Source: Xenophilus aerolatus (GTDB lineage Bacteria; Pseudomonadota; Gammaproteobacteria; Burkholderiales; Burkholderiaceae_C). From it: 64,000 bases of DNA. The translations under genes were made by a program, and so were the position numbers. The stretch is taken from positions 1 to 64,000 of the forward strand of contig JASCNX010000009.1 in NCBI GenBank assembly GCA_029968055.1, in the 5' to 3' direction. Positions 1 through 64,000 of this stretch are shown here, piece by piece. Under the pieces are notes generated by a model. It was given only the letters and a program-made list of their open reading frames with translations, did no database searches and was not told the DNA's origin. Every line of letters begins with the position of its first letter. Position 1 is the stretch's first letter.

Positions 1-119
1 ACCGCCTGGCCACCGGCAACGGCATCGACCTCTTCGGCGACGGCTCCTTCATCTACGGCGCGACCTCGCAGTCCGTCAACAAGGCCCGCTTCATCGTCTC
101 GCTGACCAAGACCTTCTGA
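1..119 (+). CDS. C-terminal end of an outer-membrane beta-barrel protein (partial)
   Basis: An open frame runs in from the left edge and stops at 117-119. The visible 38 residues alternate polar and apolar positions and end in ...FIVSLTKTF, a terminal aromatic residue typical of outer-membrane barrel proteins read by the BAM complex. The tail resembles the small TorF-type putative porins that I believe can accompany kdp genes in Burkholderiales, which would fit kdpD starting 32 bp downstream, but so little is visible that the family is a guess. It could equally be any beta-barrel protein. Confidence 0.5.
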   Translation, partial: RLATGNGIDLFGDGSFIYGATSQSVNKARFIVSLTKTF

Positions 120-151
120 GCTTCGCCCTGCTGCGTTAAGCTGCCCGCGCC

Positions 152-2956
152 ATGGCCGAACCCGCACGCCCCGATCCCGATGCGCTGCTGGCCCAGATGC
201 GCGCCGACGAGGCGCGCGCGGTGCGCGGCCGGCTGCGCATCTACTTCGGCGCCAATGCGGGCGTCGGCAAGACCTGGGCCATGCTCAGCGCCGCGCAGCG
301 CGAGCGCGCCGCCGGGCGCGACGTGCTGATCGGCGTGGTCGAGACGCATGGCCGCGCCGAGACCGCCGCGCTGCTCGCGGGCCTGCCGGTGCTGCCGCCG
401 CGTGCCGTGCCGCACCGTGAACGCACGCTGCACGAGTTCGACCTCGACGCCGCGCTGGCGCGCCGGCCCGAGGTGCTGCTGGTCGACGAGCTGGCGCACA
501 GCAACGCGCCGGGGTCGCGCCACGCCAAGCGCTGGCAGGACGTGGAGGAACTGCTGGCCGCCGGCATCGAGGTCTGGTCGGCGCTCAACGTGCAGCACCT
601 GGAAAGCCTCAACGGCACGGTGGGTGCCATCACCGGCATCCGCGTGCACGAGACCGTGCCCGACCGCGTGCTGGACCAGGCCGACGAGGTGGTGCTGGTC
701 GATGCCACGCCCGACGAACTGGCCGCGCGCCTGGCCGCCGGCAAGGTCTACCTGCCCCAGCAGGCCGAGCGCGCGGCGCAGAACTTCTTCCGCAAGGGCA
801 ACCTCATCGCATTGCGCGAGATCGCGCTGCGCCGCACGGCGGAGCACGTGGAGGACGACGTGCGCGACTGGCGCGTCGAGCAGTCCGGCGCGCCGGGCGC
901 ACCCGCCGGCGACGCGCCGCCCGCATGGCACACCTCGGGCGCCGTGCTGGCCGCCATCGGCGCGGGCGAAGAGGCGGCACAGACGGTGCGTGCCGCCGCG
1001 CGCCTGGCGGGCCAGCTCAACGTGCGCTGGCATGCGGCCTACGTCGAGACGCCACGCCTCGCGCGCCTGCCCGCGGCGCAGCGCGACCGCATCCTCGCCG
1101 TGCTGCGGCTGGCGCAGGAGCTCGGCGCCGAGACCGCCGTGCTCACCGGTGCCGACGTGGCGCAGGCCCTGGCCGACCATGCGCAGCAACTCAACTGCGC
1201 GACCCTGATGCTCGGCCGCGCGGCCGACGCGGGCGCGACGCCGTGGCGGGCGTGGCTGCGCCGGCTCGGGCGGCCGGTGCTCGCGCGCCGCATCGCGCGC
1301 GCCGCGCCCGGCCTGGACCTGATCTCGGTCGCGCCGGCCGACAGCATGCGGCGCCTGCCGCGCGCCGCCCTGGGTGCCCTGCGCGCGGGCGCCGAGGACG
1401 ATGCCGAGCGCGCACCGGCACGCTGGCCCGGCTTCGCCTGGGCAGCGGCGAGCAGCGTGGCCATCACGCTGCTCGCAGCGCCGCTGTCCGGCGTGCTGGA
1501 GCTGACCAACATCGTCATGCTCTACCTGCTCGGCGTCGTCGGCGCGGCCTGGGGCTTCGGGCGCGGGCCGGCGGCGCTGGCGGCGGCGCTGAACGTGGTG
1601 GCCTTCGACTTCTTCTTCGTGCAGCCGACCTTCTCCTTCGCGGTGAGCGACGTGCAGTACCTGCTGACCTTCGCTGTCATGCTCGGGGTGGGGCTGCTGG
1701 TGGGGCAGCTCACCGCCGGTCTGCGCTTCTCGGCCGGCGTGTCGGCCAGCCGCGAGCGGCGGGCGCAGTCGCTGTTCGAGCTCACGCGCGAGCTGTCGGC
1801 CGCGCTCGAGCGCGAGCAGGTGACGGCCCTCGGTGCCGCCGCCGTGCAGCGGCACTTCGGCGGCGAGGCGCGCGTCCTGCTGGCCGACATGGCGCCGGGC
1901 GCTGCAGGCGCCGCGTCGCAGGACCGCCTGGTGCCGCCGCCCGACGCCCCCGAGGGCTTCGACTTCAGCGTGGCCGACTGGGCCTTCCGCCACGGCCAGC
2001 CGGCCGGGCTGGGCACGGCCACGCTCGCTGCGCAGCCGTGGCATTACGTGCCGCTGTCGGCGCCGATGCGCGTGCGCGGCGTGCTGGCGCTGCGGCCCGC
2101 GCGCCCGCGCTGGCTGCTGATCCCCGAGCAGGCGCAGCAGCTCGACACGCTGGCGCGGCAGATCGCCATCGCGGTCGAGCGCGTGCACTACGTCGAGGTG
2201 GCGCAGCAGGCGGTGGTCGACATCGAGTCCGAGCGGCTGCGCAACGCGCTGCTGGGCGCCTTGTCGCACGACGTGCGCACGCCGCTCACCGCGCTCATCG
2301 CGCTGGCCGAATCCCTGCGCACGCTGCCGCCACCGCTGGCGGGCGAGCAGGCGCAGGCGGTGCAGGCCATCGTGGCGCAGGCGCGCGCGCTCAACGCGCT
2401 GGTGAGCAACCTGCTCGACATGGCGCGGCTCGAGAGCGGCGTGGCCGGCGGCGCCGTGAACCTGCGGCGCGACTGGCAGTCGGTGGAGGAGGTGGTGGGT
2501 GCCGCGCTGCGCGCCGCCGCGCCGGCACTCGCATCGCGCGAGGTCCAGGCGCGCATCCCGCCCGAGCTGCCGCTGGTCGAGTTCGATGCCGTGCTGATCG
2601 AACGCGTGCTGGTCAACCTGCTGGAGAACGCGGCCCGCTACGGCGCGCCACCCATCGTCGTCAGCGCGCGGGCGCTGCCGCAGGCGCTGGAGATCGCCGT
2701 GCGCGACCACGGCCCCGGCCTGCCGGCGACATGGCGCGGCCGCGAGCAGGGGCTGTTCGAGAAGTTCACGCGCGGCGAAGCCGAGTCCGCGACGCCCGGC
2801 GTGGGCCTCGGCCTGGCGATCTGCAAGGCCATCGTGCAGGCGCACGGCGGCGAGATCGTGGCGGGCGATGCCGAGCCCGACGCACAGGGCGGCGGCGCGG
2901 TGTTCACGCTCACGCTGCCGCGCCGCGAGGCGCCGGCGGTGCCGGAATCCAGATAG
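152..2956 (+). CDS. kdpD: KdpD, osmosensitive K+ channel sensor histidine kinase
   Basis: Membrane sensor kinase/phosphatase for KdpE; controls the high-affinity Kdp potassium pump under K+ limitation. The 934 residues follow the KdpD order: an N-terminal KdpD domain with Walker A GANAGVGKT at 33-41, a universal-stress-like domain, a short four-helix membrane domain (about 430-525), a GAF-like region, a HisKA domain with the phospho-acceptor in SHDVRTPLT at H706, and a HATPase with the N-box NLLENAARYG and a GLGLAI G-box. Escherichia coli KdpD is about 40 residues shorter. The structural kdpABC genes would lie upstream, outside the window. The cognate kdpE is not adjacent: it sits at 7365, beyond two minus-strand genes and two plus-strand genes. 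Confidence 0.96.
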   Translation: MAEPARPDPDALLAQMRADEARAVRGRLRIYFGANAGVGKTWAMLSAAQRERAAGRDVLIGVVETHGRAETAALLAGLPVLPPRAVPHRERTLHEFDLDAALARRPEVLLVDELAHSNAPGSRHAKRWQDVEELLAAGIEVWSALNVQHLESLNGTVGAITGIRVHETVPDRVLDQADEVVLVDATPDELAARLAAGKVYLPQQAERAAQNFFRKGNLIALREIALRRTAEHVEDDVRDWRVEQSGAPGAPAGDAPPAWHTSGAVLAAIGAGEEAAQTVRAAARLAGQLNVRWHAAYVETPRLARLPAAQRDRILAVLRLAQELGAETAVLTGADVAQALADHAQQLNCATLMLGRAADAGATPWRAWLRRLGRPVLARRIARAAPGLDLISVAPADSMRRLPRAALGALRAGAEDDAERAPARWPGFAWAAASSVAITLLAAPLSGVLELTNIVMLYLLGVVGAAWGFGRGPAALAAALNVVAFDFFFVQPTFSFAVSDVQYLLTFAVMLGVGLLVGQLTAGLRFSAGVSASRERRAQSLFELTRELSAALEREQVTALGAAAVQRHFGGEARVLLADMAPGAAGAASQDRLVPPPDAPEGFDFSVADWAFRHGQPAGLGTATLAAQPWHYVPLSAPMRVRGVLALRPARPRWLLIPEQAQQLDTLARQIAIAVERVHYVEVAQQAVVDIESERLRNALLGALSHDVRTPLTALIALAESLRTLPPPLAGEQAQAVQAIVAQARALNALVSNLLDMARLESGVAGGAVNLRRDWQSVEEVVGAALRAAAPALASREVQARIPPELPLVEFDAVLIERVLVNLLENAARYGAPPIVVSARALPQALEIAVRDHGPGLPATWRGREQGLFEKFTRGEAESATPGVGLGLAICKAIVQAHGGEIVAGDAEPDAQGGGAVFTLTLPRREAPAVPESR

Positions 2957-2960
2957 TTGC

Positions 2961-3653
2961 TCAAGCCGCCGCGGCAGCGACGACGCCCGCAGGCGCGGCG
3001 AGCGCCTGCAGCAACGCATCGGCAAAGCCGCCCACGGCGCGCGCCTGGCGCCGTGCACTGGTCACCACGCGCGGACGCGCGCTCCAGGCGATGCGTGCGC
3101 CCGAGCGTTCGAGCGCCTGGACCAGGTCCACGTCCTCGCTGCAGGCCAGGTGCTTGAAGCCGCCCACCTTGAGGTACAGCGCGGTGGACACGCCGAGGTT
3201 CGCGCCATGGATGTGGCGGTGGTCGTCGCGGTCGTTGTACGTGGCCAGGAAGTGCGCATGCAGGCGCTCCGCGTCCAGGCCGTGGCAGGACCAGTCGTCG
3301 ACCCCCACGCAGCCGCACACCGCATCGGCATCCAGCGCCAGCTGGTCGGCCAGCCAGTCAGGTGCCACGCGGGTGTCGGCATCGGTGAAGGCGAGCCAGC
3401 GCGCGCCGGCCTGCACCAGGGCCTGCGCGGCCAGCGCGCGGGCGACGCCGACGTTGCGCGCGTCGACCTCCACCGTGCGCGCGCCGGCGGCACGCGCCAG
3501 CACCCCGGTCGCGTCGGTGCAGGCGTCCAGGGCGACGACGACCTCGCAGGCCTCGCCGCCGAGCGCGGCATGCCGGCCGGCCGCCATCGCCGCCGCGACC
3601 GCGGCGGCGATGTGCTCCTCCTCGTTGTGGGCGGGAATCGCGATGCCTAGCAT
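2961..3653 (-). CDS. family 2 glycosyltransferase
   Basis: 230-residue cytoplasmic or membrane-associated GT-A glycosyltransferase. It opens directly with the nucleotide-sugar-binding strand (M-LGIAIPAHNEEEHI) and has the first acidic pair in VVALDACTD and the metal-binding DAD-type motif in AFTDADTRV. It lacks C-terminal membrane helices, so it is a compact GT2, not a synthase. It lies 46 bp downstream of katE on the same strand and could be co-transcribed. The stop lies 4 bp past the kdpD stop, so the two genes converge almost without a gap. Acceptor and sugar cannot be read from the sequence. Confidence 0.85.
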   Translation of the reverse strand: MLGIAIPAHNEEEHIAAAVAAAMAAGRHAALGGEACEVVVALDACTDATGVLARAAGARTVEVDARNVGVARALAAQALVQAGARWLAFTDADTRVAPDWLADQLALDADAVCGCVGVDDWSCHGLDAERLHAHFLATYNDRDDHRHIHGANLGVSTALYLKVGGFKHLACSEDVDLVQALERSGARIAWSARPRVVTSARRQARAVGGFADALLQALAAPAGVVAAAAA

Positions 3654-3699
3654 GGGGCGCCTCCGCGAGCGGGGCGCAGGGGCGTGCTGCGCGTCACGG

Positions 3700-6123
<2,424 letters not shown>

Positions 6124-6298
6124 GGAATCCTCGTGGGTGGAGCAGTAGCGCTGACACGAGGTTAGGGAATGCGCCGGCATCGTCAGCGTAGGACGTGAAC
6201 CCTCTGTGCCCGCGACGATGCCTTTAATCTCGAAGTTAATCCACGTTAATGCGCCCTTGCCCGCGAAGGCGCACCCTGCGCCCCCACAGGCCCATCCC

Positions 6299-7051
6299 AT
6301 GCTCACGCGCCATCTGCTTCGCAACCGTCTCACCGAACTCTCCGACGACGAGCGCGCCCTGCTCGAGGGTGCTGTCTCGCAGACGCGCCACTACGCCGCG
6401 GGGCAGGTGGTGGTGCGCCAGGGCACGCCGATCGAGGTGAGCACGCTGCTGGTCGAAGGCATGATGACCCGCCATGTCGATGCTCCCGACGGCCGCCGCC
6501 ATCTCGTGGCGGTGCATGTGCCGGGCGACTTCGTCGACCTGCATGCGTACGCGTTGAAGAAGCTGGACCACGACGTGGGCGCGCTCACCGACGTGACCGT
6601 GGCGGTGGTGCCGCATGGCGCGCTCGAACGGCTGCAGTTGCAGGACCCGCGGCTCACGCGCGGGCTGTGGTTCCAGACGCTGCTCGATGCGGCGATGCAC
6701 CGGCAGTGGATCTATCGCCTGGCCAGCCTCAACGCCATCCAGCGCGTGGCGCACTTCCTGTGCGAGACGAACGCCCGCCTGCTCGCGATCGGTGCCTCGG
6801 ATGGCGAGCACTTCGCACTGCCGATGACGCAAGGCGACATCGGCGAGGTGTGCAGCCTCACCAACGTGCACGTGAGCCGCGTGCTGCGCGAGTTGCGCGA
6901 ACGCGGCCTGTGCCAGGTGCGCTCGTCGCACGTCCACATCACCGACCTCCGGAGCCTCACGCAGATGGCTTTCTTCGACCCCGAATACCTGTACCTGCAG
7001 CCTGCCATCGCCCGGCGTGCGACCGGCATCGACGGAGCACCGCATGGCTGA
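6299..7051 (+). CDS. Crp/Fnr-family transcriptional regulator
   Basis: 250 residues from the ATG at 6299 (MLTRHLLRNRLTEL). An N-terminal cyclic-nucleotide-type beta-roll (about 15-140; GQVVVRQGTPIEV, VHVPGDFVDL) is followed by a dimer helix and a winged helix-turn-helix (MTQGDIGEVCSLTNVHVSRVLRELRERG). No N-terminal cysteine cluster is present, so it is not an Fnr oxygen sensor of the iron-sulfur type; the ligand is unknown. Two in-frame ATGs lie upstream (6206, 6218), but the sequence they add has no domain content. The gene is divergent from katE with 175 bp between start codons, suggesting control of the catalase or of itself. Its stop overlaps the next small gene. Confidence 0.88.
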   Translation: MLTRHLLRNRLTELSDDERALLEGAVSQTRHYAAGQVVVRQGTPIEVSTLLVEGMMTRHVDAPDGRRHLVAVHVPGDFVDLHAYALKKLDHDVGALTDVTVAVVPHGALERLQLQDPRLTRGLWFQTLLDAAMHRQWIYRLASLNAIQRVAHFLCETNARLLAIGASDGEHFALPMTQGDIGEVCSLTNVHVSRVLRELRERGLCQVRSSHVHITDLRSLTQMAFFDPEYLYLQPAIARRATGIDGAPHG

Positions 7052-7268
7052 CCGGCGAGCCATGCTCGCGCCCCGCACCGATGCCGGACGCGCCACGGCC
7101 GAGAACGGCGTGGTGCTGCTCGACGGGCCCGATGGCGTGGCCGTCACCATGACGGCCGATGCCGCGGCGCGCACGGCGGACAGCCTGCTGGAGGCGGCAC
7201 GGCAGGCGCGTGAGCAGGCCGCGGCGCGCGGCCCCGGCGCCGCCGACGCGGGCGAAGGGCTGGACTAG
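7044..7268 (+). CDS. small hypothetical protein translationally coupled to the Crp/Fnr gene
   Basis: 74 residues starting at an ATG that overlaps the end of the regulator gene by 8 bp. The middle part (GVVLLDGPDGVAVTMTADAA followed by an Ala/Glu/Arg helix) looks like a genuine small globular protein: a beta-hairpin segment, then one amphipathic helix with residues such as SLLEAARQAREQ. There is no signal peptide or membrane segment. I do not recognise a family. The overlap suggests translational coupling with the regulator. Confidence 0.6.
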   Translation: MADRRAMLAPRTDAGRATAENGVVLLDGPDGVAVTMTADAAARTADSLLEAARQAREQAAARGPGAADAGEGLD

Positions 7269-7364
7269 CGGGCCTGGTAATCGGGCCCGGCGCGGCGGGT
7301 CTGCAGGCGAAGGCATGGCAGACTGCGCCACCGCCTGCCCACCGGCCCCGCAGCCCCGCCCGCC

Positions 7365-8081
<717 letters not shown>

Positions 8082-8272
8082 GCGTGCAGCGAACGCGCGA
8101 CGGCGGCGGGTCGGCATGGGATGCCAAGCGACATCAGCATCAGCGGCGGCGCGCGCGCCCGCCTATTCGGCCGCCGATCAGTCACGGCGTTGCGGCGGCG
8201 GCTGACACGCTGCGCCCGCGTGCAAACCGAAGATCAGGGCGCGCCGCTGTTGGCGTGGATGGAGAAGTTCCC

Positions 8273-8530
8273 ATGCAAAAAGTCCTGATCGCCCTTGCCG
8301 CCACCGCCGCCCTGCTGGCTGCCGGGGGTGCCTCTGCCCAGGTCGGCAAGGCCGCGTCCGAAGCCACCGATGCGGTCCAGCACAAGATCGACCAGAAGCG
8401 TGCCGACAGCGACGCCAAGAAGAGCGGCCCCATCGGCAAGGCCGTGAACAACGTCAAGTCGGGCTACCACAAGAACCGCTCCAAGAGCTCGGCCCAGAAG
8501 GCCAAGCAGTCGCTCAAGAACGCGGGCTGA
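8273..8530 (+). CDS. small exported basic protein, function unknown
   Basis: 85 residues. A clear Sec signal peptide (MQKVLIALAATAALLAAGGASA, cleavage after ASA) precedes a short Lys/Ser/Gln-rich mature part (KAASEATDAVQHKIDQKRAD, then KSGYHKNRSK) predicted helical and strongly basic. A purine-rich ribosome binding site (GGAGAAG) lies 6-12 bp upstream. It stands alone between kdpE and the convergent AhpD-like gene. No domain recognised; a basic periplasmic protein binding anionic polymers is possible but unproven. Confidence 0.75.
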   Translation: MQKVLIALAATAALLAAGGASAQVGKAASEATDAVQHKIDQKRADSDAKKSGPIGKAVNNVKSGYHKNRSKSSAQKAKQSLKNAG

Positions 8531-8561
8531 GCGCGGCGGCGACGGCCGGGCGCGGCTGCGC

Positions 8562-9041
8562 TCAGGAGAAGGTCGCCTTGTCGAGCCCGTAGGCCTTGTC
8601 GAGCGAGCCCGGCTCGGTGCGGAAGGCGACGTTGAGGCGATTCCACGCGTTGATCGCCATCACGCCGTGCGTGAGCTGCACCAGTTCCTGCTCCGAGAAC
8701 GCGGCCCGCGCAGCGGCGTAGTCGGCGTCGTCCACGCCGTGCGCGGGCAGGACGGTCAGCCGCTCGGTCCACGCCAGGGCGGCGCGCTCGCGTTCGTCGA
8801 ACAGCGGCGACTCGCGCCAGATGGCGAGGTGGTGCAGCCGGAGTTCGCCTTCGCCATGCAGCTTGGCCTGCTTGATGTGCATGTCCAGGCACAGAGCGCA
8901 GCCGTTGATCTGCGAGGCGCGGATGTCGACCAGGAGCAGCAGCGTGGTGTCGAGGCCGCCCTTGGAAATGGCGAGGCTGTAGTCGACCATCTTCTTGAAC
9001 AGCTCGGGCGATTGCTGCATGGCGTTGAGGCGTTGGGTCAT
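8562..9041 (-). CDS. AhpD-like carboxymuconolactone decarboxylase family protein
   Basis: 159 residues from the ATG at 9041 (MTQRLNAMQQSPELF). The all-helical AhpD/CMD fold is indicated by the conserved C-x2-C with downstream His (NGCALCLDMHIKQAK), the redox pair and proton relay of AhpD-like peroxidases, and by the later ALAWTERLT segment. Such proteins are thiol-dependent alkylhydroperoxide reductases or of unknown function. The CxxC argues for redox activity, not lactone decarboxylation. Next to it on the same strand, 107 bp upstream, is an alpha/beta hydrolase; operon membership is uncertain. Confidence 0.88.
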   Translation of the reverse strand: MTQRLNAMQQSPELFKKMVDYSLAISKGGLDTTLLLLVDIRASQINGCALCLDMHIKQAKLHGEGELRLHHLAIWRESPLFDERERAALAWTERLTVLPAHGVDDADYAAARAAFSEQELVQLTHGVMAINAWNRLNVAFRTEPGSLDKAYGLDKATFS

Positions 9042-9148
9042 GGTGTGTCCTTGTCGAGGGGTGAACGGGTGGATGACCCCTTCAAGACGGACCGGCCCTG
9101 CGCGTTGTGACAGGGTGCCTTCGAAAAAATGCGCCCGACGCGCGTCCT

Positions 9149-9877
9149 TCAGCCGAGGCCGGCGTCCACGCGGCTCAACCAGCCTCGCACGGCTGCCCCC
9201 ACGGCGTCCGGATGTTCCAGGGTCGTCATGTGGCCGGCGTCTTCGACGACGACGAGTTCGGCGTCGGGCAGCAGGGCGGCCATTTCCTCGCTGAGCGGCA
9301 GGGGCGTCACCTGGTCGTCGCGCCCGCACAGGACCAGCGCCGGGACCTGCAGATCGCCAAGCACGTCGCGGCTGTCGATGCGATCCATGGCGGCCCGCTG
9401 CTGCTTCGCGAAGCCCTCGCTCCCCACCGACGCTGCCATGTCGGCCAGCAGCGAGAGGAGCGGCTTGTCTTGCAGGCGCGAGCGATGCACCACCCGCGGC
9501 GCGAATCCCGCGGCGAGCTGGTCCAGGGTTGCCATTCCGCCGCCGATCGCCTCCACCATGCGCGCGCGGGCTTGCCTGGCCTCGTCGGCGTCGGCGCGCG
9601 CGCCCGTGTCCAGGAGTGCGAGGCCCGCGACCCGCCCGGGCGCCTGGCGGCAGACCTCCAGGGCGACGTAGCCGCCCAGCGAAAAGCCCGCGACCGCAAA
9701 GGGCCCGGGCGGCATCGCGCCAATGGCCTCGCGCGCCGATGCGCCCACGCTGTCGTGCAGGTGGGTGGGGGCGACGTGCACGTGCCGTCCGGCACCCAGT
9801 GCGGGGACGATCGGCCCCCATACGCGCTCGTCGTTCATCAGGCCGGGCAGAAGAAGCAGGGGGGTGAGCGGGTGCAT
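9149..9877 (-). CDS. alpha/beta hydrolase under a MerR-type promoter
   Basis: 242-residue soluble alpha/beta-hydrolase. The nucleophile elbow is GFSLGGYVA (Ser about residue 85), an Asp lies in VLCGRDDQVTPL, and the His in DAGHMTTLEHP. It begins almost directly with the first core strand (LTPLLLLPGLMNDERVWGP), like small esterases and BioH/MhpC relatives. The start codon lies only 6 bp after the -10 hexamer of a promoter with a 19-bp spacer, so the mRNA is probably leaderless. The divergent MerR regulator at 9927 is the likely activator. Substrate unknown. Confidence 0.88.
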   Translation of the reverse strand: MHPLTPLLLLPGLMNDERVWGPIVPALGAGRHVHVAPTHLHDSVGASAREAIGAMPPGPFAVAGFSLGGYVALEVCRQAPGRVAGLALLDTGARADADEARQARARMVEAIGGGMATLDQLAAGFAPRVVHRSRLQDKPLLSLLADMAASVGSEGFAKQQRAAMDRIDSRDVLGDLQVPALVLCGRDDQVTPLPLSEEMAALLPDAELVVVEDAGHMTTLEHPDAVGAAVRGWLSRVDAGLG

Positions 9878-9883
9878 GAAAGG

Positions 9884-9914
9884 GTTATAACTACGCAGTC
9901 GACTGCATAGTCAA
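9884..9914 (-). promoter_or_regulatory. MerR-type promoter with 19-bp spacer and dyad operator
   Basis: On the minus strand, TTGACT (9914-9909) and TATAAC (9889-9884) are separated by 19 bp instead of 17. The spacer carries an inverted repeat, 11 bp per arm with one mismatch, spanning 9890-9911 (ACTACGCAGTC / GACTGCATAGT). Over-long spacers with a central dyad are the hallmark of promoters that MerR-family activators realign by DNA distortion. It drives the hydrolase gene; the regulator gene starts 13 bp beyond on the other strand. Confidence 0.85.
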
Positions 9915-9926
9915 GCCACGGAGCCC

Positions 9927-10310
9927 ATGATGTGGATCGCCGAATTTGCCCGTCGCGGCGGGGTCAAGCCCACCACCGTCCGCCACTACGTCCGGGAAGG
10001 CCTGCTGACGCCGGCCACGGGCCTGGCGGGCGGGTCGAGGCCCTACCTCGAATTCACGGAGGCGGATCTGCGGCTGCTGGGTGCCATCCGAGCGGGGCAG
10101 TCCCTGGGCATGCCGCTGAGCGAGATCGCGATGCTCATCGCCGGACGGCGGTCGGGAGACGGAAAGGCGAAGCTGCTCAAGGCGCTGCTCGCTCAACGCG
10201 AGGAACTGCGGCGGCGTTCGAAGGAGCTGCGCACGATGCTGTCGTACCTGGACCGAAAGATCGCCTGGCTCCAGTCGGGCGCGAAGGGGCCGGCGCCCGC
10301 GCACCGCTGA
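9927..10310 (+). CDS. MerR-family transcriptional regulator
   Basis: 127 residues. N-terminal winged helix-turn-helix (IAEFARRGGVKPTTVRHYVREGLLTPA) then a recognition segment (YLEFTEADLRLLGAIRAGQ) and a dimerising coiled coil (LLAQREELRRRSKELRTMLSYLDRKI, about 88-113). There is no C-terminal effector domain and no conserved cysteine pair, so it is not a metal sensor of the MerR/CueR type; the effector may be an organic compound. It is divergent from the alpha/beta hydrolase, with a dyad and 19-bp-spaced promoter between them. Confidence 0.92.
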   Translation: MMWIAEFARRGGVKPTTVRHYVREGLLTPATGLAGGSRPYLEFTEADLRLLGAIRAGQSLGMPLSEIAMLIAGRRSGDGKAKLLKALLAQREELRRRSKELRTMLSYLDRKIAWLQSGAKGPAPAHR

Positions 10311-10340
10311 AGCCCGGGCTGCGAAAGGCTCGTTCGCCCT

Positions 10341-11468
10341 TCAGCCCGTCGTGGGGCGCACCAGCACCTTCTCGCCCGTCGCCATCTTCCCGTAGCCCGC
10401 GATGGCATCGAGCGCGAGCACCTGCGCGAGCGTCAGCTCCTTCGTGTAACGGCTGGCGAAGGTGGTGGTCAGCTCGTCGGCCACGCGCTGCTTGAGCTGC
10501 TGCACGCGCGCCGGGCCGACCTTCTGCATGAAGGGGAAGAGCAGCCAGCCGCCCACGCCCCAGGCCATGCCGAAGCCGCGCGCCAGTTCGATGGGGCCGC
10601 GGTCGAGGCTGCCGTACACGTAGACCTGCTTGTGCACGGTGCTGCCGTAGCGGCTGTATTCCTGGCCGGGCTGGCGCAGGGCGGCCGCTTCCATGGCGAC
10701 GAGGATCTGCCCGGCCAGCTTGCCGCCGCCGATGGCGTCGAAGGCGAGGGTCGCGCCAGTGGCGGCGATGGCGTCGGCCAGCTCGGCCTGGAAGTTCGCC
10801 GAGCTGGTGTCGACGATGTGCTGCGCCCCCTGGGACCGCAGCAGGGCCGCCTGCTCGGGCTTGCGCACCAGGTTGACCAGGCCCACGCCGTCCTTCAGGC
10901 AGATGCGGTTGAGCATCTGGCCCAGGTTGGACGCGCCCACGGTGTGCACCAGGGCGCGATGCCCTTCGTTGCGCATCGTGTCGACCATGCCCAGCGCGGT
11001 GAGCGGGTTGACGAAGCAGGAGGCGCCGTCGGCCGCCGTGGCGCCCTCGGGCAGCGGCAGGCACTGCGCGACGGGCACGGCGCGGTATTCCGAGTACATC
11101 GCGCCGCCGAGCACCGCGACCTTCCTGCCCAGCAGGGCCTGCGCGGCGGGCGAGCTGCCCGCGGCCACCACGGTGCCTGCACCCTCGTTGCCCACGGGCA
11201 TCGACTGGCCCACGCGCGCGGCCATCGCCGCCATCACCGGCGCCGCGATGGGGGCGGTGACCACGGGCCGCTCGGCGCTGCCGGAGGCCTGCGCTTTCGT
11301 CATGTCGGCACCGCCGAAGAGCAGGCCCAGGTCCGACGGATTGAGCGGCGCCGCCTCGACGCGCACCACCACCTCGTCGGGCGAGCCGGGCTCGGGCATG
11401 GGCACCTCGGCGAGCGAGAGTTCCAGCGTGGCGTCGGGGCGGATCAGGGAGCGCAGTTGCAGCGGCAT
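10341..11468 (-). CDS. zinc-type alcohol dehydrogenase / quinone oxidoreductase family protein
   Basis: 375 residues of the medium-chain dehydrogenase/reductase fold. N-terminal GroES-like part ([32 protein letters not shown]) and a Rossmann part ([19 protein letters not shown], then [14 protein letters not shown], which lies on the NADP-binding side). The catalytic-zinc Cys/His pattern of true alcohol dehydrogenases is absent, so a zinc-free quinone or enone reductase is more likely. The start at 11468 ([12 protein letters not shown]) follows GGAGACTCACC. It converges on the MerR gene, leaving 30 bp between the stops. Substrate not predictable. Confidence 0.87.
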
Positions 11469-11678
11469 GGTGAGTCTCCAGCGGGGGAAGGGATGGGGCG
11501 CGGTGCCGCCTCGGGGCGGCGGGGCCGGGGCAGTATAGGAACGGGGTCGCGATCGTGCTGGCGGGCCGCTGCGCGGCGCGGCTCCTCCCGATGCGGGCCG
11601 GGGCGCGTGCGGCATCGCCGCATCGGAACTTGTCAACGAAAATCCCCGGTTGCGCTCGCCGACCCGGCGCGAGACGCT

Positions 11679-12482
11679 ATGAATTCAGTAGCATTGCCAT
11701 CCATGACCGACGCCGCCGAGCCGATCCGCCTCAACAAACGCATGGCCGACCTCGGCCTGTGCTCGCGCCGCGAGGCCGACGCGTGGATCGAGCAGGGCTG
11801 GGTCAAGGTCAACGGCGCCGTGGCGCCGATGGGGCTGAAGGTCGGCCCGCAGGACCGCATCGAGGTCGACCCGCGCGCCCGCGGCCAGCAGGCGCAGCAG
11901 GTCACCATCCTGCTGCACAAGCCGGTGGGTTACGTGAGCGGCCAGGCCGAGGACGGGCACCAGCCCGCCGTGACCCTGGTGCAGCTGCGCAACCACTGGC
12001 GCGGCGACGGCTCGCGCATGCGCTTCTCGCCGCAGCAGCTGCGCGGCCTGGCGCCGGCGGGGCGGCTCGACATCGATTCGGTCGGCCTGCTGGTGCTCAC
12101 GCAGGACGGCCGCATCGCGCGCCAGCTCATCGGCGAGGACTCCGGCATGGAGAAGGAGTACCTCGTGCGCGTGAGCTACCCGGTGAACGGTGCCGAGCGC
12201 ACGACCGACGTGCAGTCCGTCTTCCCGCGCGAGCAGCTGGCGCGCCTGCGCCACGGCCTGTCGCTCGACGGCCAGCCGCTCAAGCCCGCGCGTGTCGACT
12301 GGCAGAACACCGAGCAGCTGCGCTTCGTGCTCACCGAGGGCAAGAAGCGCCAGATCCGCCGCATGTGCGAGCTGGTCGGGCTGCGGGTGGTCGGCCTCAA
12401 GCGCATCCGCATCGGCCACGTCGTGCTCGGCCAACTGCCGCAGGGGCAGTGGCGTTACCTGGGGGCCGACGAGCGATTTTGA
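11679..12482 (+). CDS. rluF: RluF/RsuA-family rRNA pseudouridine synthase
   Basis: 267 residues. N-terminal S4 RNA-binding domain ([20 protein letters not shown]) followed by the pseudouridine synthase domain, with the catalytic Asp in [15 protein letters not shown] and the signature [18 protein letters not shown]. The order and motif spacing match RluF/RluB enzymes that isomerise uridines in the 23S peptidyl-transferase region; RluF is favoured by [10 protein letters not shown] and the C-terminal [16 protein letters not shown] second ATG at 11703 ([13 protein letters not shown]) is an equally good start and fits family length. Confidence 0.9.
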
Positions 12483-12516
12483 GCGCGCGGCCCGCCCTTC
12501 GTCTTCTTTCGTGTCC

Positions 12517-13149
12517 ATGCATTTCTTCGCCGAGCTCTATCACTTCTTCGGCCTCAACGAGGCCCTCTTCCTGGCCATCAACCAGCACCACGCGACGGTC
12601 TTCGACCTGCTCGCGCGCGCGGGCTCGGCGATCGGCAATTTCTGGAACCTTCCGCTGCTGGTGGCGGCCCTCGTCGCGGTGGCGATGGCGCCTTCGTGGC
12701 GGCATGCGCGGCGCCTGCCGGACCTTTGGCCGAGGCGCGAGACCGTGCTGCGCCTGCTGCTGGTGCTGGTGGTGGGCTGGGCCGTGGCGATGGCCGTGGT
12801 CGGCACGCTGAAGGTCGGCCTGCACCTGCCGCGTCCGCCCATGGCGCTGGGCGAGGACCTGGTGCGCGTGCTGGGCAGCGCCGAGACCTCCGGCAGCTTC
12901 CCGAGCGGCCATGCGACCTTCGCCGCGCTGGTGGCGGCCACCTTCTGGCGGCCCGCCGGCGCGGCCGGGCGCATCGCGCTGGTGGCCTGGGTGATCTGGG
13001 TCTGCATGTCGCGCATCGTGCTGGGCGCGCACTTCCCGGCCGACCTCGTCGCCGGCTGCGCCTGCGGCGTGCTCAGCGCCTGGGCGGCCCGGGCGCTGCT
13101 GGCCCGCTACGCGCGCAGCCAGCGCGGTGCTCTGGCGCGCGGGCGCTGA
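12517..13149 (+). CDS. PAP2-family membrane phosphatase
   Basis: 210-residue integral membrane protein with about five hydrophobic helices. It carries the three-part PAP2 signature: KVGLHLPRPP (K-x6-RP), SGSFPSGHATFAA (PSGH) and SRIVLGAHFPADLVAG (SR-x5-H-x3-D), which form the active site on the periplasmic side. Likely roles are dephosphorylation of undecaprenyl diphosphate or lipid-A-type phosphates; the sequence does not say which. It starts 34 bp after the pseudouridine synthase gene and may share its transcript. Confidence 0.9.
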   Translation: MHFFAELYHFFGLNEALFLAINQHHATVFDLLARAGSAIGNFWNLPLLVAALVAVAMAPSWRHARRLPDLWPRRETVLRLLLVLVVGWAVAMAVVGTLKVGLHLPRPPMALGEDLVRVLGSAETSGSFPSGHATFAALVAATFWRPAGAAGRIALVAWVIWVCMSRIVLGAHFPADLVAGCACGVLSAWAARALLARYARSQRGALARGR

Positions 13150-13290
13150 ACTGGCTGGCGGCGTGGCCCGCGCCGTTCCGGCTGCGACTGCCCGCATGCG
13201 CGCCGATCAGGTTGGCCTAAGACAGCCGGCCTAGGCTCCACCGGTCCGGTCGGGCGCAACGCTGCGCGCCGGACGGATCCGGAGACTGCC

Positions 13291-13953
13291 ATGCGAGCCC
13301 TGCTCGTGGAAGATGACGACATGATCGGCCGCAGCCTGCAGCAGGCGCTCGAGGGCGCCGGCTGGTCGGTCGACTGGGTGCGCGACGGCCTGCTGGGCGA
13401 GAGCGCCCTGGCCGATGGCGGCTACACCTGCGTGCTGCTCGACCTCGGCCTGCCCAAGCAGGACGGCACCGCGCTGCTGCGCCATGCGCGCGAGCGCGGC
13501 GACCGCACGCCCGTGGTGGTGCTGAGCGCGCGCGACAGCCTGGGCGAACGCGTGCAGGGCCTGGACCTGGGCGCCGACGACTACGTGCCCAAGCCCTTCG
13601 AACTGCCCGAGCTGCTGGCGCGCATGCGGGCCGTGGTGCGCCGCCGCGACGGCGCGGCGCATTCGCTGGTGGGCACCGGCGCCCTGCAGCTCGACCTCAC
13701 GACGCGCGAGGTGCTGGTCGAGGGTCGGCGCGAAGCGCTCACCGCGCGCGAGTTCGCGCTGCTGCATGCGCTGCTGGAGCGGCCGGGCGCCATCCTCTCG
13801 CGCGACCAGCTCGAACATCGCATCTACGGCTGGGGCGAAGAGGTCACGAGCAACGCGGTCGACGTGCTCATCCACGGCATGCGGCGCAAGATCGGCCAGG
13901 ACGCGATCCGCAACGTGCGCGGGCTCGGCTGGCGCGTGAGCACGGCGCCGTGA
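13291..13953 (+). CDS. QseB/PmrA-like OmpR-family response regulator
   Basis: 220 residues: receiver domain with D51 in VLLDLGLPKQDG and the Lys of DDYVPKPFELPELLARM, then a winged helix ending NVRGLGWRVSTAP. QseB/PmrA/TctD-group regulators share DLGLPKQDG and the GWGEEVTSNAVDVLIHGMRRK segment. The stop overlaps the kinase start (GTGA), so the two are translated together. Likely targets include the tandem CTCA sites at 15346-15389, directly downstream of the kinase gene; that link is inference. Confidence 0.93.
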   Translation: MRALLVEDDDMIGRSLQQALEGAGWSVDWVRDGLLGESALADGGYTCVLLDLGLPKQDGTALLRHARERGDRTPVVVLSARDSLGERVQGLDLGADDYVPKPFELPELLARMRAVVRRRDGAAHSLVGTGALQLDLTTREVLVEGRREALTAREFALLHALLERPGAILSRDQLEHRIYGWGEEVTSNAVDVLIHGMRRKIGQDAIRNVRGLGWRVSTAP

Positions 13954-15323
13954 GCGCGGCGCCCCGGCGCCCGCCCTCGCTGCGCCGCCGGCTGCTGGTC
14001 TGGCTGGTGCTGCTGCACCTGCTGGCCATCGCGGCGACCGCGTGGGCCTCGTACGCGATCTACGACCGCGTGATCGAAGGCCTGCGCGACGACCAGATGC
14101 GCACCCTGGCCGAGTCCTATGCCGGCCACCGCGAGGTGCCATCGCTGCCCACCCTGCCGGCGGGCGCGCTGCGCCAGCACGGCGCACTGGCCGTGCAGCT
14201 GTGGCAGGCCGACGGCCGCACGCTGCTGGCCGCCTCGGCGCCGGTGCCGGTGGCGCTGCAGGCGGCGGCTGGCTTTGCCGACGTGCCGGCGGGGCCGTTG
14301 CCGGCCGAGCGCTGGCGCGTCTACACCGCGCCGCCCGGCCCCGCGGTCGATGGGCTGCGCGTGCAGGTGCTGCAGAGCGAGACCTGGCGGCACCATCGCT
14401 CGGTGCAGCGTGCGCTGATCGAGGGCCTGCCCATCGCACTGCTGCTGCCGGCCGCGCTGGCCCTGCTGTGGGTCATCGTGTGGTCGGCGTCGCGCGCCTT
14501 GCGCGCGGTCGCGGCCGAGGTCGCCGCACAGGACGAGGCCAGCGTCGACGGCCTGCCGCCCGAGCGCGTGCCCGAGGAGATCGCGCCGCTGGTGGGCGCC
14601 TTCAACTCGCTGCTGGGCCGGCTGCGCGACGCACTGGCCACGCAGCGCCGCTTCGTGCAGGACGCGGCGCACGAGTTGCGCACGCCCGTCACCGCCATCG
14701 CGCTGCAGGTCGAGAACCTGCGCGCCCACATGCCGCCCGGCGAGGCGCAGGAGCGCTTCGCGCTGCTGGAGGCCGGCGTTGCGCGCACGCGGCATCTGCT
14801 GGAGCAGTTGCTGCGCCTGTCGCGCCAGGAGGCCGCCGGCCGCGCGGGCGCGCTGCATGCCCAGCGCGTGCCGTTGGCGCCGCTGCTCGCCGAGGCGATC
14901 GCGCAGTTCGCCGACCGCGCGGACCGGCGCCGCGTCGACCTGGGCTTCGTCGCCGATCCGGCGCTGGCCGACTTCGCGCTCGAAGGCGAGCCGCAGGAGC
15001 TGCGCAGCGTGTTCGACAACCTCATCGACAACGCGCTGCGCCACACGGCGCCGGGCAGCACCGTGGACGTGCGGCTGCACCGCGTCGACGGTGGCGTGGC
15101 GGTCGACGTGGTGGACGACGGCCCGGGCATCGACGACGCGGTGATCGGCCGCGTGTTCGACCGCTTCTTCCGGGCGCCCGGCGCGGCACCGGGCGGCAGC
15201 GGGCTGGGGCTGGCGATCGCGCAGGCGGCGGCGTCGCGGCATGGCCTGCACATCGCGTTGCGCAACCGCGGCCCGGAAGACGGCGGCCCGGGCCTCGTGG
15301 CGCGCGTGCACTGGCCGGGCTGA
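13950..15323 (+). CDS. QseC-like sensor histidine kinase
   Basis: 457 residues from a GTG start overlapping the regulator stop. One N-terminal membrane helix (about 11-35), a periplasmic sensor region of about 110 residues, a second helix (about 160-180), a HAMP-like linker, HisKA with phospho-acceptor H241 in DAAHELRTPVTA, and a HATPase with the N-box NLIDNALRHT, DDGPGIDD and GSGLGLAIAQAA. The periplasmic part is short and resembles the 2CSK-N sensor fold of QseC/PmrB. The signal is unknown. The next gene downstream encodes an exported repeat protein. Confidence 0.92.
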   Translation: MSAAPRRPPSLRRRLLVWLVLLHLLAIAATAWASYAIYDRVIEGLRDDQMRTLAESYAGHREVPSLPTLPAGALRQHGALAVQLWQADGRTLLAASAPVPVALQAAAGFADVPAGPLPAERWRVYTAPPGPAVDGLRVQVLQSETWRHHRSVQRALIEGLPIALLLPAALALLWVIVWSASRALRAVAAEVAAQDEASVDGLPPERVPEEIAPLVGAFNSLLGRLRDALATQRRFVQDAAHELRTPVTAIALQVENLRAHMPPGEAQERFALLEAGVARTRHLLEQLLRLSRQEAAGRAGALHAQRVPLAPLLAEAIAQFADRADRRRVDLGFVADPALADFALEGEPQELRSVFDNLIDNALRHTAPGSTVDVRLHRVDGGVAVDVVDDGPGIDDAVIGRVFDRFFRAPGAAPGGSGLGLAIAQAAASRHGLHIALRNRGPEDGGPGLVARVHWPG

Positions 15324-15345
15324 GACGCAGGGCTCGGGCGGCATG

Positions 15346-15399
15346 CTCATTCCGCTCTCATTCGTTGCTCACGCAGCCCTCAGACACGGCGCCTAGAGT
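15346..15399 (+). promoter_or_regulatory. four CTCA half-sites at exact 11-bp spacing plus -10 box
   Basis: CTCA begins at 15346, 15357, 15368 and 15379, one DNA turn apart each time; the first two units share CTCATTC. TAGAGT at 15394-15399 fits a -10 hexamer, which places the last repeat across the -35 region. OmpR-type regulators bind tandem direct repeats with this centre spacing, so two regulator dimers could sit here and activate the gene at 15476. The adjacent two-component pair is the obvious candidate. Confidence 0.7.
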
Positions 15400-15475
15400 G
15401 GGCCGCGGTAGGTCCACCCCAGCGCATGTCGCGCTGCGGCAAGCGACCGGTCCAACGCCTCAAGAGGAGACTTCC

Positions 15476-15838
15476 ATGTCCACACGCACCCAACGCATCG
15501 CCGCCCTGCTGGCCCTCGGCAGCCTAGCCGCCCTCGGCTCGGTGGCCGCATCGGCCCAGGACGCCTGGAACGGCGGCGGCAGCGAGGCCATCGGCCAGTC
15601 GACCAGCGCACCGATGCTGAACTCCACCATGTCGAGCACCGAGGTCTACAACGGCGCCGTGGCCGCCGCGCATGCGAGCGGTACCGAGGCCATCGGCCAG
15701 TCCACCGGGGCGCCCGCGATGGTGTCCGGTGTGTCCGACACCGAGGTCTACAACGGCGCCGTGGCCGCTGCGCATCCGAGCGGCACCGAGGCGATCGGCC
15801 AGTCGACGGCGCTGCCGATGCCCAGCACGACGCACTGA
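15476..15838 (+). CDS. small exported protein built from 34-residue tandem repeats
   Basis: 120 residues. A Sec signal peptide (hydrophobic IAALLALGSLAALGSVAASAQ, cleavage near ASA-QD) is followed by a mature part composed of repeats of exactly 34 residues: EAIGQST-x-AP-M...STEVYNGAVAAAH-x-SGT occurs twice in full, then a partial third EAIGQSTALPM. The DNA repeats have a 102-bp period. A good ribosome binding site (AGGAGA) lies upstream. It follows a two-component operon and a promoter with tandem regulator-like sites, so it is probably an induced periplasmic or surface protein. I recognise no family; biochemical role unknown. Confidence 0.82.
   Translation: MSTRTQRIAALLALGSLAALGSVAASAQDAWNGGGSEAIGQSTSAPMLNSTMSSTEVYNGAVAAAHASGTEAIGQSTGAPAMVSGVSDTEVYNGAVAAAHPSGTEAIGQSTALPMPSTTH
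15584..15817 (+). repeat. 102-bp in-frame tandem repeat (2.3 copies)
   Basis: The GAGGCCATCGGCCAGTC-type unit starts at 15584, 15686 and 15788 (102 bp apart, 34 codons). The first two units are complete and share long identical stretches; the third is cut short by the stop region. Being in frame, copy number could change without frameshift. Confidence 0.85.
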
Positions 15839-15891
15839 GCGTCGGCCTGCGCGCCGCACTTCGTCTTCATCGCAAGGGCCTACCCACTCTG

Positions 15892-15912
15892 GAGTAGGTC
15901 GCTCTCCTACTC
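15892..15912. promoter_or_regulatory. inverted repeat GAGTAGG-N7-CCTACTC upstream of the autotransporter gene
   Basis: Perfect 7-bp arms, with a further CCTAC at 15879-15883 that can pair with the first arm, lie between the exported repeat protein and the autotransporter. On the plus strand it is followed by TGCTTTTCTT, so it could be a weak terminator for the upstream gene. CCTAC...GTAGG dyads are also typical of LuxR/NarL-type regulator sites, so an operator for the gene at 16011 is equally possible. Confidence 0.45.
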
Positions 15913-16010
15913 TGCTTTTCTTAAACAACAACCCGCTTGTTGCAGCCCTGCTGCGTCCCTAGCCTTGATGTCTCCGTGCCCCGGCGCACGACATCGAGGA
16001 GACGCAGCGC

Positions 16011-19000
16011 ATGCCCACGACGAATGCTTCGCGGCGGTGTTCGACGCGCATCGGCAGGCTGCTGTGGCCCGCCGCGGCGCTTGCGGTGGCGGCGCCTTGG
16101 GTAGCGCCACCGGCATGGGGCGCGTGCAGCACCACCGGTGCCACGGTCACGTGTTCCGGCGCGGCCAACCCGCTGGCGCCGAGCTTCTCCACGAGCACCA
16201 ACGACACGACGGTGAACGTCCAGCCCGGGGCGACGGTGGGCGTGCTCCTGGGCGTCGGCGGCAGCGCGCTCACCATGACGGGCAACAACGCGCGGCTGAA
16301 CAACAGCGGCACGGTCGACCCTTCGCTGCTGGGACTGCTGTCGGTGCTGTCGTCCGGCGCGGTCGTCGGCAACGGGTCGGCGAGCACCGTCACCGTCAAC
16401 AACAATTCCGGCGGCGTGCTGCGCGGCACCACCGGGCTGCTCGGCCTGAACCTGTTCAGCCTGACGGGCATGGCGCTGGCCGCGCAGAACAGCGCGGGCG
16501 GCCTGACTTCGATCCGCAACGACGGCACCATCGGCAGCAATGCGCTGCTGGGCGTGTCGCTGGTGGGCGCCGATGCGCCGGTGGTCGCCAGCTACGGCGG
16601 CGCGCAGACGAATTTCGTCAACGCCGGCACCGGCGTCATCACGGGGCGCGTGGCCTTCCAGGCCTCGGGCGCGCCCGGCACGGGCAACACCTTCGCAAAC
16701 GCCGGCACCATCAACGGCAGCGTGTCGATGGGTGCCAACAGCAGCAACACCTTCACGGCGGTGTCGGGGTCGTCGGTCAACACCGGCGGAGGCCTCGGCG
16801 CGGCCCTGGATGTGCTGGGCCTGGTCGGCGTCACGCTCGGCTTCGCGCCCACGGGCGTCGTCGACGGCGGCGCCAACGGCAACAACACGCTCGTGCTGCA
16901 GAACGTGCTGCCCGAAGCCGGCACCGGCAGCGGCACCGGCGGCGTGGGCTCGGTGTCCAGCGGCATCTACCGCAACTTCCAGCGCCTCTTCGTGAACAGC
17001 GGCACCTGGAACATCCAGGGCCCGCTCGTGTCCGGCGACGCGACCCTCAACGGCGGCTTGGCCGTCCTCGACAACGGCGCCGCATTCGGTGCCGGCACCG
17101 TCACCGCCAACGGCGGCGCGATCGCTGCGGCGACGCCCGGCCTCACGCTGGGCAACGCCTTCACGCTGAACGCAGGCGGGCTGGCCGTGGAGGGCGCGAA
17201 CGCCTTCACTCTGTCGGGCGTGCTCTCGGGCGTCGGCGGCCTTTCCAAGGGCGGCGCGGGCACGCTCACGCTGTCGGGCGCCAACACCTACGGCGGCGGC
17301 ACGGCCATCAGCGGTGGCGTGCTCGCGCTTGCCGGCGGCGGCAGCCTCGCACCCACCGGCGCGGTGACGCTCGGCGCCGGCGCCGGCTTCGACATCGGTG
17401 CGGCGGCGGGTAACCGCACGGTGGGCAGCCTGTCGGGCGCGGCCGGCTCGACGGTGTCGCTGGGCGCGAACACGCTGGCCTTCGGCGATGCACAGAACAC
17501 GGGTTTCGGGGGCGCGATCTCCGGCACGGGCGGCATCGTCAAGCAGGGCAGCGGCACACAGACGCTGTCCGGTGCCAACACCTACACCGGCACGACCACC
17601 ATCGCCGGCGGCACGCTCGCGCTGTCGGGCGCAGGCAGCCTGTCCGCGGCGAGCCGCGTCGACCTGAGCGCGGCCGGCACGTCCTTCGACATCGCCACGG
17701 CGTCCGGCAACCGCACGGTGGGTGCGCTGTCGGGCGTGGCGGGCTCGACCGTCGCGCTCGGTGCGAACACGCTGGGCTTCGGTGATGGAACGAGCCAGGT
17801 CTTCGCTGGCACGATCACGGGCAGCGGCGGCATCGTGAAGCAGGGCGCCGGCACGCAGACGCTCGCAGGGCTGAACCTGTTCACCGGCGGCACCACGGTG
17901 AATGCAGGCACGCTGGCGCTGGCCGGGGCCGGCAGCCTGGCGTCGACAGGGGCCGTCAACCTGGCGAACGCGGGCGCCGTCTTCGACATCGCCGCAGCGG
18001 ACGGCAACCGCACGGTGGGGGCCCTCGCCGGGGCCGCCGGCACCACGGTGGCACTCGGCGCCAACAGCCTCACCTTCGGCGATGCCAGCAGCCAGAGCTT
18101 CGGCGGCAGCATCGGCGGCAGCGGCGGCATCGTGAAGCAGGGCGCGGGCGTGCAGACGCTCACGGGTGCCAGCACCTACGGCGGCCCCACGACCATCGCG
18201 GCAGGCACGCTGGCGCTCGCCGGCGGCGGGAGCATCTCGCCCGCCAGCGCGCTCGGCCTCACCGGCAGCGGCGCCGCCTTCGACCTGAGCGCGGCCGTGG
18301 GCGCGCGCAGCATCGGCTCGCTCTCGGGCGTGGCGGGGACCACCGTGCAGCTCGGTGGCGGCAGCCTGAACTTCGGGGACGCCACCAGCCAGGCCTTCGC
18401 GGGCAGCATCACCGGCGCTGGCGGCATCGTGAAGCAGGGCACCGGCACGCAGACGCTGACCGGCACCAACACCTTCGCCGGGGGCACCACCATCGCCGGC
18501 GGAACACTGGCGCTGGGCGCCGGCGGCAGTCTGCTTCCGACCGGGGCGCTGGCGCTGTCGAACCCGGGCACGGTGTTCGACATCGGCGGTGCCTCGGGGC
18601 CGCAGACGGTGGGTGCGCTGTCGGGCGCTGCGGGCTCCAGCGTGCAACTGGGCGGCAACACGCTCGTCTTCGGCGACGCGAGCAACACGGTGTTCGCGGG
18701 CACCATCGCCGGCAGCGGCGGCGTGGTCAAGCAGGGCAGCGGCACGCAGACGTTCACGGGTGCCAGCACCTACGGCGGCGGCACCACCGTCAACGCCGGC
18801 ACGCTGGCGCTGGGCGCGGGCGGCAGCCTGTCCGCAACGGGCGCGGTCGAGCTCGCGCAGCCGGGCACCGTCTTCGACATCGCAGCCGCGGGCGCCTCGC
18901 AGACCATCGGCGCACTGGCCGGCGTCGGCGGCACGACGGTGCAACTCGGCGCCAACAACCTGGCCTTCGGCGATGCGAGCGACCGGGTGTTCGGTGGCAG

Positions 19001-21812
19001 CTTCGCCGGCGCGGGCGGCATCGTCAAACAGGGCACCGGCACCGAGACGCTCACGGCCGCGCAGGGCCACGCGGGCGGCACCACGGTCGATGCCGGCGTG
19101 CTCGCGCTGGCGGGCGGCGGCAGCCTCGCGCCCAGCGGCGCCGTGACCGTCAACACGGGCGGCCGCCTCGACATCGCGGCGGCATCGGCGCCACAGACGA
19201 TCGGCTCGCTCGCGGGCAGCGGCGGTGCCGTGCAGCTCGGCGCGAACACCTTGAGCTTCGGCGACGCAGGCAACCAGACCTATGCGGGCGTCATCGAAGG
19301 CACCGGCGGCATCGTCAAGCAGGGAACGGGCACGCAGACGCTCGCCGGCGCGAGCAGCTTCACGGGCGGGACCGCCATCGGCGCGGGCACGCTGGCGCTG
19401 TCGGGTGCGGGACGCCTGGCGGCGCAGGGCGCGGTCGACCTGGCGGGCGGCGCAGGCTTCGACATCGCAGCCGCCGACGGCGACCGCACGATCGGCGCGC
19501 TGAGCGGCGCGGCCGGCTCCACGGTGCAGCTGGGGGCCAACGACCTGCGATTCGGCGACGCATCCACCGCCGTGTTCGCGGGGTCGATCGCCGGCGCGGG
19601 CGGCATCGTGAAGCAGGGCACCGGCACCCAGACGCTCACCGGCACCAACGGCTTCACGGGCGGCACCACGGTCGAGGCCGGGACGCTCGCCGCCGGCAGC
19701 GCCGGCGCGTTCGTGCAGGGCACGGGCTACACGGTGAACGGCGGCACGCTCGACCTCGGCAGCTGGGACCTGACGGCCTCCAGCCTCGCGGGCGCGGGCG
19801 GCAGCGTGGCACTGCAGGGCCAGACGCTCACGCTCGACCAGGCCGTCGACACGACCTTCGCCGGCGCGCTCACCGGCACCGGCAGCCTGGTCAAGGACGG
19901 GCCCGGCGCGCTGACGCTGACCGGCAGCAGCAGCTACAGCGGCGGGACCACGCTGGACGCCGGGCGCCTGAACGTGGGGACGGGCAGCTCGCTGGGCACC
20001 GGTCCGCTCGCGGCAGCGGCGGGCACCACCCTCGGCGTCGCGGCCGACGGCATCGCGCTCGCCAACCCCATCACCACCTCGGGCGCGGGCGCGTTCACCG
20101 TCGACACGGCCGGCCACTCGGCGGTGCTGTCCGGCGGCATCGGCGGCACGGCCGGGCTGCTGAAGGACGGGCTCGGCACGCTGCAGCTCGCCGCGGCCAA
20201 CAACAGCTACGCAGGCAGCACCACGGTCGCGGCCGGCACCCTGCAGGCGGGCGCAGCCGGTGCCTTCGGCGCGGCGGGGCCATACGCCGTTGCACTGGGC
20301 GCGACGCTGGACCTCGCCGGGCATGACCAGACGCTCCCGTCGGTGGCCAACGCGGGCACGGTCAGCCTGGTGGGCACCGCGCCCGGCACCGTGCTGACCG
20401 TCACGGGGCCGTGGGCGAGCAGCGGCGGCGTGCTGCAGCAGGGCGCCGGCGCCACGGCCGACAAACTGGTTCTCGACGGGGCGGGCGCGAGCGCCAGCGG
20501 CACGACCAACGTACGCATCGTCGACCAGGGGCTGGGCGCGCCGACCACGGGCAATGGCCTCCAACTCGTCGGCACCGCGAACGGCGGTGCGATCGCGGGC
20601 AGCGTGTTCCAGCTGGCAGCACCGCTGTCCGCGGGTGCCTACGACTACCGGCTCACCCAGACCGACAGCGCGGTGTATCTCACCAACCGCATCGGCGGTG
20701 GCGATGGCGGCGGTGGGGGAGGTGGCGGCGGAGGTGGAGGAGGTGGCGGTGGCGGAGATGGAGGTGGAGGTGGAGGTGGAGGTGGAGGTGGAGGTGGAGG
20801 ACCTGGCGGTGGAGGTGGAGGTGGCGGCATCCCCGGCGTGGCGATCCCCACCTACCGGGCGGAGGCGCCGATCTATACCGCCGTCGGTGCCCAGTTGCGG
20901 CAGGCCGATCTGGCGATGCTCGGTGGCTCGCGCCAGCGCACCGGCGACGACCCGGCCCGCAGCGGCGACGCCGACGCCCGCCCGGGCCGCCGGGCCTGGG
21001 CGCGTTTCATCACGGTGGACAAGGACATCCGGCAGGGCGGCGAGCTGGCGCCGAGCAGCCGCGGCCGCCTGAAGGGTCTGCAGGCCGGCACCGACCTCTG
21101 GGTCGATGGGCCATGGCGCGCCGGCGTGTACGTCGGCCAGCTGGAAGGCGACCTGCGCGTGCGCGGCTTCGCGCGCGGCATCGCGGGCTACGACGCGGGC
21201 TCGACCGACGTGCGCAGCCAGTTCCTTGGCGCCTACGCCACTTGGCAGGGCGAGTCGGGCCTGTATGTCGACGGCGTGCTGCAGGCATCGCGCCACCGCT
21301 ACACCGTGATGCCCGCGCTGGCGCCGCGCAGCGGCGGCAAGGGCAACGGGCTGCTGGCTTCGGTCGAAGTCGGCCGGAGTTTCGCCATCGCGCCCGGCTG
21401 GAGCCTGGAGCCGCAGGTGCAGCTGGTGCACCAGCGGCTGAACCTGGACGACGCGGTGCTGTCGGGCGCCACGGTGCAGCAGGACCTGCACAGCGGCTGG
21501 ATCGCCCGCGCGGGGCTTCGCATCAAGGGCGACCTGAGCACGGCCGCCGGGCCGGTGCAGCCGTATGCGCAGGTGAACGTGCACCGGCGTTCTTCGGGCA
21601 CCGACACGACCCGCTTCGTCGGCCTGGGCGGCGCCACGGGCTTCGGCACGGCCAGGGGGGGCAGCAGTGCCGAGCTGGTGGCCGGTGCGAGTTGGCAGTT
21701 CAGGCCGGGCGCGAGCCTCTATGGCGAAGTCGGAAAGAGCTGGGCCACGGGCGGCGACACCCGTGTGCGCGGCGGCCTGAACGCCAGCCTGGGCGTGAAG
21801 GTGCGGTGGTAG
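16011..21812 (+). CDS. large type V autotransporter with passenger-associated repeats
   Basis: 1933 residues. A long signal peptide (to about residue 37, cleavage near AWG-A) leads into a beta-helix passenger. From about residue 405 come about eleven passenger-associated strand repeats of the form GGIVKQGTGTQTLTG...GGTT-AGTLAL; seven consecutive core copies occur at 99-residue or nearly 99-residue spacing. A Gly/Asp-rich hinge with almost no other residue (about 1562-1610) precedes the C-terminal 12-strand translocator (from about 1660; RRAWARFITVDKD) that ends in VKVRW, the expected aromatic terminus. No protease or lipase motif and no cysteine-rich head is visible, so adhesion or aggregation is the likely role. 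It has its own ribosome binding site and follows a regulated repeat-protein gene. Confidence 0.93.
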   Translation: MPTTNASRRCSTRIGRLLWPAAALAVAAPWVAPPAWGACSTTGATVTCSGAANPLAPSFSTSTNDTTVNVQPGATVGVLLGVGGSALTMTGNNARLNNSGTVDPSLLGLLSVLSSGAVVGNGSASTVTVNNNSGGVLRGTTGLLGLNLFSLTGMALAAQNSAGGLTSIRNDGTIGSNALLGVSLVGADAPVVASYGGAQTNFVNAGTGVITGRVAFQASGAPGTGNTFANAGTINGSVSMGANSSNTFTAVSGSSVNTGGGLGAALDVLGLVGVTLGFAPTGVVDGGANGNNTLVLQNVLPEAGTGSGTGGVGSVSSGIYRNFQRLFVNSGTWNIQGPLVSGDATLNGGLAVLDNGAAFGAGTVTANGGAIAAATPGLTLGNAFTLNAGGLAVEGANAFTLSGVLSGVGGLSKGGAGTLTLSGANTYGGGTAISGGVLALAGGGSLAPTGAVTLGAGAGFDIGAAAGNRTVGSLSGAAGSTVSLGANTLAFGDAQNTGFGGAISGTGGIVKQGSGTQTLSGANTYTGTTTIAGGTLALSGAGSLSAASRVDLSAAGTSFDIATASGNRTVGALSGVAGSTVALGANTLGFGDGTSQVFAGTITGSGGIVKQGAGTQTLAGLNLFTGGTTVNAGTLALAGAGSLASTGAVNLANAGAVFDIAAADGNRTVGALAGAAGTTVALGANSLTFGDASSQSFGGSIGGSGGIVKQGAGVQTLTGASTYGGPTTIAAGTLALAGGGSISPASALGLTGSGAAFDLSAAVGARSIGSLSGVAGTTVQLGGGSLNFGDATSQAFAGSITGAGGIVKQGTGTQTLTGTNTFAGGTTIAGGTLALGAGGSLLPTGALALSNPGTVFDIGGASGPQTVGALSGAAGSSVQLGGNTLVFGDASNTVFAGTIAGSGGVVKQGSGTQTFTGASTYGGGTTVNAGTLALGAGGSLSATGAVELAQPGTVFDIAAAGASQTIGALAGVGGTTVQLGANNLAFGDASDRVFGGSFAGAGGIVKQGTGTETLTAAQGHAGGTTVDAGVLALAGGGSLAPSGAVTVNTGGRLDIAAASAPQTIGSLAGSGGAVQLGANTLSFGDAGNQTYAGVIEGTGGIVKQGTGTQTLAGASSFTGGTAIGAGTLALSGAGRLAAQGAVDLAGGAGFDIAAADGDRTIGALSGAAGSTVQLGANDLRFGDASTAVFAGSIAGAGGIVKQGTGTQTLTGTNGFTGGTTVEAGTLAAGSAGAFVQGTGYTVNGGTLDLGSWDLTASSLAGAGGSVALQGQTLTLDQAVDTTFAGALTGTGSLVKDGPGALTLTGSSSYSGGTTLDAGRLNVGTGSSLGTGPLAAAAGTTLGVAADGIALANPITTSGAGAFTVDTAGHSAVLSGGIGGTAGLLKDGLGTLQLAAANNSYAGSTTVAAGTLQAGAAGAFGAAGPYAVALGATLDLAGHDQTLPSVANAGTVSLVGTAPGTVLTVTGPWASSGGVLQQGAGATADKLVLDGAGASASGTTNVRIVDQGLGAPTTGNGLQLVGTANGGAIAGSVFQLAAPLSAGAYDYRLTQTDSAVYLTNRIGGGDGGGGGGGGGGGGGGGGGDGGGGGGGGGGGGGGPGGGGGGGGIPGVAIPTYRAEAPIYTAVGAQLRQADLAMLGGSRQRTGDDPARSGDADARPGRRAWARFITVDKDIRQGGELAPSSRGRLKGLQAGTDLWVDGPWRAGVYVGQLEGDLRVRGFARGIAGYDAGSTDVRSQFLGAYATWQGESGLYVDGVLQASRHRYTVMPALAPRSGGKGNGLLASVEVGRSFAIAPGWSLEPQVQLVHQRLNLDDAVLSGATVQQDLHSGWIARAGLRIKGDLSTAAGPVQPYAQVNVHRRSSGTDTTRFVGLGGATGFGTARGGSSAELVAGASWQFRPGASLYGEVGKSWATGGDTRVRGGLNASLGVKVRW
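17541..19616 (+). repeat. 297-bp tandem repeats in the autotransporter passenger
   Basis: The Lys-Gln codons of the conserved KQG motif start at 17541, 17838, 18135, 18432, 18729, 19026, 19317 and 19611: five steps of exactly 297 bp, then 291 and 294. The units are similar but diverged, and indels are whole codons. The constancy suggests amplification by unequal crossing-over followed by drift. Confidence 0.9.
20701..20834 (+). repeat. GGTGGA-type hexanucleotide tract coding a polyglycine hinge
   Basis: Uninterrupted GGN codons with rare GAT and one CCT encode a stretch of glycines; 20760-20800 is nearly perfect (GGTGGA)n. It lies between passenger and translocator. Hexamer slippage would change hinge length by two glycines at a time without breaking the frame. 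Confidence 0.88.
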
Positions 21813-21839
21813 GCCGGGCGCGCGGCGCGGCCCGCGGGG

Positions 21840-22550
21840 CTAGTCGTCGTTGCGGCCGGCGAGCAGCGCGCGCCACAGCAGCGCACCCAGCACGGCACCG
21901 GCGATCGGCGCCACCCAGAACAGCCACAGTTCGCCCAGCGCGTAGCCGGGCCCGAAGAGCGCGACGCCGGTGCTGCGCGCCGGGTTGACCGAGGTGTTGG
22001 TCACCGGGATCGACACCAGGTGGATGAGCGTGAGGCACAGGCCGATGGCCAGGCCACCGAAGCCGGCGGCTGCCCGTTTTGCCGTGGCACCCAGGATGAC
22101 GACCAGGAAGACCGCCGTCAGCGCCACCTCGCACAGCAGCGCCGAGCGCATCGAGTAGCCGCCGGGCGAGTGCTCGCCATAGCCGTTGGTGGCGAAGCCC
22201 CCGAGCTGCACGCCGGCCTTGCCGCTGGCGATCAGCCACAGCACGCCCGCTGCGGCGATGGCACCGAGCACCTGGGCCACGATGTAGCCCGCCAGGCGCG
22301 AGGCCGGGAAGCGCCCGCCGACGGCCAGGCCGATCGACACCGCAGGGTTGAAGTGGCCCCCCGAGATCGGTCCCAGTGCATAGGCGCCCGTGAGCACCGT
22401 GAGGCCGAAGGCCAGCGCCACGCCCGCGAAGCCGATGCCCAGTTGCGGGAAGCCGGCCGCGAGCACCGCGCTGCCGCAGCCGCCGAGCACGAGCCAGAAG
22501 GTGCCGACGAACTCGGCGGCCCATGGCTTGAAGGTGTGTTGTGTGTCCAT
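21840..22550 (-). CDS. aqpZ: AqpZ, aquaporin
   Basis: 236-residue MIP-family channel with six membrane helices and both half-helix NPA boxes ([13 protein letters not shown] and [13 protein letters not shown]). The Arg after the second NPA, the His-Leu-Val segment [11 protein letters not shown] and the N-terminal [18 protein letters not shown] are AqpZ-like and indicate a water-selective, not glycerol, channel of the inner membrane. It converges on the autotransporter (27 bp between stops). Upstream there is a promoter-like TTGGTA-N16-TAGAAT and, between it and the start codon, an unexpected terminator-like hairpin. Confidence 0.95.
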
Positions 22551-22573
22551 TCCCTGATGTCCTTGTGGTTGGC

Positions 22574-22607
22574 AAAAAAAAGAACGACGGCCGCCGGGCC
22601 GTCGTTC
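22574..22607 (-). terminator. intrinsic-terminator-like hairpin in the aqpZ leader
   Basis: Perfect 11-bp arms GAACGACGGCC / GGCCGTCGTTC (22582-22592, 22597-22607) with a four-base loop are followed on the minus strand by eight T residues (22581-22574). The aqpZ start codon is only 23 nt further on. No minus-strand gene lies upstream, so it does not end another gene; it may attenuate aqpZ, block read-through, or stop an antisense RNA. Confidence 0.8.
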
Positions 22608-22615
22608 GGGCGCGG

Positions 22616-22643
22616 ATTCTAGGAACGGGCCCGGCGTTACCAA
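22616..22643 (-). promoter_or_regulatory. candidate sigma-70 promoter of aqpZ
   Basis: Minus-strand TTGGTA (22643-22638) and TAGAAT (22621-22616) with a 16-bp spacer. Transcription would start near 22609, immediately before the terminator-like hairpin, giving a 5' end that is almost entirely hairpin. Confidence 0.5.
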
Positions 22644-22768
22644 CTGCTTCGCAGCCGCATTGCGAGCAGCTCTTCACGCTGGCCGCGGGTTTTCGATGGC
22701 GCCCCCCGTGCGGCCTGGCGCGCTATGCTGGCCGCCCCGGCCGCGGGCCGTTGCTGGAGCGCGTTGCG

Positions 22769-23809
22769 ATGCCACCCATTGCTGTCCGAACGATGGCTGC
22801 CTGCGCAGCCCTGCTGGGCGCTGCCGCCCTGTTTTCTCCGGCGGTCCGGGCGCAGGGCGTGGTCAACGCGCTGTGCAGCACCGACGCCGGCTGGTGCGAA
22901 GCCGCGGCGGCCGAATTCACGCGCACCACGGGCATCAAGGTGAACCAGGCCCACAAGGGCACGGGCGAGATCGCGGCCCAGCTCCGCGCCGAGGCGCAGA
23001 ACCCCAAGACCGACCTGTGGTGGGGCGGCACGGGCGACCCCTTCCTGCAGGCGGCCGAGCAGGGCCTGCTCGATGCCTATCGCCCGGCCTACATCAACGA
23101 CCTGTACGACTGGGCGGTGCGCCAGTACGCGATGAGCGGCAACATGGTCGGCGGCTTCTACACCAGCGCCATCGGCTTCGGCTTCAACACCGACGTGCTC
23201 AAGAAGAAGCACATGCACGAGCCCAAATGCTGGGCCGACCTGGTCAAGCCCGAGTACAAGGGCGAGATCGAGATCTCCCACCCCGCGACCAGCGGCACCG
23301 CCTACACCGTGATCGCCGGCCTGGTGCAGCAGATGGGCGAGGACGCGGCCTTCGACTACCTCAGGAAGCTGCACGCCAACGTCAGCAACTACACGCGCAG
23401 CGGCCAGGCCCAGGCGCCCAACGTGGCCAAGGGCGAGGTCGGCATCGGCGTGAGCTTCATCTTCGGCTTCGAGAAGTGGCGCTACGACAAATTCCCGGTG
23501 AAGACGGCGGCGCCCTGCGAAGGCACCGGCTACGAGGTGGGCGGCATCGCGCTGGTGAAGGGCGCGCGCAACAAGGCCAACGCCATCAGGTACTACGACT
23601 TCCTCATGAGCCCCGCCGGCCAGGCCCTGGGCGCGAAGAACGGCAGCCTGCAGTCGCCGGCCAACCGCACCTTCAAGCCCGACCCGCGCATCCCGTCGAT
23701 GGCCGACGTGAAGCTCATCAAGTACGACTTCGAGAAGTACGGCAAGGCGGCCGAGCGCAAGCGGCTGATCGAGCGCTGGACCCGCGAGGTCGAGTCGCTG
23801 CCGCGCTGA
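22769..23809 (+). CDS. periplasmic iron-type ABC transporter substrate-binding protein (orphan)
   Basis: 346 residues from the ATG at 22769. A signal peptide (hydrophobic AACAALLGAAALFSPAVRAQ) precedes a type 2 periplasmic-binding fold related to FbpA/AfuA and 2-aminoethylphosphonate binding proteins (VNALCSTDAGWCEAAAAEF, GTGEIAAQLRAEAQNPKTDL, WWGGTGDPFLQAAEQG). Fe3+ or a phosphonate/organic anion is the usual ligand; WWGGTGD and YTVIAGL are common in these proteins. There is no permease or ATPase gene beside it, so it must work with a transporter elsewhere or act as a sensor. It converges on the fibre cassette, 24 bp between stops. Confidence 0.88.
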   Translation: MPPIAVRTMAACAALLGAAALFSPAVRAQGVVNALCSTDAGWCEAAAAEFTRTTGIKVNQAHKGTGEIAAQLRAEAQNPKTDLWWGGTGDPFLQAAEQGLLDAYRPAYINDLYDWAVRQYAMSGNMVGGFYTSAIGFGFNTDVLKKKHMHEPKCWADLVKPEYKGEIEISHPATSGTAYTVIAGLVQQMGEDAAFDYLRKLHANVSNYTRSGQAQAPNVAKGEVGIGVSFIFGFEKWRYDKFPVKTAAPCEGTGYEVGGIALVKGARNKANAIRYYDFLMSPAGQALGAKNGSLQSPANRTFKPDPRIPSMADVKLIKYDFEKYGKAAERKRLIERWTREVESLPR

Positions 23810-23833
23810 GCCCTGCGTGCGTGCCGGGCCCGT

Positions 23834-24439
23834 TCAGGGCGCGCTGGCGGTGAAACCGATCTGGCCGGTGTACTGGCCGGCCGGCGGGTTGGCTGCGGCG
23901 AAGGCGAAGCTCCAGTTGGCGCTCTGCTGGGTCACCAGGTTGCCGAAGGCGGTGCCGGCCACGTTGACCGCGGTGCCCGAACCGCTTGCCGGCAGCGGCG
24001 GTGCGGGCAGGCCGGCGTTGTCGGAGCTGATGGTCACCGTGCTCATCGGCAAGGTGGCCGAGCCGTTGCTCAGCGGTGCCGCCACGCTGGCACGCAGGGT
24101 GACGGCGCCCGCGTTGCTGCGCACCTCGACCGGCAGCACCGCGTTGCTGGCGGCGACCGACCAGCCCGGCGCGCCGCCGTTCCAGGGCACGGCCACGCCG
24201 CTGCCGTTGCCCGGTGCGGTCGGCGCCGCCGGAATCGACGGCGTGAGCGTGAAGCCCACCGTGGGCACGGTGGCGCCGGTCGGCCCGATGCGCAGGTAGA
24301 TGAACTTGCCGATCGTCACGGTGAAGTCCAGGCGCGCGGTGGCGGCATAGGGGCTGGTGGTGTCGGTCGTCTCCTCGGCATGCGCGGGCGCGGCCAGCAG
24401 CGCCGGCGCCAGCCACAGCAGGCGTGCCAGGCGGCTCAT
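23834..24439 (-). CDS. secreted fibre subunit-like protein (last gene of the cassette)
   Basis: 201 residues with a signal peptide (LARLLWLAPALLAAPAHA). The mature part is beta-rich and low in charge. It shares with the proteins at 26388 and 25773 the motif LRIGPTGATVPTVGFTL (pattern hLRhG-x4-TV-x3-hT) near its start and a terminal strand ending YTGQIGFTASAP. With the 26388 protein it also shares a PSIPxxPTAxxNGxxxAVxWxGxAPxW/F block. No cysteines. I infer a pilin-like or coat subunit that is folded by the adjacent chaperone, whose stop overlaps this start (ATGA). Confidence 0.72.
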   Translation of the reverse strand: MSRLARLLWLAPALLAAPAHAEETTDTTSPYAATARLDFTVTIGKFIYLRIGPTGATVPTVGFTLTPSIPAAPTAPGNGSGVAVPWNGGAPGWSVAASNAVLPVEVRSNAGAVTLRASVAAPLSNGSATLPMSTVTISSDNAGLPAPPLPASGSGTAVNVAGTAFGNLVTQQSANWSFAFAAANPPAGQYTGQIGFTASAP

Positions 24440-25248
24440 CGGAATTCGGCCTCCACCTCGAAGCTGCCGTCCTCCCAGTCGAGCGTGCCGCGCGCACGCA
24501 CGGGAAAGCTCGGCCGCGCCGGCGGCCCGCCTTCCTCCGTCGCGCGCGGCGTGAGCGCGAGCGCGCGGGTCTGCCCCGGCAGCACCGGCGTGCTGTCCGG
24601 CAGCCACTCCTGCCGTTCGCCGCGTGCGTCGATGCCCTCGAGGCTGCCGCCGAGCCGGCCGTGGGCGTCGCCGTCGTTGCGCACCGTCACCACCGGCGTG
24701 CGCCCGCCCGCGCCTTCGCGCATGCCGACGCCGAGCATCGACAGCCGCGGTGCCGCGTCGCCGACGGCCAGGTACACCGCCACCGCGATGCGCCCCGTGA
24801 CGGGCAGCGCCAGGCTCAGGCCGCGGCCCTGCACCGCGGCCTGGTAGGCCGGCTCCACCCCTTCGACGGCCAGCATGAAGCGGCACTCGCGTCGCGGCGC
24901 GTCGGGCGGCACGTCGATCTGGAAGCGGAAGCTGCGGCGCTCGCGCGGCGCGAGGCGCACCCGGGGACGCTCCAGCAGGACCCAGGGGCGGCAGCTGTCG
25001 GGCAACAGGGCGTCGTGGTAGCTCACGGTGCCGTCCTCACCCAGGCGCCAGTCGATGGTGCGGACCGCGACCTCGGTGGCCTGGTTGCCCACGTTCTGCA
25101 GTTCCAGGGCCTGGCCGATCCGCCCGCTGCGCGCGCCCGAGAGCTCGAAGCGCGAGGGCGCAACGGCCATCTCGAAGGGCGCGGCCGGGGCCGCACCGGC
25201 GGCCAGGCCGCCGGCCAGCAGCAGTGCCGCGACACGCGAGCCGGTCAT
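24436..25248 (-). CDS. PapD-like periplasmic chaperone
   Basis: 270 residues with a signal peptide (VAALLLAGGLAAGAAPAAP). Two immunoglobulin-like domains are suggested: APSRFELSGARSGRIGQALELQN is the first-strand signature of fimbrial chaperones (h-h-P-s-R-h-E-L), with RRSFRFQIDVPPDA and ECRFMLAVEG later in domain 1. It is longer than PapD (about 220 mature residues). The role would be donor-strand complementation of the neighbouring subunits. Both ends overlap neighbours by ATGA, showing tight coupling. Confidence 0.75.
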   Translation of the reverse strand: MTGSRVAALLLAGGLAAGAAPAAPFEMAVAPSRFELSGARSGRIGQALELQNVGNQATEVAVRTIDWRLGEDGTVSYHDALLPDSCRPWVLLERPRVRLAPRERRSFRFQIDVPPDAPRRECRFMLAVEGVEPAYQAAVQGRGLSLALPVTGRIAVAVYLAVGDAAPRLSMLGVGMREGAGGRTPVVTVRNDGDAHGRLGGSLEGIDARGERQEWLPDSTPVLPGQTRALALTPRATEEGGPPARPSFPVRARGTLDWEDGSFEVEAEFR

Positions 25249-25769
25249 GGCAACACCTCCATTTCGAAGTAGGACTCGTAATCCAGCGCACCGCCGGGCA
25301 CCGGACGCAGTTCGCGGCGGTCGAACTGCACCCGCAGGTCGAAGCGCTCGCTCATCCACGGGCCGGGAACGGTGCCGCTCCACACCAGCCGCCGCTCGCC
25401 CGGCCCGGCCGTGCCGGGCGCGAAGAGCCCGCCCGTGCGCCACTCCACCCGCATGCCCGCCGGCGAGCGCAGCCCGGGGATGAAGGGCGGCACCACGTAG
25501 AAGATGCGGGCCCGGCGGCCGACGAAGGGCGCAGTCGCCAGCCGGTATTCGATGCCGTCGAAACGCACCGTGATGTAGGGCGACGCGGCGGCGCTGGCCC
25601 CCGCATCGGCACCCTCGTCCGGGCGCGCCTGCACCCGGCTGCGCGGCGAGGCCGAATCGTCCAGCCGGTGCACCTGCGCCACGGCCGCGCTGCCGATGGC
25701 CAGCAGCAGTGTGGCGAGCGCGCCCGCACGCGCGCGTCGGCAAAGGGGCCGGTGCAAGGGCAGTGCCAT
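25245..25769 (-). CDS. secreted protein of unknown family in the fibre cassette
   Basis: 174 residues. N-terminal export signal (GALATLLLAIGSAAVAQ) after a basic stretch. Mature part is beta-rich with aromatic motifs (YITVRFDGIEYRLA, FYVVPPFIPGLRSPAGMRVE) and ends DYESYFEMEVLP. It differs from the three subunit-like proteins in lacking the hLRhG motif, so it may be a tip, adaptor or assembly factor. I recognise no family. Its stop overlaps the chaperone start; its start lies 3 bp from the stop of the preceding gene. Confidence 0.65.
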   Translation of the reverse strand: MALPLHRPLCRRARAGALATLLLAIGSAAVAQVHRLDDSASPRSRVQARPDEGADAGASAAASPYITVRFDGIEYRLATAPFVGRRARIFYVVPPFIPGLRSPAGMRVEWRTGGLFAPGTAGPGERRLVWSGTVPGPWMSERFDLRVQFDRRELRPVPGGALDYESYFEMEVLP

Positions 25770-25772
25770 GGC

Positions 25773-26384
25773 TCAGAACATCGTGGCCGTGAAGGTCACC
25801 CGGCCGGCGTAGGTGCCGGAGGGGTAGAGCGTGCTGTTGGCATAGCTGAAGCGCAGCGCGTTGTTCATCTCGGTGCGGGCCGACAGCGTCGTGAGCACGG
25901 GCAACGGGAATTGCGCCAGCTGCTGCGGGCTGCCGGAGGCGTTGAAGCTGCCGCTCTGGATGTCCTGCCCGCTCGCGTCGGGGTTGGTCGAGACCCAGCC
26001 GATGTCGGAGAACGGGATGCTGGTGCTGCCGCAGCTGGACGGCGTGGTGCAGCCCAGGCCCGGCGCGGCCGTGACCGACAGGCGCACGGTGTTGATGGCC
26101 AGGGCCAGCAGCGCCTTGTCGGCAGTCAGCAGCACGGTCACCGTATCGGGCCGCGTCACCGGGGTGGGACTGGGCTGCAGGTTGGCGCCGCTGACCGTGA
26201 AGCTGACGTTGTCGATGGTGCCGCCGGCCGCGCCCACGCGCAGCGTCAGCCGGTTGCCCGACAGCGTCAGCAGCGTGGTCGTGATGACCGCCTGCGCAGC
26301 GTCGGCCGGCGCCAGCAGCATGGCCAGCGCGATGGCGCCCAGGGGGAGGGTGCGCCCTTCGTGCGCGCCGCTGTGTGGAGGCAC
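25773..26384 (-). CDS. secreted fibre subunit-like protein
   Basis: 203 residues. A signal peptide (GAIALAMLLAPADAAQA) after a long N-terminal arm; an internal ATG a few residues later is a possible start. The mature protein has LTLRVGAAGGTIDNVSFTVS, the same hLRhG...TV/TI...hT pattern as its two paralogues, and a closing strand TYAGRVTFTATMF. Two cysteines (GLGCTTPSSCGST) could form a disulfide, a frequent feature of chaperone-usher pilins. Likely a structural subunit; exact role unknown. Confidence 0.7.
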   Translation of the reverse strand: MPPHSGAHEGRTLPLGAIALAMLLAPADAAQAVITTTLLTLSGNRLTLRVGAAGGTIDNVSFTVSGANLQPSPTPVTRPDTVTVLLTADKALLALAINTVRLSVTAAPGLGCTTPSSCGSTSIPFSDIGWVSTNPDASGQDIQSGSFNASGSPQQLAQFPLPVLTTLSARTEMNNALRFSYANSTLYPSGTYAGRVTFTATMF

Positions 26385-26387
26385 GGC

Positions 26388-27008
26388 TCAGATGCCGGTG
26401 GCGGTGTAGGTCAGCGTGGCCGTGTGGTTGCCGGCGGCCCATCCGGTCGGCGTGCCGGTCAGGGTGTACGCCCAGGTGCCGGTCGCCACGACGTTGGAGG
26501 GGAAGGCCGTGGGCGTGCAGGCACCCAGGTTGGCGCCCGGATGCGGCAGCGTGCCGGTGGCGGTCACGGTGAAGTTGGCGCCGGTCGGTCCGGGGCCGGT
26601 GCCGGGCAGCCAGGCGCTCAGCGCGCAGTTGATGGTGGCGGTGCCGGCGTTGGTCCAGGCGTAGACCGAGATCGCGCCCGGCTGCGTGCCGAACGCGAAG
26701 CTCGGTGCGGTGCCGTCCCAGTTGACCGCGGTGCTGGTGCCGTTGGCGGCGGCGGTGGGCACCGGCGGGATGCTGGCGGTGGCGGTCCAGGTCAGCGTGT
26801 CGACCGTCGCGTTGTTGCTGCCCACCCGCAGCAGGATGAGCTTGGGCACGAGCACCGACAGATTGACGCGGGCGGTCGCGGTGACCGTGCCGGTGCCGGC
26901 GTCGTTGTAGCCGTAGGTGGCTTCGGCGCGCGCCGGCGCGCTGGCGGCCACGAGGAGCAGGCCGCAGGCCGCGGCACGCGCGCTGGCACGCAGGAGAGGT
27001 GGGTTCAT
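26388..27008 (-). CDS. secreted fibre subunit-like protein, first of three paralogues
   Basis: 206 residues from the ATG at 27008, preceded by AAGGACCCACC. Signal peptide ends at ARA-E. Mature region: ARVNLSVLVPKLILLRVGSN, NATVDTLTWTATASIPPVPT, two well-separated cysteines, and a terminal HTATLTYTATGI strand. Closest in layout to the 23834 gene. It lies 87 bp downstream of the outer-membrane barrel gene and 3 bp before the next subunit. I infer the main secreted component. Confidence 0.72.
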   Translation of the reverse strand: MNPPLLRASARAAACGLLLVAASAPARAEATYGYNDAGTGTVTATARVNLSVLVPKLILLRVGSNNATVDTLTWTATASIPPVPTAAANGTSTAVNWDGTAPSFAFGTQPGAISVYAWTNAGTATINCALSAWLPGTGPGPTGANFTVTATGTLPHPGANLGACTPTAFPSNVVATGTWAYTLTGTPTGWAAGNHTATLTYTATGI

Positions 27009-27095
27009 GGTGGGTCCTTCAGGTCCTGGCGGTGGAGGGCCGGCCCGTGGGGACCGGTGGCGCGGTGCGATCACCGGCCGGGCGTGTGCCGCGGT

Positions 27096-29282
27096 TCATG
27101 GCGCCACCCTGATCACGGGGATCGAGGCGTACGCGCTGCCCCGCAGCGGCACATCGACGCTCGTGCCCGTTTCGCCGCCGCCCCAGGGCAGCGGCACGCT
27201 TTCGGGCGTGAGGCTCAGCTGGTGGCGTCCGGTCGTCACCAGCGGGAATTCGAACCGGCCGTCGCGGTCGGTGGTCGTGCGGTAGCGCCCGTCGAGCACC
27301 ACCTCGATGCCCGGTGCGCTGCCTTCGCCGGCCTGCGCGAGGCCGTCGCGGTCGGCATCGAAGAACACGCGGCCCTCGATCCGGCCGCTGCCCGCGCCTG
27401 CCCGCACGCCCAGCGGCGCGTAGGGCGCGCCTGCGCTGCCTTCCCAGCGCAGGAAGACGTAGACGCCCTTGTCGGTCCCGCGGTAGACCTGCGGCCCGAA
27501 GGACGACGCGGGCACGGCGGCGGCGCGTGTCTGGTTCAGGCTGGCGGCCAGCCCCAGGCGCCAGCCGCCGCCCAGTTCCTGCTCGGCCGACAGCTGGCCC
27601 GACAGTCCCCGGCTGGCCCACAGGTCGCCGCTCTGCGAGGTGTAGCGCAGGCTGCCGGCCAGGCTCAGCGTGGGCTGCGGCCAGTAGCGCAGCTGCAGGC
27701 CGGCGGTGGGATAGCGGCGCGTCGTTCCGCTGCTGCGGTCGCGCGCGTAGCCGAGCGTGGTGATGATCTCGGTGCGTTGGCTTTCCTGGCGGGCGCCCAG
27801 CCATTCCTGCTCCCATTGCAGTTCCTCGCCGGTGGCCGCGGTGCCGTTGAGCACGACCAGCTCGTTGCGGTGCAGCGTCAGGCTCAGGCGGCTGCGCGGC
27901 AGGCCGAACACGCGGGTCTGGTAGTAGGCGTTGGCGTAGAGGCTGCGCGAGCGGCTGGGGCCCTGCATGAGCTCGCCGTCGCCGGCGAAGCGGGTGTCGT
28001 ACACGTTGAAGCTGCCGCCCAGCGAGGTATGGCGGTCCAGCGTCCATTGCAGGTAGCCGCTCGCGCCCGACCGGTCGTAGCCGACACGGGTGAAGTTGCT
28101 GCCCGGGGCCGCGTGCTCCAGGTCCACGCCCACGCCCCAGCTCAGGCGGCTGTCGGCGCGGTCCAGCCGCCAGTAGGCGCCGCGCGTGCCGATGGGCAGC
28201 GGCAGGTCGCCGAAGTGCAGGTTGGGCGATGCGGCGTAGGCACCCGCCTCCTGCCGGAAGCCGCCGAGCCGCAGGCTGGCTTCCACGAAGAGCCCGCTGG
28301 CGCTGCCGGTCGCGACACCGGGGGTGTCCGAGCGCACGCGGCTGCCGATGGCGGTGGCGCGCCAGCGCAGCGCGCCCTCGGCCGTCGAGGGCGGCCCGCG
28401 CCCGACCGACAGCGCCCAGCTGGAGACGTCCTTGGCGCCGGTGCCCAGGCCACTCAGCGGGTCGAGGTAGAAGGCCGGAACACCGCGCGCTTCGTCGATC
28501 TGGCCGGCCAGGTACCACTGGTCGTCCAGGCGCTGCGTGCCGCCCAGCCAGCTGAGGCGGCCCCCGCTGCTTTCGAAGCCGGCGAAGGGGCCGCCGGTCA
28601 GCAGCCCGCGCTCGCCAGTGCCCGCGCGCAGTTCGAAGTCCGGACCGTAGATGCGCGTGGACAGGCCGCGGACCACCGTCGTGCCGAGCGACAGCCGGTC
28701 GTGGCGCGCGAGCCCCTCCGTCACCGCGCTGTAGGCATCGCCGAGCGTGGTGTCGGCGAAGACCGAGGGGGTCAGCGGCAGGCCCAGGCTGCGCACGGTG
28801 GCGCGGGCGCTGCTGCGCTCGCGCGCGTAGCCCAGCCCGCCGATGCCGCTCCAGCCGGCCTGCAGGTCGCCTTGCAGCGTGCGGCCGTCGACCTGGATCA
28901 GCAGGTCGCCCCAGTCGCGGGTTTCCTGCCGGTATTCGGTGCGCAGGCCGTACTCCGTGCCGCTGCGCCGCCCGAGTCCGGTGCCGCTGCCGCTGCCCGC
29001 GCCGACGCGGGTCTCGAACAGCCAGGAGCGCAGCCCCTCGGGCTCGGCCGCGCCGGTCGCGGCTGCCTCAGCCTCGGCCTGCGTGGGGTCCATGAACCTG
29101 TCCTGGTAGGCGGGCGGCTCGGCCTCGACGAGCGCCCGCAGGCGCGACGCCTCGGCCGCCTGCCGGCTCAGCGGCTGGATGCGTGCGTCGGTCAAGGGTG
29201 TGCCCTCGTCGGCTGCCGACGGCGCCGCGAACAGCGAAAGAAGCAGCCAGGCGCCCGGGCGTCCCAACCGCGGTCTGGCCAT
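27096..29282 (-). CDS. outer-membrane barrel with C-terminal SdrD/CNA-B-like domain, putative usher analogue
   Basis: 728 residues from the ATG at 29282, which sits at a clean signal peptide (PGAWLLLSLFAAPSAADEG); an ATG 27 bp upstream only adds a basic arm. After a short helical segment (about 30-75) there are some 500 residues of alternating amphipathic strands with YxR/W girdle residues (GTEYGLRTEYRQETRDWGD, YLQWTLDRHTSLGGSFNVYD). From about residue 635 comes a soluble beta-sandwich, GRVFFDADRDGLAQAGE...TTTDRDGRFEFPLV, of the carboxypeptidase-regulatory/SdrD type with a calcium-binding-like DADRDG loop. It heads the secreted-subunit/chaperone cassette and takes the usher's place, but I see no standard PapC plug or N-terminal domain. 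Confidence 0.75.
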   Translation of the reverse strand: MARPRLGRPGAWLLLSLFAAPSAADEGTPLTDARIQPLSRQAAEASRLRALVEAEPPAYQDRFMDPTQAEAEAAATGAAEPEGLRSWLFETRVGAGSGSGTGLGRRSGTEYGLRTEYRQETRDWGDLLIQVDGRTLQGDLQAGWSGIGGLGYARERSSARATVRSLGLPLTPSVFADTTLGDAYSAVTEGLARHDRLSLGTTVVRGLSTRIYGPDFELRAGTGERGLLTGGPFAGFESSGGRLSWLGGTQRLDDQWYLAGQIDEARGVPAFYLDPLSGLGTGAKDVSSWALSVGRGPPSTAEGALRWRATAIGSRVRSDTPGVATGSASGLFVEASLRLGGFRQEAGAYAASPNLHFGDLPLPIGTRGAYWRLDRADSRLSWGVGVDLEHAAPGSNFTRVGYDRSGASGYLQWTLDRHTSLGGSFNVYDTRFAGDGELMQGPSRSRSLYANAYYQTRVFGLPRSRLSLTLHRNELVVLNGTAATGEELQWEQEWLGARQESQRTEIITTLGYARDRSSGTTRRYPTAGLQLRYWPQPTLSLAGSLRYTSQSGDLWASRGLSGQLSAEQELGGGWRLGLAASLNQTRAAAVPASSFGPQVYRGTDKGVYVFLRWEGSAGAPYAPLGVRAGAGSGRIEGRVFFDADRDGLAQAGEGSAPGIEVVLDGRYRTTTDRDGRFEFPLVTTGRHQLSLTPESVPLPWGGGETGTSVDVPLRGSAYASIPVIRVAP

Positions 29283-29330
29283 TGATGCCGTGCATGCGTC
29301 ACCCCGCACTGACCCCTCGGATAAAACAGT

Positions 29331-29358
29331 CTTGCAATGGGACAGATTGACCGCATCT
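29331..29358 (+). promoter_or_regulatory. candidate heat-shock (sigma-32) promoter of htpG
   Basis: CTTGCA (29331-29336), 14 bp, then CCGCATCT (29351-29358), against the sigma-32 pattern CTTGAA-N13-15-CCCCATnT. It lies about 145 bp upstream of htpG, a classic sigma-32 target. A second element nearer the gene, TACAAT at 29461-29466, fits a sigma-70 -10 box but lacks a clear -35. A 14-bp perfect palindrome (29472-29485) sits in the leader. Confidence 0.5.
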
Positions 29359-29507
29359 GGCTCGCGCGTCGACCTGCTTTTTGCTTAGAACGTAAGGCCT
29401 ATCCGGCGTGGCGGTGGGCGGGTCCCCCCAGGGGGCGGTGGCCCACGCAGGGCGGCTGCGTACAATTTTTCGCCCGCATGCGGGCACCTACTTCCTGATT
29501 CAGAACG

Positions 29508-31496
<1,989 letters not shown>

Positions 31497-31519
31497 GGCA
31501 GGAAAGAGAAGGAAGCGAC

Positions 31520-31732
31520 ATGCCCACCATCCGAGTCGAACTGCTCGAAGGCCGCACCCCCGAGCAGAAGCGCGCCCTGGCCGAGGCGCTGACCGAGGCC
31601 ACCGTCCGCACGCTGGGCAGCTCGCCCGGCGCGGTCGACGTGCTGTTCTTCGATGTGCCGCGCCACAACTGGGCCACCGGCGGTGTGTTGTGGAGCGACA
31701 AGGCGGCGGCGCCGCCACCTGCAGGCAACTGA
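31520..31732 (+). CDS. 4-oxalocrotonate tautomerase family protein
   Basis: 70 residues. After removal of Met the N-terminal Pro (PTIRVELLEGRTPEQKRALA) is the catalytic base of the tautomerase superfamily. The beta-alpha-beta unit VRTLGSSPGAVDVLFFDVPR follows, with the conserved Arg in the second half. It is slightly longer than 4-OT (62 residues), with an extra Ala/Pro tail. Substrate unknown. It follows htpG by 23 bp with a strong GAAGGAAG-like ribosome binding site and ends before a terminator hairpin. Confidence 0.85.
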   Translation: MPTIRVELLEGRTPEQKRALAEALTEATVRTLGSSPGAVDVLFFDVPRHNWATGGVLWSDKAAAPPPAGN

Positions 31733-31750
31733 CGCAGCTCGCACCCCAAC

Positions 31751-31780
31751 CGACGGGCGCCTTCGGGCGCCCGTCGCGTT
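31751..31780 (+). terminator. intrinsic terminator after the htpG-tautomerase pair
   Basis: Perfect 11-bp stem CGACGGGCGCC / GGCGCCCGTCG with a TTCG loop (31751-31776), followed by CGTTT. The U-run is short, but stem and loop are strong. Confidence 0.75.
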
Positions 31781-31800
31781 TGCGGCTCATGCTGGACGGC

Positions 31801-31900
31801 GTTCCAGGTCCTGGAACCGTTCACGCTGAGCTTGGCCTGTCCTGAGCCTGTCGAAGGGTCGAAGCGCGGCGCAGGGCTTCGACGAGCTCAGCCCGAACGG
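31801..31900. repeat. REP-like intergenic palindromes
   Basis: Three elements: a GTTCCAGG-T-CCTGGAAC palindrome (31801-31817); CCGTTC...GAGCTTGGCCTGTCCTGAGCCTGTCGAAGG (31817-31857); and the inversely placed CTTCGACGAGCTCAGCCCGAACGG (31877-31900). The last two are variants of the CTTCGACAGGCTCAG...GAACGG repeat that I know to be scattered through many proteobacterial genomes. They fill the gap between two convergent genes. Confidence 0.75.
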
Positions 31901-31925
31901 ATTCCTTCCCGATCGCAACTCGGTA

Positions 31926-32957
31926 TCAGGCGTACAGCGGCGCTTCCGCCATCGCCTCGCACTGGTCCTGCAGCATCTGGATCTGGCCCTTCCAGTAGTC
32001 GCTGCTGCCGAACCACGGGAAGGTGATCGGGAAGATCGGGTCCTGCCAGCGCCGCGCCAGCCAGGCCGAGTAGTGCAGCAGGCGCAGCGTGCGCAGCGGC
32101 TCGATCAGCGCCAGCTCGCGGCGGTCGAAGTCGCGGAACTGCTCGTAGCCGTCGAGCAGGCCGCTCAGCTGGCCGGTGCGCTGGGCGCGGTCGCCCGAGA
32201 GCAGCATCCACAGGTCCTGCACCGCGAAGCCGGTGCGCGCGTCGTCGAGGTCCACGAAGTGCGGGCCGCCGCCTTCGCGGTCGGTGGGTGTCCACAGGAT
32301 GTTTCCGGGGTGGCAGTCGCCATGCAGGCGCAGGCTTCGGAGTTCTGAATGAAATTGGCCTCCCGCGCCCGTGGACAGGGCGGTGGCAGCTATCAAATCG
32401 AGAGCATCGTTGCAGGCGCGCTCCCAGTCCTTCTGCACGTCCAGCGGCACCATCTCGTGGCCCAGCAACCAGTCGCGCGAGGCGATGCCGAAGCCTTGCA
32501 GGTCCAGCGCGGGCCGCACGGCGAAGGGCCGCTTGGCGCCCACGGTGTGGATGCGCGCGAGGAAGCGACCGATCCATTCGAGCACCTCGAAGTCGTCCAG
32601 CTCGGGCGCCCGCCCGCCGCGCGAGGGGCTGACGCTGAACGCAAAGCCGCCCTGGTGGTGCAGCGTGCGGCCGTCGATCACGCGCGGCGCCACCATCGGC
32701 ACCTCGGCCGCGGCCAGCTCGAGGGCGAAGTCGTGCTCTTCCTGGATCTGCGCGTCGCTCCAGCGCCCGGGCCGGTAGAACTTGACCACCACCGGCTTCT
32801 CGTCCTCGATGCCGACCTGGTAGACGCGGTTCTCGTAGGAGCTCAGCGGGACCAGGCGGCCGTCGCCGTACAGGCCGACGCCGGCCAGGGCGTCGAGCAC
32901 CGCGTCGGGCGTGAGCGATTCGTAGGGGTGGGACGTGGCGGGCGCGGTGTCGGGCAT
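31926..32957 (-). CDS. srkA: SrkA (YihE/RdoA) stress-response Ser/Thr kinase
   Basis: 343 residues of the aminoglycoside-phosphotransferase/choline-kinase fold. The ATP-site Lys lies in KPVVVKFYRPGRW, the catalytic loop is RLHGDCHPGNILW, and the metal-binding Asp is in HFVDLDDARTG. Opening SLTPDAVLDALAGVGL and SYENRVYQVG are typical of SrkA, which protects cells from stress-induced death by phosphorylating proteins. E. coli SrkA has 328 residues. It lies 31 bp downstream of the DUF2855 gene on the same strand; in E. coli the partner is dsbA, absent here. Confidence 0.92.
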   Translation of the reverse strand: MPDTAPATSHPYESLTPDAVLDALAGVGLYGDGRLVPLSSYENRVYQVGIEDEKPVVVKFYRPGRWSDAQIQEEHDFALELAAAEVPMVAPRVIDGRTLHHQGGFAFSVSPSRGGRAPELDDFEVLEWIGRFLARIHTVGAKRPFAVRPALDLQGFGIASRDWLLGHEMVPLDVQKDWERACNDALDLIAATALSTGAGGQFHSELRSLRLHGDCHPGNILWTPTDREGGGPHFVDLDDARTGFAVQDLWMLLSGDRAQRTGQLSGLLDGYEQFRDFDRRELALIEPLRTLRLLHYSAWLARRWQDPIFPITFPWFGSSDYWKGQIQMLQDQCEAMAEAPLYA

Positions 32958-32988
32958 CGCGCCATTGTCCGCCTCGCGCCCCGCGTGC

Positions 32989-34104
32989 TCAGGCGGCCAG
33001 CGAGAGGATGCGGCCGTCGCGCGGATCGCCGCGGCCGGCGAGCACGGCCTGCCAGGCCTGCGCCACGGCTTCCGGGCCGCGGTGCTGCTGCACGCGCAGC
33101 CAGGGGGCGTCGCCCTGCGTCGCGCGCGCGGTGAAGGCGAACCAGGCCTGCGCCAGCTTCTGGCCGAAGGCCTCGGCGCCCCATTCGCCGGTGCGCTTCT
33201 TGATCTGGGCCGGTGCGAAGAAGAAGGTCGCCCGCGGGCCGGGCAGCGCCTTGGCGCTGCCCTCGGGCGCGCGCTGGTCGACGTGCGTGTTGCCGATCAC
33301 CATGCTGTAGCGCAGCTGCGCGAAACGCTCGTGGATGGCGCGGCGCAGCTCGCCGTTGCCCGCGAAGTCCACGTACACGCAGGGCGTGGCGGCGCCGAGG
33401 CGGTCGAGCTCGTCGTAGCCCAGCACCTGCGTGTAGCAGCCCAGGCCTTCGCAGAAGGCGCGGTTGGCCGCCGAGGTGATGCCCACCACGCGCACGCCCG
33501 GCCGCTGGGCGAGCTGGAAGGCGGTGCCGTAGGCGGTCTTGCTCGATGCGCTGGACAGGATCACGGTCGGTGCACCCTCGGCCCCGGCACCGAAGAAATC
33601 GTTGTCGCCCAGGAAGTCGTCGATGAGCCACGAGGTGATGAACAGCGGGCGCAGCAGGGCCTGCACGTCCTCGGTGTCGGCGGTGTAGAGCGGATCGCGG
33701 TTGCAGCGGAAGTAGACGTTGTAGACGGCCGGCAGTTCGGCCCGGTGGGCGGCCGCGTCGGTGAAGCGCTCGGGCGAGAGGCGGTCCGGCGTCAGCACCA
33801 GCTGCGAGGCCATGGGGAAGTAGCCGTACAGCCGCTCGCCCACCGCCACACCCGGGTGCAGCGACTGCACGACTCGCCCGAAGCCCCACACCGGCACGTG
33901 GCCCCAGCCTTCTTCCGCCGTGGGGAAGAACTGCCAGTAGCTCATCGCGTCGCCGAAGGCGGCGTAGGTGATGTTGTTGGAGGTCAGCGCAAAGGCATCG
34001 ATGCCGACCCGCACCTGGCCGGGCGCCAGCGGCGTGTCCTCGCGGGTGTGCAGGCGGGCGTCGGACAGCGAGGTCTTGCGGACGATCAGTTCGGTGGTGC
34101 TCAT
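32989..34104 (-). CDS. DUF2855 family protein
   Basis: 371 residues. An N-terminal GroES-like part (GQVRVGIDAFALTSNNITYA, YWQFFPTAEEGWGHVPVWGF) and a Rossmann-like part (VVGITSAANRAFCEGLGCYT, VYVDFAGNGELRRAIHERF) give it the layout of medium-chain dehydrogenases, but the glycine-rich loop reads ILSSASSKTAYGTA and no zinc ligands are evident. The family has no established reaction. It is upstream of srkA on the same strand and likely co-transcribed. Confidence 0.88.
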   Translation of the reverse strand: MSTTELIVRKTSLSDARLHTREDTPLAPGQVRVGIDAFALTSNNITYAAFGDAMSYWQFFPTAEEGWGHVPVWGFGRVVQSLHPGVAVGERLYGYFPMASQLVLTPDRLSPERFTDAAAHRAELPAVYNVYFRCNRDPLYTADTEDVQALLRPLFITSWLIDDFLGDNDFFGAGAEGAPTVILSSASSKTAYGTAFQLAQRPGVRVVGITSAANRAFCEGLGCYTQVLGYDELDRLGAATPCVYVDFAGNGELRRAIHERFAQLRYSMVIGNTHVDQRAPEGSAKALPGPRATFFFAPAQIKKRTGEWGAEAFGQKLAQAWFAFTARATQGDAPWLRVQQHRGPEAVAQAWQAVLAGRGDPRDGRILSLAA

Positions 34105-34214
34105 GGCAGGGCTCCTGGAGGGGCGGGGGATGACCGACCGGCACCATAACCCGCCGGCATGACCGCAGCCGGCCGCGCCACGTTGCCGCCGTCGCCTGCG
34201 CGACCTGCCGGTGC

Positions 34215-34243
34215 AAAGAAAAACGCCACCCGGAGGTGGCGTT
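34215..34243 (-). terminator. intrinsic terminator downstream of ohr
   Basis: Nine-base-pair stem AACGCCACC / GGTGGCGTT with loop CGGA (34222-34243); on the minus strand the hairpin runs into a T-rich tract complementary to AAAGAAAAA (34215-34222 side). It lies 44 bp past the ohr stop codon. Confidence 0.85.
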
Positions 34244-34287
34244 CGAGCATGTCACGGCACGCCGGCGCCGTGGACAGGCGGTGCGGA

Positions 34288-34716
34288 TCAGGCGATGACG
34301 ATCTCGACCGGGATGTTGCCGCGCGTCGCGTTCGAGTACGGGCACACCTGGTGCGCGGTGTCGACCAGCTTCTTCTTGGCTTCGGCGTCCAGGCCGGGCA
34401 GGCTGATGTTCAGCACGACGGCGACGCCGTAGGCCGCGCCGCCGTTCGTCGGGCCGAGGGAGACCTTGGCGTCGACGGCCACGTCTTCCGGCACCTTCAC
34501 GCCGACCTTGGGTGCGACGGCCTTCATGGCGCCGATGAAGCAGGCCGAGTAGCCGACGGCGAAGAGCTGTTCCGGGTTCGTGCCGGCCTTGCCCGAACCG
34601 GGGGGGTTGAGCTTCACGTCGAGCGCGCTATCGCTGCTCTTGCCGGCGCCGCCGTCGCGGCCGCCCGTGGTGTGGGATTCGGCGGTGTACAGAACCTTGT
34701 CGAGTTGCGTGGTCAT
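34288..34716 (-). CDS. ohr: Ohr, organic hydroperoxide resistance peroxidase
   Basis: 142 residues, the OsmC/Ohr fold. The two reactive cysteines are in place: C59 in GYSACFIGAMK and C125 in HQVCPYSNATRGN, spaced as in characterised Ohr enzymes that reduce organic and lipid hydroperoxides with lipoylated partners. Arg in TGGRDGG fits the family's active-site Arg. It lies 52 bp downstream of ohrR on the same strand, with GGAACGACC before the start, so the pair is an operon under OhrR control. Confidence 0.95.
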   Translation of the reverse strand: MTTQLDKVLYTAESHTTGGRDGGAGKSSDSALDVKLNPPGSGKAGTNPEQLFAVGYSACFIGAMKAVAPKVGVKVPEDVAVDAKVSLGPTNGGAAYGVAVVLNISLPGLDAEAKKKLVDTAHQVCPYSNATRGNIPVEIVIA

Positions 34717-34768
34717 GGTCGTTCCTTCGGTGGTGGTTGAGAAATGCCGGTTGGCGGGAGAAATGGAA

Positions 34769-35224
34769 TCAGGCAGCGGCGCCGCGCACCCGGTCGCGCA
34801 GCGATTGCAGCTGGCGCGTGAGCGTCACCAGCTCGTCGATGGAGCATTCGCTGGCCGCGAGCAGGCAGGCCGGCACGCTCGCGGCGCGGGCCTTGAGACG
34901 CCGGCCCGCGGCCGTCAGCGTGATGTGGACGCGGCGCTCGTCGGCCACGTCGCGCACCCGGGCCACGAGGCCGTTGGCCTCCAGCCGCTTGAGCAGCGGG
35001 GTGAGCGTGCCCGAGTCGAGCGACAGGCGTTCGCCCAGGGCCGAGACCATGAGGCCGTCTTCTTCCCACAGCGCCAGCATGACGAGGTACTGCGGGTAGG
35101 TCAGGCCCAGCTTGTCGAGCTGCGGCTTGTAGAGCCGGGTCATGGCCAGCGATGCGGAATACACGGCGAAGCAGAGCTGGTTGTCCAGCTTGAGCAGTTC
35201 GGCGGTGTCCGGTCGGGAGTGCAT
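34769..35224 (-). CDS. ohrR: OhrR, MarR-family organic hydroperoxide sensor
   Basis: 151 residues from the ATG at 35224. MarR-type winged helix (YPQYLVMLALWEEDGLMVSA, LDSGTLTPLLKRLEANGLV, wing DERRVHITLT). The sensing Cys is C18 in LDNQLCFAVYSAS, and C120/C127 near the C-terminus make it the two-cysteine type known from Xanthomonas OhrR (C22/C127), in which disulfide formation releases DNA. The start codon lies 7 bp after a TATACT box with no room for a ribosome binding site, indicating a leaderless mRNA. Binding to the CAATTTAATTG operator would repress ohrR and ohr together. Confidence 0.94.
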   Translation of the reverse strand: MHSRPDTAELLKLDNQLCFAVYSASLAMTRLYKPQLDKLGLTYPQYLVMLALWEEDGLMVSALGERLSLDSGTLTPLLKRLEANGLVARVRDVADERRVHITLTAAGRRLKARAASVPACLLAASECSIDELVTLTRQLQSLRDRVRGAAA

Positions 35225-35231
35225 GGGACGA

Positions 35232-35270
35232 AGTATATCGAGCGATTCAATTGTGTGCAATTTAATTGTC
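35232..35270 (-). promoter_or_regulatory. ohrR-ohr promoter overlapping an OhrR operator
   Basis: Minus-strand TTGCAC (35260-35255), 17 bp, TATACT (35237-35232): a near-consensus sigma-70 promoter. The palindrome CAATT-T-AATTG (35258-35268) overlaps the -35 box, and a second CAATTG lies at 35248-35253 inside the spacer. AT-rich CAATT/AATTG dyads are the known OhrR box type. Predicted transcription start (about 35225) coincides with the ohrR start codon. Confidence 0.85.
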
Positions 35271-35348
35271 GCAACGAAGGGAAAGCGTTCGTAACGGTGT
35301 GCCTGCCCGGGCGAGCGGCGGGCCGGCACGCGCCGGCCCCGTACCCTC

Positions 35349-36683
35349 TCAGCGTGCCATCAAGGCCGTGGCCATGGCATGAAAGGCCGGCAGCGTCAGC
35401 GGGTCATTCCCGGCGTTGGCGGCGACGGGGTGCGCGGCATAGCGCACGATCACCGTCTCGGCCTTCGGGTCGATGTAGATGCTCTGGCCGTGGATGCCGC
35501 GCGCCATGTAGGCGCCATGGTCGTTGTGCGTGACCCACCACATGTCCTTGTACGACCAGCCGGGCAGCAGCGCATAGCCCGCCTTGGCGAATGCAGCGCG
35601 CTCGCCGCCGCGCGCGATCTCGGCCACGGCGGCGGCCGGGATCGCCTGCTGCCCGTCCACGCGGCCGCCGTTGCGCATCGCCTCGCCGAATCGCGCCAGG
35701 TCGCGCAGCGTGGTGTTGAGCCCGCCGCCGCCGGACTCGGTGCCCACACGGTCGACCATGAAGTACGCATCCTGCTCGGCGCCGATGCGCCGCCAGACCT
35801 TCTGGCTCAGCAGCTCGGCCAGCGACTGGTTGCTCGCGCGCCGCAGGATCCAGGCCAGCACCTCGGCGTTGACGGTCTTGTAGGCGAAGGCATCGCCATG
35901 CGTACCTTCCTTGTGCAGCGTCTTCAGGAAGTCGTAGAAGGTCTTCGGGCCGGCGTAGTCGCGGCCCTGCGGCAGCATGCCCCCGGCGCGGGCGTAGTCC
36001 CAGACCTCGGCCTGGGGGTTGGCGTAGTCCTCCGAGTACTTCACGCCGATGGTCATGTCCATCACCTGGCGCACCGTGGCGTCGCCGTAGGCGGTGCCGG
36101 CCATCTCGGGCAGGTAGCGCGTCACCGGCGCGGCAGGGTCGAGCTGCCCTTCGGCCACCAGGATGGCCGCCAGCGTGCCGACGAAGGACTTGGTGACCGA
36201 CATCGCCAGGTGCGGCCGCTCTGGCGTCAGTGCGCCGGCATAGCGCTCGAGCACCACCTGCCCGCGGTGCAGCACGAGGATGCCATCGGTGTAGGTGCGC
36301 GCGATCATCTGCTCGAAGTCCAGATCCTCGCCGCTCCCCAGGGCCTTGAAACGTACCTGCTGCGGGTCGATGGGCCTGGCGGCCGCGGGCAAGGGCTGCG
36401 CGGCGCCCGGGCCCCGCCGCACGTTGGCGGTGGGCACCAGCTCGCGGATGTGCGAGAAGGTCCAGCGCGTGCGCGGGTACACGTTGCCGCGCGGGTCGTC
36501 GAAGGTGATGGCCTTGTCGGGCGGGGGCGGAAAGCCCTGCATCCAGCCCAGGGCTTGGACCGAGGTGGCGGCCGGGTCGGGCAGGGGCGGCGGGGCGGCG
36601 CCGGCGGTCTGGGCGGTGGCGTGGTTCATGAAAGCGACGCAGAGCGCGGCCACCGCGGTGGCCGCGAGACGGAAGGCGGGCAT
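35349..36683 (-). CDS. exported serine hydrolase, class C beta-lactamase fold (NylB-like)
   Basis: 444 residues with a signal peptide (AATAVAALCVAFMNHATA). The S-x-x-K motif is S162-V-T-K165 in AMSVTKSFVGTLAAI, and the Tyr-type second motif lies in KYSEDYANPQ (about 216-224). The spacing DGILVLHRGQVVLERY...LDPAAPVTRYLPEMAG...TVRQVMDMT is that of 6-aminohexanoate-dimer hydrolase and related esterases, more than of AmpC. The native substrate may be an amide or ester; nylon-oligomer activity is only a family possibility. It is the last gene before the ohrR promoter, about 90 bp downstream of a crotonase on the same strand. Confidence 0.87.
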   Translation of the reverse strand: MPAFRLAATAVAALCVAFMNHATAQTAGAAPPPLPDPAATSVQALGWMQGFPPPPDKAITFDDPRGNVYPRTRWTFSHIRELVPTANVRRGPGAAQPLPAAARPIDPQQVRFKALGSGEDLDFEQMIARTYTDGILVLHRGQVVLERYAGALTPERPHLAMSVTKSFVGTLAAILVAEGQLDPAAPVTRYLPEMAGTAYGDATVRQVMDMTIGVKYSEDYANPQAEVWDYARAGGMLPQGRDYAGPKTFYDFLKTLHKEGTHGDAFAYKTVNAEVLAWILRRASNQSLAELLSQKVWRRIGAEQDAYFMVDRVGTESGGGGLNTTLRDLARFGEAMRNGGRVDGQQAIPAAAVAEIARGGERAAFAKAGYALLPGWSYKDMWWVTHNDHGAYMARGIHGQSIYIDPKAETVIVRYAAHPVAANAGNDPLTLPAFHAMATALMAR

Positions 36684-36773
36684 GGGAACGATTCCTGGTG
36701 ATTGTGAAGGCGCCCCCGACGACCGGCCGCCGGGGCGCGGGAGCGGGCAGTTCCTGGCGTGGAGGCCTGGCGC

Positions 36774-37595
36774 TCAGCGGCCGGTGAAGCGCGGGGGCCG
36801 CTTCTCGATGAAGGCGCGCACGCCTTCGGCCGCATCCTCGCTGAAGATCAGCTTCTGCTTGACGGGCTCGAAGTCCTCCGTCGCGGCCACCGGCCCCTGT
36901 TCGATCGCCTTGATGACGTTCAGGCGCGTGGCCACCACCGCCAGCGGCGCCTGCGCGGCGATGCGTTCGGCGATGGCGAAGGCGGCATCGAGCTGCTGGC
37001 CGGCCGGCACCACCTTCTGCACGAAGTTCAGGCGATAGGCCTCCGCGCTGTCGAACTCGTCGGCGGTGAGCAGGTGCAGCATCGCATTGCCCATGCCGGC
37101 GCGCTCGGCCATGCGCAGCGTGGCGCCGCCCGAGGCCATGATGTTGCGCGCCACTTCCAGCTGCGAGAAGCGGCAGTTGTCGGCCGCCACCGTGATGTCG
37201 GCCGCCAGCATGAGCTCGATGCCCACCGTGAAGCAGATGCCCTGCACCGCGGCCACCATCGGCTTGGTGCGGCGCCGGTAGCCCGGCTGGCCCATGTTGT
37301 GCGGCTCCACCAGCGTGCCGTTGGCGGGGATGGCGACGCCGCCGGCCTTCATGAACTCGGAAATCACCGGCAGGTCCAGCCCGGCGGTGAAATGGTCGCC
37401 GAAGGCATGCAGCACGCCCACGCGCAGGGCATCGTCGTCGTCGAGCCGGGTGTACGCCTCGGCCAGCTGGCGGAACATGGCCGGCGTCCAGCCGTTGCGC
37501 TTGGCCGGCCGGTTGATGCCGATCAGCAGCACATGGCCGCGCACCTCGGTGCTGATGCAGCCTTCGGCCGGCGGGGTGGGGGTCTGGATGTCCAT
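36774..37595 (-). CDS. crotonase-family enoyl-CoA hydratase/isomerase
   Basis: 273 residues. Crotonase fold: LIGINRPAKRNGWTPAMF, the first oxyanion strand GDHFTAGLDLP, the second FTVGIELMLAADITVAAD, and LEVARNIMASGG. Acidic residues at the two hydratase positions are present (IELM and QLEV), so hydration of enoyl-CoA is possible; the C-terminal FIEKRPPRFTGR is the usual helix-ending tail. The gene is in line with the serine hydrolase downstream and the LysR gene upstream, all on the minus strand, but gaps of about 80-90 bp leave operon structure open. Confidence 0.88.
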   Translation of the reverse strand: MDIQTPTPPAEGCISTEVRGHVLLIGINRPAKRNGWTPAMFRQLAEAYTRLDDDDALRVGVLHAFGDHFTAGLDLPVISEFMKAGGVAIPANGTLVEPHNMGQPGYRRRTKPMVAAVQGICFTVGIELMLAADITVAADNCRFSQLEVARNIMASGGATLRMAERAGMGNAMLHLLTADEFDSAEAYRLNFVQKVVPAGQQLDAAFAIAERIAAQAPLAVVATRLNVIKAIEQGPVAATEDFEPVKQKLIFSEDAAEGVRAFIEKRPPRFTGR

Positions 37596-37674
37596 GGGTG
37601 TCGAGTCTCCTGGGCCGAACCATAGTGGAACGCGCCGCGCCGGCCAGTCGCGTAGAGGACGGCCGCGCGCCCCT

Positions 37675-38646
37675 TCAGCCGGGCCGGTGCTTCATGCGCC
37701 GCGCGGTGGCGACCACCACCTCGCGCAGGGCCTGCACCGTCGGATGCCCGTCGAGTTCCTTCAGCGTGAAGAAGCTGACCGGCGGCAGGTTCCAGTTCAG
37801 CCGGTAGGGCAGGGCGGCCCAGCCGCTGGCGCGCTCCATTTCCTCCATCACGTCGCGGGCGAAGATGGTGATGGCGTTCGGCTCCTGGCGCAACACCATC
37901 TCGATGCCGCGCAGCGAGGTGGTCTCCAGGATCGGCATCGGCGGCTGCACGCCGGCGCCGACGAAGACCGCGTTGTAGGTCCGGCGCATGGGCGTGTTGG
38001 GCGGCGGCAGGATCCAGTCGAGCTGCGCGAGCCGGGCCCAGTCCAGCGGGCCGCGCGAGAGCCGCTTCACGTTGCGCGCGCCGACGATCAGGCAGGGCTC
38101 CTGCTCGTAGATCGCCTGCTGCACCAGTCCGCTCGCGTCGCCGTCGTAGGAGCGGCCGATGGCGCAGTCGATCTCGCGCGCCAGCAGGTTCGCCACCAGC
38201 TCGTCGGTCGTGCCCTCGCGCACCATCACCGAGATGCGCGGCGAGCGGTCCAGCAGGTGCGTGAGCGCGGCCGACATCAGCTGCTGCGGCACCTGCTGCG
38301 TCAGGCCCAGCCGCAGGCGGCCGCTGCGGCCCGCCTCGATCGAGGTCAGCACGCGCGTCGTGGCCTCCAGCTCGGCCAGCCAGCGGCGCGCGTAGTGCAG
38401 CACCGCATCGCCGGCCGGCGTGGGCACCAGCCCGCGGCTGCTGCGCGTGAACAGGGTGCTGCCGAAGATGTCCTCCACCTCGTGCAGCGCCTTGGTGATC
38501 GCCGGCTGGCTCAGATGCATTTCGGCGGCCACGCGGCCCAGCGAGCGGTGGCGGTCGATGGTCTGCAGCAGCGCCAGCTGGCGCAGCTTCAGGCGCGACA
38601 GCAGCGCATGCTGGAGTTCGGCAGCGGGGTCTTTCGCACTGGGCAT
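37675..38646 (-). CDS. LysR-family transcriptional regulator
   Basis: 323 residues from the ATG at 38646, favoured because the ATG at 38652 overlaps the operator palindrome and leaves no ribosome binding site. Winged helix: LLQTIDRHRSLGRVAAEMHLSQPAITKALHEVEDIFG. The effector domain starts near residue 93 (GRLRLGLTQQVPQQLMSAAL). The helix-turn-helix and LFTRSSRGLVPTPAGDAVL place it with PcaQ/GbpR-type LysR proteins. It is divergent from the operon starting at 38721; an ATAAC-N6-GTTAT dyad between them is the probable binding site. Confidence 0.92.
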   Translation of the reverse strand: MPSAKDPAAELQHALLSRLKLRQLALLQTIDRHRSLGRVAAEMHLSQPAITKALHEVEDIFGSTLFTRSSRGLVPTPAGDAVLHYARRWLAELEATTRVLTSIEAGRSGRLRLGLTQQVPQQLMSAALTHLLDRSPRISVMVREGTTDELVANLLAREIDCAIGRSYDGDASGLVQQAIYEQEPCLIVGARNVKRLSRGPLDWARLAQLDWILPPPNTPMRRTYNAVFVGAGVQPPMPILETTSLRGIEMVLRQEPNAITIFARDVMEEMERASGWAALPYRLNWNLPPVSFFTLKELDGHPTVQALREVVVATARRMKHRPG

Positions 38647-38650
38647 GCCC

Positions 38651-38666
38651 ATAACTCCGGGGTTAT
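38651..38666. promoter_or_regulatory. LysR-type operator ATAAC-N6-GTTAT
   Basis: ATAACTCCGGGGTTAT is an inverted repeat with 5-bp perfect ends and a T-N11-A core. PcaQ-type LysR regulators use ATAACC-N4-GGTTAA-like boxes. The site lies between the LysR gene and the divergent operon, so one site could serve autoregulation and activation. Confidence 0.7.
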
Positions 38667-38684
38667 CGATCCATCAGAATTTAT

Positions 38685-38714
38685 TTCATTTTGGTGAATC
38701 CGCGGTCCTAGACT
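38685..38714 (+). promoter_or_regulatory. promoter of the GAF-VOC-ABC operon, leaderless start
   Basis: TTCATT (38685-38690), 18 bp, TAGACT (38709-38714). The start codon at 38721 begins seven bases after the -10 hexamer, so transcription and translation probably start at the same base. The -35 element is weak, as expected for a LysR-activated promoter. Confidence 0.55.
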
Positions 38715-38720
38715 TTTTGC

Positions 38721-39302
38721 ATGCAAGCGCAAGAACCGATCGCCGCCTCCGCCGCCACCATCGTCAACGCCGGGTTCCTGGACACGCTGGCGGGCGCCGC
38801 CGATGCCGCGCAGGCGCTGGCACTGATCGACGCCTGCCGCGCCCGGATCGCCGGCGGCGGCATCTTCAGCATCCAGCAGAACGTGACCCGCGCCGAGGAC
38901 GCGCCCGGCCAGGTGCTGCTGCGCCGCTTCTACTCGTCCGCGGCAGGCACCTTCCCGGTCAACGGCACCAAGCGCAAGACCCTCACGCGCTGGACGCGCT
39001 GCCTGTTCGTCGAGGGCCGCCCCTTCGTGGGCGAGGGTGAGGCGGCGTTGGCCGAGCACTTCGACGACTTCGAGCAGATGCGCGCCTTCGGGCTGCGCAG
39101 CGTGGTCAACGTGCCGCTGATGCAGGGGCCGCTCAGCTACGCGACCTTCAACGTCTTCGGCACGGCCCCGCGCTGGCAGCCGGAGCAGGTCTTCGCGTTC
39201 CGGCTGCTGGCGCTGGCGGCGGCGCGGTGGGTACCGGTCGCGCCCGGCCTGAGCTACCGCTTCGATGCCACCGAGCCGGCAGATGCCGGCGCCGCAGCCT
39301 GA
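38721..39302 (+). CDS. GAF-domain protein, first gene of a catabolic/uptake operon
   Basis: 193 residues forming essentially one GAF domain (ALALIDACRARIAGGGIFSI to FRLLALAAARWV) with no HTH, kinase or cyclase part. The TRWTRCLFVEGRPFVGEGEAAL and SVVNVPLMQGPLSYATFNVF segments fit stand-alone GAF proteins seen in aromatic or organic-acid clusters. It may be a ligand sensor or even a small enzyme; the reaction is not known. It is the promoter-proximal gene, 28 bp upstream of the VOC gene, and lacks a ribosome binding site. Confidence 0.82.
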   Translation: MQAQEPIAASAATIVNAGFLDTLAGAADAAQALALIDACRARIAGGGIFSIQQNVTRAEDAPGQVLLRRFYSSAAGTFPVNGTKRKTLTRWTRCLFVEGRPFVGEGEAALAEHFDDFEQMRAFGLRSVVNVPLMQGPLSYATFNVFGTAPRWQPEQVFAFRLLALAAARWVPVAPGLSYRFDATEPADAGAAA

Positions 39303-39330
39303 CCGCGACACGAACGAGAGGAGCCACCCC

Positions 39331-39738
39331 ATGCCCGTCACCGCACTGCACCACTTCACGATCAACTGCACGCCCGAAGAGCTGCCGCCGCTGCTGGACT
39401 TCTACACCCGCGTGATGCGGCTGACCACCGGCGCGCGGCCGGAGATGCCGGCGCCCGGCGCCTGGCTCTATGCCGAGGGGCAGCCGATCGTGCACCTCTA
39501 TGCCCATCTGGCGAGCGCCGACGCGCCGGTCGAGCCGGTCACCGGCCACCTCGACCACATCTCGTTCCGCGCGCGGGGCCTGCAGGAGATGCGCGCCCAC
39601 CTGGATGCAGCGGGCGTCCCCTTCACCGAGGCGCCGATCGCCGGCTGGGCCATCCACCAGCTCTTCGTGCACGACCCGCGCGGCCTGCGCATCGAGATGA
39701 CCTTCTGGATGGACCAGGAAGAGGGCGCCGCGGCATGA
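39331..39738 (+). CDS. VOC (glyoxalase/dioxygenase superfamily) protein
   Basis: 135 residues, two beta-alpha-beta-beta-beta modules. Possible metal ligands are His in LHHFTIN, His in GHLDHISFRARG, and Glu in RIEMTFW. A single-domain VOC of this size is more like glyoxalase or fosfomycin-resistance enzymes than a two-domain extradiol dioxygenase. The overlap with the hydrolase (ATGA) suggests that both act on the same metabolite. Confidence 0.87.
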   Translation: MPVTALHHFTINCTPEELPPLLDFYTRVMRLTTGARPEMPAPGAWLYAEGQPIVHLYAHLASADAPVEPVTGHLDHISFRARGLQEMRAHLDAAGVPFTEAPIAGWAIHQLFVHDPRGLRIEMTFWMDQEEGAAA

Positions 39739-40522
39739 CGCGCTTCGTCCAGGCCGGCGAGGCACGCATCGCGTTCGACCTCGAGGGCGAGGGCGATGCG
39801 CTGCTGCTGATGCACGGCGCCGAGGCCTCGCGGCAGATGTTCGCCGCGCTGGTGCCGCTGCTGGCCCCGCACTTCACCGTGATCGCCTACGACCAGCGCG
39901 ACTGCGGCGAGACCGAGGCGCCCGAACGCCCGGCCACCCTGGCCGACCTGGCGCGCGACGCGCAGCAGCTCATCCAGGCGCTGGGCCTGCGGCGTGCCCA
40001 CGTGTTCGGCTCGTCCTTCGGCGGCCGCGTGGCGCAGGCGCTCGCGCTGCTGCATCCGCGCTCGGTCGACCACCTGGTGCTCGGCAGCACCTGGCCGCTG
40101 CCGCGGCCCTACGAGGAGCTGTGCCCCGACGCCCGCCGGCTGGCCGAGTTGCGTGCCGGCCTGCCGGCCACGGCCGAGGAACTGGCGACCTGGTTCTTTC
40201 CCGAGGACTTCCTGCGCGCACGGCCCGAGCTGCGCCGCATGTTCGCCGGTGCGCGGCCCGCCTCGGCCCGCTCGGCGCGGCGCGGCGCCACGGTGCGGAC
40301 CACGCTGGAGCGCGGCGTGGCGGACATCGTCGCTCCGACGCTGGTGCTGGCCGGCGAGCTCGACCGCGTGGTGCCGCCCAGCGTCACGCTGTCGATGGCC
40401 GGCCGCATCCGCAGCGCCGACGCGGTGCTGCTGCCCGGCGTGGGCCACGCCACCGCGCTGCAGGCGCCGCAGGTGCTGGCGCAGCACATCCTCCGATTCC
40501 TCCACCCCGAAGGAGCCAAGCC

Positions 40523-40526
<4 letters not shown>
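39735..40526 (+). CDS. alpha/beta hydrolase of the VOC-ABC operon
   Basis: 263 residues. Oxyanion strand LLLMHGAEASRQMF, nucleophile elbow VFGSSFGGRVAQA (Ser near 99), Asp in LVLAGELDRVVPP and His in LPGVGHATALQAP make a complete triad. YDQRDCGETEAPE is typical of MhpC/BphD-type carbon-carbon or ester hydrolases. It overlaps both neighbours by 4 bp. Together with the FAD monooxygenase at the operon end it suggests breakdown of an imported aromatic or heterocyclic compound. Confidence 0.88.
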
Positions 40527-41323
<797 letters not shown>

Positions 41324-41336
41324 CCGGGGCCTTCCC

Positions 41337-42245
41337 ATGACCACCGCCATGCTCGCCAACAACGCTTCCGTCCCCGACGCCGCGGCGCCGGCCGACGCCA
41401 ACGCCGCCGCCGTCGCCCGCCCGCCCACCCGGCCCCGCCGCCGCGCCAACCCGCTGGCGTCGACGCGGGTGCAGTCGCTGCTGCTGCTCGCCCTGCTGCT
41501 GGGCGCGTGGGAAGGGGCCGTGCGGCTGTTCAAGGTGTCCGGGCACCTGGTGCCGCCGGTCAGCGACATCGCCGTCGCGCTCTGGCGGGGGCTGGCCACC
41601 AGCCCGACGGCCAAGGACGGCTTCTGGTACCACGGCGGCGTGACCGTGGCCGAGATCCTGCTGGGCTTTCTCATCGGCAGCGGCGTCGGCCTGGCCATCG
41701 GCATCGTGGTGTCGCAGATGCCCCGGGTGGAGCGGCTGCTGGAGCCCTACGTGGCAGCGCTGCAGAGCGTGCCCAAGGTGGCCATCGCGCCCATCATCGT
41801 GGTGTGGCTGGGCTTCGGCATCGGCTCCAAGGTGATGATCATCTGCCTGCTGACCTTCTTCCCGGTGCTGGTCACGAGCATCGCCGGCTTCAAGGCCGTG
41901 GACGCCGACCGCATCGACCTGCTGCGCTCGCTGTCGGCCACCCGCTGGCAGATCTTCCGCAAGGCCAAGTTCCCCAGCGCGCTGCCCTACATCTTCGCGG
42001 GGCTCAACATGGCCGCGGCCTTCAGCGTGGTGGGCGCGGTGGTCGGCGAATTCGTCGGCGCGCAGGCCGGGCTGGGCGTGCTCATCCTGCAGATGGAGGC
42101 GCAGGCCGACACCGGCGGCAGCTTCGCGGTCTGCGTGGTGCTGTCGATCATCGGCATCGTGATGACCGACCTCCTGCGCCGCATCCAGCGCCGCGTGCTG
42201 CACTGGATGCCCTCCGATACCTCCCAGCGCACGGTCAGCGTCTGA
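41337..42245 (+). CDS. ABC importer permease (SsuC/TauC type)
   Basis: 302 residues. A cytoplasmic N-terminal Ala/Pro/Arg-rich arm (about 40) precedes six hydrophobic helices and the EAA loop (ALQSVPKVAIAPIIVVWLG... with LLRSLSATRWQIFRKAKFP, the EAA consensus region). The family moves sulfonates, nitrate, pyrimidine precursors or aromatic acids. It lies 13 bp after the ATPase gene. Confidence 0.93.
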   Translation: MTTAMLANNASVPDAAAPADANAAAVARPPTRPRRRANPLASTRVQSLLLLALLLGAWEGAVRLFKVSGHLVPPVSDIAVALWRGLATSPTAKDGFWYHGGVTVAEILLGFLIGSGVGLAIGIVVSQMPRVERLLEPYVAALQSVPKVAIAPIIVVWLGFGIGSKVMIICLLTFFPVLVTSIAGFKAVDADRIDLLRSLSATRWQIFRKAKFPSALPYIFAGLNMAAAFSVVGAVVGEFVGAQAGLGVLILQMEAQADTGGSFAVCVVLSIIGIVMTDLLRRIQRRVLHWMPSDTSQRTVSV

Positions 42246-42285
42246 CCGCCGCGCCCCCCGCTTTCCATTCGTGAAGGAGTGAGCC

Positions 42286-43383
42286 ATGTTGAGTCGTCGT
42301 GAATTCGGCCTGGGCCTCGGCGCCCTGGGCCTGGGCGCGGGCCTGCCGGCCATCGCGCAGAACGTGCGGGTGATGCGGCTGGCGAACACCGCCGCGGTGA
42401 ACGACCCGCAGCAGTGCTTCGTCACCGCCGGGCAGCACCCGCGGCTGAACTTCTACAAGCCCCAGGGCGTCGATCCCGAGTACGTCAACATGTCCAGCAT
42501 GACGCAGGCGCTGCAGAGCCTGCGCGCCGGGCATGTCGAGTTCGGACCCGCGGTGCCGGGCATCCTGCTGCCCGCCATGGCGAAGGACCCGTCGCTCGAT
42601 CTGGTGAGCGTCTACAAGTGGCTGCCCGGCAACGCGAACACGGTGGTGGTCAAGCCGGCCAGCCCCATCAAATCGGTGGCCGACCTGGCCGGCAAGCGCA
42701 TCGGCGTGCGCAGCCAGGGCGACAGCGGCGTGGTCGTGCTCAAGGCCATGCTGGCCGAGCTGGGCCTGAAGGACGACCAATGCGAATACATCGCCATCGG
42801 CGACGGCGCGCCGGCCGGCGCCGCGATCGACGGCGACCGCGTCGATGCGATGGTGGCTTTCGACACCGCCACCGCGCGCATCGAGCTGGTCGGCACCCCG
42901 CTGCGCTACGTGCCGCTGACGCCTCGGTTCGCCCAGCTTGGCTCGGGCTGGCTGTGCGTGCCGCGCAAGCTGCTCAAGGAAGACCGCAAGGCCGTGGTGG
43001 CGCTGTTCCAGGGCATCGCCAAGTCGACCATCTTCTCCAATGCCAACCTCGATGCGGCGATCGACCTGCACTGGGCCGTGTACCCCGAGAGCAAGCCCAA
43101 GGGCCGCAGCCTGGACGAGGCACGCAAGGAACTGAACTTCATCCTCAAGGACCGCAAGAACAGCTGGATGCGCCGCCCCGACGACCCCGACCAGCGCATG
43201 GGCGCCTCGTCGCTGGCCGAGTGGAAGAGCAACATCGAGCTGGCGGCCGAGAGCAGCAAGAACCCGAAGCTGGCCGCGGAACTGGGCGACCCCAACCGCC
43301 TGTTCACCAACGAGCTCATCGACGACATCAATGCCTTCGACAAGCAGGCCGTCGTCCGCATGGCGCGGGAATTCAAGCTGTAA
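42286..43383 (+). CDS. ABC importer substrate-binding protein (NMT1/THI5-like), twin-arginine signal
   Basis: 365 residues. N-terminal S-R-R-E-F-G followed by a mild hydrophobic stretch (GLGALGLGAGLPAIAQ) fits a Tat signal, suggesting export in folded form. The mature part is a type 2 binding fold (LANTAAVNDPQQCFVTAGQH, LAGKRIGVRSQGDSGVVVLK, GDRVDAMVAFDTATARIEL). Ligand class is nitrate/taurine/thiamine-precursor-like; the compound is unknown. AAGGAGTGAG before the start is a strong ribosome binding site. Confidence 0.92.
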   Translation: MLSRREFGLGLGALGLGAGLPAIAQNVRVMRLANTAAVNDPQQCFVTAGQHPRLNFYKPQGVDPEYVNMSSMTQALQSLRAGHVEFGPAVPGILLPAMAKDPSLDLVSVYKWLPGNANTVVVKPASPIKSVADLAGKRIGVRSQGDSGVVVLKAMLAELGLKDDQCEYIAIGDGAPAGAAIDGDRVDAMVAFDTATARIELVGTPLRYVPLTPRFAQLGSGWLCVPRKLLKEDRKAVVALFQGIAKSTIFSNANLDAAIDLHWAVYPESKPKGRSLDEARKELNFILKDRKNSWMRRPDDPDQRMGASSLAEWKSNIELAAESSKNPKLAAELGDPNRLFTNELIDDINAFDKQAVVRMAREFKL

Positions 43384-43405
43384 AGCGCCGCACAGGAGCA
43401 GCCCC

Positions 43406-44533
43406 ATGGACGTCCTCATCTCCGGCGCCAGCATGGCGGGCCTCTCGGCCGCCCACTGGTTCGCGCGGCTGGGCCATCGCGTGTGCGTGGTCGAGCGCGC
43501 CGAAGGCCTGCGCCCCGGCGGCGCACCCATCGACGTGCGCGGCAAGGCGCTGGGCACGGCGCAGCGCATGGGCATCCTGGGCACCATCGAGGCGCAGAAG
43601 GTCAGCCTGATCGAGCCCGGCCCCGTGCTCGACGGCACCGGGCAGCAGGTCGCCACGCTCGACCTGCGCTGGTTCGCCAACGAGACGGACGAGGATGTCG
43701 AGATCACGCGCGACCGGCTCAACCGCATCCTGCTCGACGCCATTCCCGAGGGGGTCGACTTCCGCTTCAAGGTGTCGATCGCATCGCTGGCCGATGGCCC
43801 CGACGGTGTGGACGTCGCGTTCGGCGACGGCGCAACCGCACGCTACGACCTGGTGGTCGGCGCCGACGGCCTGCATTCCAACGTGCGCAGGCTGGCCTTC
43901 GGCCCCGAGAAGGACTACGTGCGGCACTTCGGCCATTACGTGGCGCTGGTCGACCTGCCGAACGGTCGCGACTGGCAGCGCGCGATGCTCAACGTGCCCG
44001 GCCTCACGGTCGCGGTGCGCGATGCGGGCGACGGCCCCCAGGCCATGATGCTCGCGGCCAGCCCGCCGATCGACTACGACTGGCGCGACCCCGATGCGCA
44101 GCGGCGCCTGATCGCGCAGTTTTTGTCGCGCGTCGATGCCTGGCAGGTGCCCGCCCTGCGCGCCGCCTTCGCCGACCCGGCCGCCCGCGGCTTCTACTTC
44201 GATTCGGTGAGCCAGACCCACATGCCCGAATGGACACGCGGGCGGGTCGCGGTCATCGGCGATGCGGGCCATTGCGCGGCGCTGCTCTCGGGCATGGGGA
44301 CCACCCTGGCCATGGTGTCGGCCGAACTGCTGGCGACCACGTGGACCGCGCACGGCGGCGACATGGCCGCCGCCTCGCCCCACTACCACGCGCAACTGCG
44401 GCCCTACGTGCAGCAGTGCCAGGCCTTCGCCCACGAGGGCGCGCCGATCATGGTGCCGCCCACGCAGGAGGCGCTGGACCGGCGCAATGCGCAGTTCCGG
44501 GCGTATGCGGCGCAACACGCCGCGGCGTGCTAG
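43406..44533 (+). CDS. FAD-dependent monooxygenase (PHBH/UbiH type)
   Basis: 375 residues. N-terminal FAD site VLISGASMAGLSAAHWFARL (GxSxxG variant) with VVERAEG, the middle DLVVGADGLHSNVRR (DG motif), and VAVIGDAGHCAALLSGMGTT (GD motif). These are the three fingerprints of class A flavoprotein hydroxylases. As the last gene of the operon it probably hydroxylates the imported substrate or a product. Its stop TAG and the stop of the opposite gene share the tetranucleotide CTAG. Confidence 0.92.
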   Translation: MDVLISGASMAGLSAAHWFARLGHRVCVVERAEGLRPGGAPIDVRGKALGTAQRMGILGTIEAQKVSLIEPGPVLDGTGQQVATLDLRWFANETDEDVEITRDRLNRILLDAIPEGVDFRFKVSIASLADGPDGVDVAFGDGATARYDLVVGADGLHSNVRRLAFGPEKDYVRHFGHYVALVDLPNGRDWQRAMLNVPGLTVAVRDAGDGPQAMMLAASPPIDYDWRDPDAQRRLIAQFLSRVDAWQVPALRAAFADPAARGFYFDSVSQTHMPEWTRGRVAVIGDAGHCAALLSGMGTTLAMVSAELLATTWTAHGGDMAAASPHYHAQLRPYVQQCQAFAHEGAPIMVPPTQEALDRRNAQFRAYAAQHAAAC

Positions 44534-45816
44534 CGGATGCTCACGAGTTCGAGTGCCTCGCTGATGACGAAGGCACCGCCGCTGGTGCCGCCGCGGGTCA
44601 TCATCTCGAAGCGCACCGGGCGGCCCAGCTCGGGCGCATACCAGACCTCGGCGCGGTAGCGCCCGGCCTGCGAACCGCCGCTGCCCAGGCTGCTGGCGAC
44701 GCGGTCGGTGTAGCCCTCGTACTCGATGCGGACCGTGTCGATCTCCCGGCCGCCGACGCTCAGCCGGGCGTTGCCCTTCACCACCGCGGTGAGCTCCATG
44801 CCGATGCGTGCCGCGCCGCCGCGGCTGGCGGTGTACTTCGTGTACCACGACGGATGCTGCGCCGGGTTGCGGGGTACCCAGCCGCCGGGGGGCATCACCA
44901 GATCGAACTCCCCCGCGGCCGAGCTGGTCACGCTGACCACCTCGCCCCCGGGCTTCTCGATCCAGCTGCCGCCGTTGAAGCTCAGCAGATCGCCGGAGGG
45001 CCCGTCGGAGCGGTAAACCACCTTGCGGCGCGTGCCGGTCAACCGGTCCTGCAGTTCGTACTCGATCGTCGTGGGGCGCAGCACGCGCGCACCGGCGACG
45101 GGCCGAAGGGCCGTGGGCGCGGCGGCCGGCGCGGCGGCGAGGCCGGCGATCGCGGCGCGCCCGCGCTCGGGCAGCTGCGCCATCCATGCCGCCGGCATCG
45201 CCAGCGTCGGCGATGGCGTCGCGCCCGCGGCGGGCGAGGCACCCAGCATGCCGGCCAGCCGTCCCTGCGCGTCGAAGATGCCGGCGCCATCCAGGCCCGC
45301 TTCGGCCGGTGCGGCCAGTTGCAGCGATTCGACCGCGCCTTCGGCCGTGCGCCGGATGCCGGCCAGCAGGTTCGTGCCGAGCGTGAGTTCGCGTCCCCGC
45401 GGTGCGCCGATGACGTACAGCGGCGAGCCCACCGCCAGGCCGTCGAGCTCGCGCAGCGCCAGCGGCTCGGCCGGCAGGTTCGCGACGCGCAGCTGGCACA
45501 GCCCGCGCTCGACGTCGGGCCACTCCAGCGAGGCGCCGTAGCTGACGTTGTCGCGCCGCAGGCTGACCGACTGCGCCTGCGCCAGCAGATGGCAGCTCGT
45601 CACCGCCGTGCCCCGGCCGGTCGCGACGGCGGTGCCGGTGCCGAGGGGCTGGCCCTGTGCGTCGGTGGCCTGCAGCACCCAGACGTTGGGCGACACCCGT
45701 GCGAAGAGCGCGTCGGGCTGCAGCGTGGCGGCCGTCGCGGCCGGCTGCGCCGCCGCCTGCCCGAGGTGAAGCGCCGCAGCCAGCAGCGCGGCCACGCGAA
45801 GGGGGATCGTCATCAT
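44530..45816 (-). CDS. exported trypsin-like protein lacking catalytic Asp and Ser (probable pseudoprotease)
   Basis: 428 residues with a signal peptide (RVAALLAAALHLGQAAAQ). Residues about 40-195 follow the trypsin/DegP-like fold: GTGTAVATGRGTAVTSCHLL carries the catalytic-type His (H76). Where active relatives have a D-L-C/A-x-L strand, this one reads DVERGLCQL (Gly105), and the nucleophile loop, normally G-x-S-G-G, is GLDGAGIFDAQGRLAG (Asp176). A C-terminal beta domain of about 200 residues of unknown type follows (YELQDRLTGTRRKVVYRSDG). Its start overlaps the lipoprotein stop (ATGA). Probably a binding module instead of a peptidase. Confidence 0.8.
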   Translation of the reverse strand: MMTIPLRVAALLAAALHLGQAAAQPAATAATLQPDALFARVSPNVWVLQATDAQGQPLGTGTAVATGRGTAVTSCHLLAQAQSVSLRRDNVSYGASLEWPDVERGLCQLRVANLPAEPLALRELDGLAVGSPLYVIGAPRGRELTLGTNLLAGIRRTAEGAVESLQLAAPAEAGLDGAGIFDAQGRLAGMLGASPAAGATPSPTLAMPAAWMAQLPERGRAAIAGLAAAPAAAPTALRPVAGARVLRPTTIEYELQDRLTGTRRKVVYRSDGPSGDLLSFNGGSWIEKPGGEVVSVTSSAAGEFDLVMPPGGWVPRNPAQHPSWYTKYTASRGGAARIGMELTAVVKGNARLSVGGREIDTVRIEYEGYTDRVASSLGSGGSQAGRYRAEVWYAPELGRPVRFEMMTRGGTSGGAFVISEALELVSIR

Positions 45817-46607
45817 CGGTTCACCGGCAGCAGCTGGCGCAGGTCTTCAATGCGCGTCGTGGCGAAGGGGCTGGCCGGCGTGGGGGCGGCCAGCGTGGGC
45901 GCCGCGGCGGCCGGGGTGGGCGGCGGCGGGGTCGGTGCGGCGGTGACCGGCGCGACGGGCGCCGCCGACGCGACGGCGATGGCAGCGGCCGGCGCGGCGG
46001 GTGCCGGTGTGGTCGTGGGTGCTGCCGATGGCGCCGTAGGTGCGGGAGCGATGACCGGCGTGGCCGCCGCCATGGCAGGCGCCGCCGGCGGCGTGCCGGT
46101 GGGCTCGGGCACCGGTGCGGTGGCCAGCGCAGCGCGGCGCGTCTCGCCGGTCTTGAGGCCGACCAGCACCTCGTCGCCCACCTGCCGGTTGCGGTCGTAG
46201 TCGCGCACTTCGCCGAACACGAGCCGCATCCAGGTCGGGTAGTTGTAGCCCGCCCCCGTGCCCGAATCGATGGCCGCGCCGATGATCCCGCCGACCATGA
46301 TGTTGCCGACCATGCCCGCGTTGACGCGCGAAGTCGCCTGTCCGCTGGCCGGCGCCTGGCCGTCGGCCGTGCACTGGATGATCAGGTTGCCGCCCGAGCG
46401 CCGGACCAGCGCGGGCTGGCCCGAGCGGGTGAGGGCGCTGCCCTTGTCGTTCGTCATCTGGCACTCGGCGTCGGCCACGGCCTCGCCCGAGGCAGTGACC
46501 GTGTCGACCCGCACCGATTGCGTCGTGCCGTGCGTGACCGACGCACATCCGCCGGCCAGCAGCAAGGCCCCCAGCATCGCGCCCCAGGCGCACCCACGCA
46601 GTCCCAT
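45813..46607 (-). CDS. lipoprotein with glycine-zipper segment and Ala/Pro-rich tail
   Basis: 264 residues. Lipobox LLLAGG-C (Cys about 21) followed by ASVTHGTTQSVRVDT. A Gly/Ala segment GMVGNIMVGGIIGAAIDSGTG resembles glycine-zipper membrane-interacting motifs. Residues about 175-245 are almost only Ala, Pro, Thr and Val, a flexible wall-spanning stretch. It ends ATTRIEDLRQLLPVNR. Likely anchored in the outer membrane and linked in function to the downstream protease-like protein, whose gene overlaps it. The minus-strand region just upstream contains GTTACACTTTGTAATC (46646-46631), a dyad of TTAC/GTAA arms that may be the promoter or operator. Confidence 0.82.
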   Translation of the reverse strand: MGLRGCAWGAMLGALLLAGGCASVTHGTTQSVRVDTVTASGEAVADAECQMTNDKGSALTRSGQPALVRRSGGNLIIQCTADGQAPASGQATSRVNAGMVGNIMVGGIIGAAIDSGTGAGYNYPTWMRLVFGEVRDYDRNRQVGDEVLVGLKTGETRRAALATAPVPEPTGTPPAAPAMAAATPVIAPAPTAPSAAPTTTPAPAAPAAAIAVASAAPVAPVTAAPTPPPPTPAAAAPTLAAPTPASPFATTRIEDLRQLLPVNR

Positions 46608-46716
46608 CACGCACTTCTCCTCGACGTATTGATTACAAAGTGTAACCACGACGATGCGCGCCGGCCGCCGACGCAGGCCCGGGCCGGTGGCCACGGCGCC
46701 TGGTCACAATGCCCGC

Positions 46717-47439
46717 ATGACCGACGCGCCCCTGCTGACCGCCGTGGACGACGGCGTGATGACGATCACGCTCCATCGCCCCCAGAAGCTCAATGCCATC
46801 GACAACCCGCTGGCCGAGGCGCTGCTCGGCGCGGTGGAAGCGGCCGGGCGCGACGACGCGGTGCGTGCCGTGCGCGTGCGTGGCGAGGGCCGTGCCTTCT
46901 GTGCCGGCCGCGACGTGGGTGCGCCGCCGACCGAGCGCGACCTGACGCTGGTGCAGGCGGTGGCCACGGCCCTGGTGCGCCTGGACAAGCCGGTGCTCTT
47001 CGCCGTCCATGGCTGGACGCTCGGCGCCGGGCTGGAATGGATGCTCGACGCCGACATCGTCATCGCGGCGAGCAACGCGCGCTTCAGGCTGCCGGAGGCC
47101 TCGCTCGGCGTGTTCGTCACCGGCGGCCTGAGCGCCACGCTGGCTGCCTGCGCGGGCGTGGCCCGTGCGAAGGCGCTGGTGCTGCTGGGCGAGGCCTTCG
47201 GGGCCGACCAGGCCCAGGCCTGGGGCCTGGTGTGGCGCGTGGTGGCGCCCGAGGCCCTGGACGACGCATCGATGCAGATGGCGCGCCAGCTTGCGGCACT
47301 GGCGCCCGACGTGGCGCGCCAGTTCAAGCGCGTCTTCCACGAGGTCGGCCTGGCGCACTTCGATGCCGCCATCGCGCGCGAGAACGCTGCGCATGCAGCG
47401 CTCGGCACTCCTAGGGATCAGTCCGGCGGCCGCCCCTGA
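46717..47439 (+). CDS. enoyl-CoA hydratase/isomerase family protein
   Basis: 240 residues, crotonase fold: ITLHRPQKLNAIDNPLAEAL, EGRAFCAGRDVGAPP, HGWTLGAGLEWMLDADIVIA and RLPEASLGVFVTGGL. The acidic residues at the usual hydratase positions (GLEW and LPEA) are kept. It is shorter than the typical 257-263. A CACAAT-type -10 sequence ends 7 bp before the start codon and no ribosome binding site is visible, so it may be leaderless. It converges with the hbd-like gene. Confidence 0.88.
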   Translation: MTDAPLLTAVDDGVMTITLHRPQKLNAIDNPLAEALLGAVEAAGRDDAVRAVRVRGEGRAFCAGRDVGAPPTERDLTLVQAVATALVRLDKPVLFAVHGWTLGAGLEWMLDADIVIAASNARFRLPEASLGVFVTGGLSATLAACAGVARAKALVLLGEAFGADQAQAWGLVWRVVAPEALDDASMQMARQLAALAPDVARQFKRVFHEVGLAHFDAAIARENAAHAALGTPRDQSGGRP

Positions 47440-47460
47440 GCGCGGCGCCTCGCAGGCCGG

Positions 47461-48309
47461 TCAGTAGGTGTACACGCCGCGGCCGGTCTTGCGGCCGAGC
47501 TGGCCGGCGGCCACCATCTCCTTGAGCAGCGGGCAGGGCCGGTACTTGGAGTCGCCGAACTCCTCCAGGTACACCTCCATCACCGCCAGGCACACGTCCA
47601 GCCCGATCATGTCGGCCAGCGCCAGCGGGCCGATGGGCTGGTTGCAGCCGAGCTTCATGCCGGCGTCGATGTCCTCGGCCGTGGCCAGGCCCTCGGCCAG
47701 CACGAAGAAGGCCTCGTTGATCATCGGCACCAGGATGCGGTTGACGACGAAGCCGGGCGCGTTCTTCACCGTGATGGGCGACTTGCCCAGCTTGAGCGCC
47801 AGCGCCTTCACCGCGTCGTGCGTGGCGTCGCTGGTGAGGTAGCCGCGGATCAGCTCCACCAGCGCCATCATCGGCACCGGGTTGAAGAAGTGCATGCCGA
47901 TGAAGCGGTCGGGCCGCTTCGTGTCGGCGGCCAGCTGCGTGATCGAGATCGACGAGGTGTTCGACGCGATGATCACCTCCGGCCCGAGCAGCGCATCGAT
48001 CTGCTGCAGGATCTTGGTCTTGAGCCCGTGGTTCTCGGTCGCGGCCTCGATCACGAGCTGCGCGGCCTTCAGGTCCTCGTAGTTCGTCGAGCCCTGGACG
48101 AGCTTGAGCGCGTCGGCTTTCTGGGCCTCGGTGAGCTTGTCTTTCTTGATGAGGCGGTCGAGGCTGCCCGAGATGGTCGCGACGCCCTTGTCGACCGCCG
48201 CCTGCGCGATGTCGACCATCACCACGCGGATGCCCGAGACGGCGCAGGCCTGCGCGATGCCGTTGCCCATGGTGCCGGCGCCGATGATGCCGACGGTCTG
48301 GATGTCCAT
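47461..48309 (-). CDS. 3-hydroxybutyryl-CoA dehydrogenase
   Basis: 282 residues, the usual length of Hbd/PaaH-type enzymes. NAD site VGIIGAGTMGNGIAQACAVS, catalytic Ser/Asn in IIASNTSSISITQLA, His-Asn-Glu relay in IGMHFFNPVPMMALVELIRG, and the C-terminal dimer domain (APGFVVNRILVPMINEAFF). Reversibly oxidises 3-hydroxybutyryl-CoA to acetoacetyl-CoA, feeding polyhydroxybutyrate or butanoate metabolism. It stands next to the crotonase on the other strand, with 21 bp between stops. Confidence 0.94.
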   Translation of the reverse strand: MDIQTVGIIGAGTMGNGIAQACAVSGIRVVMVDIAQAAVDKGVATISGSLDRLIKKDKLTEAQKADALKLVQGSTNYEDLKAAQLVIEAATENHGLKTKILQQIDALLGPEVIIASNTSSISITQLAADTKRPDRFIGMHFFNPVPMMALVELIRGYLTSDATHDAVKALALKLGKSPITVKNAPGFVVNRILVPMINEAFFVLAEGLATAEDIDAGMKLGCNQPIGPLALADMIGLDVCLAVMEVYLEEFGDSKYRPCPLLKEMVAAGQLGRKTGRGVYTY

Positions 48310-48395
48310 TGAATGCTCCTGGAGAAAGTGGGAAGAACGCAATGGACGGATGCTAACGGCCGCGCCTTGCCGCAGGCCGTCGCCCGGGCAACAAA

Positions 48396-50048
48396 TCAGC
48401 GCGCGGGCCGGATGCGGTAGATCGCGTTGTTCAGGTCGGCAGACACGTACACGCTGCCGTCCGCGCCCATGGCCACGCCGGTCGGCACGTAGGGCGGCGG
48501 CAGGCCGGGGCCGGCGGCCAGGCCGATGGGCAGGTTCTCGGCCACGGTGCGTTTGCTGCCGTCGGCCGGGTCGATCTCCACCAGCCGCCTGGCGGCCGAC
48601 TCGGCCACGATGAAGCTGCCCCACGGCGTCTGCGCCAGGCCTTCCGGCATGGCCAGGCCCTGGGCCACGGCCACCGGCGCGCCGCCGGCCAGCGGCACGC
48701 GCAGCAGCCGGCCCGCCGCCTCGGTGACGTAGACCGCGCCATCGGCGCCCAGCACCATCTGCACCGGCCCCTGGATGCCGCTGGCCAGCACCTGCCGGGT
48801 GGCGAACTGGTCGCCGCTGGCGCGCGTGATGCTGCCGGTGGCGATCTCGGCGACGAGCACGCTGCCGTCCTCCAGCGGAATCGCGTCGTAGGGCGCCTTC
48901 AGGCCGTGGATCACGGCGGTGGTCTTGCGCGTCGCGCGGTCCACCAGCTGCACCGTGCCGGTGAACCACGACGACAGCGCGAAGCGCGTCTTCGACAGCC
49001 CCACCGCGAAGGGGTATTCCAGCTCCGGCTCGCGCTGCATGCGGAAGATGTCGCTCACCGCGCCGTTCTTCAGGTCGACCTCGCGGAAGCCGAACACGTC
49101 GGCCACCCAGAGCCGGTCGCCCTCGGCCTTCATGCCTGCGGGCACCGCGACGGCGCCGCCCGTGAGGCGCCGCAGCTCGCCGGTGGCGGGGTTGAAGGCG
49201 TCGACGGCGTTGTTGGCCATGTTCGACACGTAGATCGTGCCGTCGGGGGCGATCGCGAGGTTGTCGAGCGAGGGCGTCAGCTGCTTGGCCACGGTCTTGC
49301 GGCCGGTGGCGAGCTCGACGCGCACCAGCTCGCCCGAGCGCGCGTCGACCACCCACAGGTTGCCCTTGCCGTCGAGGTTGGCCGCGGCCGGGATCTGGAA
49401 GCCGCCGGCGATCACGGTCATGTCGCCGTTGGCCGGGTTGATCTTCACCACCTGGCCCTTGAACCAGAGCGGCCCGTACAGCCAGCCGTCCGGGCCGACC
49501 TCGAAGCCGTTGAAGCCGCCCATGTCCTTCTTGATCAGCCGAGGCGGCAGCTGGCCGGCACGGTCGATCTCCCACAGCGCATCGCCCAGGAACACCTGCG
49601 AGGCATAGAGCTTGCCGCTGCGGCGGTCGAAGTCCACCGAGTTCAGGCCGGGCAGGTCCTTGGCCAGCACGCGCATCGGCGCGCCGTCGCTCTCGCGGTA
49701 GCGCAGCATGCCCATGAGGTAGTTGGTCCAGGCCAGCTCGCCGCGCGGGCCGACGGCGATGTCGTCGGCCTGGCCTTCGGGGGCGGGGATGAACACGCGC
49801 GCCTGGCCGGTGCGGCGGTCGACCTCCCACATGCTGTTGCCCACGACCGAGCCCGCCAGCAGGCGGCCCTGGCCGTCCACCGCCAGGCCGTGCACGCCGG
49901 CGAAGGCCGACGGCTGCACCAGGGCCTCGGGCGCGGACCAGGCCGCGGGCCGCGTCGGCGGCGCCGTGCTGCAGCCGGCGAGTGCGGCGAAAAGGGCGGG
50001 AACGGCGAGCGCGAACGCGGCCGTGCGGCGGCGCATTGACATGGGCAT
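48396..50048 (-). CDS. exported lipoprotein with NHL/SMP-30-type beta-propeller
   Basis: 550 residues from the ATG at 50048 (MPMSMRRR), after CCTTCCGGAGACAG. Lipobox LAALAG-C (Cys about 26). The rest is a chain of about ten propeller-type repeats of the form AVDGQGRLLAGSV, AVGPRGELAWTNYL, EVGPDGWLYGPLW, LDGKGNLWVVDARSG, AIAPDGTIYVSNMANN, VLGADGAVYVTEAAGRL, AMGADGSVYVSADLNN. Such proteins include sugar-lactone lactonases and protein-interaction propellers; catalytic residues cannot be assigned. It is divergent from the AtuA gene. Confidence 0.85.
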   Translation of the reverse strand: MPMSMRRRTAAFALAVPALFAALAGCSTAPPTRPAAWSAPEALVQPSAFAGVHGLAVDGQGRLLAGSVVGNSMWEVDRRTGQARVFIPAPEGQADDIAVGPRGELAWTNYLMGMLRYRESDGAPMRVLAKDLPGLNSVDFDRRSGKLYASQVFLGDALWEIDRAGQLPPRLIKKDMGGFNGFEVGPDGWLYGPLWFKGQVVKINPANGDMTVIAGGFQIPAAANLDGKGNLWVVDARSGELVRVELATGRKTVAKQLTPSLDNLAIAPDGTIYVSNMANNAVDAFNPATGELRRLTGGAVAVPAGMKAEGDRLWVADVFGFREVDLKNGAVSDIFRMQREPELEYPFAVGLSKTRFALSSWFTGTVQLVDRATRKTTAVIHGLKAPYDAIPLEDGSVLVAEIATGSITRASGDQFATRQVLASGIQGPVQMVLGADGAVYVTEAAGRLLRVPLAGGAPVAVAQGLAMPEGLAQTPWGSFIVAESAARRLVEIDPADGSKRTVAENLPIGLAAGPGLPPPYVPTGVAMGADGSVYVSADLNNAIYRIRPAR

Positions 50049-50286
50049 GCGGTCTGTCTCCGGAAGGTTGTTGTGGGTGCAGGCGAAGTCTTCGCAGCGT
50101 GGGCTCGCCACGCAGTCACCCAGGGGACAAACGCCCGCGCCGAAGCGGCCGGTGACGCGCGTCGCGCCTGTGCCGACCGGCCTGAACTCACGGGCCGACG
50201 GCCAATCCCGTCCAGCAGCCAGTTGGCGCAAGCCGGGCCGGCGGGGCCCTGCGTACGCTCCGGCGCAGCCAGCCACCGCACCGCCC

Positions 50287-52140
50287 ATGACCGCCCCCAC
50301 CCCCCGACCACCCGCCCGCCGCACCGTGCGCATCGGCGGCGCCTCGGGCTTCTGGGGCGACAGCAGCGTGGCGGCGGGGCAGCTCGTGCGGGGCGGTGCC
50401 CCCATCGACTACCTCGTCTTCGACTACCTGGCCGAGACCACGATGGCGGTGCTGGCCGGTGCGCGCCTGCGCAAGCCCGAGATGGGCTGGGCCACCGATT
50501 TCGTCGAGGTCGCCATGCGCGACGTGCTGGCCGACTGCGTGGCGCGCCGCATCCGCGTGGTGAGCAACGCCGGCGGCGTGCACCCCGAAGCCTGCGCCGA
50601 GGCGCTGCGTGCGCTGGCGCGGGAGCAGGGCGTGGACGTGCGCGTGGCCGTGGTGCTGGGCGACGACGTGAGCGGGCAACTGCCGGCGCTGCACGCGGAC
50701 GGCGTTCAGGACATGGCCAGCGGCGAGCCGGTGCCCGCGCGCGCCCTGAGCGCCAATGCCTACCTCGGCGCGCAGGGGATCCGCGCAGCGCTGGCGGCCG
50801 GTGCCGACGTGGTCGTCACCGGCCGCTGCGTCGACAGCGCCGTCACGCTCGGCCCGCTGCTGCACGAATTCGCTTGGGCCGACGACGACTGGGACCGCAT
50901 CGCGGGGGGCAGCCTGGCGGGCCACATCATCGAATGCGGCTGCCAGGCCACGGGCGGCCTGCACACCGACTGGCAGGCAATCCCCGACTGGCCGGGCATC
51001 GGCTACCCCATCGTCGAGGTGGCCGAGGACGGCAGCTTCACGCTCGGCAAACCGCCCGGCACCGGCGGTGCGATCCTGCGCGCCGCGGTGGCGGAGCAGC
51101 TGCTCTACGAGATCGGCGACCCGGCCGCCTACCTGCTGCCCGACGTGCGCTGCGACTTCACGCAGGTGCGCATCGAGCAGGTCGACGCCCAGGCGGTGCG
51201 CGTGCACGGTGCGCGCGGCGGTCCGCCGCCCACGGGCTACAAGGTGTCGGCCACCGTGCTGGACGGCTGGCGCTGTGCGGCCGCGATGGTGATCGTCGGG
51301 CGCGAGGCGGCGGCCAAGGCGCACCGCACGGCGCAGGCCATCCTGGCACGCACACGGTCGCTGTTCGGTGCGCGCGGCCTGGCCGACTACACGGCCACTT
51401 ACGTCGAGGTGCTCGGCACCGAATCCGTCTATGGCCCGCACGCGCGCGCCGGCGCCGCCGAGGCGCGCGAGGTGCTGATGCGCGTGGTGGTCGACCATGC
51501 CGACAGGAAGGCGCTCGAACTCTTCGCACGCGAGATCGCGCCGGCCGGCACCTCGTGGTCGCCCGGCACCACCGCGCCGGGGTCGATGGCAGGGCGGCCG
51601 CCGGTCGTGCCGCTGATCAAGCCCTTCGCCTTCGTCCTGCCCCGGGACGCGGTGGCGGTCCGTGTGTTGATCGAGGGCGACGAGTTGCCCCCGGCCGCCG
51701 CACCCGCCCTGCAGGCGCCGACGGGCCCCGCGCCGGTGGCACCGCCCGAGGCGGTGGCGCTGCCGGCCGACGCGGTCGAGCTGCCGCTCATCGCGCTGGC
51801 CTGGGCGCGCAGCGGCGACAAGGGCGACCTGGCCAACATCGGCGTCGTTGCGCGGCGCCCCGAGTGGCTGCCCTGGCTCTGGGCCGCGCTCACGCCCGAG
51901 GCCGTGGCCGAGTGGTTCGGCCACCTCATGACGACGCGGCGGGTCGAGCGCTTCCACCTCCCCGGCATCCACGCGCTGAACCTGCTGCTGCACGGCGCGC
52001 TGGCCGGCGGCGGCCCGCGCTCGCCGCGGCTCGACCCGCTCGGCAAGGGCATGGCGCAGATGCTGCTGGACATGCCCGTGAAAGTCCCGCCCCGCGTGGC
52101 GGCGCAGGCAGCGGAAGATGCCGGCCTTGCCAACCACTGA
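50287..52140 (+). CDS. AtuA-family (DUF1446) protein
   Basis: 617 residues. N-terminal AtuA domain (RIGGASGFWGDSSVAAGQLV, DYLVFDYLAETTMAVLAGAR, ADVVVTGRCVDSAVTLGPLL, IECGCQATGG), then a C-terminal alpha/beta module (ALAWARSGDKGDLANIGVVA) found in the same family. The namesake is needed for acyclic terpene (citronellol) utilisation in Pseudomonas, but most family members are of unknown role and the rest of an atu operon (geranyl-CoA carboxylase) is not here. It is followed by an esterase, 10 bp downstream. Confidence 0.9.
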   Translation: MTAPTPRPPARRTVRIGGASGFWGDSSVAAGQLVRGGAPIDYLVFDYLAETTMAVLAGARLRKPEMGWATDFVEVAMRDVLADCVARRIRVVSNAGGVHPEACAEALRALAREQGVDVRVAVVLGDDVSGQLPALHADGVQDMASGEPVPARALSANAYLGAQGIRAALAAGADVVVTGRCVDSAVTLGPLLHEFAWADDDWDRIAGGSLAGHIIECGCQATGGLHTDWQAIPDWPGIGYPIVEVAEDGSFTLGKPPGTGGAILRAAVAEQLLYEIGDPAAYLLPDVRCDFTQVRIEQVDAQAVRVHGARGGPPPTGYKVSATVLDGWRCAAAMVIVGREAAAKAHRTAQAILARTRSLFGARGLADYTATYVEVLGTESVYGPHARAGAAEAREVLMRVVVDHADRKALELFAREIAPAGTSWSPGTTAPGSMAGRPPVVPLIKPFAFVLPRDAVAVRVLIEGDELPPAAAPALQAPTGPAPVAPPEAVALPADAVELPLIALAWARSGDKGDLANIGVVARRPEWLPWLWAALTPEAVAEWFGHLMTTRRVERFHLPGIHALNLLLHGALAGGGPRSPRLDPLGKGMAQMLLDMPVKVPPRVAAQAAEDAGLANH

Positions 52141-52150
52141 CGCGAACGCC

Positions 52151-53116
52151 ATGCTGCACCCCCAAGCCCGAGCCCTGATCGACCTCATCGAATCGCGCGG
52201 CCTGCCCCCCACCCACACCCTGCCGCCCGCCGAGGCCCGCGCCTTCTACCGAGAGCGCCGAAGCTTCACCCAGCCCGATGCGCCCGAGGTCGCCGAGGTG
52301 CGCGATCTGAGCGCGCCCGGGCCGCTGGGCGACATCCCGCTGCGCGCCTACCGCCCGCTCGGTGCCGCGCCCGACGCCGTTCTGCCCGTGCTGATGTACT
52401 ACCACGGCGGCGGCTGGGTGATCGGCGACCTGGACACGCACGACGTGCTGTGCCGCGAGCTGTGCAACGGCAGCGGCTGCGCGGTCGTGGCGGTCGACTA
52501 CCGCATGGGCCCCGAGGTGCGCTTCCCCGGCGCCGTGAACGACGTGCTGGCCGCCACGCGCTGGGTCGCGTCGCAGGCGAAGGACCTGCGCATCGATCCG
52601 GCGCGCCTGGCGGTGGGCGGCGACAGCGCGGGCGGCAACCTCGCGGCCGTGGTGTCGATCGCCGCGCGCGACGGCGCCGACGGCCAGGGGCCGCTGCCCA
52701 TCGCGTTCCAGCTGCTCGTCTACCCCGGCACCGACATGCGGCGCGGCCATGCCTCGCACACGACCAACGGCCAGGGTTACGTGCTGACGGCCGACACCAT
52801 CACCTACTTCCACGACCACTACATCGACGATCCGAAGCACGACCTGGACTGGCGCGCCTCGCCGCTGCTGGCCGCGAGCCACGCCGGCCTGCCGCCCGCG
52901 CTGGTGATCACGGCCGGCTACGACCCGCTGCGCGACGAGGGCCTGGACTATGCGCGTGCCCTGAGCGCCGCCGGCACGCGGGTCAGCTACGTCTGCTTCG
53001 AGCGGCAGATCCACGGCTTCATCACCATGGGCCGCGTGCTCGACGAGGCGAACACCGCCGTGGCGCTGTGCGCCGCCGAGCTGCGCCGCGCACTGGCCGC
53101 ACCCGCGCGGGACTGA
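52151..53116 (+). CDS. HSL-family alpha/beta hydrolase (esterase)
   Basis: 321 residues. The hormone-sensitive-lipase oxyanion motif HGGG is at 85-88 (YYHGGGWVIGD), the nucleophile Ser159 in GGDSAGGNLA, Asp in ITAGYDPLRDEG and His in RQIHGFITMG. These motifs make a short-chain carboxylesterase likely. An in-frame ATG at 52118 would overlap the AtuA gene. It follows the AtuA gene and may hydrolyse an ester formed in the same pathway. Confidence 0.93.
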   Translation: MLHPQARALIDLIESRGLPPTHTLPPAEARAFYRERRSFTQPDAPEVAEVRDLSAPGPLGDIPLRAYRPLGAAPDAVLPVLMYYHGGGWVIGDLDTHDVLCRELCNGSGCAVVAVDYRMGPEVRFPGAVNDVLAATRWVASQAKDLRIDPARLAVGGDSAGGNLAAVVSIAARDGADGQGPLPIAFQLLVYPGTDMRRGHASHTTNGQGYVLTADTITYFHDHYIDDPKHDLDWRASPLLAASHAGLPPALVITAGYDPLRDEGLDYARALSAAGTRVSYVCFERQIHGFITMGRVLDEANTAVALCAAELRRALAAPARD

Positions 53117-53361
53117 GGCGCATGCGGCATTGCACGGCCCCACCCAAAATCGTCCGTTTCGACGACGCCGGGCCACGCATGCGCTTCAACAATCGCGCCG
53201 CACCGCGCGTGGGCGTGTCGACTGCCCTTAGGGAAAGCCCCGTGCCGGCGGCACGCCGCGCGGCGGGGGCCGTCGATACGATCCGCCGGACCGCGCCAGC
53301 GCGGCGGTGCGGGGTGCGGTGGGCCGAGTGTCTTGAGAAGAAGCCAAGGAGACCGAGCAGC

Positions 53362-54174
53362 ATGCAGACGACCCGAGTGGTGCACGCCGACGGCGGCGAG
53401 CGCCTGATGTGGCTGACGACGACGCGCGTGTTCTACGCCGGCCTGCTGGGCGTGGCGAGCGAGCGCAACTTCGGTGGCTATGGCATCTACGTGTCGCCGC
53501 GCGGCCTGCCCAACCGCATCCGCATCGGCGGCGGGGCCTGGCAGTCCGGCGAGCTCTTCGTGGTGCCGCCGCAGGTGCCGCATCGCGTGCAGAGCGCCGA
53601 GCCGCTGATCTTGAACCTGCTGGTCGAAGCCGATGCGGCCGACCCCGATGCGCTGCCCGCCGTGCTGCGCCACTGCGGTCCGGTGGACGACGCTGACTTC
53701 GTGCGCCGCGTGCGCGCCGCCCATGCGCGCCTGCTGCATGCGTCCGGCCGCGAGTGCTTCGACGGCATCGACTTCGACCCCCTGTTCTTCGGCCAGACGC
53801 TGGCACCGCGGCCGATGGACCCGCGCATCCGTCGCGTCGTCGAGCGCGTGAACGCCGACCCCGCCGCGGCCCGCTCGGCCGAGCAATGCGCCGAGGACGT
53901 GCACCTGTCCTTCTCGCGCTTCCTGCACCTGTTCAAGGCGCAGACCGGCATGACTTACCGGGCCTTTCGCGCCTGGAAGCGTGCGCGCAGCCTGCTGCGC
54001 TACGTGCGCGAGTCGGCCAGCCTCACCGACATCGCGCTCGAGGCGGGCTATCCCGACTCCACGCACTTCAGCCACTCGATCCGGCAGATCTACGGCCTCA
54101 AGCCCAGCGAGATCGTCGCCGGATCGAGGCGCCTGGCGCTGCACGACGCGGCCGGCGGGGTGCTATGCCATTGA
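53362..54174 (+). CDS. AraC-family transcriptional regulator
   Basis: 270 residues. N-terminal cupin-like sensor region (FGGYGIYVSPRGLPNRIRIG, GELFVVPPQVPHRVQS) and a C-terminal double helix-turn-helix (CAEDVHLSFSRFLHLFKAQT and SLTDIALEAGYPDSTHFSHS) ending GLKPSEIVAGSRR. It lies 72 bp upstream of livH in the same direction and is the most likely local controller of the transport/ligase operon. Between the esterase and this gene (53117-53361) I see no gene. Confidence 0.92.
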   Translation: MQTTRVVHADGGERLMWLTTTRVFYAGLLGVASERNFGGYGIYVSPRGLPNRIRIGGGAWQSGELFVVPPQVPHRVQSAEPLILNLLVEADAADPDALPAVLRHCGPVDDADFVRRVRAAHARLLHASGRECFDGIDFDPLFFGQTLAPRPMDPRIRRVVERVNADPAAARSAEQCAEDVHLSFSRFLHLFKAQTGMTYRAFRAWKRARSLLRYVRESASLTDIALEAGYPDSTHFSHSIRQIYGLKPSEIVAGSRRLALHDAAGGVLCH

Positions 54175-54246
54175 CGGCGGCCCACGCTCGCCGCATGGGC
54201 GCTTCGGGCCGCTTCGGCCCGGGGCACTGAGCGAAAGGCGCGCGCC

Positions 54247-55122
54247 TTGCAAGTCCTCCAGCTCCTTCTCTCGGGCATCGCGCAAGGCTGCATCTACGGC
54301 CTCATCGCGCTGGGCTTCGTGCTGATCTACAAGGCCACCGAGACGGTGAGCTTCGCGCAGGGCGACCTGATGATGCTCGGCGCGTTCACGGCCTTCGCCG
54401 GCATGACGATCTTCGGCCTGCCCTTCTGGCTGGCGGCCATCCTGGCCGTGGTGGCGATGGCGGCCTTCGGCATGCTGGTCGAGCTGGCGGTCATCCGGCC
54501 CATCCTCGGCCAGCCGCAGTTCTCGATCGTGATGCTCACCATCGGCATCGGCTACGTGCTGCGCGGGCTCATCACCATGGTGCCCGGCATCGGCACCGAG
54601 ACGCACACGCTGCCCGTCCCCTACAAGGACCAGGTGTGGAACCTGGGCGGCCTGGTCGTGAACGTGGAACAGGCGGTGGTGATCGGCGCCACGGCGGTGC
54701 TGTGTGTGCTGCTGTTCGCGATGTTCCGCTACAGCAAGCTGGGCATCGCGATGCAGGCCAGCTCGCAGAACCAGCTCGCCGCCTATTACATGGGCATCCC
54801 GGTCAAGCGGCTCAACGGGCTGGTATGGGGCCTGGCCGCCGGGGTGGCCACGGTGGCCGGCATGCTGCTCGCGCCCATCACCTTCGTGCACGCCAACATG
54901 GGGCTCATCGGGCTCAAGGCCTTCCCGGCCGCGGTGGTGGGCGGCTTCGGCAGCCTGCCGGGCGCCATCGTCGGCGGGCTGGTGATCGGCGTGGTCGAGT
55001 CCTTGGCGGGCTTCTACCTGCCCGACGGCTTCAAGGACACGGCGCCCTACATCGTGGTGCTGGCGATGCTGATGCTCAAGCCGAACGGGCTGTTCGGCGA
55101 GAAGCTGCGCAAGAAGGTGTGA
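54247..55122 (+). CDS. livH: LivH-type ABC transporter permease
   Basis: 291 residues from a TTG start (GAAAGG 8 bp upstream). About eight membrane helices; ASSQNQLAAYYMGIPVKRLN is the cytoplasmic EAA-like loop, and GLKAFPAAVVGGFGSLPGAI is conserved in LivH. It pairs with LivM to import branched-chain amino acids or, as often in Burkholderiales, other organic acids. The next gene begins 125 bp later, across an inverted-repeat element. Confidence 0.93.
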   Translation: MQVLQLLLSGIAQGCIYGLIALGFVLIYKATETVSFAQGDLMMLGAFTAFAGMTIFGLPFWLAAILAVVAMAAFGMLVELAVIRPILGQPQFSIVMLTIGIGYVLRGLITMVPGIGTETHTLPVPYKDQVWNLGGLVVNVEQAVVIGATAVLCVLLFAMFRYSKLGIAMQASSQNQLAAYYMGIPVKRLNGLVWGLAAGVATVAGMLLAPITFVHANMGLIGLKAFPAAVVGGFGSLPGAIVGGLVIGVVESLAGFYLPDGFKDTAPYIVVLAMLMLKPNGLFGEKLRKKV

Positions 55123-55137
55123 GCATGTCCACGACAT

Positions 55138-55222
55138 CCGCAGAAGGCGCAAAAGAGGCAAAGAGAACCTTGAATGAATTCTTTCGCGTCCTCTGCGAAA
55201 CCTTTGCGTCCTCTGCGTCCGG
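55138..55222. repeat. imperfect inverted repeat element between livH and livM
   Basis: Left arm 55138-55163 (GCAGAAGGCGCAAAAG...) pairs imperfectly with the right arm 55202-55222 (CTTTGCGTCCTCTGCG). GCGTCCTCTGCG occurs twice in the right half, 20 bp apart (55186, 55206). The same word family (CGCAGAGG-CGCA) builds the element at 56333-56448, so both belong to one class of GCAGAGGACGCAAAG-type repeats. Confidence 0.75.
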
Positions 55223-55247
55223 CAGTCCGCTTTTCTGACTGACTTCG

Positions 55248-56324
55248 ATGCGCTACATCTTCAAGACCAGCTACGCGCAGGACATCGCGCTCGCCAAGCA
55301 TGGCGGGCACCGCTTCTGGTACTCGCTGCTGGGCGTGGTGCTGATCGCGGCGCCCTGGCTGCTCGACGAGTACTGGCTCGCGCAGCTGAACTTCGTGCTC
55401 ATCTACTCGGTGGTCGGGCTGGGGCTGATGCTGCTGGCGGGGTTCACCGGGCAGTTCTCCATCGGGCATGCGGCCTTCCTGGGAACGGGCGCGTACGCGC
55501 AGGGCGTGCTGACCAACCTGGGCCTGCCCTTCCCGCTGGCCATGGTGGCGGCGGCGCTGCTGTCTGCGGCGGTGGGCGTGGTGGTGGCGATGCCGGCGTT
55601 GCGCGTCAAGGGCATCTACCTGGGCATCGCGACGCTGGCCTTCGGCTTCATCGTGGAAGAGGTGTTCGCGCGCTGGGAGAGCGTCACGGGCGGCAACGCC
55701 GGCCTGCACGTCAAGTCGCCCCGGCTCTTCGGCCTGGACTTCGGCAGCGGCGAGGCCTTCTACTTCGTGTGCCTGGTGACCACGGTGCTGTGCACCCTGG
55801 GCGTGCTCAACCTGCTGCGCGCGCCGACCGGCCGCGCCTTCGTCGCCATTCGCGATTCGGAGATCTCGGCGCAGAGCATGGGCATCCACCTGGCGCGCTA
55901 CAAGACGCTGTCGTTCGCGATCTCCGCCGCGCTGGCCGGGCTGGGCGGCGCGCTCTATGCGCACAAGATCAGCTTTCTCTCGCCCGACCAGTTCAGCATC
56001 CTGCAGTCGATCGACCTGCTGCTGCTGGTGGTGATCGGCGGGCTGGGCTCGGTGCACGGGGTGTTCCTCGGCGCGATCTTCCTGATCTCGATGCCGCAGT
56101 TGATCGCGATGTCGAAGGACTTCCTGCCGGCTGCCATCGGCCAGGCGCCGGGGCTGCAGGGCCTGGTGTACGGCGTGGTGCTGATCGCCTTCGTGCTCTT
56201 CGAGCCCATGGGGCTGTACGGCCGCTGGCTCAAGGTCCGAACCTACCTGCAGCTGTTCCCGTTCTATCGCCGGGGCATGTTCAAGCGCCAGAAGTCGTTC
56301 ACCAAATCGGACCGGCTGAAATGA
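55248..56324 (+). CDS. livM: LivM-type ABC transporter permease
   Basis: 358 residues, nine or ten membrane helices. LLLAGFTGQFSIGHAAFLGTG, RVKGIYLGIATLAFGFI and AIRDSEISAQSMGIHLARYK (EAA loop) are LivM hallmarks. A hydrophilic C-terminal tail of about 35 residues (FKRQKSFTKSDRLK) is typical. The start codon has no recognisable ribosome binding site, as the repeat element ends 25 bp before it. The stop is directly followed by another inverted-repeat element. Confidence 0.93.
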   Translation: MRYIFKTSYAQDIALAKHGGHRFWYSLLGVVLIAAPWLLDEYWLAQLNFVLIYSVVGLGLMLLAGFTGQFSIGHAAFLGTGAYAQGVLTNLGLPFPLAMVAAALLSAAVGVVVAMPALRVKGIYLGIATLAFGFIVEEVFARWESVTGGNAGLHVKSPRLFGLDFGSGEAFYFVCLVTTVLCTLGVLNLLRAPTGRAFVAIRDSEISAQSMGIHLARYKTLSFAISAALAGLGGALYAHKISFLSPDQFSILQSIDLLLLVVIGGLGSVHGVFLGAIFLISMPQLIAMSKDFLPAAIGQAPGLQGLVYGVVLIAFVLFEPMGLYGRWLKVRTYLQLFPFYRRGMFKRQKSFTKSDRLK

Positions 56325-56332
56325 AAAACGGA

Positions 56333-56448
56333 CAGCCGAACGCAGAGGGCGCAGAGATGTCGCAGAGGGCGCAGAAGGACAGCCAGAAGTCTTTCGGTTT
56401 TCTTTTTTGCGACCTCTGCGTGTCCTTTGCGCCCTCTGCGTTCGGCTG
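56333..56448. repeat. inverted repeat element with 21-bp perfect arms between livM and livG
   Basis: Left arm 56333-56353 and right arm 56428-56448 are perfect reverse complements (core CGAACGCAGAGGGCGCA). Pairing can continue inward with mismatches through the second CGCAGAG word. The centre is T-rich (TTTCGGTTTTCTTTTTTG). It starts 9 bp after the livM stop and ends 21 bp before livG. Confidence 0.9.
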
Positions 56449-56469
56449 CCCGGATTCATCCCGCGCATC

Positions 56470-57282
56470 ATGAGCCACGACGTCCTCCTCTCGGCCCAGG
56501 ACCTGAGCGTGCGCTTCGGCGGCGTGCTGGCCGTGAACAAGGTGAGCTTCGACGTGCGCCGCGGCGAGGTGTTCACGCTGATCGGGCCCAACGGTGCGGG
56601 CAAGACGACGGTGTTCAACCTGATCAGCCGCATCTACCAGCCGACCACGGGGCAGATCACCTGGCACGGCGAAGCCGCGCCGCTCAAGCTCACGGACCAG
56701 CCGCCGCACGCCATCGCGGCGCTGGGCATCGCGCGCACCTTCCAGAACATCGAGCTGTTCGAGCACGCGACGGTGCTGCACAACCTGCTGATCGGCCGCC
56801 ACACGCACCGTGCGACGGGCTTCTTGAGCGAGCTGTTCTTCACGGCCGCCACGCGCCGGGCCGAGATGGCCGCGCGCGAGAAGGCCGAGCAGGTGATCGA
56901 CCTGTTGGACCTGCAGCACCACCGCGATTCGCTGGTGGCAGGCCTGCCGTACGGCGTGCGCAAGGTGGTGGAGCTGGCCCGCGCGCTGTGCACCGAACCC
57001 AAGCTGCTGCTGCTCGACGAGCCCTCGTCGGGCCTGAACGTCGAGGAGACGGCCGACATGGCCTTCTGGATCCAGGACATCCAGCACGAGCTGGGCATTT
57101 CGGTACTGATGGTGGAGCACGACATGACGCTGGTGTCGAAGGTGTCGGACCGCGTGCTGGCGATGAACCAGGGCGAGGTGCTGGCCACGGGGTCGTCGCG
57201 CGAGGTGCAATCGGACCCGAAGGTGGTCGAGGCCTACCTGGGGACGGTCGAGGATGTGAGCAGCTTGCGGAGGGCGGCGTGA
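56470..57282 (+). CDS. livG: LivG-type ABC transporter ATPase
   Basis: 270 residues. Walker A GPNGAGKTT, Q-loop RTFQNIELF, Walker B LLLLDEPSSGLN, switch His in LMVEHDM. The signature region reads LPYGVRKVVELARAL in place of LSGGQ, a divergence usual in LivG. It opens SAQDLSVRFGGVLAVNKVS. The start at ATG 56470 has no ribosome binding site because the repeat element abuts it. Confidence 0.94.
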   Translation: MSHDVLLSAQDLSVRFGGVLAVNKVSFDVRRGEVFTLIGPNGAGKTTVFNLISRIYQPTTGQITWHGEAAPLKLTDQPPHAIAALGIARTFQNIELFEHATVLHNLLIGRHTHRATGFLSELFFTAATRRAEMAAREKAEQVIDLLDLQHHRDSLVAGLPYGVRKVVELARALCTEPKLLLLDEPSSGLNVEETADMAFWIQDIQHELGISVLMVEHDMTLVSKVSDRVLAMNQGEVLATGSSREVQSDPKVVEAYLGTVEDVSSLRRAA

Positions 57283-57317
57283 AGGCTTCGGAGATGTCGT
57301 GCCCCATGGGCCGGCCG

Positions 57318-57556
57318 CCCGGCATGCGCCGCCGGCCCTGCGATGCCGGTGCGCCGGCCCCCTTCGGGGGCTTCCCTGCGATGCTCGGCCGGGGCTCGCG
57401 TCGCAGAACTCGCTGCGTTCACTTCGTTCACTCCGCTCAAACAGCTGCGACGAGTCAGTGCACGAAGCACGCCTGTCCTTCGGCAGGCGTGCCTCGCCCC
57501 GGCCTGCGCTTCTTGGCGGCGCACAAGGCATCGCAGGGCCGGCGGCGCATGCCGGG
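57318..57556 (+). repeat. covarying four-helix structured repeat, copy 1 (livG-livF gap)
   Basis: Outer arms 57318-57347 / 57527-57556 are a perfect 30-bp inverted repeat. Inside, in order: helix III 57357-57362/57366-57371; the word CTGCGATGCTCGG; helix I 57399-57406/57445-57452 around a 38-nt loop (AACTCGCTGCGTTCACTTCG...); CACGAA; helix II 57467-57475/57484-57492 with loop TCCTTCGG. The same order occurs in copies 2 and 3 with different stem sequences. Confidence 0.9.
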
Positions 57557-57634
57557 CTCCGCGGTGGCGCGCACGCGTCGCTTCTTATGGGGCGCCGCGG
57601 CAACCCCGCGTGGTTCGGGCGCACGGTATCCACG

Positions 57635-57819
57635 GCGCGGGGCGGCAGGCAGCGGGGAGCGAATCGACGCGGCCGAGCAGCGCAGCCAGGCGGGGAAAAA
57701 GAAGGACGCATGTTTGAGCGAAGCGAGTTTGCGGCCTTCCCCCGCCTGGCGAGCAGCGCAGGGAAGTCGCCGCAGGCGACCCGCGGCGTTTGAGCGGACC
57801 GGTGCCTGCCGCCCCGCGC
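57635..57819 (+). repeat. second palindromic element in the livG-livF gap
   Basis: Nested perfect or near-perfect arms: 57635-57651/57803-57819 (17 bp), 57686-57695/57740-57749 (10 bp) and 57701-57710/57730-57739 (one mismatch). The apex holds TGTTTGAGCGAAGCGAGTT, a word I associate with Comamonadaceae intergenic repeats. With copy 1 it fills the 577-bp gap 57283-57859, in which I see no gene. Confidence 0.75.
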
Positions 57820-57859
57820 CGGCGCCCCCCTTCGGCGAATCGTTGGAAGGCGCCCAAGC

Positions 57860-58633
57860 ATGAGCACCGAAGTCCTCCAACTCCTCAACGTGGAGAGCGC
57901 CTACGGCCCCATCAAGGCCATCCGCGGTGTGAGCCTGAAGGTGCGGCAGGGCGAGATCGCCACCGTGCTGGGCAGCAACGGCGCGGGCAAGACGACGATC
58001 CTCAAGACCATCTCGGGCATCATCGATCCGCGCAAGGGCACGGTCCATTTCAAGGGCCAGGACATCACCGCCAAGGACCCGGCCTTCATCGTCCAGCAGG
58101 GGTTGTCGCACGTGCCCGAGGGCCGCGAGGTCTTTCCGCTGCTGTCGGTGAGGGACAACCTCCTCATGGGCGCCTACACCCGCCGCGATCGCGACGGCGT
58201 CGCGCGCGACATCGAGACCGTGTTCGGCTACTTTCCCATCCTGCGCGAGCGCGCCTCGCAGGATGCGGGCCTGCTCTCGGGCGGCCAGCAGCAGATGCTC
58301 GCCATCTCGCGCGCCATCATGGCCGCGCCGCAGCTCATCCTGCTCGACGAGCCCTCGCTCGGCCTCTCGCCCAAGCTCACCAAGGAGATCTTCGAGATCG
58401 TCGTGCGCATCAACCGCGAGCGCGGCACCACCATCCTGCTGGTCGAGCAGAACGCCAACATGGCGCTCAACGCTGCCGACTACGGCTACGTGCTGGAGAA
58501 CGGCCGCATCGTCATGGAAGATTCCTGCGAACGCCTGCGCGAGAAGGACGACATCAAGGAGTTCTACCTCGGCCTGCAGGACGACGGCGTGCGCGGCGAG
58601 CGACGCTGGAAAAAGAAGAAGACCTGGCGATGA
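57860..58633 (+). CDS. livF: LivF-type ABC transporter ATPase
   Basis: 257 residues. Walker A GSNGAGKTT, signature LLSGGQQQMLAISRAI, Walker B LILLDEPSLGLSP, switch His position replaced by Gln in LLVEQNANMAL as usual for LivF. Opening LLNVESAYGPIKAIRGVSL. The basic C-terminal tail (GERRWKKKKTWR) is an extra 15 residues. GGAAGG precedes the start. Its stop overlaps the ligase start (ATGA). Confidence 0.95.
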   Translation: MSTEVLQLLNVESAYGPIKAIRGVSLKVRQGEIATVLGSNGAGKTTILKTISGIIDPRKGTVHFKGQDITAKDPAFIVQQGLSHVPEGREVFPLLSVRDNLLMGAYTRRDRDGVARDIETVFGYFPILRERASQDAGLLSGGQQQMLAISRAIMAAPQLILLDEPSLGLSPKLTKEIFEIVVRINRERGTTILLVEQNANMALNAADYGYVLENGRIVMEDSCERLREKDDIKEFYLGLQDDGVRGERRWKKKKTWR

Positions 58634-60519
58634 GCGCATCCCCTTCCTCCCTCCACGCCCCGGCCGGGCTCTGGGACCTCGGCCACCTGCGGCCTCGCAC
58701 CGACATCGCGGTGCCGGGCGACACCATCCCGGCCGTCTTCTGGAACGCCGTGGCGCAGCGCGGCGACGCCGTGTGGATGCGCCAGAAGGAATTCGGCATC
58801 TGGCGCAGCTGGAGCTGGCGCCAGACCGCGGAGACGGTGCAGGAGATCGCTGCCGGCCTGCTGGCCCTGGGCTTCGCGCGTGGCGAATGCGCGTCGATCC
58901 TGTCGAACACGGTGGTCGAATGGGTGCTGTGCGACCTGGCGGTGCTCAGCTGCAACGGCGTGGCCAACGGCATCTACCCGACCGACGCCGCCTCGCAGGT
59001 GCACTACCTGTGCGAGGACTCGCGCACCACGCTGCTCTTCGTGGAAGACGACGAGCAGCTCGACAAGGCGCTGGAGGTGCGCGCCGGCCTGCCGCTGCTG
59101 CGCATGATCGTCGTGTTCGACATGGACGGCCTGCGCGATCTCGACGACCCGGGCGTCATGAGCCTGGACGCGCTGCGCGCGCTCGGGCGCGAGCACCTGC
59201 AGTCGCGCCCGCAGGAAGTGCGCGAGCGCGTCGACGGCTGCCGGCCGGAGGACCTCGCCATCCTCATCTACACCTCGGGCACCACCGGCAAGCCCAAGGG
59301 CGCGATGCACTCGCACCGTGGCCTGGTCTACACCATGCGCGGCTACAACACGCTGGTGGCGCAGGACGAGCGCGACGAGCGCATGTGCTTCCTGCCGCTG
59401 TGCCACGTGGCCGAGCGCATGGGCGGCGAGTACTTCGCGATGTACACCGGCTCGGTGCTCAACTTCGTCGAGAACCCCGAGACGGTGCCCGAGAACGTGC
59501 GCGAGATCGCACCCACTGTCTTCACCGCCGTGCCGCGCGTGTGGGAGAAGTTCTACTCCGGCGTGATGATCGCGCTCAAGGAAGCCAGCGGCGTGCAGCA
59601 GGCCGCCTATGCCTGGGCCATCGGCGTCGGCCGGCAGATCGCCGACAAGGTGCTGGCCGGCGAGGCGGTCGACGCCGGTCTGAAGTTCCGCTTCCGGCTC
59701 GCGCGCTGGCTGGTGCTGGACAACGTGCGCAAGCTCATCGGCATCCACCGTGCGCGCTTTCTCGTCACCGGGGCGGCGCCGATCTCGCCGGAGCTGGTCA
59801 AGTGGTACCTCTCGCTCGGCGTGCCGATGCTGGAGGTGTGGGGCATGACGGAGAGCTGCGGCGCCTCCACCGGGGTGCCGGCGGCGCGCATCAGGCCCGG
59901 CTCCATCGGCCCGGCCGCCGGCTACAACGAGGTGCGCATCGACCCCGCCACGGGCGAGATCCTGGTGCGCGGACCCAACGTGTTCATGGGCTACCTCAAC
60001 CAGCCCGAGAAGACGGCCGAGACCATCGACGCCGAAGGCTGGCTGCACACCGGCGACGTCGGCCGGATGGAGGAGGACGGGTATTTCCGCATCACCGACC
60101 GCATGAAGGACATCATCATCACGGCGGGCGGCAAGAACATCACGCCCAGCGAATGGGAGAACGAGCTCAAGTTCAGCCCCTACGTGACCGATGCGGTGGT
60201 CATCGGCGATGCGAGGCCCTACCTGACGGTGATCATCATGATCGACCAGGAGAACGTCGAGAAATTCGCGCAGGACCACGACGTGCCCTTCAGCAACTAC
60301 GCCAGCCTCACGCGCGCCCGCGAGGTGCAGGAGCTGATCCAGGGCGAGATCGACCGCGTGAACACGAAGTTCGCGCGCGTCGAGCAGATCAAGAAGTTCT
60401 TCCTGCTCGACACGCAGCTGTCGGCCGAGGACGAAGAGCTGACGCCGACGATGAAGCTCAAGCGCAAGCTGGTGCAGACCAAGTACGCGGCGCAGATCGA
60501 ATCCATGTACCGCGCCTAG
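58630..60519 (+). CDS. AMP-dependent acyl-CoA synthetase (long-chain/aryl-CoA ligase type)
   Basis: 629 residues. P-loop-like A3 motif LIYTSGTTGKPKGAMHSH, A5 VWGMTESCGAST, A7 GWLHTGDVGRMEEDGYF, A8 RITDRMKDIIITAGGKNITP, and a late Lys in TPTMKLKRKLVQ (A10). Length and the KNITPSEWENELKFSPYV segment match long-chain fatty-acid/FadD15-type ligases. Coupled to livF by ATGA overlap, it probably activates the compound imported by the Liv-type transporter, so the true cargo may be a carboxylic acid, not an amino acid. Confidence 0.93.
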   Translation: MSASPSSLHAPAGLWDLGHLRPRTDIAVPGDTIPAVFWNAVAQRGDAVWMRQKEFGIWRSWSWRQTAETVQEIAAGLLALGFARGECASILSNTVVEWVLCDLAVLSCNGVANGIYPTDAASQVHYLCEDSRTTLLFVEDDEQLDKALEVRAGLPLLRMIVVFDMDGLRDLDDPGVMSLDALRALGREHLQSRPQEVRERVDGCRPEDLAILIYTSGTTGKPKGAMHSHRGLVYTMRGYNTLVAQDERDERMCFLPLCHVAERMGGEYFAMYTGSVLNFVENPETVPENVREIAPTVFTAVPRVWEKFYSGVMIALKEASGVQQAAYAWAIGVGRQIADKVLAGEAVDAGLKFRFRLARWLVLDNVRKLIGIHRARFLVTGAAPISPELVKWYLSLGVPMLEVWGMTESCGASTGVPAARIRPGSIGPAAGYNEVRIDPATGEILVRGPNVFMGYLNQPEKTAETIDAEGWLHTGDVGRMEEDGYFRITDRMKDIIITAGGKNITPSEWENELKFSPYVTDAVVIGDARPYLTVIIMIDQENVEKFAQDHDVPFSNYASLTRAREVQELIQGEIDRVNTKFARVEQIKKFFLLDTQLSAEDEELTPTMKLKRKLVQTKYAAQIESMYRA

Positions 60520-60551
60520 TGGGTTCCCATCAACACGAGGAGACAACCGCC

Positions 60552-61718
60552 ATGAAGACCTTCCGCCCCGCCGCCGTCGCGATCGCCCTCCTGGCGCTCG
60601 GTCTGCCGTCCGCCTTCGCCCAGCAGGGCGTGAGCAAGGACGAGATCCGCATCGGCACCATCCAGGACCTCTCGGGCCCGCTGGCCGGTTTCGGCAAGCA
60701 GTCGCGCAACGGCATGCAGCTGCGCGTGGACGAGATCAACGAGCAGGGCGGCATCAACGGCCGCAAGCTCAAGCTGTACGTCGAGGATTCGGGCTACGAC
60801 CCGAAGAAGGCGGTGCTCGCCGCGCAGAAGCTGGTCAACCAGGACAAGATCTTCATCATGGCGGGCCACATCGGCACCGCGCAGAACATGGCGGCGATGC
60901 CGGTGCAGTTCGACAAGAACGTCATCAACTTCCTGCCGATCACCGCGGCGCGCGAGATGTACGAGCCGCTGAACCGGCTCAAGTACTCGTTCGCGGCCAC
61001 CTACTACGACCAGATCCGCATGGCGCTGCCCAAGATGGTGAAGGACAAGGGCGCCAAGAAGGTCTGCACCATCTACCAGGACGACGAGTTCGGCCTGGAG
61101 GTGCAGCGCGGCGCCGAGGCAGGGCTGAAGACGGTGGGCATGGAGCTCGCGGAGAAGACCTCGTTCAAGCGCGGGGCGACCGACTTCAGCTCGCAGGTCG
61201 CGAAGATGAAGGCCGCCGGCTGCGACCTGGTGGTGCTAGGCACCATCATCCGCGAGACCATCGGCACCATCGGCGAATCGCGCAAGACGGGCTTCAACCC
61301 GACCTTCCTCGGCTCCAGCGCGGCCTACACCGACCTCATCCACAAGCTCGGCGGCAAGGCGATGGACGGCATGTACGCGACCATGACGGTGCAGAACCCC
61401 TACACCGACGAGGCCGACCCGAAGATCCGCTTCTGGGCCAACAAGTACAAGACCAAGTTCAACGAGGACCCGACGGTGTTCTCGGTCTACGGCTACATGA
61501 TCGTCGACACCTTCGCGCAGGTGGCGCAAAAGGCCGGCGCCAACCTGAGCACCGACTCCTTCATCAAGATCATGGACGCCAGCACCTTCCCGCCCGACAT
61601 GTTCGGCGCGCCGAAGATGACCTTCACCGCGAGCCAGCGGCTGGGCAACAACGCGTCGCGGCTGTCGCAGATCGTGGATGGGAAGTGGAAGGTGGTGTCG
61701 GACTACGTGGCGCAGTGA
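60552..61718 (+). CDS. periplasmic ABC substrate-binding protein (LivK/HAAT family)
   Basis: 388 residues with a signal peptide (AAVAIALLALGLPSAFAQ). Type 1 periplasmic fold: DEIRIGTIQDLSGPLAGFGK, KLYVEDSGYDPKKAVLAAQK, CTIYQDDEFGLEVQRGAEA, ATDFSSQVAKMKAAGCDLVV. Binds the cargo of the LivHMGF transporter. Family members bind branched-chain amino acids, amides, urea or aromatic acids; the ligase next door favours an acid. It ends the operon; 803 bp of repeat-filled DNA follow. Confidence 0.93.
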   Translation: MKTFRPAAVAIALLALGLPSAFAQQGVSKDEIRIGTIQDLSGPLAGFGKQSRNGMQLRVDEINEQGGINGRKLKLYVEDSGYDPKKAVLAAQKLVNQDKIFIMAGHIGTAQNMAAMPVQFDKNVINFLPITAAREMYEPLNRLKYSFAATYYDQIRMALPKMVKDKGAKKVCTIYQDDEFGLEVQRGAEAGLKTVGMELAEKTSFKRGATDFSSQVAKMKAAGCDLVVLGTIIRETIGTIGESRKTGFNPTFLGSSAAYTDLIHKLGGKAMDGMYATMTVQNPYTDEADPKIRFWANKYKTKFNEDPTVFSVYGYMIVDTFAQVAQKAGANLSTDSFIKIMDASTFPPDMFGAPKMTFTASQRLGNNASRLSQIVDGKWKVVSDYVAQ

Positions 61719-61793
61719 GGCGCGCGCGGTTGGCTTGAAGCGGGCGCTGGATCGGCCGCACGCGGGCGCGGGCGCGGGGGCGGAGGTGGGGCG

Positions 61794-62047
61794 CGCGCCG
61801 GCGCCGGGCCCAGGGGGCGCGGGCTCCTGCGGGGTCGGTCGGCCCTGCGGGCCGACTGCGCTGCGGTGCTCGGGCGCGGGGCGGTGCCGCAGAACTCGCT
61901 GCGTTCACTTCGTTCACTGCGCTCAGACAGCTGCGGCAAGCCAGATCACGAAGCCTGTGTGTCCTTCGGCACACAGGCCCGCCCCACGCCCTGCGCGCCT
62001 CGCCGACCCCGAAGTCGCCCGCGCCCCCTGGGCCCGGCGCCGGCGCG
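61794..62047 (+). repeat. covarying four-helix structured repeat, copy 2
   Basis: Outer arms 61794-61824 / 62017-62047 (31 bp, perfect). Helix III 61838-61845/61849-61856; then GCTGCGGTGCTCGGG; helix I 61885-61892/61931-61938 with a 38-nt loop; CACGAA; helix II 61953-61961/61970-61978 with loop TCCTTCGG. Same layout as copy 1, different stem sequences, same orientation. 61719-61793 holds only GC-rich sequence without a gene. Confidence 0.9.
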
Positions 62048-62128
62048 TGGAGGCGGCCGTTGTGCATCAGGTGCGGTGGTCCGCAGCCGCGGGCGTCGAT
62101 CGCGCTGGTCGATCGACCCCCCGACGGA

Positions 62129-62375
62129 GGCCCTGGTGCCGGTGAGGGGGCGGCGGCGCGCCTGTGGGGTGCCGAGGCGCGCAGCGCGGACGGGCTGCGG
62201 GCCTGCCGAAGGACAGGCCCGCTTCGTGATCTGACTCGCGGCAGCTGTCCGAGCGCAGTGAACGCAGTGAACGAAGCGAGTTCTGCCGCGGCCCGTCCGC
62301 GCGAGCACCGCAGGGCAGTCGGCGAAGCCGACCACCCCACCGGCGCGCCGCCGCCCCCTCACCGGCACCAGGGCC
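62129..62375 (-). repeat. covarying four-helix structured repeat, copy 3 (inverted)
   Basis: Outer arms 62129-62162 / 62342-62375 (34 bp, perfect). On the minus strand: helix III 62332-62327/62323-62318; CCTGCGGTGCTCG; helix I 62290-62283/62244-62237 around a 38-nt loop; CACGAA; helix II 62222-62214/62205-62197, loop TCCTTCGG. It lies head to head with copy 2, 81 bp apart. 62048-62128 and 62376-62445 show no gene. Confidence 0.9.
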
Positions 62376-62445
62376 GGCCCACCGCCCCGGAAGGTGCTAC
62401 AGCCGGCAGCAGCGAACTAACACCTCGGTCACCCCACGCCCCCAC

Positions 62446-62474
62446 AAGAAAAAGGGGCCCCGAAAGGGCCCCTT
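62446..62474 (-). terminator. intrinsic terminator of the tctA transcript
   Basis: Perfect 9-bp stem AAGGGGCCC / GGGCCCCTT with loop CGAAA (62452-62474). On the minus strand it is followed by TTTTTCTTGTG. It lies 48 bp past the tctA stop codon. Confidence 0.88.
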
Positions 62475-62521
62475 CGTAGGCGACAGGCGAGCACCCACGC
62501 CCGCCTGCACCAGGTGCGGTG

Positions 62522-64000
62522 TCACTCCTCGACGAAGGCCTCTTCGCGCTTGGACTTCACCGCCGGCAGCAACACGATCACCAGCAGCGCCAGCGCGGCG
62601 ACCAGCAGCCCGGCCGAGATCGGCCGCGTGACCAGCACGCTCCAGCTGCCGCGCGACAGCAGCAGTGCGCGGCGCAGGTTCTCTTCCATCATCGGCCCCA
62701 GGATGAAGCCCAGCAGCAGCGGCGCCGGTTCCACGCGCAGCTTGATGAAGCAGTAGCCGATGAAGCCGAAGATCGCGACCATCCACACGTCGAAGGTGTT
62801 GTTGTTGGTCGAGTACACGCCGATGGCGCAGAACAGCACGATGGCCGGGAACAGCAGGCGGTAGGGCACCTTCAGCAGCTTGATCCACATGCCGATCAGC
62901 GGCAGGTTCAGCACGATCAGCATCAGGTTGCCCAGCCACATCGAGGCGATCAGGCCCCAGAACAGCTCCGGGTTGCTGGTCATCACCTGCGGGCCGGGCT
63001 GGATGTTGTGGATGGTCATCGCACCGACCATCAGCGCCATCACCGGGTTGGGCGGGATGCCCAGCGTCAGCAGCGGGATGAACGACGTTTGCGCGCCGGC
63101 GTTGTTGGCCGACTCGGGGCCCGCCACGCCGCGGATGTTGCCGCGGCCGAAGGCGACTTCGTTCGGGCCCATCTTGAGCTTCTTCTCCAGGGCGTAGGAC
63201 GCGAAGGAGGCCAGCAGCGCACCGCCGCCGGGCAGGATGCCCAGGGCCGAGCCCAGGGCCGTGCCGCGCAGCACGGCCGGCGCCATCTTCTTGAAGTCGT
63301 CGCCGGTGGGCCACAGGCCCGTCACCTTGCTGGTGAAGACCTCGCGGTCCTCGTCGGGCTGCGACAGGTTGCCGATGATCTCGCCGTAGCCGAACACGCC
63401 CATCGAGATCACGATGAAGCCGATGCCGTCGGTCAGTTCGGGAATGTCGAAGGAGAAGCGCGCCACGCCGGAGTTCACGTCGGTGCCCACCAGGCCCAGC
63501 AGCAGGCCCAGCACCACCATCGCGATCGCCTTGAGCAGCGAGCCCGAGGCCAGCACCACCGCGCCGATCAGGCCCAGCACCATCAGGCTGAAGTACTCGG
63601 CCGGGCCGAACTTGAAGGCCAGTTCCGTGAGCGGTGGTGCGAAGGCGGCCAGGATGATGGTGCCCACGCAGCCGGCGAAGAAGGAGCCCAGGCCGGCTGC
63701 CGCGAGCGCCGGGCCTGCGCGCCCCTGCCGCGCCATCTGGTAGCCGTCGATGCACGTCACCACCGAGGACGACTCGCCCGGCAGGTTCACCAGGATGGCG
63801 GTGGTCGAACCGCCGTACTGTGCGCCGTAGTAGATGCCGGCCAGCATGATGAGGGCGGACACCGGCGGCAGCGCGTAGGTGGCCGGCAGCAGCATCGCGA
63901 TGGTCGCGACCGGGCCGATGCCCGGCAGCACGCCGATCAGCGTGCCCAGGATGCAGCCGATCAGGCAGTACAGCAGGTTGGTCCAGGTGACCGCGACGCC
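62522..64000 (-). CDS. tctA: TctA-type tripartite tricarboxylate transporter large permease (5' end outside window)
   Basis: 492 codons visible; the frame stays open to the right edge (…NLLYCLIGCILGTLIGVLPG), so the start lies outside. A GTG inside (63931) is not the start, since conserved sequence continues upstream. About eleven membrane helices; YYGAQYGGSTTAILVNLPGE and GPESANNAGAQTSFIPLLTL are the two TctA signature loops, with the ESANNA substrate/Na+ region. The family (with TctB and a TctC/Bug binding protein) imports citrate-like or other carboxylates. TctB/TctC would lie beyond the edge. Confidence 0.95.
   Translation of the reverse strand, partial: GVAVTWTNLLYCLIGCILGTLIGVLPGIGPVATIAMLLPATYALPPVSALIMLAGIYYGAQYGGSTTAILVNLPGESSSVVTCIDGYQMARQGRAGPALAAAGLGSFFAGCVGTIILAAFAPPLTELAFKFGPAEYFSLMVLGLIGAVVLASGSLLKAIAMVVLGLLLGLVGTDVNSGVARFSFDIPELTDGIGFIVISMGVFGYGEIIGNLSQPDEDREVFTSKVTGLWPTGDDFKKMAPAVLRGTALGSALGILPGGGALLASFASYALEKKLKMGPNEVAFGRGNIRGVAGPESANNAGAQTSFIPLLTLGIPPNPVMALMVGAMTIHNIQPGPQVMTSNPELFWGLIASMWLGNLMLIVLNLPLIGMWIKLLKVPYRLLFPAIVLFCAIGVYSTNNNTFDVWMVAIFGFIGYCFIKLRVEPAPLLLGFILGPMMEENLRRALLLSRGSWSVLVTRPISAGLLVAALALLVIVLLPAVKSKREEAFVEE

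What the first reader, a model, noticed from the sequence alone, without database searches (positions are those of the whole stretch)
57318..62375. Repeat family with covarying helices: a candidate structured RNA or DNA element
Three copies (57318-57556 +, 61794-62047 +, 62129-62375 -) share one layout: long outer stem, helix III, conserved CTGCGRTGCTCG, helix I enclosing a 38-nt loop, CACGAA, helix II with constant loop TCCTTCGG. The loops and words are conserved while the stems differ yet stay perfectly paired. Helix I: CGTCGCAG/CTGCGACG, TGCCGCAG/CTGCGGCA, CGCGGCAG/CTGCCGCG. Helix II: GCACGCCTG/CAGGCGTGC, GCCTGTGTG/CACACAGGC, GCGGGCCTG/CAGGCCCGC. Outer arms of 30, 31 and 34 bp are perfect within a copy and dissimilar between copies. 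Selection for structure, or arm-to-arm correction during copying, would produce this. I cannot match it to a family I know.
Basis: seen in the sequence. Interest (0 to 1): 0.88.

Follow-up and report, generated by a model that had tools for sequence, protein, structure and literature searches.

The report
Paired structured-RNA repeats in Burkholderiales
These intergenic repeats, spread through a group of bacteria, keep an elaborate fold while their stem sequences change, and the strand that seems to fold is the opposite of the one first described, which points to an undescribed structured RNA (or folded DNA strand) whose job is still unknown.

Summary
In detail: the three copies have the stated layout and fold far better than shuffles (z -10.6, -12.1, -14.0). 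A fourth, shorter copy was missed (57633-57821). A covariance model matches 15 of 15 genomes of the genus, 81 of 150 sampled in the family and 55 of 300 in the order. Rfam has no match to the modules. In 92 copies, 38 of 39 core pairs show double changes; 708 cells against 174 in shuffles.

New here is the strand. Mismatches inside the long arms are A.C 69, G.T 9 on the described strand (51 and 9 unique contexts), so tolerated wobble lies on the complement. There, hairpin ends carry CGNAG, many armless copies have a T-rich tail, and folding is more stable in 92 of 104 copies. Close neighbours point their complement strands outward in 50 of 53 cases. RAYT-type transposases show no association.

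Best reading: an undescribed structured RNA in dispersed outward-facing pairs at gene 3' ends, perhaps capping read-through transcripts (inferred). Folded single-stranded DNA remains a serious rival; the core's low wobble rate leaves it open.

The parts
57317..57557 (-). Arms 57317-57347 and 57527-57557, core 57352-57520.
57633..57821 (+). Strand given is the one proposed to fold.
   Evidence: R1 match 57669-57785 on -; arms of 36 nt each side; fold
61794..62047 (-). Module 2 (subtype A, internal loop of the TCATAC/GAAATCG kind). Strand given is the one proposed to fold; described strand is +.
62048..62128 (.). Centre of the module 2 / module 3 pair; no sigma-70-like promoter found.
62129..62375 (+). 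Module 3 (subtype B). Strand given is the one proposed to fold; described strand is -.
56407..57282 (+). ABC transporter ATPase gene, LivG-like (best NCBIfam similarity is under that model's cut-off); start codon not tested.
57860..58633 (+). ABC transporter ATPase gene, LivF-like (best NCBIfam similarity is under that model's cut-off).
60552..61718 (+). Periplasmic binding protein gene (Peripla_BP_6) upstream of module 2.
62522..63931 (-). TctA gene, convergent, beyond module 3 (the ORF start used is mechanical; the gene may begin further out).

Best explanation
A closing stem of about 30 bp, variable in sequence but paired, holds a core of several helices with constant loops. Modules sit mostly at gene 3' ends, and neighbouring modules point their folding strands outward. 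SHOWN: compensatory evolution; strand-specific tolerance of wobble; outward pairing; filled and empty sites. INFERRED: since no promoter was found in pair centres, the fold forms when transcription from one neighbouring gene reads through the pair; the far module then folds in that RNA just before the opposite gene and caps or processes it (termination where the T-rich tail is kept, RNase III-type cutting of the long closing stem where only arms remain), limiting antisense transcription into the neighbour. How new copies arise is unknown. Rough odds: selected single-strand fold 0.9; RNA rather than DNA 0.6; the transcript-end role 0.3.
For: Double changes in 38 of 39 core pairs, 708 cells against 174 shuffled, and 17 both-sides-WC changes against 1 not WC between orthologous copies. 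Wobble on the complement: arms 69:9 raw, 51:9 unique contexts, both subtypes (28:2 and 41:7), orthologue comparison 45:8, core 91:27. Arm wobble rate 4.4% against 4.8% for inner pairs of RNase P in the same family. CGNAG on the complement in helix III of 97 of 137, helix II of 111 of 135 and the large loop of 141 of 141 copies; on the described strand 9, 0 and 6. More stable fold on the complement in 92 of 104 copies. T-rich tail of one type on the complement in many armless copies. Outward orientation in 50 of 53 close pairs.
Against: No transcript evidence. The core wobble rate is only 2.0% against 11.8% over all RNase P pairs, lower than expected for an RNA. The asymmetry weakens with a looser filter (two flanking WC pairs: raw 94:22, unique 43:17). 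The RNase P yardstick kept only pairs that are standard in at least 80% of genes, which favours G.U. DNA parameters prefer the complement as well (99 of 104), so stability does not separate RNA from DNA. The T-rich counts are modest (27 against 9 of 156 at 7 T in 9; 0 against 2 at 8 in 9) and the three reader copies have no terminator-like T run. Single copies in tandem spacers have the proposed RNA strand antisense to the genes in 16 of 21, which is odd for a part of an mRNA.
Confidence: 0.5

Rival explanations
1. Folded single-stranded DNA: the complement strand is recognised as a hairpin DNA by a recombinase, HUH nuclease or replication protein, as attC sites or IS200-type ends are (recalled), and the fold is kept for mobility or maintenance.
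For: Strand-specific fold; CGNAG hairpin ends, a kind of loop known to be extraordinarily stable in DNA (recalled; one search was a search listing only); lower energy on the complement with DNA parameters in 99 of 104; low wobble rate in the core (2.0%); filled and empty sites.
Against: No enzyme found: no association with Y1_Tnp and no recurrent neighbour gene stood out. No match of the module-3 core in the plasmid or phage collections. T-rich tail after the closing stem suggests a transcript end. Other transposases and integron integrases were not searched.
Confidence: 0.3
2. DNA-level arm-to-arm correction (template switching or gene conversion between arms) keeps the palindromes perfect without selection on a transcript.
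For: Arms are mostly Watson-Crick perfect and differ widely between copies; G.U intermediates are few in the core.
Against: It does not predict a strand-specific excess of A.C over G.T, conserved loops, or CGNAG on one strand only. Orthologous copies hold many half-changed pairs, 45 of them wobble on the complement.
Confidence: 0.1
3. REP/REPIN-like repeats moved by a RAYT (Y1) transposase.
For: Inverted pairs of palindromes in intergenic space; one Y1_Tnp gene in this genome.
Against: Of 150 genomes: element and Y1 59, element without Y1 22, Y1 without element 53, neither 16; Fisher p 0.71; seven genomes with 12 or more matches have no Y1_Tnp match. The own Y1 gene's surroundings showed no copy on reading and are not among the 20 matches. 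Modules are about 240 nt with several helices.
Confidence: 0.04

Closest known systems
REP / BIME / REPIN repeats with RAYT transposases (PMC2817692: passages; PMC3733652: word search without hits for this group; PMC3116915: search listing only)
   Same: Dispersed intergenic palindromes in inverted pairs; stems change while pairing is kept (PMC2817692 says this for REPs)
   Different: About 240 nt with several helices instead of 20-40 bp; no association with Y1_Tnp
Candidate structured RNAs of comparative genomics, in particular Burkholderiales-1 in the table of PMC2864571 (passages seen)
   Same: Structured intergenic element, Burkholderiales
   Different: Cannot be compared: that table gives no Rfam number for it and its alignment is in a supplement not available here
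Intrinsic terminators
   Same: GC-rich closing stem followed, in tail-bearing copies, by a T-rich stretch on the complement
attC sites of integrons (recalled)
   Same: One strand folds; stems vary in sequence while structure is kept
   Different: Much larger and branched; integron integrase not searched

Membership tests
Any Rfam 15 family | Match over the family's gathering score | tested here: not met
   At E up to 1, none of the 4 hits in window 50000-64000 overlaps a module; the 20 hits in L001-L005 are all microRNA models under their gathering scores and lie on separate hairpins.
REP/REPIN with RAYT | Short (20-40 bp) palindrome units | tested here: not met
   Modules of about 190-250 nt with several helices.
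REP/REPIN with RAYT | Linked to a Y1 (RAYT) transposase | tested here: not met
   59 of 81 element genomes and 53 of 69 others have Y1_Tnp, p 0.71.
DNA transposon / MITE | Target site duplication at filled against empty sites | tested here: inconclusive
   Two sites compared; spacer flanks are too diverged to define junctions.
Intrinsic terminator | GC-rich stem followed by a T run | tested here: inconclusive
   Not found at the window modules; T-rich tail in 39 of 44 listed cases by my reading.
Structured noncoding RNA | Compensatory changes and G.U tolerance on one strand | tested here: met
   core wobble rate is lower than in RNase P.
Structured noncoding RNA | A transcript | not testable with these tools
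   No expression data.
Burkholderiales-1 (PMC2864571) | Match to its alignment | not testable with these tools
   Supplement not available; only the table line was seen.
Integron attC | Association with an integron integrase | not tested
   No integrase search was run.

The most novel reading that the evidence does not exclude
A previously undescribed large structured RNA family that has spread through Burkholderiales chromosomes as outward-facing pairs at gene 3' ends, with a sequence-free closing stem cut by RNase III: a portable transcript-end cassette that protects neighbouring genes from antisense read-through.
Probability: 0.25. Interest if true: 0.85.

Novelty: new variant of a known kind. 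Interest (0 to 1): 0.66.

Why it matters
If right, many genomes of one bacterial order carry a structured RNA that Rfam lacks, with long closing stems that change freely while staying paired. It gives natural material for studying how long stems evolve and a direct test of whether intergenic repeats act as polar transcript-end devices. The strand test used here (A.C against G.T inside stems) is simple and could assign a folding strand to other unexplained intergenic palindromes without RNA data.

Tried and rejected
Arms made from the target on insertion (inverted duplication of flanking DNA): not favoured, because similar arms recur at different sites of one genome (for example L036 and L050, both G012; module-3 matches that include the arms).

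Y1/RAYT mobilisation: no association. Recurrent neighbour gene: none stood out apart from genes of recurring orthologous sites and ABC ATPases (crude ORF caller, 274 proteins). Plasmid or phage origin: no match of the 169-base module-3 core at E up to 1e-5 in 72,556 plasmid and 50,697 phage records; the other modules were not tried. Promoter in pair centres: mean best score 4.26 against 4.81 in shuffles over 50 centres. Literature: no paper describing the element was found; most subscription papers are not held, and the 2017 list of 224 candidate RNAs is not held.

Caveats on counts. One search was given 44 sources (the window and 43 of the loci L001-L118); one search was given 59 of the 69 loci L119-L187. 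Rows: 62 distinct in A4, 92 in A5, 13 shared, 141 in all. The second set (L119-L187) holds named records and other genera but also some of the window's own genus. Of 141 copies, 134 had enough flank, 104 of those had long arms and entered the arm test; the 30 others are listed. Three pair columns in each alignment were left out of the core wobble count. Copies are related, so counts are not independent; p-values treat contexts as independent. A4, A5 and A6 were fitted to the model, which favours its structure. RNase P: 30 of 39 genes found were used. In some searches only 18 and 9 candidates per genome were scored, so copy numbers there are floors.
Full report
WHAT IS THERE. The three copies are real and as described. 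Module 1 lies between LivG-like and LivF-like ABC ATPase genes; modules 2 and 3 lie between a Peripla_BP_6 binding-protein gene and a convergent TctA gene (the Liv names rest on best similarity below the curated cut-offs). A fourth module at 57633-57821 faces module 1, so each spacer holds a pair.

HOW WIDE. Model R1 was built from two window copies and two copies elsewhere in the own genome. It gives 20 matches in the own genome at E up to 1, matches in 15 of 15 genomes of the genus at E up to 0.01 (2 to 25 each), in 81 of 150 sampled genomes of the family and 55 of 300 of the order, the last two at E up to 1e-4. Of 41 stretches holding an exact core word in named genomes, 14 are Variovorax, 8 Xenophilus, 3 an unnamed Comamonadaceae isolate and 16 metagenome assemblies without a genus. 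A Xenophilus record has the same two scores as G005 of the window's genus (195.8 and 171.3), so the window is probably from Xenophilus (inference).

COVARIATION. On 92 distinct rows (A5), 94.4% of cells pair, 38 of 39 pairs have double changes, with 708 doubly changed cells against 174.4 +/- 9.6 in shuffles and 74-133 when partners are slid. The genus alignment (A4, 62 distinct rows) gives 30 of 39 and 380 against 106. Both are fitted to the model. Orthologous copies in sister species avoid that bias: GGGTAGCGC/GCGCTACCC in L240 is GGGTAACGC/GCGTTACCC in L244, with similar exchanges in helices II and III. Over nine orthologous sets 1658 pairs are unchanged; 17 changed on both sides and stayed Watson-Crick, 1 changed on both sides and did not; 45 one-sided changes give wobble on the complement, 8 wobble on the described strand and 23 another mismatch.

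WHICH STRAND. In the outer arms of 104 copies, of 1610 pairs with three WC pairs on each side, 69 are A.C, 9 G.T and 37 other mismatches. Counting each context once: 51, 9 and 27; genus 27:3, second set 27:6. With two flanking WC pairs the split is weaker (raw 94:22, unique 43:17); with four it is 61:6 and 51:6. Subtype A gives 28:2, the rest 41:7; copies on either strand of their locus agree (38:3 and 31:6); five armed copies from the order-level loci give 3:1. In the core the split is 91:27 with 68 others and 4572 WC. A.C on the described strand is G.U on its complement. RNase P genes of the same family give inner-pair G.U of 4.8% with G.U:A.C 23:5, and 11.8% over all pairs with 93:5. The arms here give 4.4%, the core only 2.0%. 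So the arms look like the inner pairs of an RNA, while the core is stricter than RNase P. A strand-blind repair process would not make the bias. C-to-T damage on a transcribed strand could add to it, but would itself imply transcription of the complement.

MOTIFS ON THE COMPLEMENT. CGNAG occurs in helix III of 97 of 137 copies, helix II of 111 of 135 and the large loop of 141 of 141; on the described strand in 9, 0 and 6. The large loop holds it three times in 95, twice in 20 and once in 26 copies. I read these as GNA triloops and, in the large loop, a CGNAG/CGNAG internal loop with sheared G.A pairs; these motifs are recalled and untested. In variant copies the loop's middle is a Watson-Crick hairpin with a GNA loop, such as GCAAACGAAGTTTGC. 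Energies are lower on the complement in 92 of 104 copies with RNA and 99 of 104 with DNA parameters.

TAIL. Many copies without long arms carry, on the complement, a tail like GGGTCGCCTTTTCTTTG followed by a hairpin like CTTTCTTTTGGCGAAGCAAAAGAAAG. By reading, 39 of the 44 T-rich cases listed are of this type, among them 12 of 22 copies from the order-level loci. Threshold counts are modest: T at least 6 in 9, 44 against 23 of 156; 7 in 9, 27 against 9; 8 in 9, 0 against 2.

ARRANGEMENT. Copies closer than 1000 nt have their complement strands outward in 50 of 53 cases. By a crude gene call, 5 of 73 clusters lie in divergent spacers, four of them the livG-livF site, which homology shows to be tandem. 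Single copies in tandem spacers have the described strand co-oriented with the genes in 16 of 21 cases. Orthologous sites recur among these, so the cases are not independent.

GAIN AND LOSS. At livG-livF, of 15 genomes, six are filled (G000, G005, G006, G007, G009, G014); G001 has a short spacer and G002 an overlap; six others (G003, G004, G008, G011, G012, G013) have 151-166 nt between the blast matches, and the five of these that I read hold no module; G010 is cut by a contig end. Variovorax sp. MHTC-1 has a composite of about 870 nt with two modules at the same site. At a second site, whose genes look convergent from their stop codons, G012 has a pair; G003, G008 and G011 have one module and a remnant hairpin; G000, G005, G006, G007, G009 and G010 have 27 nt between matches (sequences read for all of these but G005); G001, G002, G004, G013 and G014 are unresolved. 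Of 20 fetched pairs from four genomes, 16 fall into six orthologous groups, so many copies are inherited vertically.

MECHANISM. With no sigma-70-like promoter in the centres (such scans are weak in GC-rich genomes), the simplest source of the outward strand is read-through from the gene on the far side. I propose, as inference, that the far module caps or is cut from that RNA before it runs antisense into the neighbour. The free sequence, near-constant length (mostly 35-41 nt outside the core) and pairing of the closing stem suit an RNase III-type processing stem. Folded single-stranded DNA is the main rival, and the low wobble rate of the core keeps it open.

NOVELTY. No Rfam match to the modules, and no paper found in the searches named under Tried and rejected. 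One published candidate, Burkholderiales-1, could not be compared.

Noticed in passing
57633-57821: A fourth, shorter module of the same family, facing module 1; its outer arms are quite different in the orthologous copy of G014 while the core is similar.
   Followed up: partly
56329-56452: Another long imperfect palindrome (48-nt arms, 83% complementary) with CGCAGAGGGCGCAGA words; the word occurs in 5 of 278 fetched loci, four of which cover this place in the window.
   Followed up: no
L142:4831-5704 and L020: Composite elements built of modules plus CTCCC/GGGAG hairpins and a CTTTCTTTTGGCGAAGCAAAAGAAAG hairpin, the L142 one ending in matching inverted sequences.
   Followed up: partly
L256, L257, L258 and L041: A remnant of subtype A: outer arms kept, interior reduced to about GATTTCTGAAAAAGTATGA; alike in three species at one site and present at another.
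   Followed up: no
G000 contigs C1, C4, C5 near their ends: Several own-genome copies lie within about 650 nt of contig ends, so near-identical copies or a neighbouring repeat may break the assembly.
   Followed up: no
L010 (G000:C4:401440-401766): A single Y1_Tnp gene without visible copies of this element around it; Y1_Tnp occurs in 112 of 150 genomes of the family.
   Followed up: yes
L142 and window 57283-57859: Modules occupy the livG-livF spacer in both Variovorax sp. MHTC-1 and the window's genus, while several species of the genus lack them: an old insertion with losses, or a preferred site.
   Followed up: partly
62451-62475: An ordinary terminator-like hairpin with T run on the minus strand between tctA and module 3, so tctA seems to have its own terminator before the pair.
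   Followed up: no
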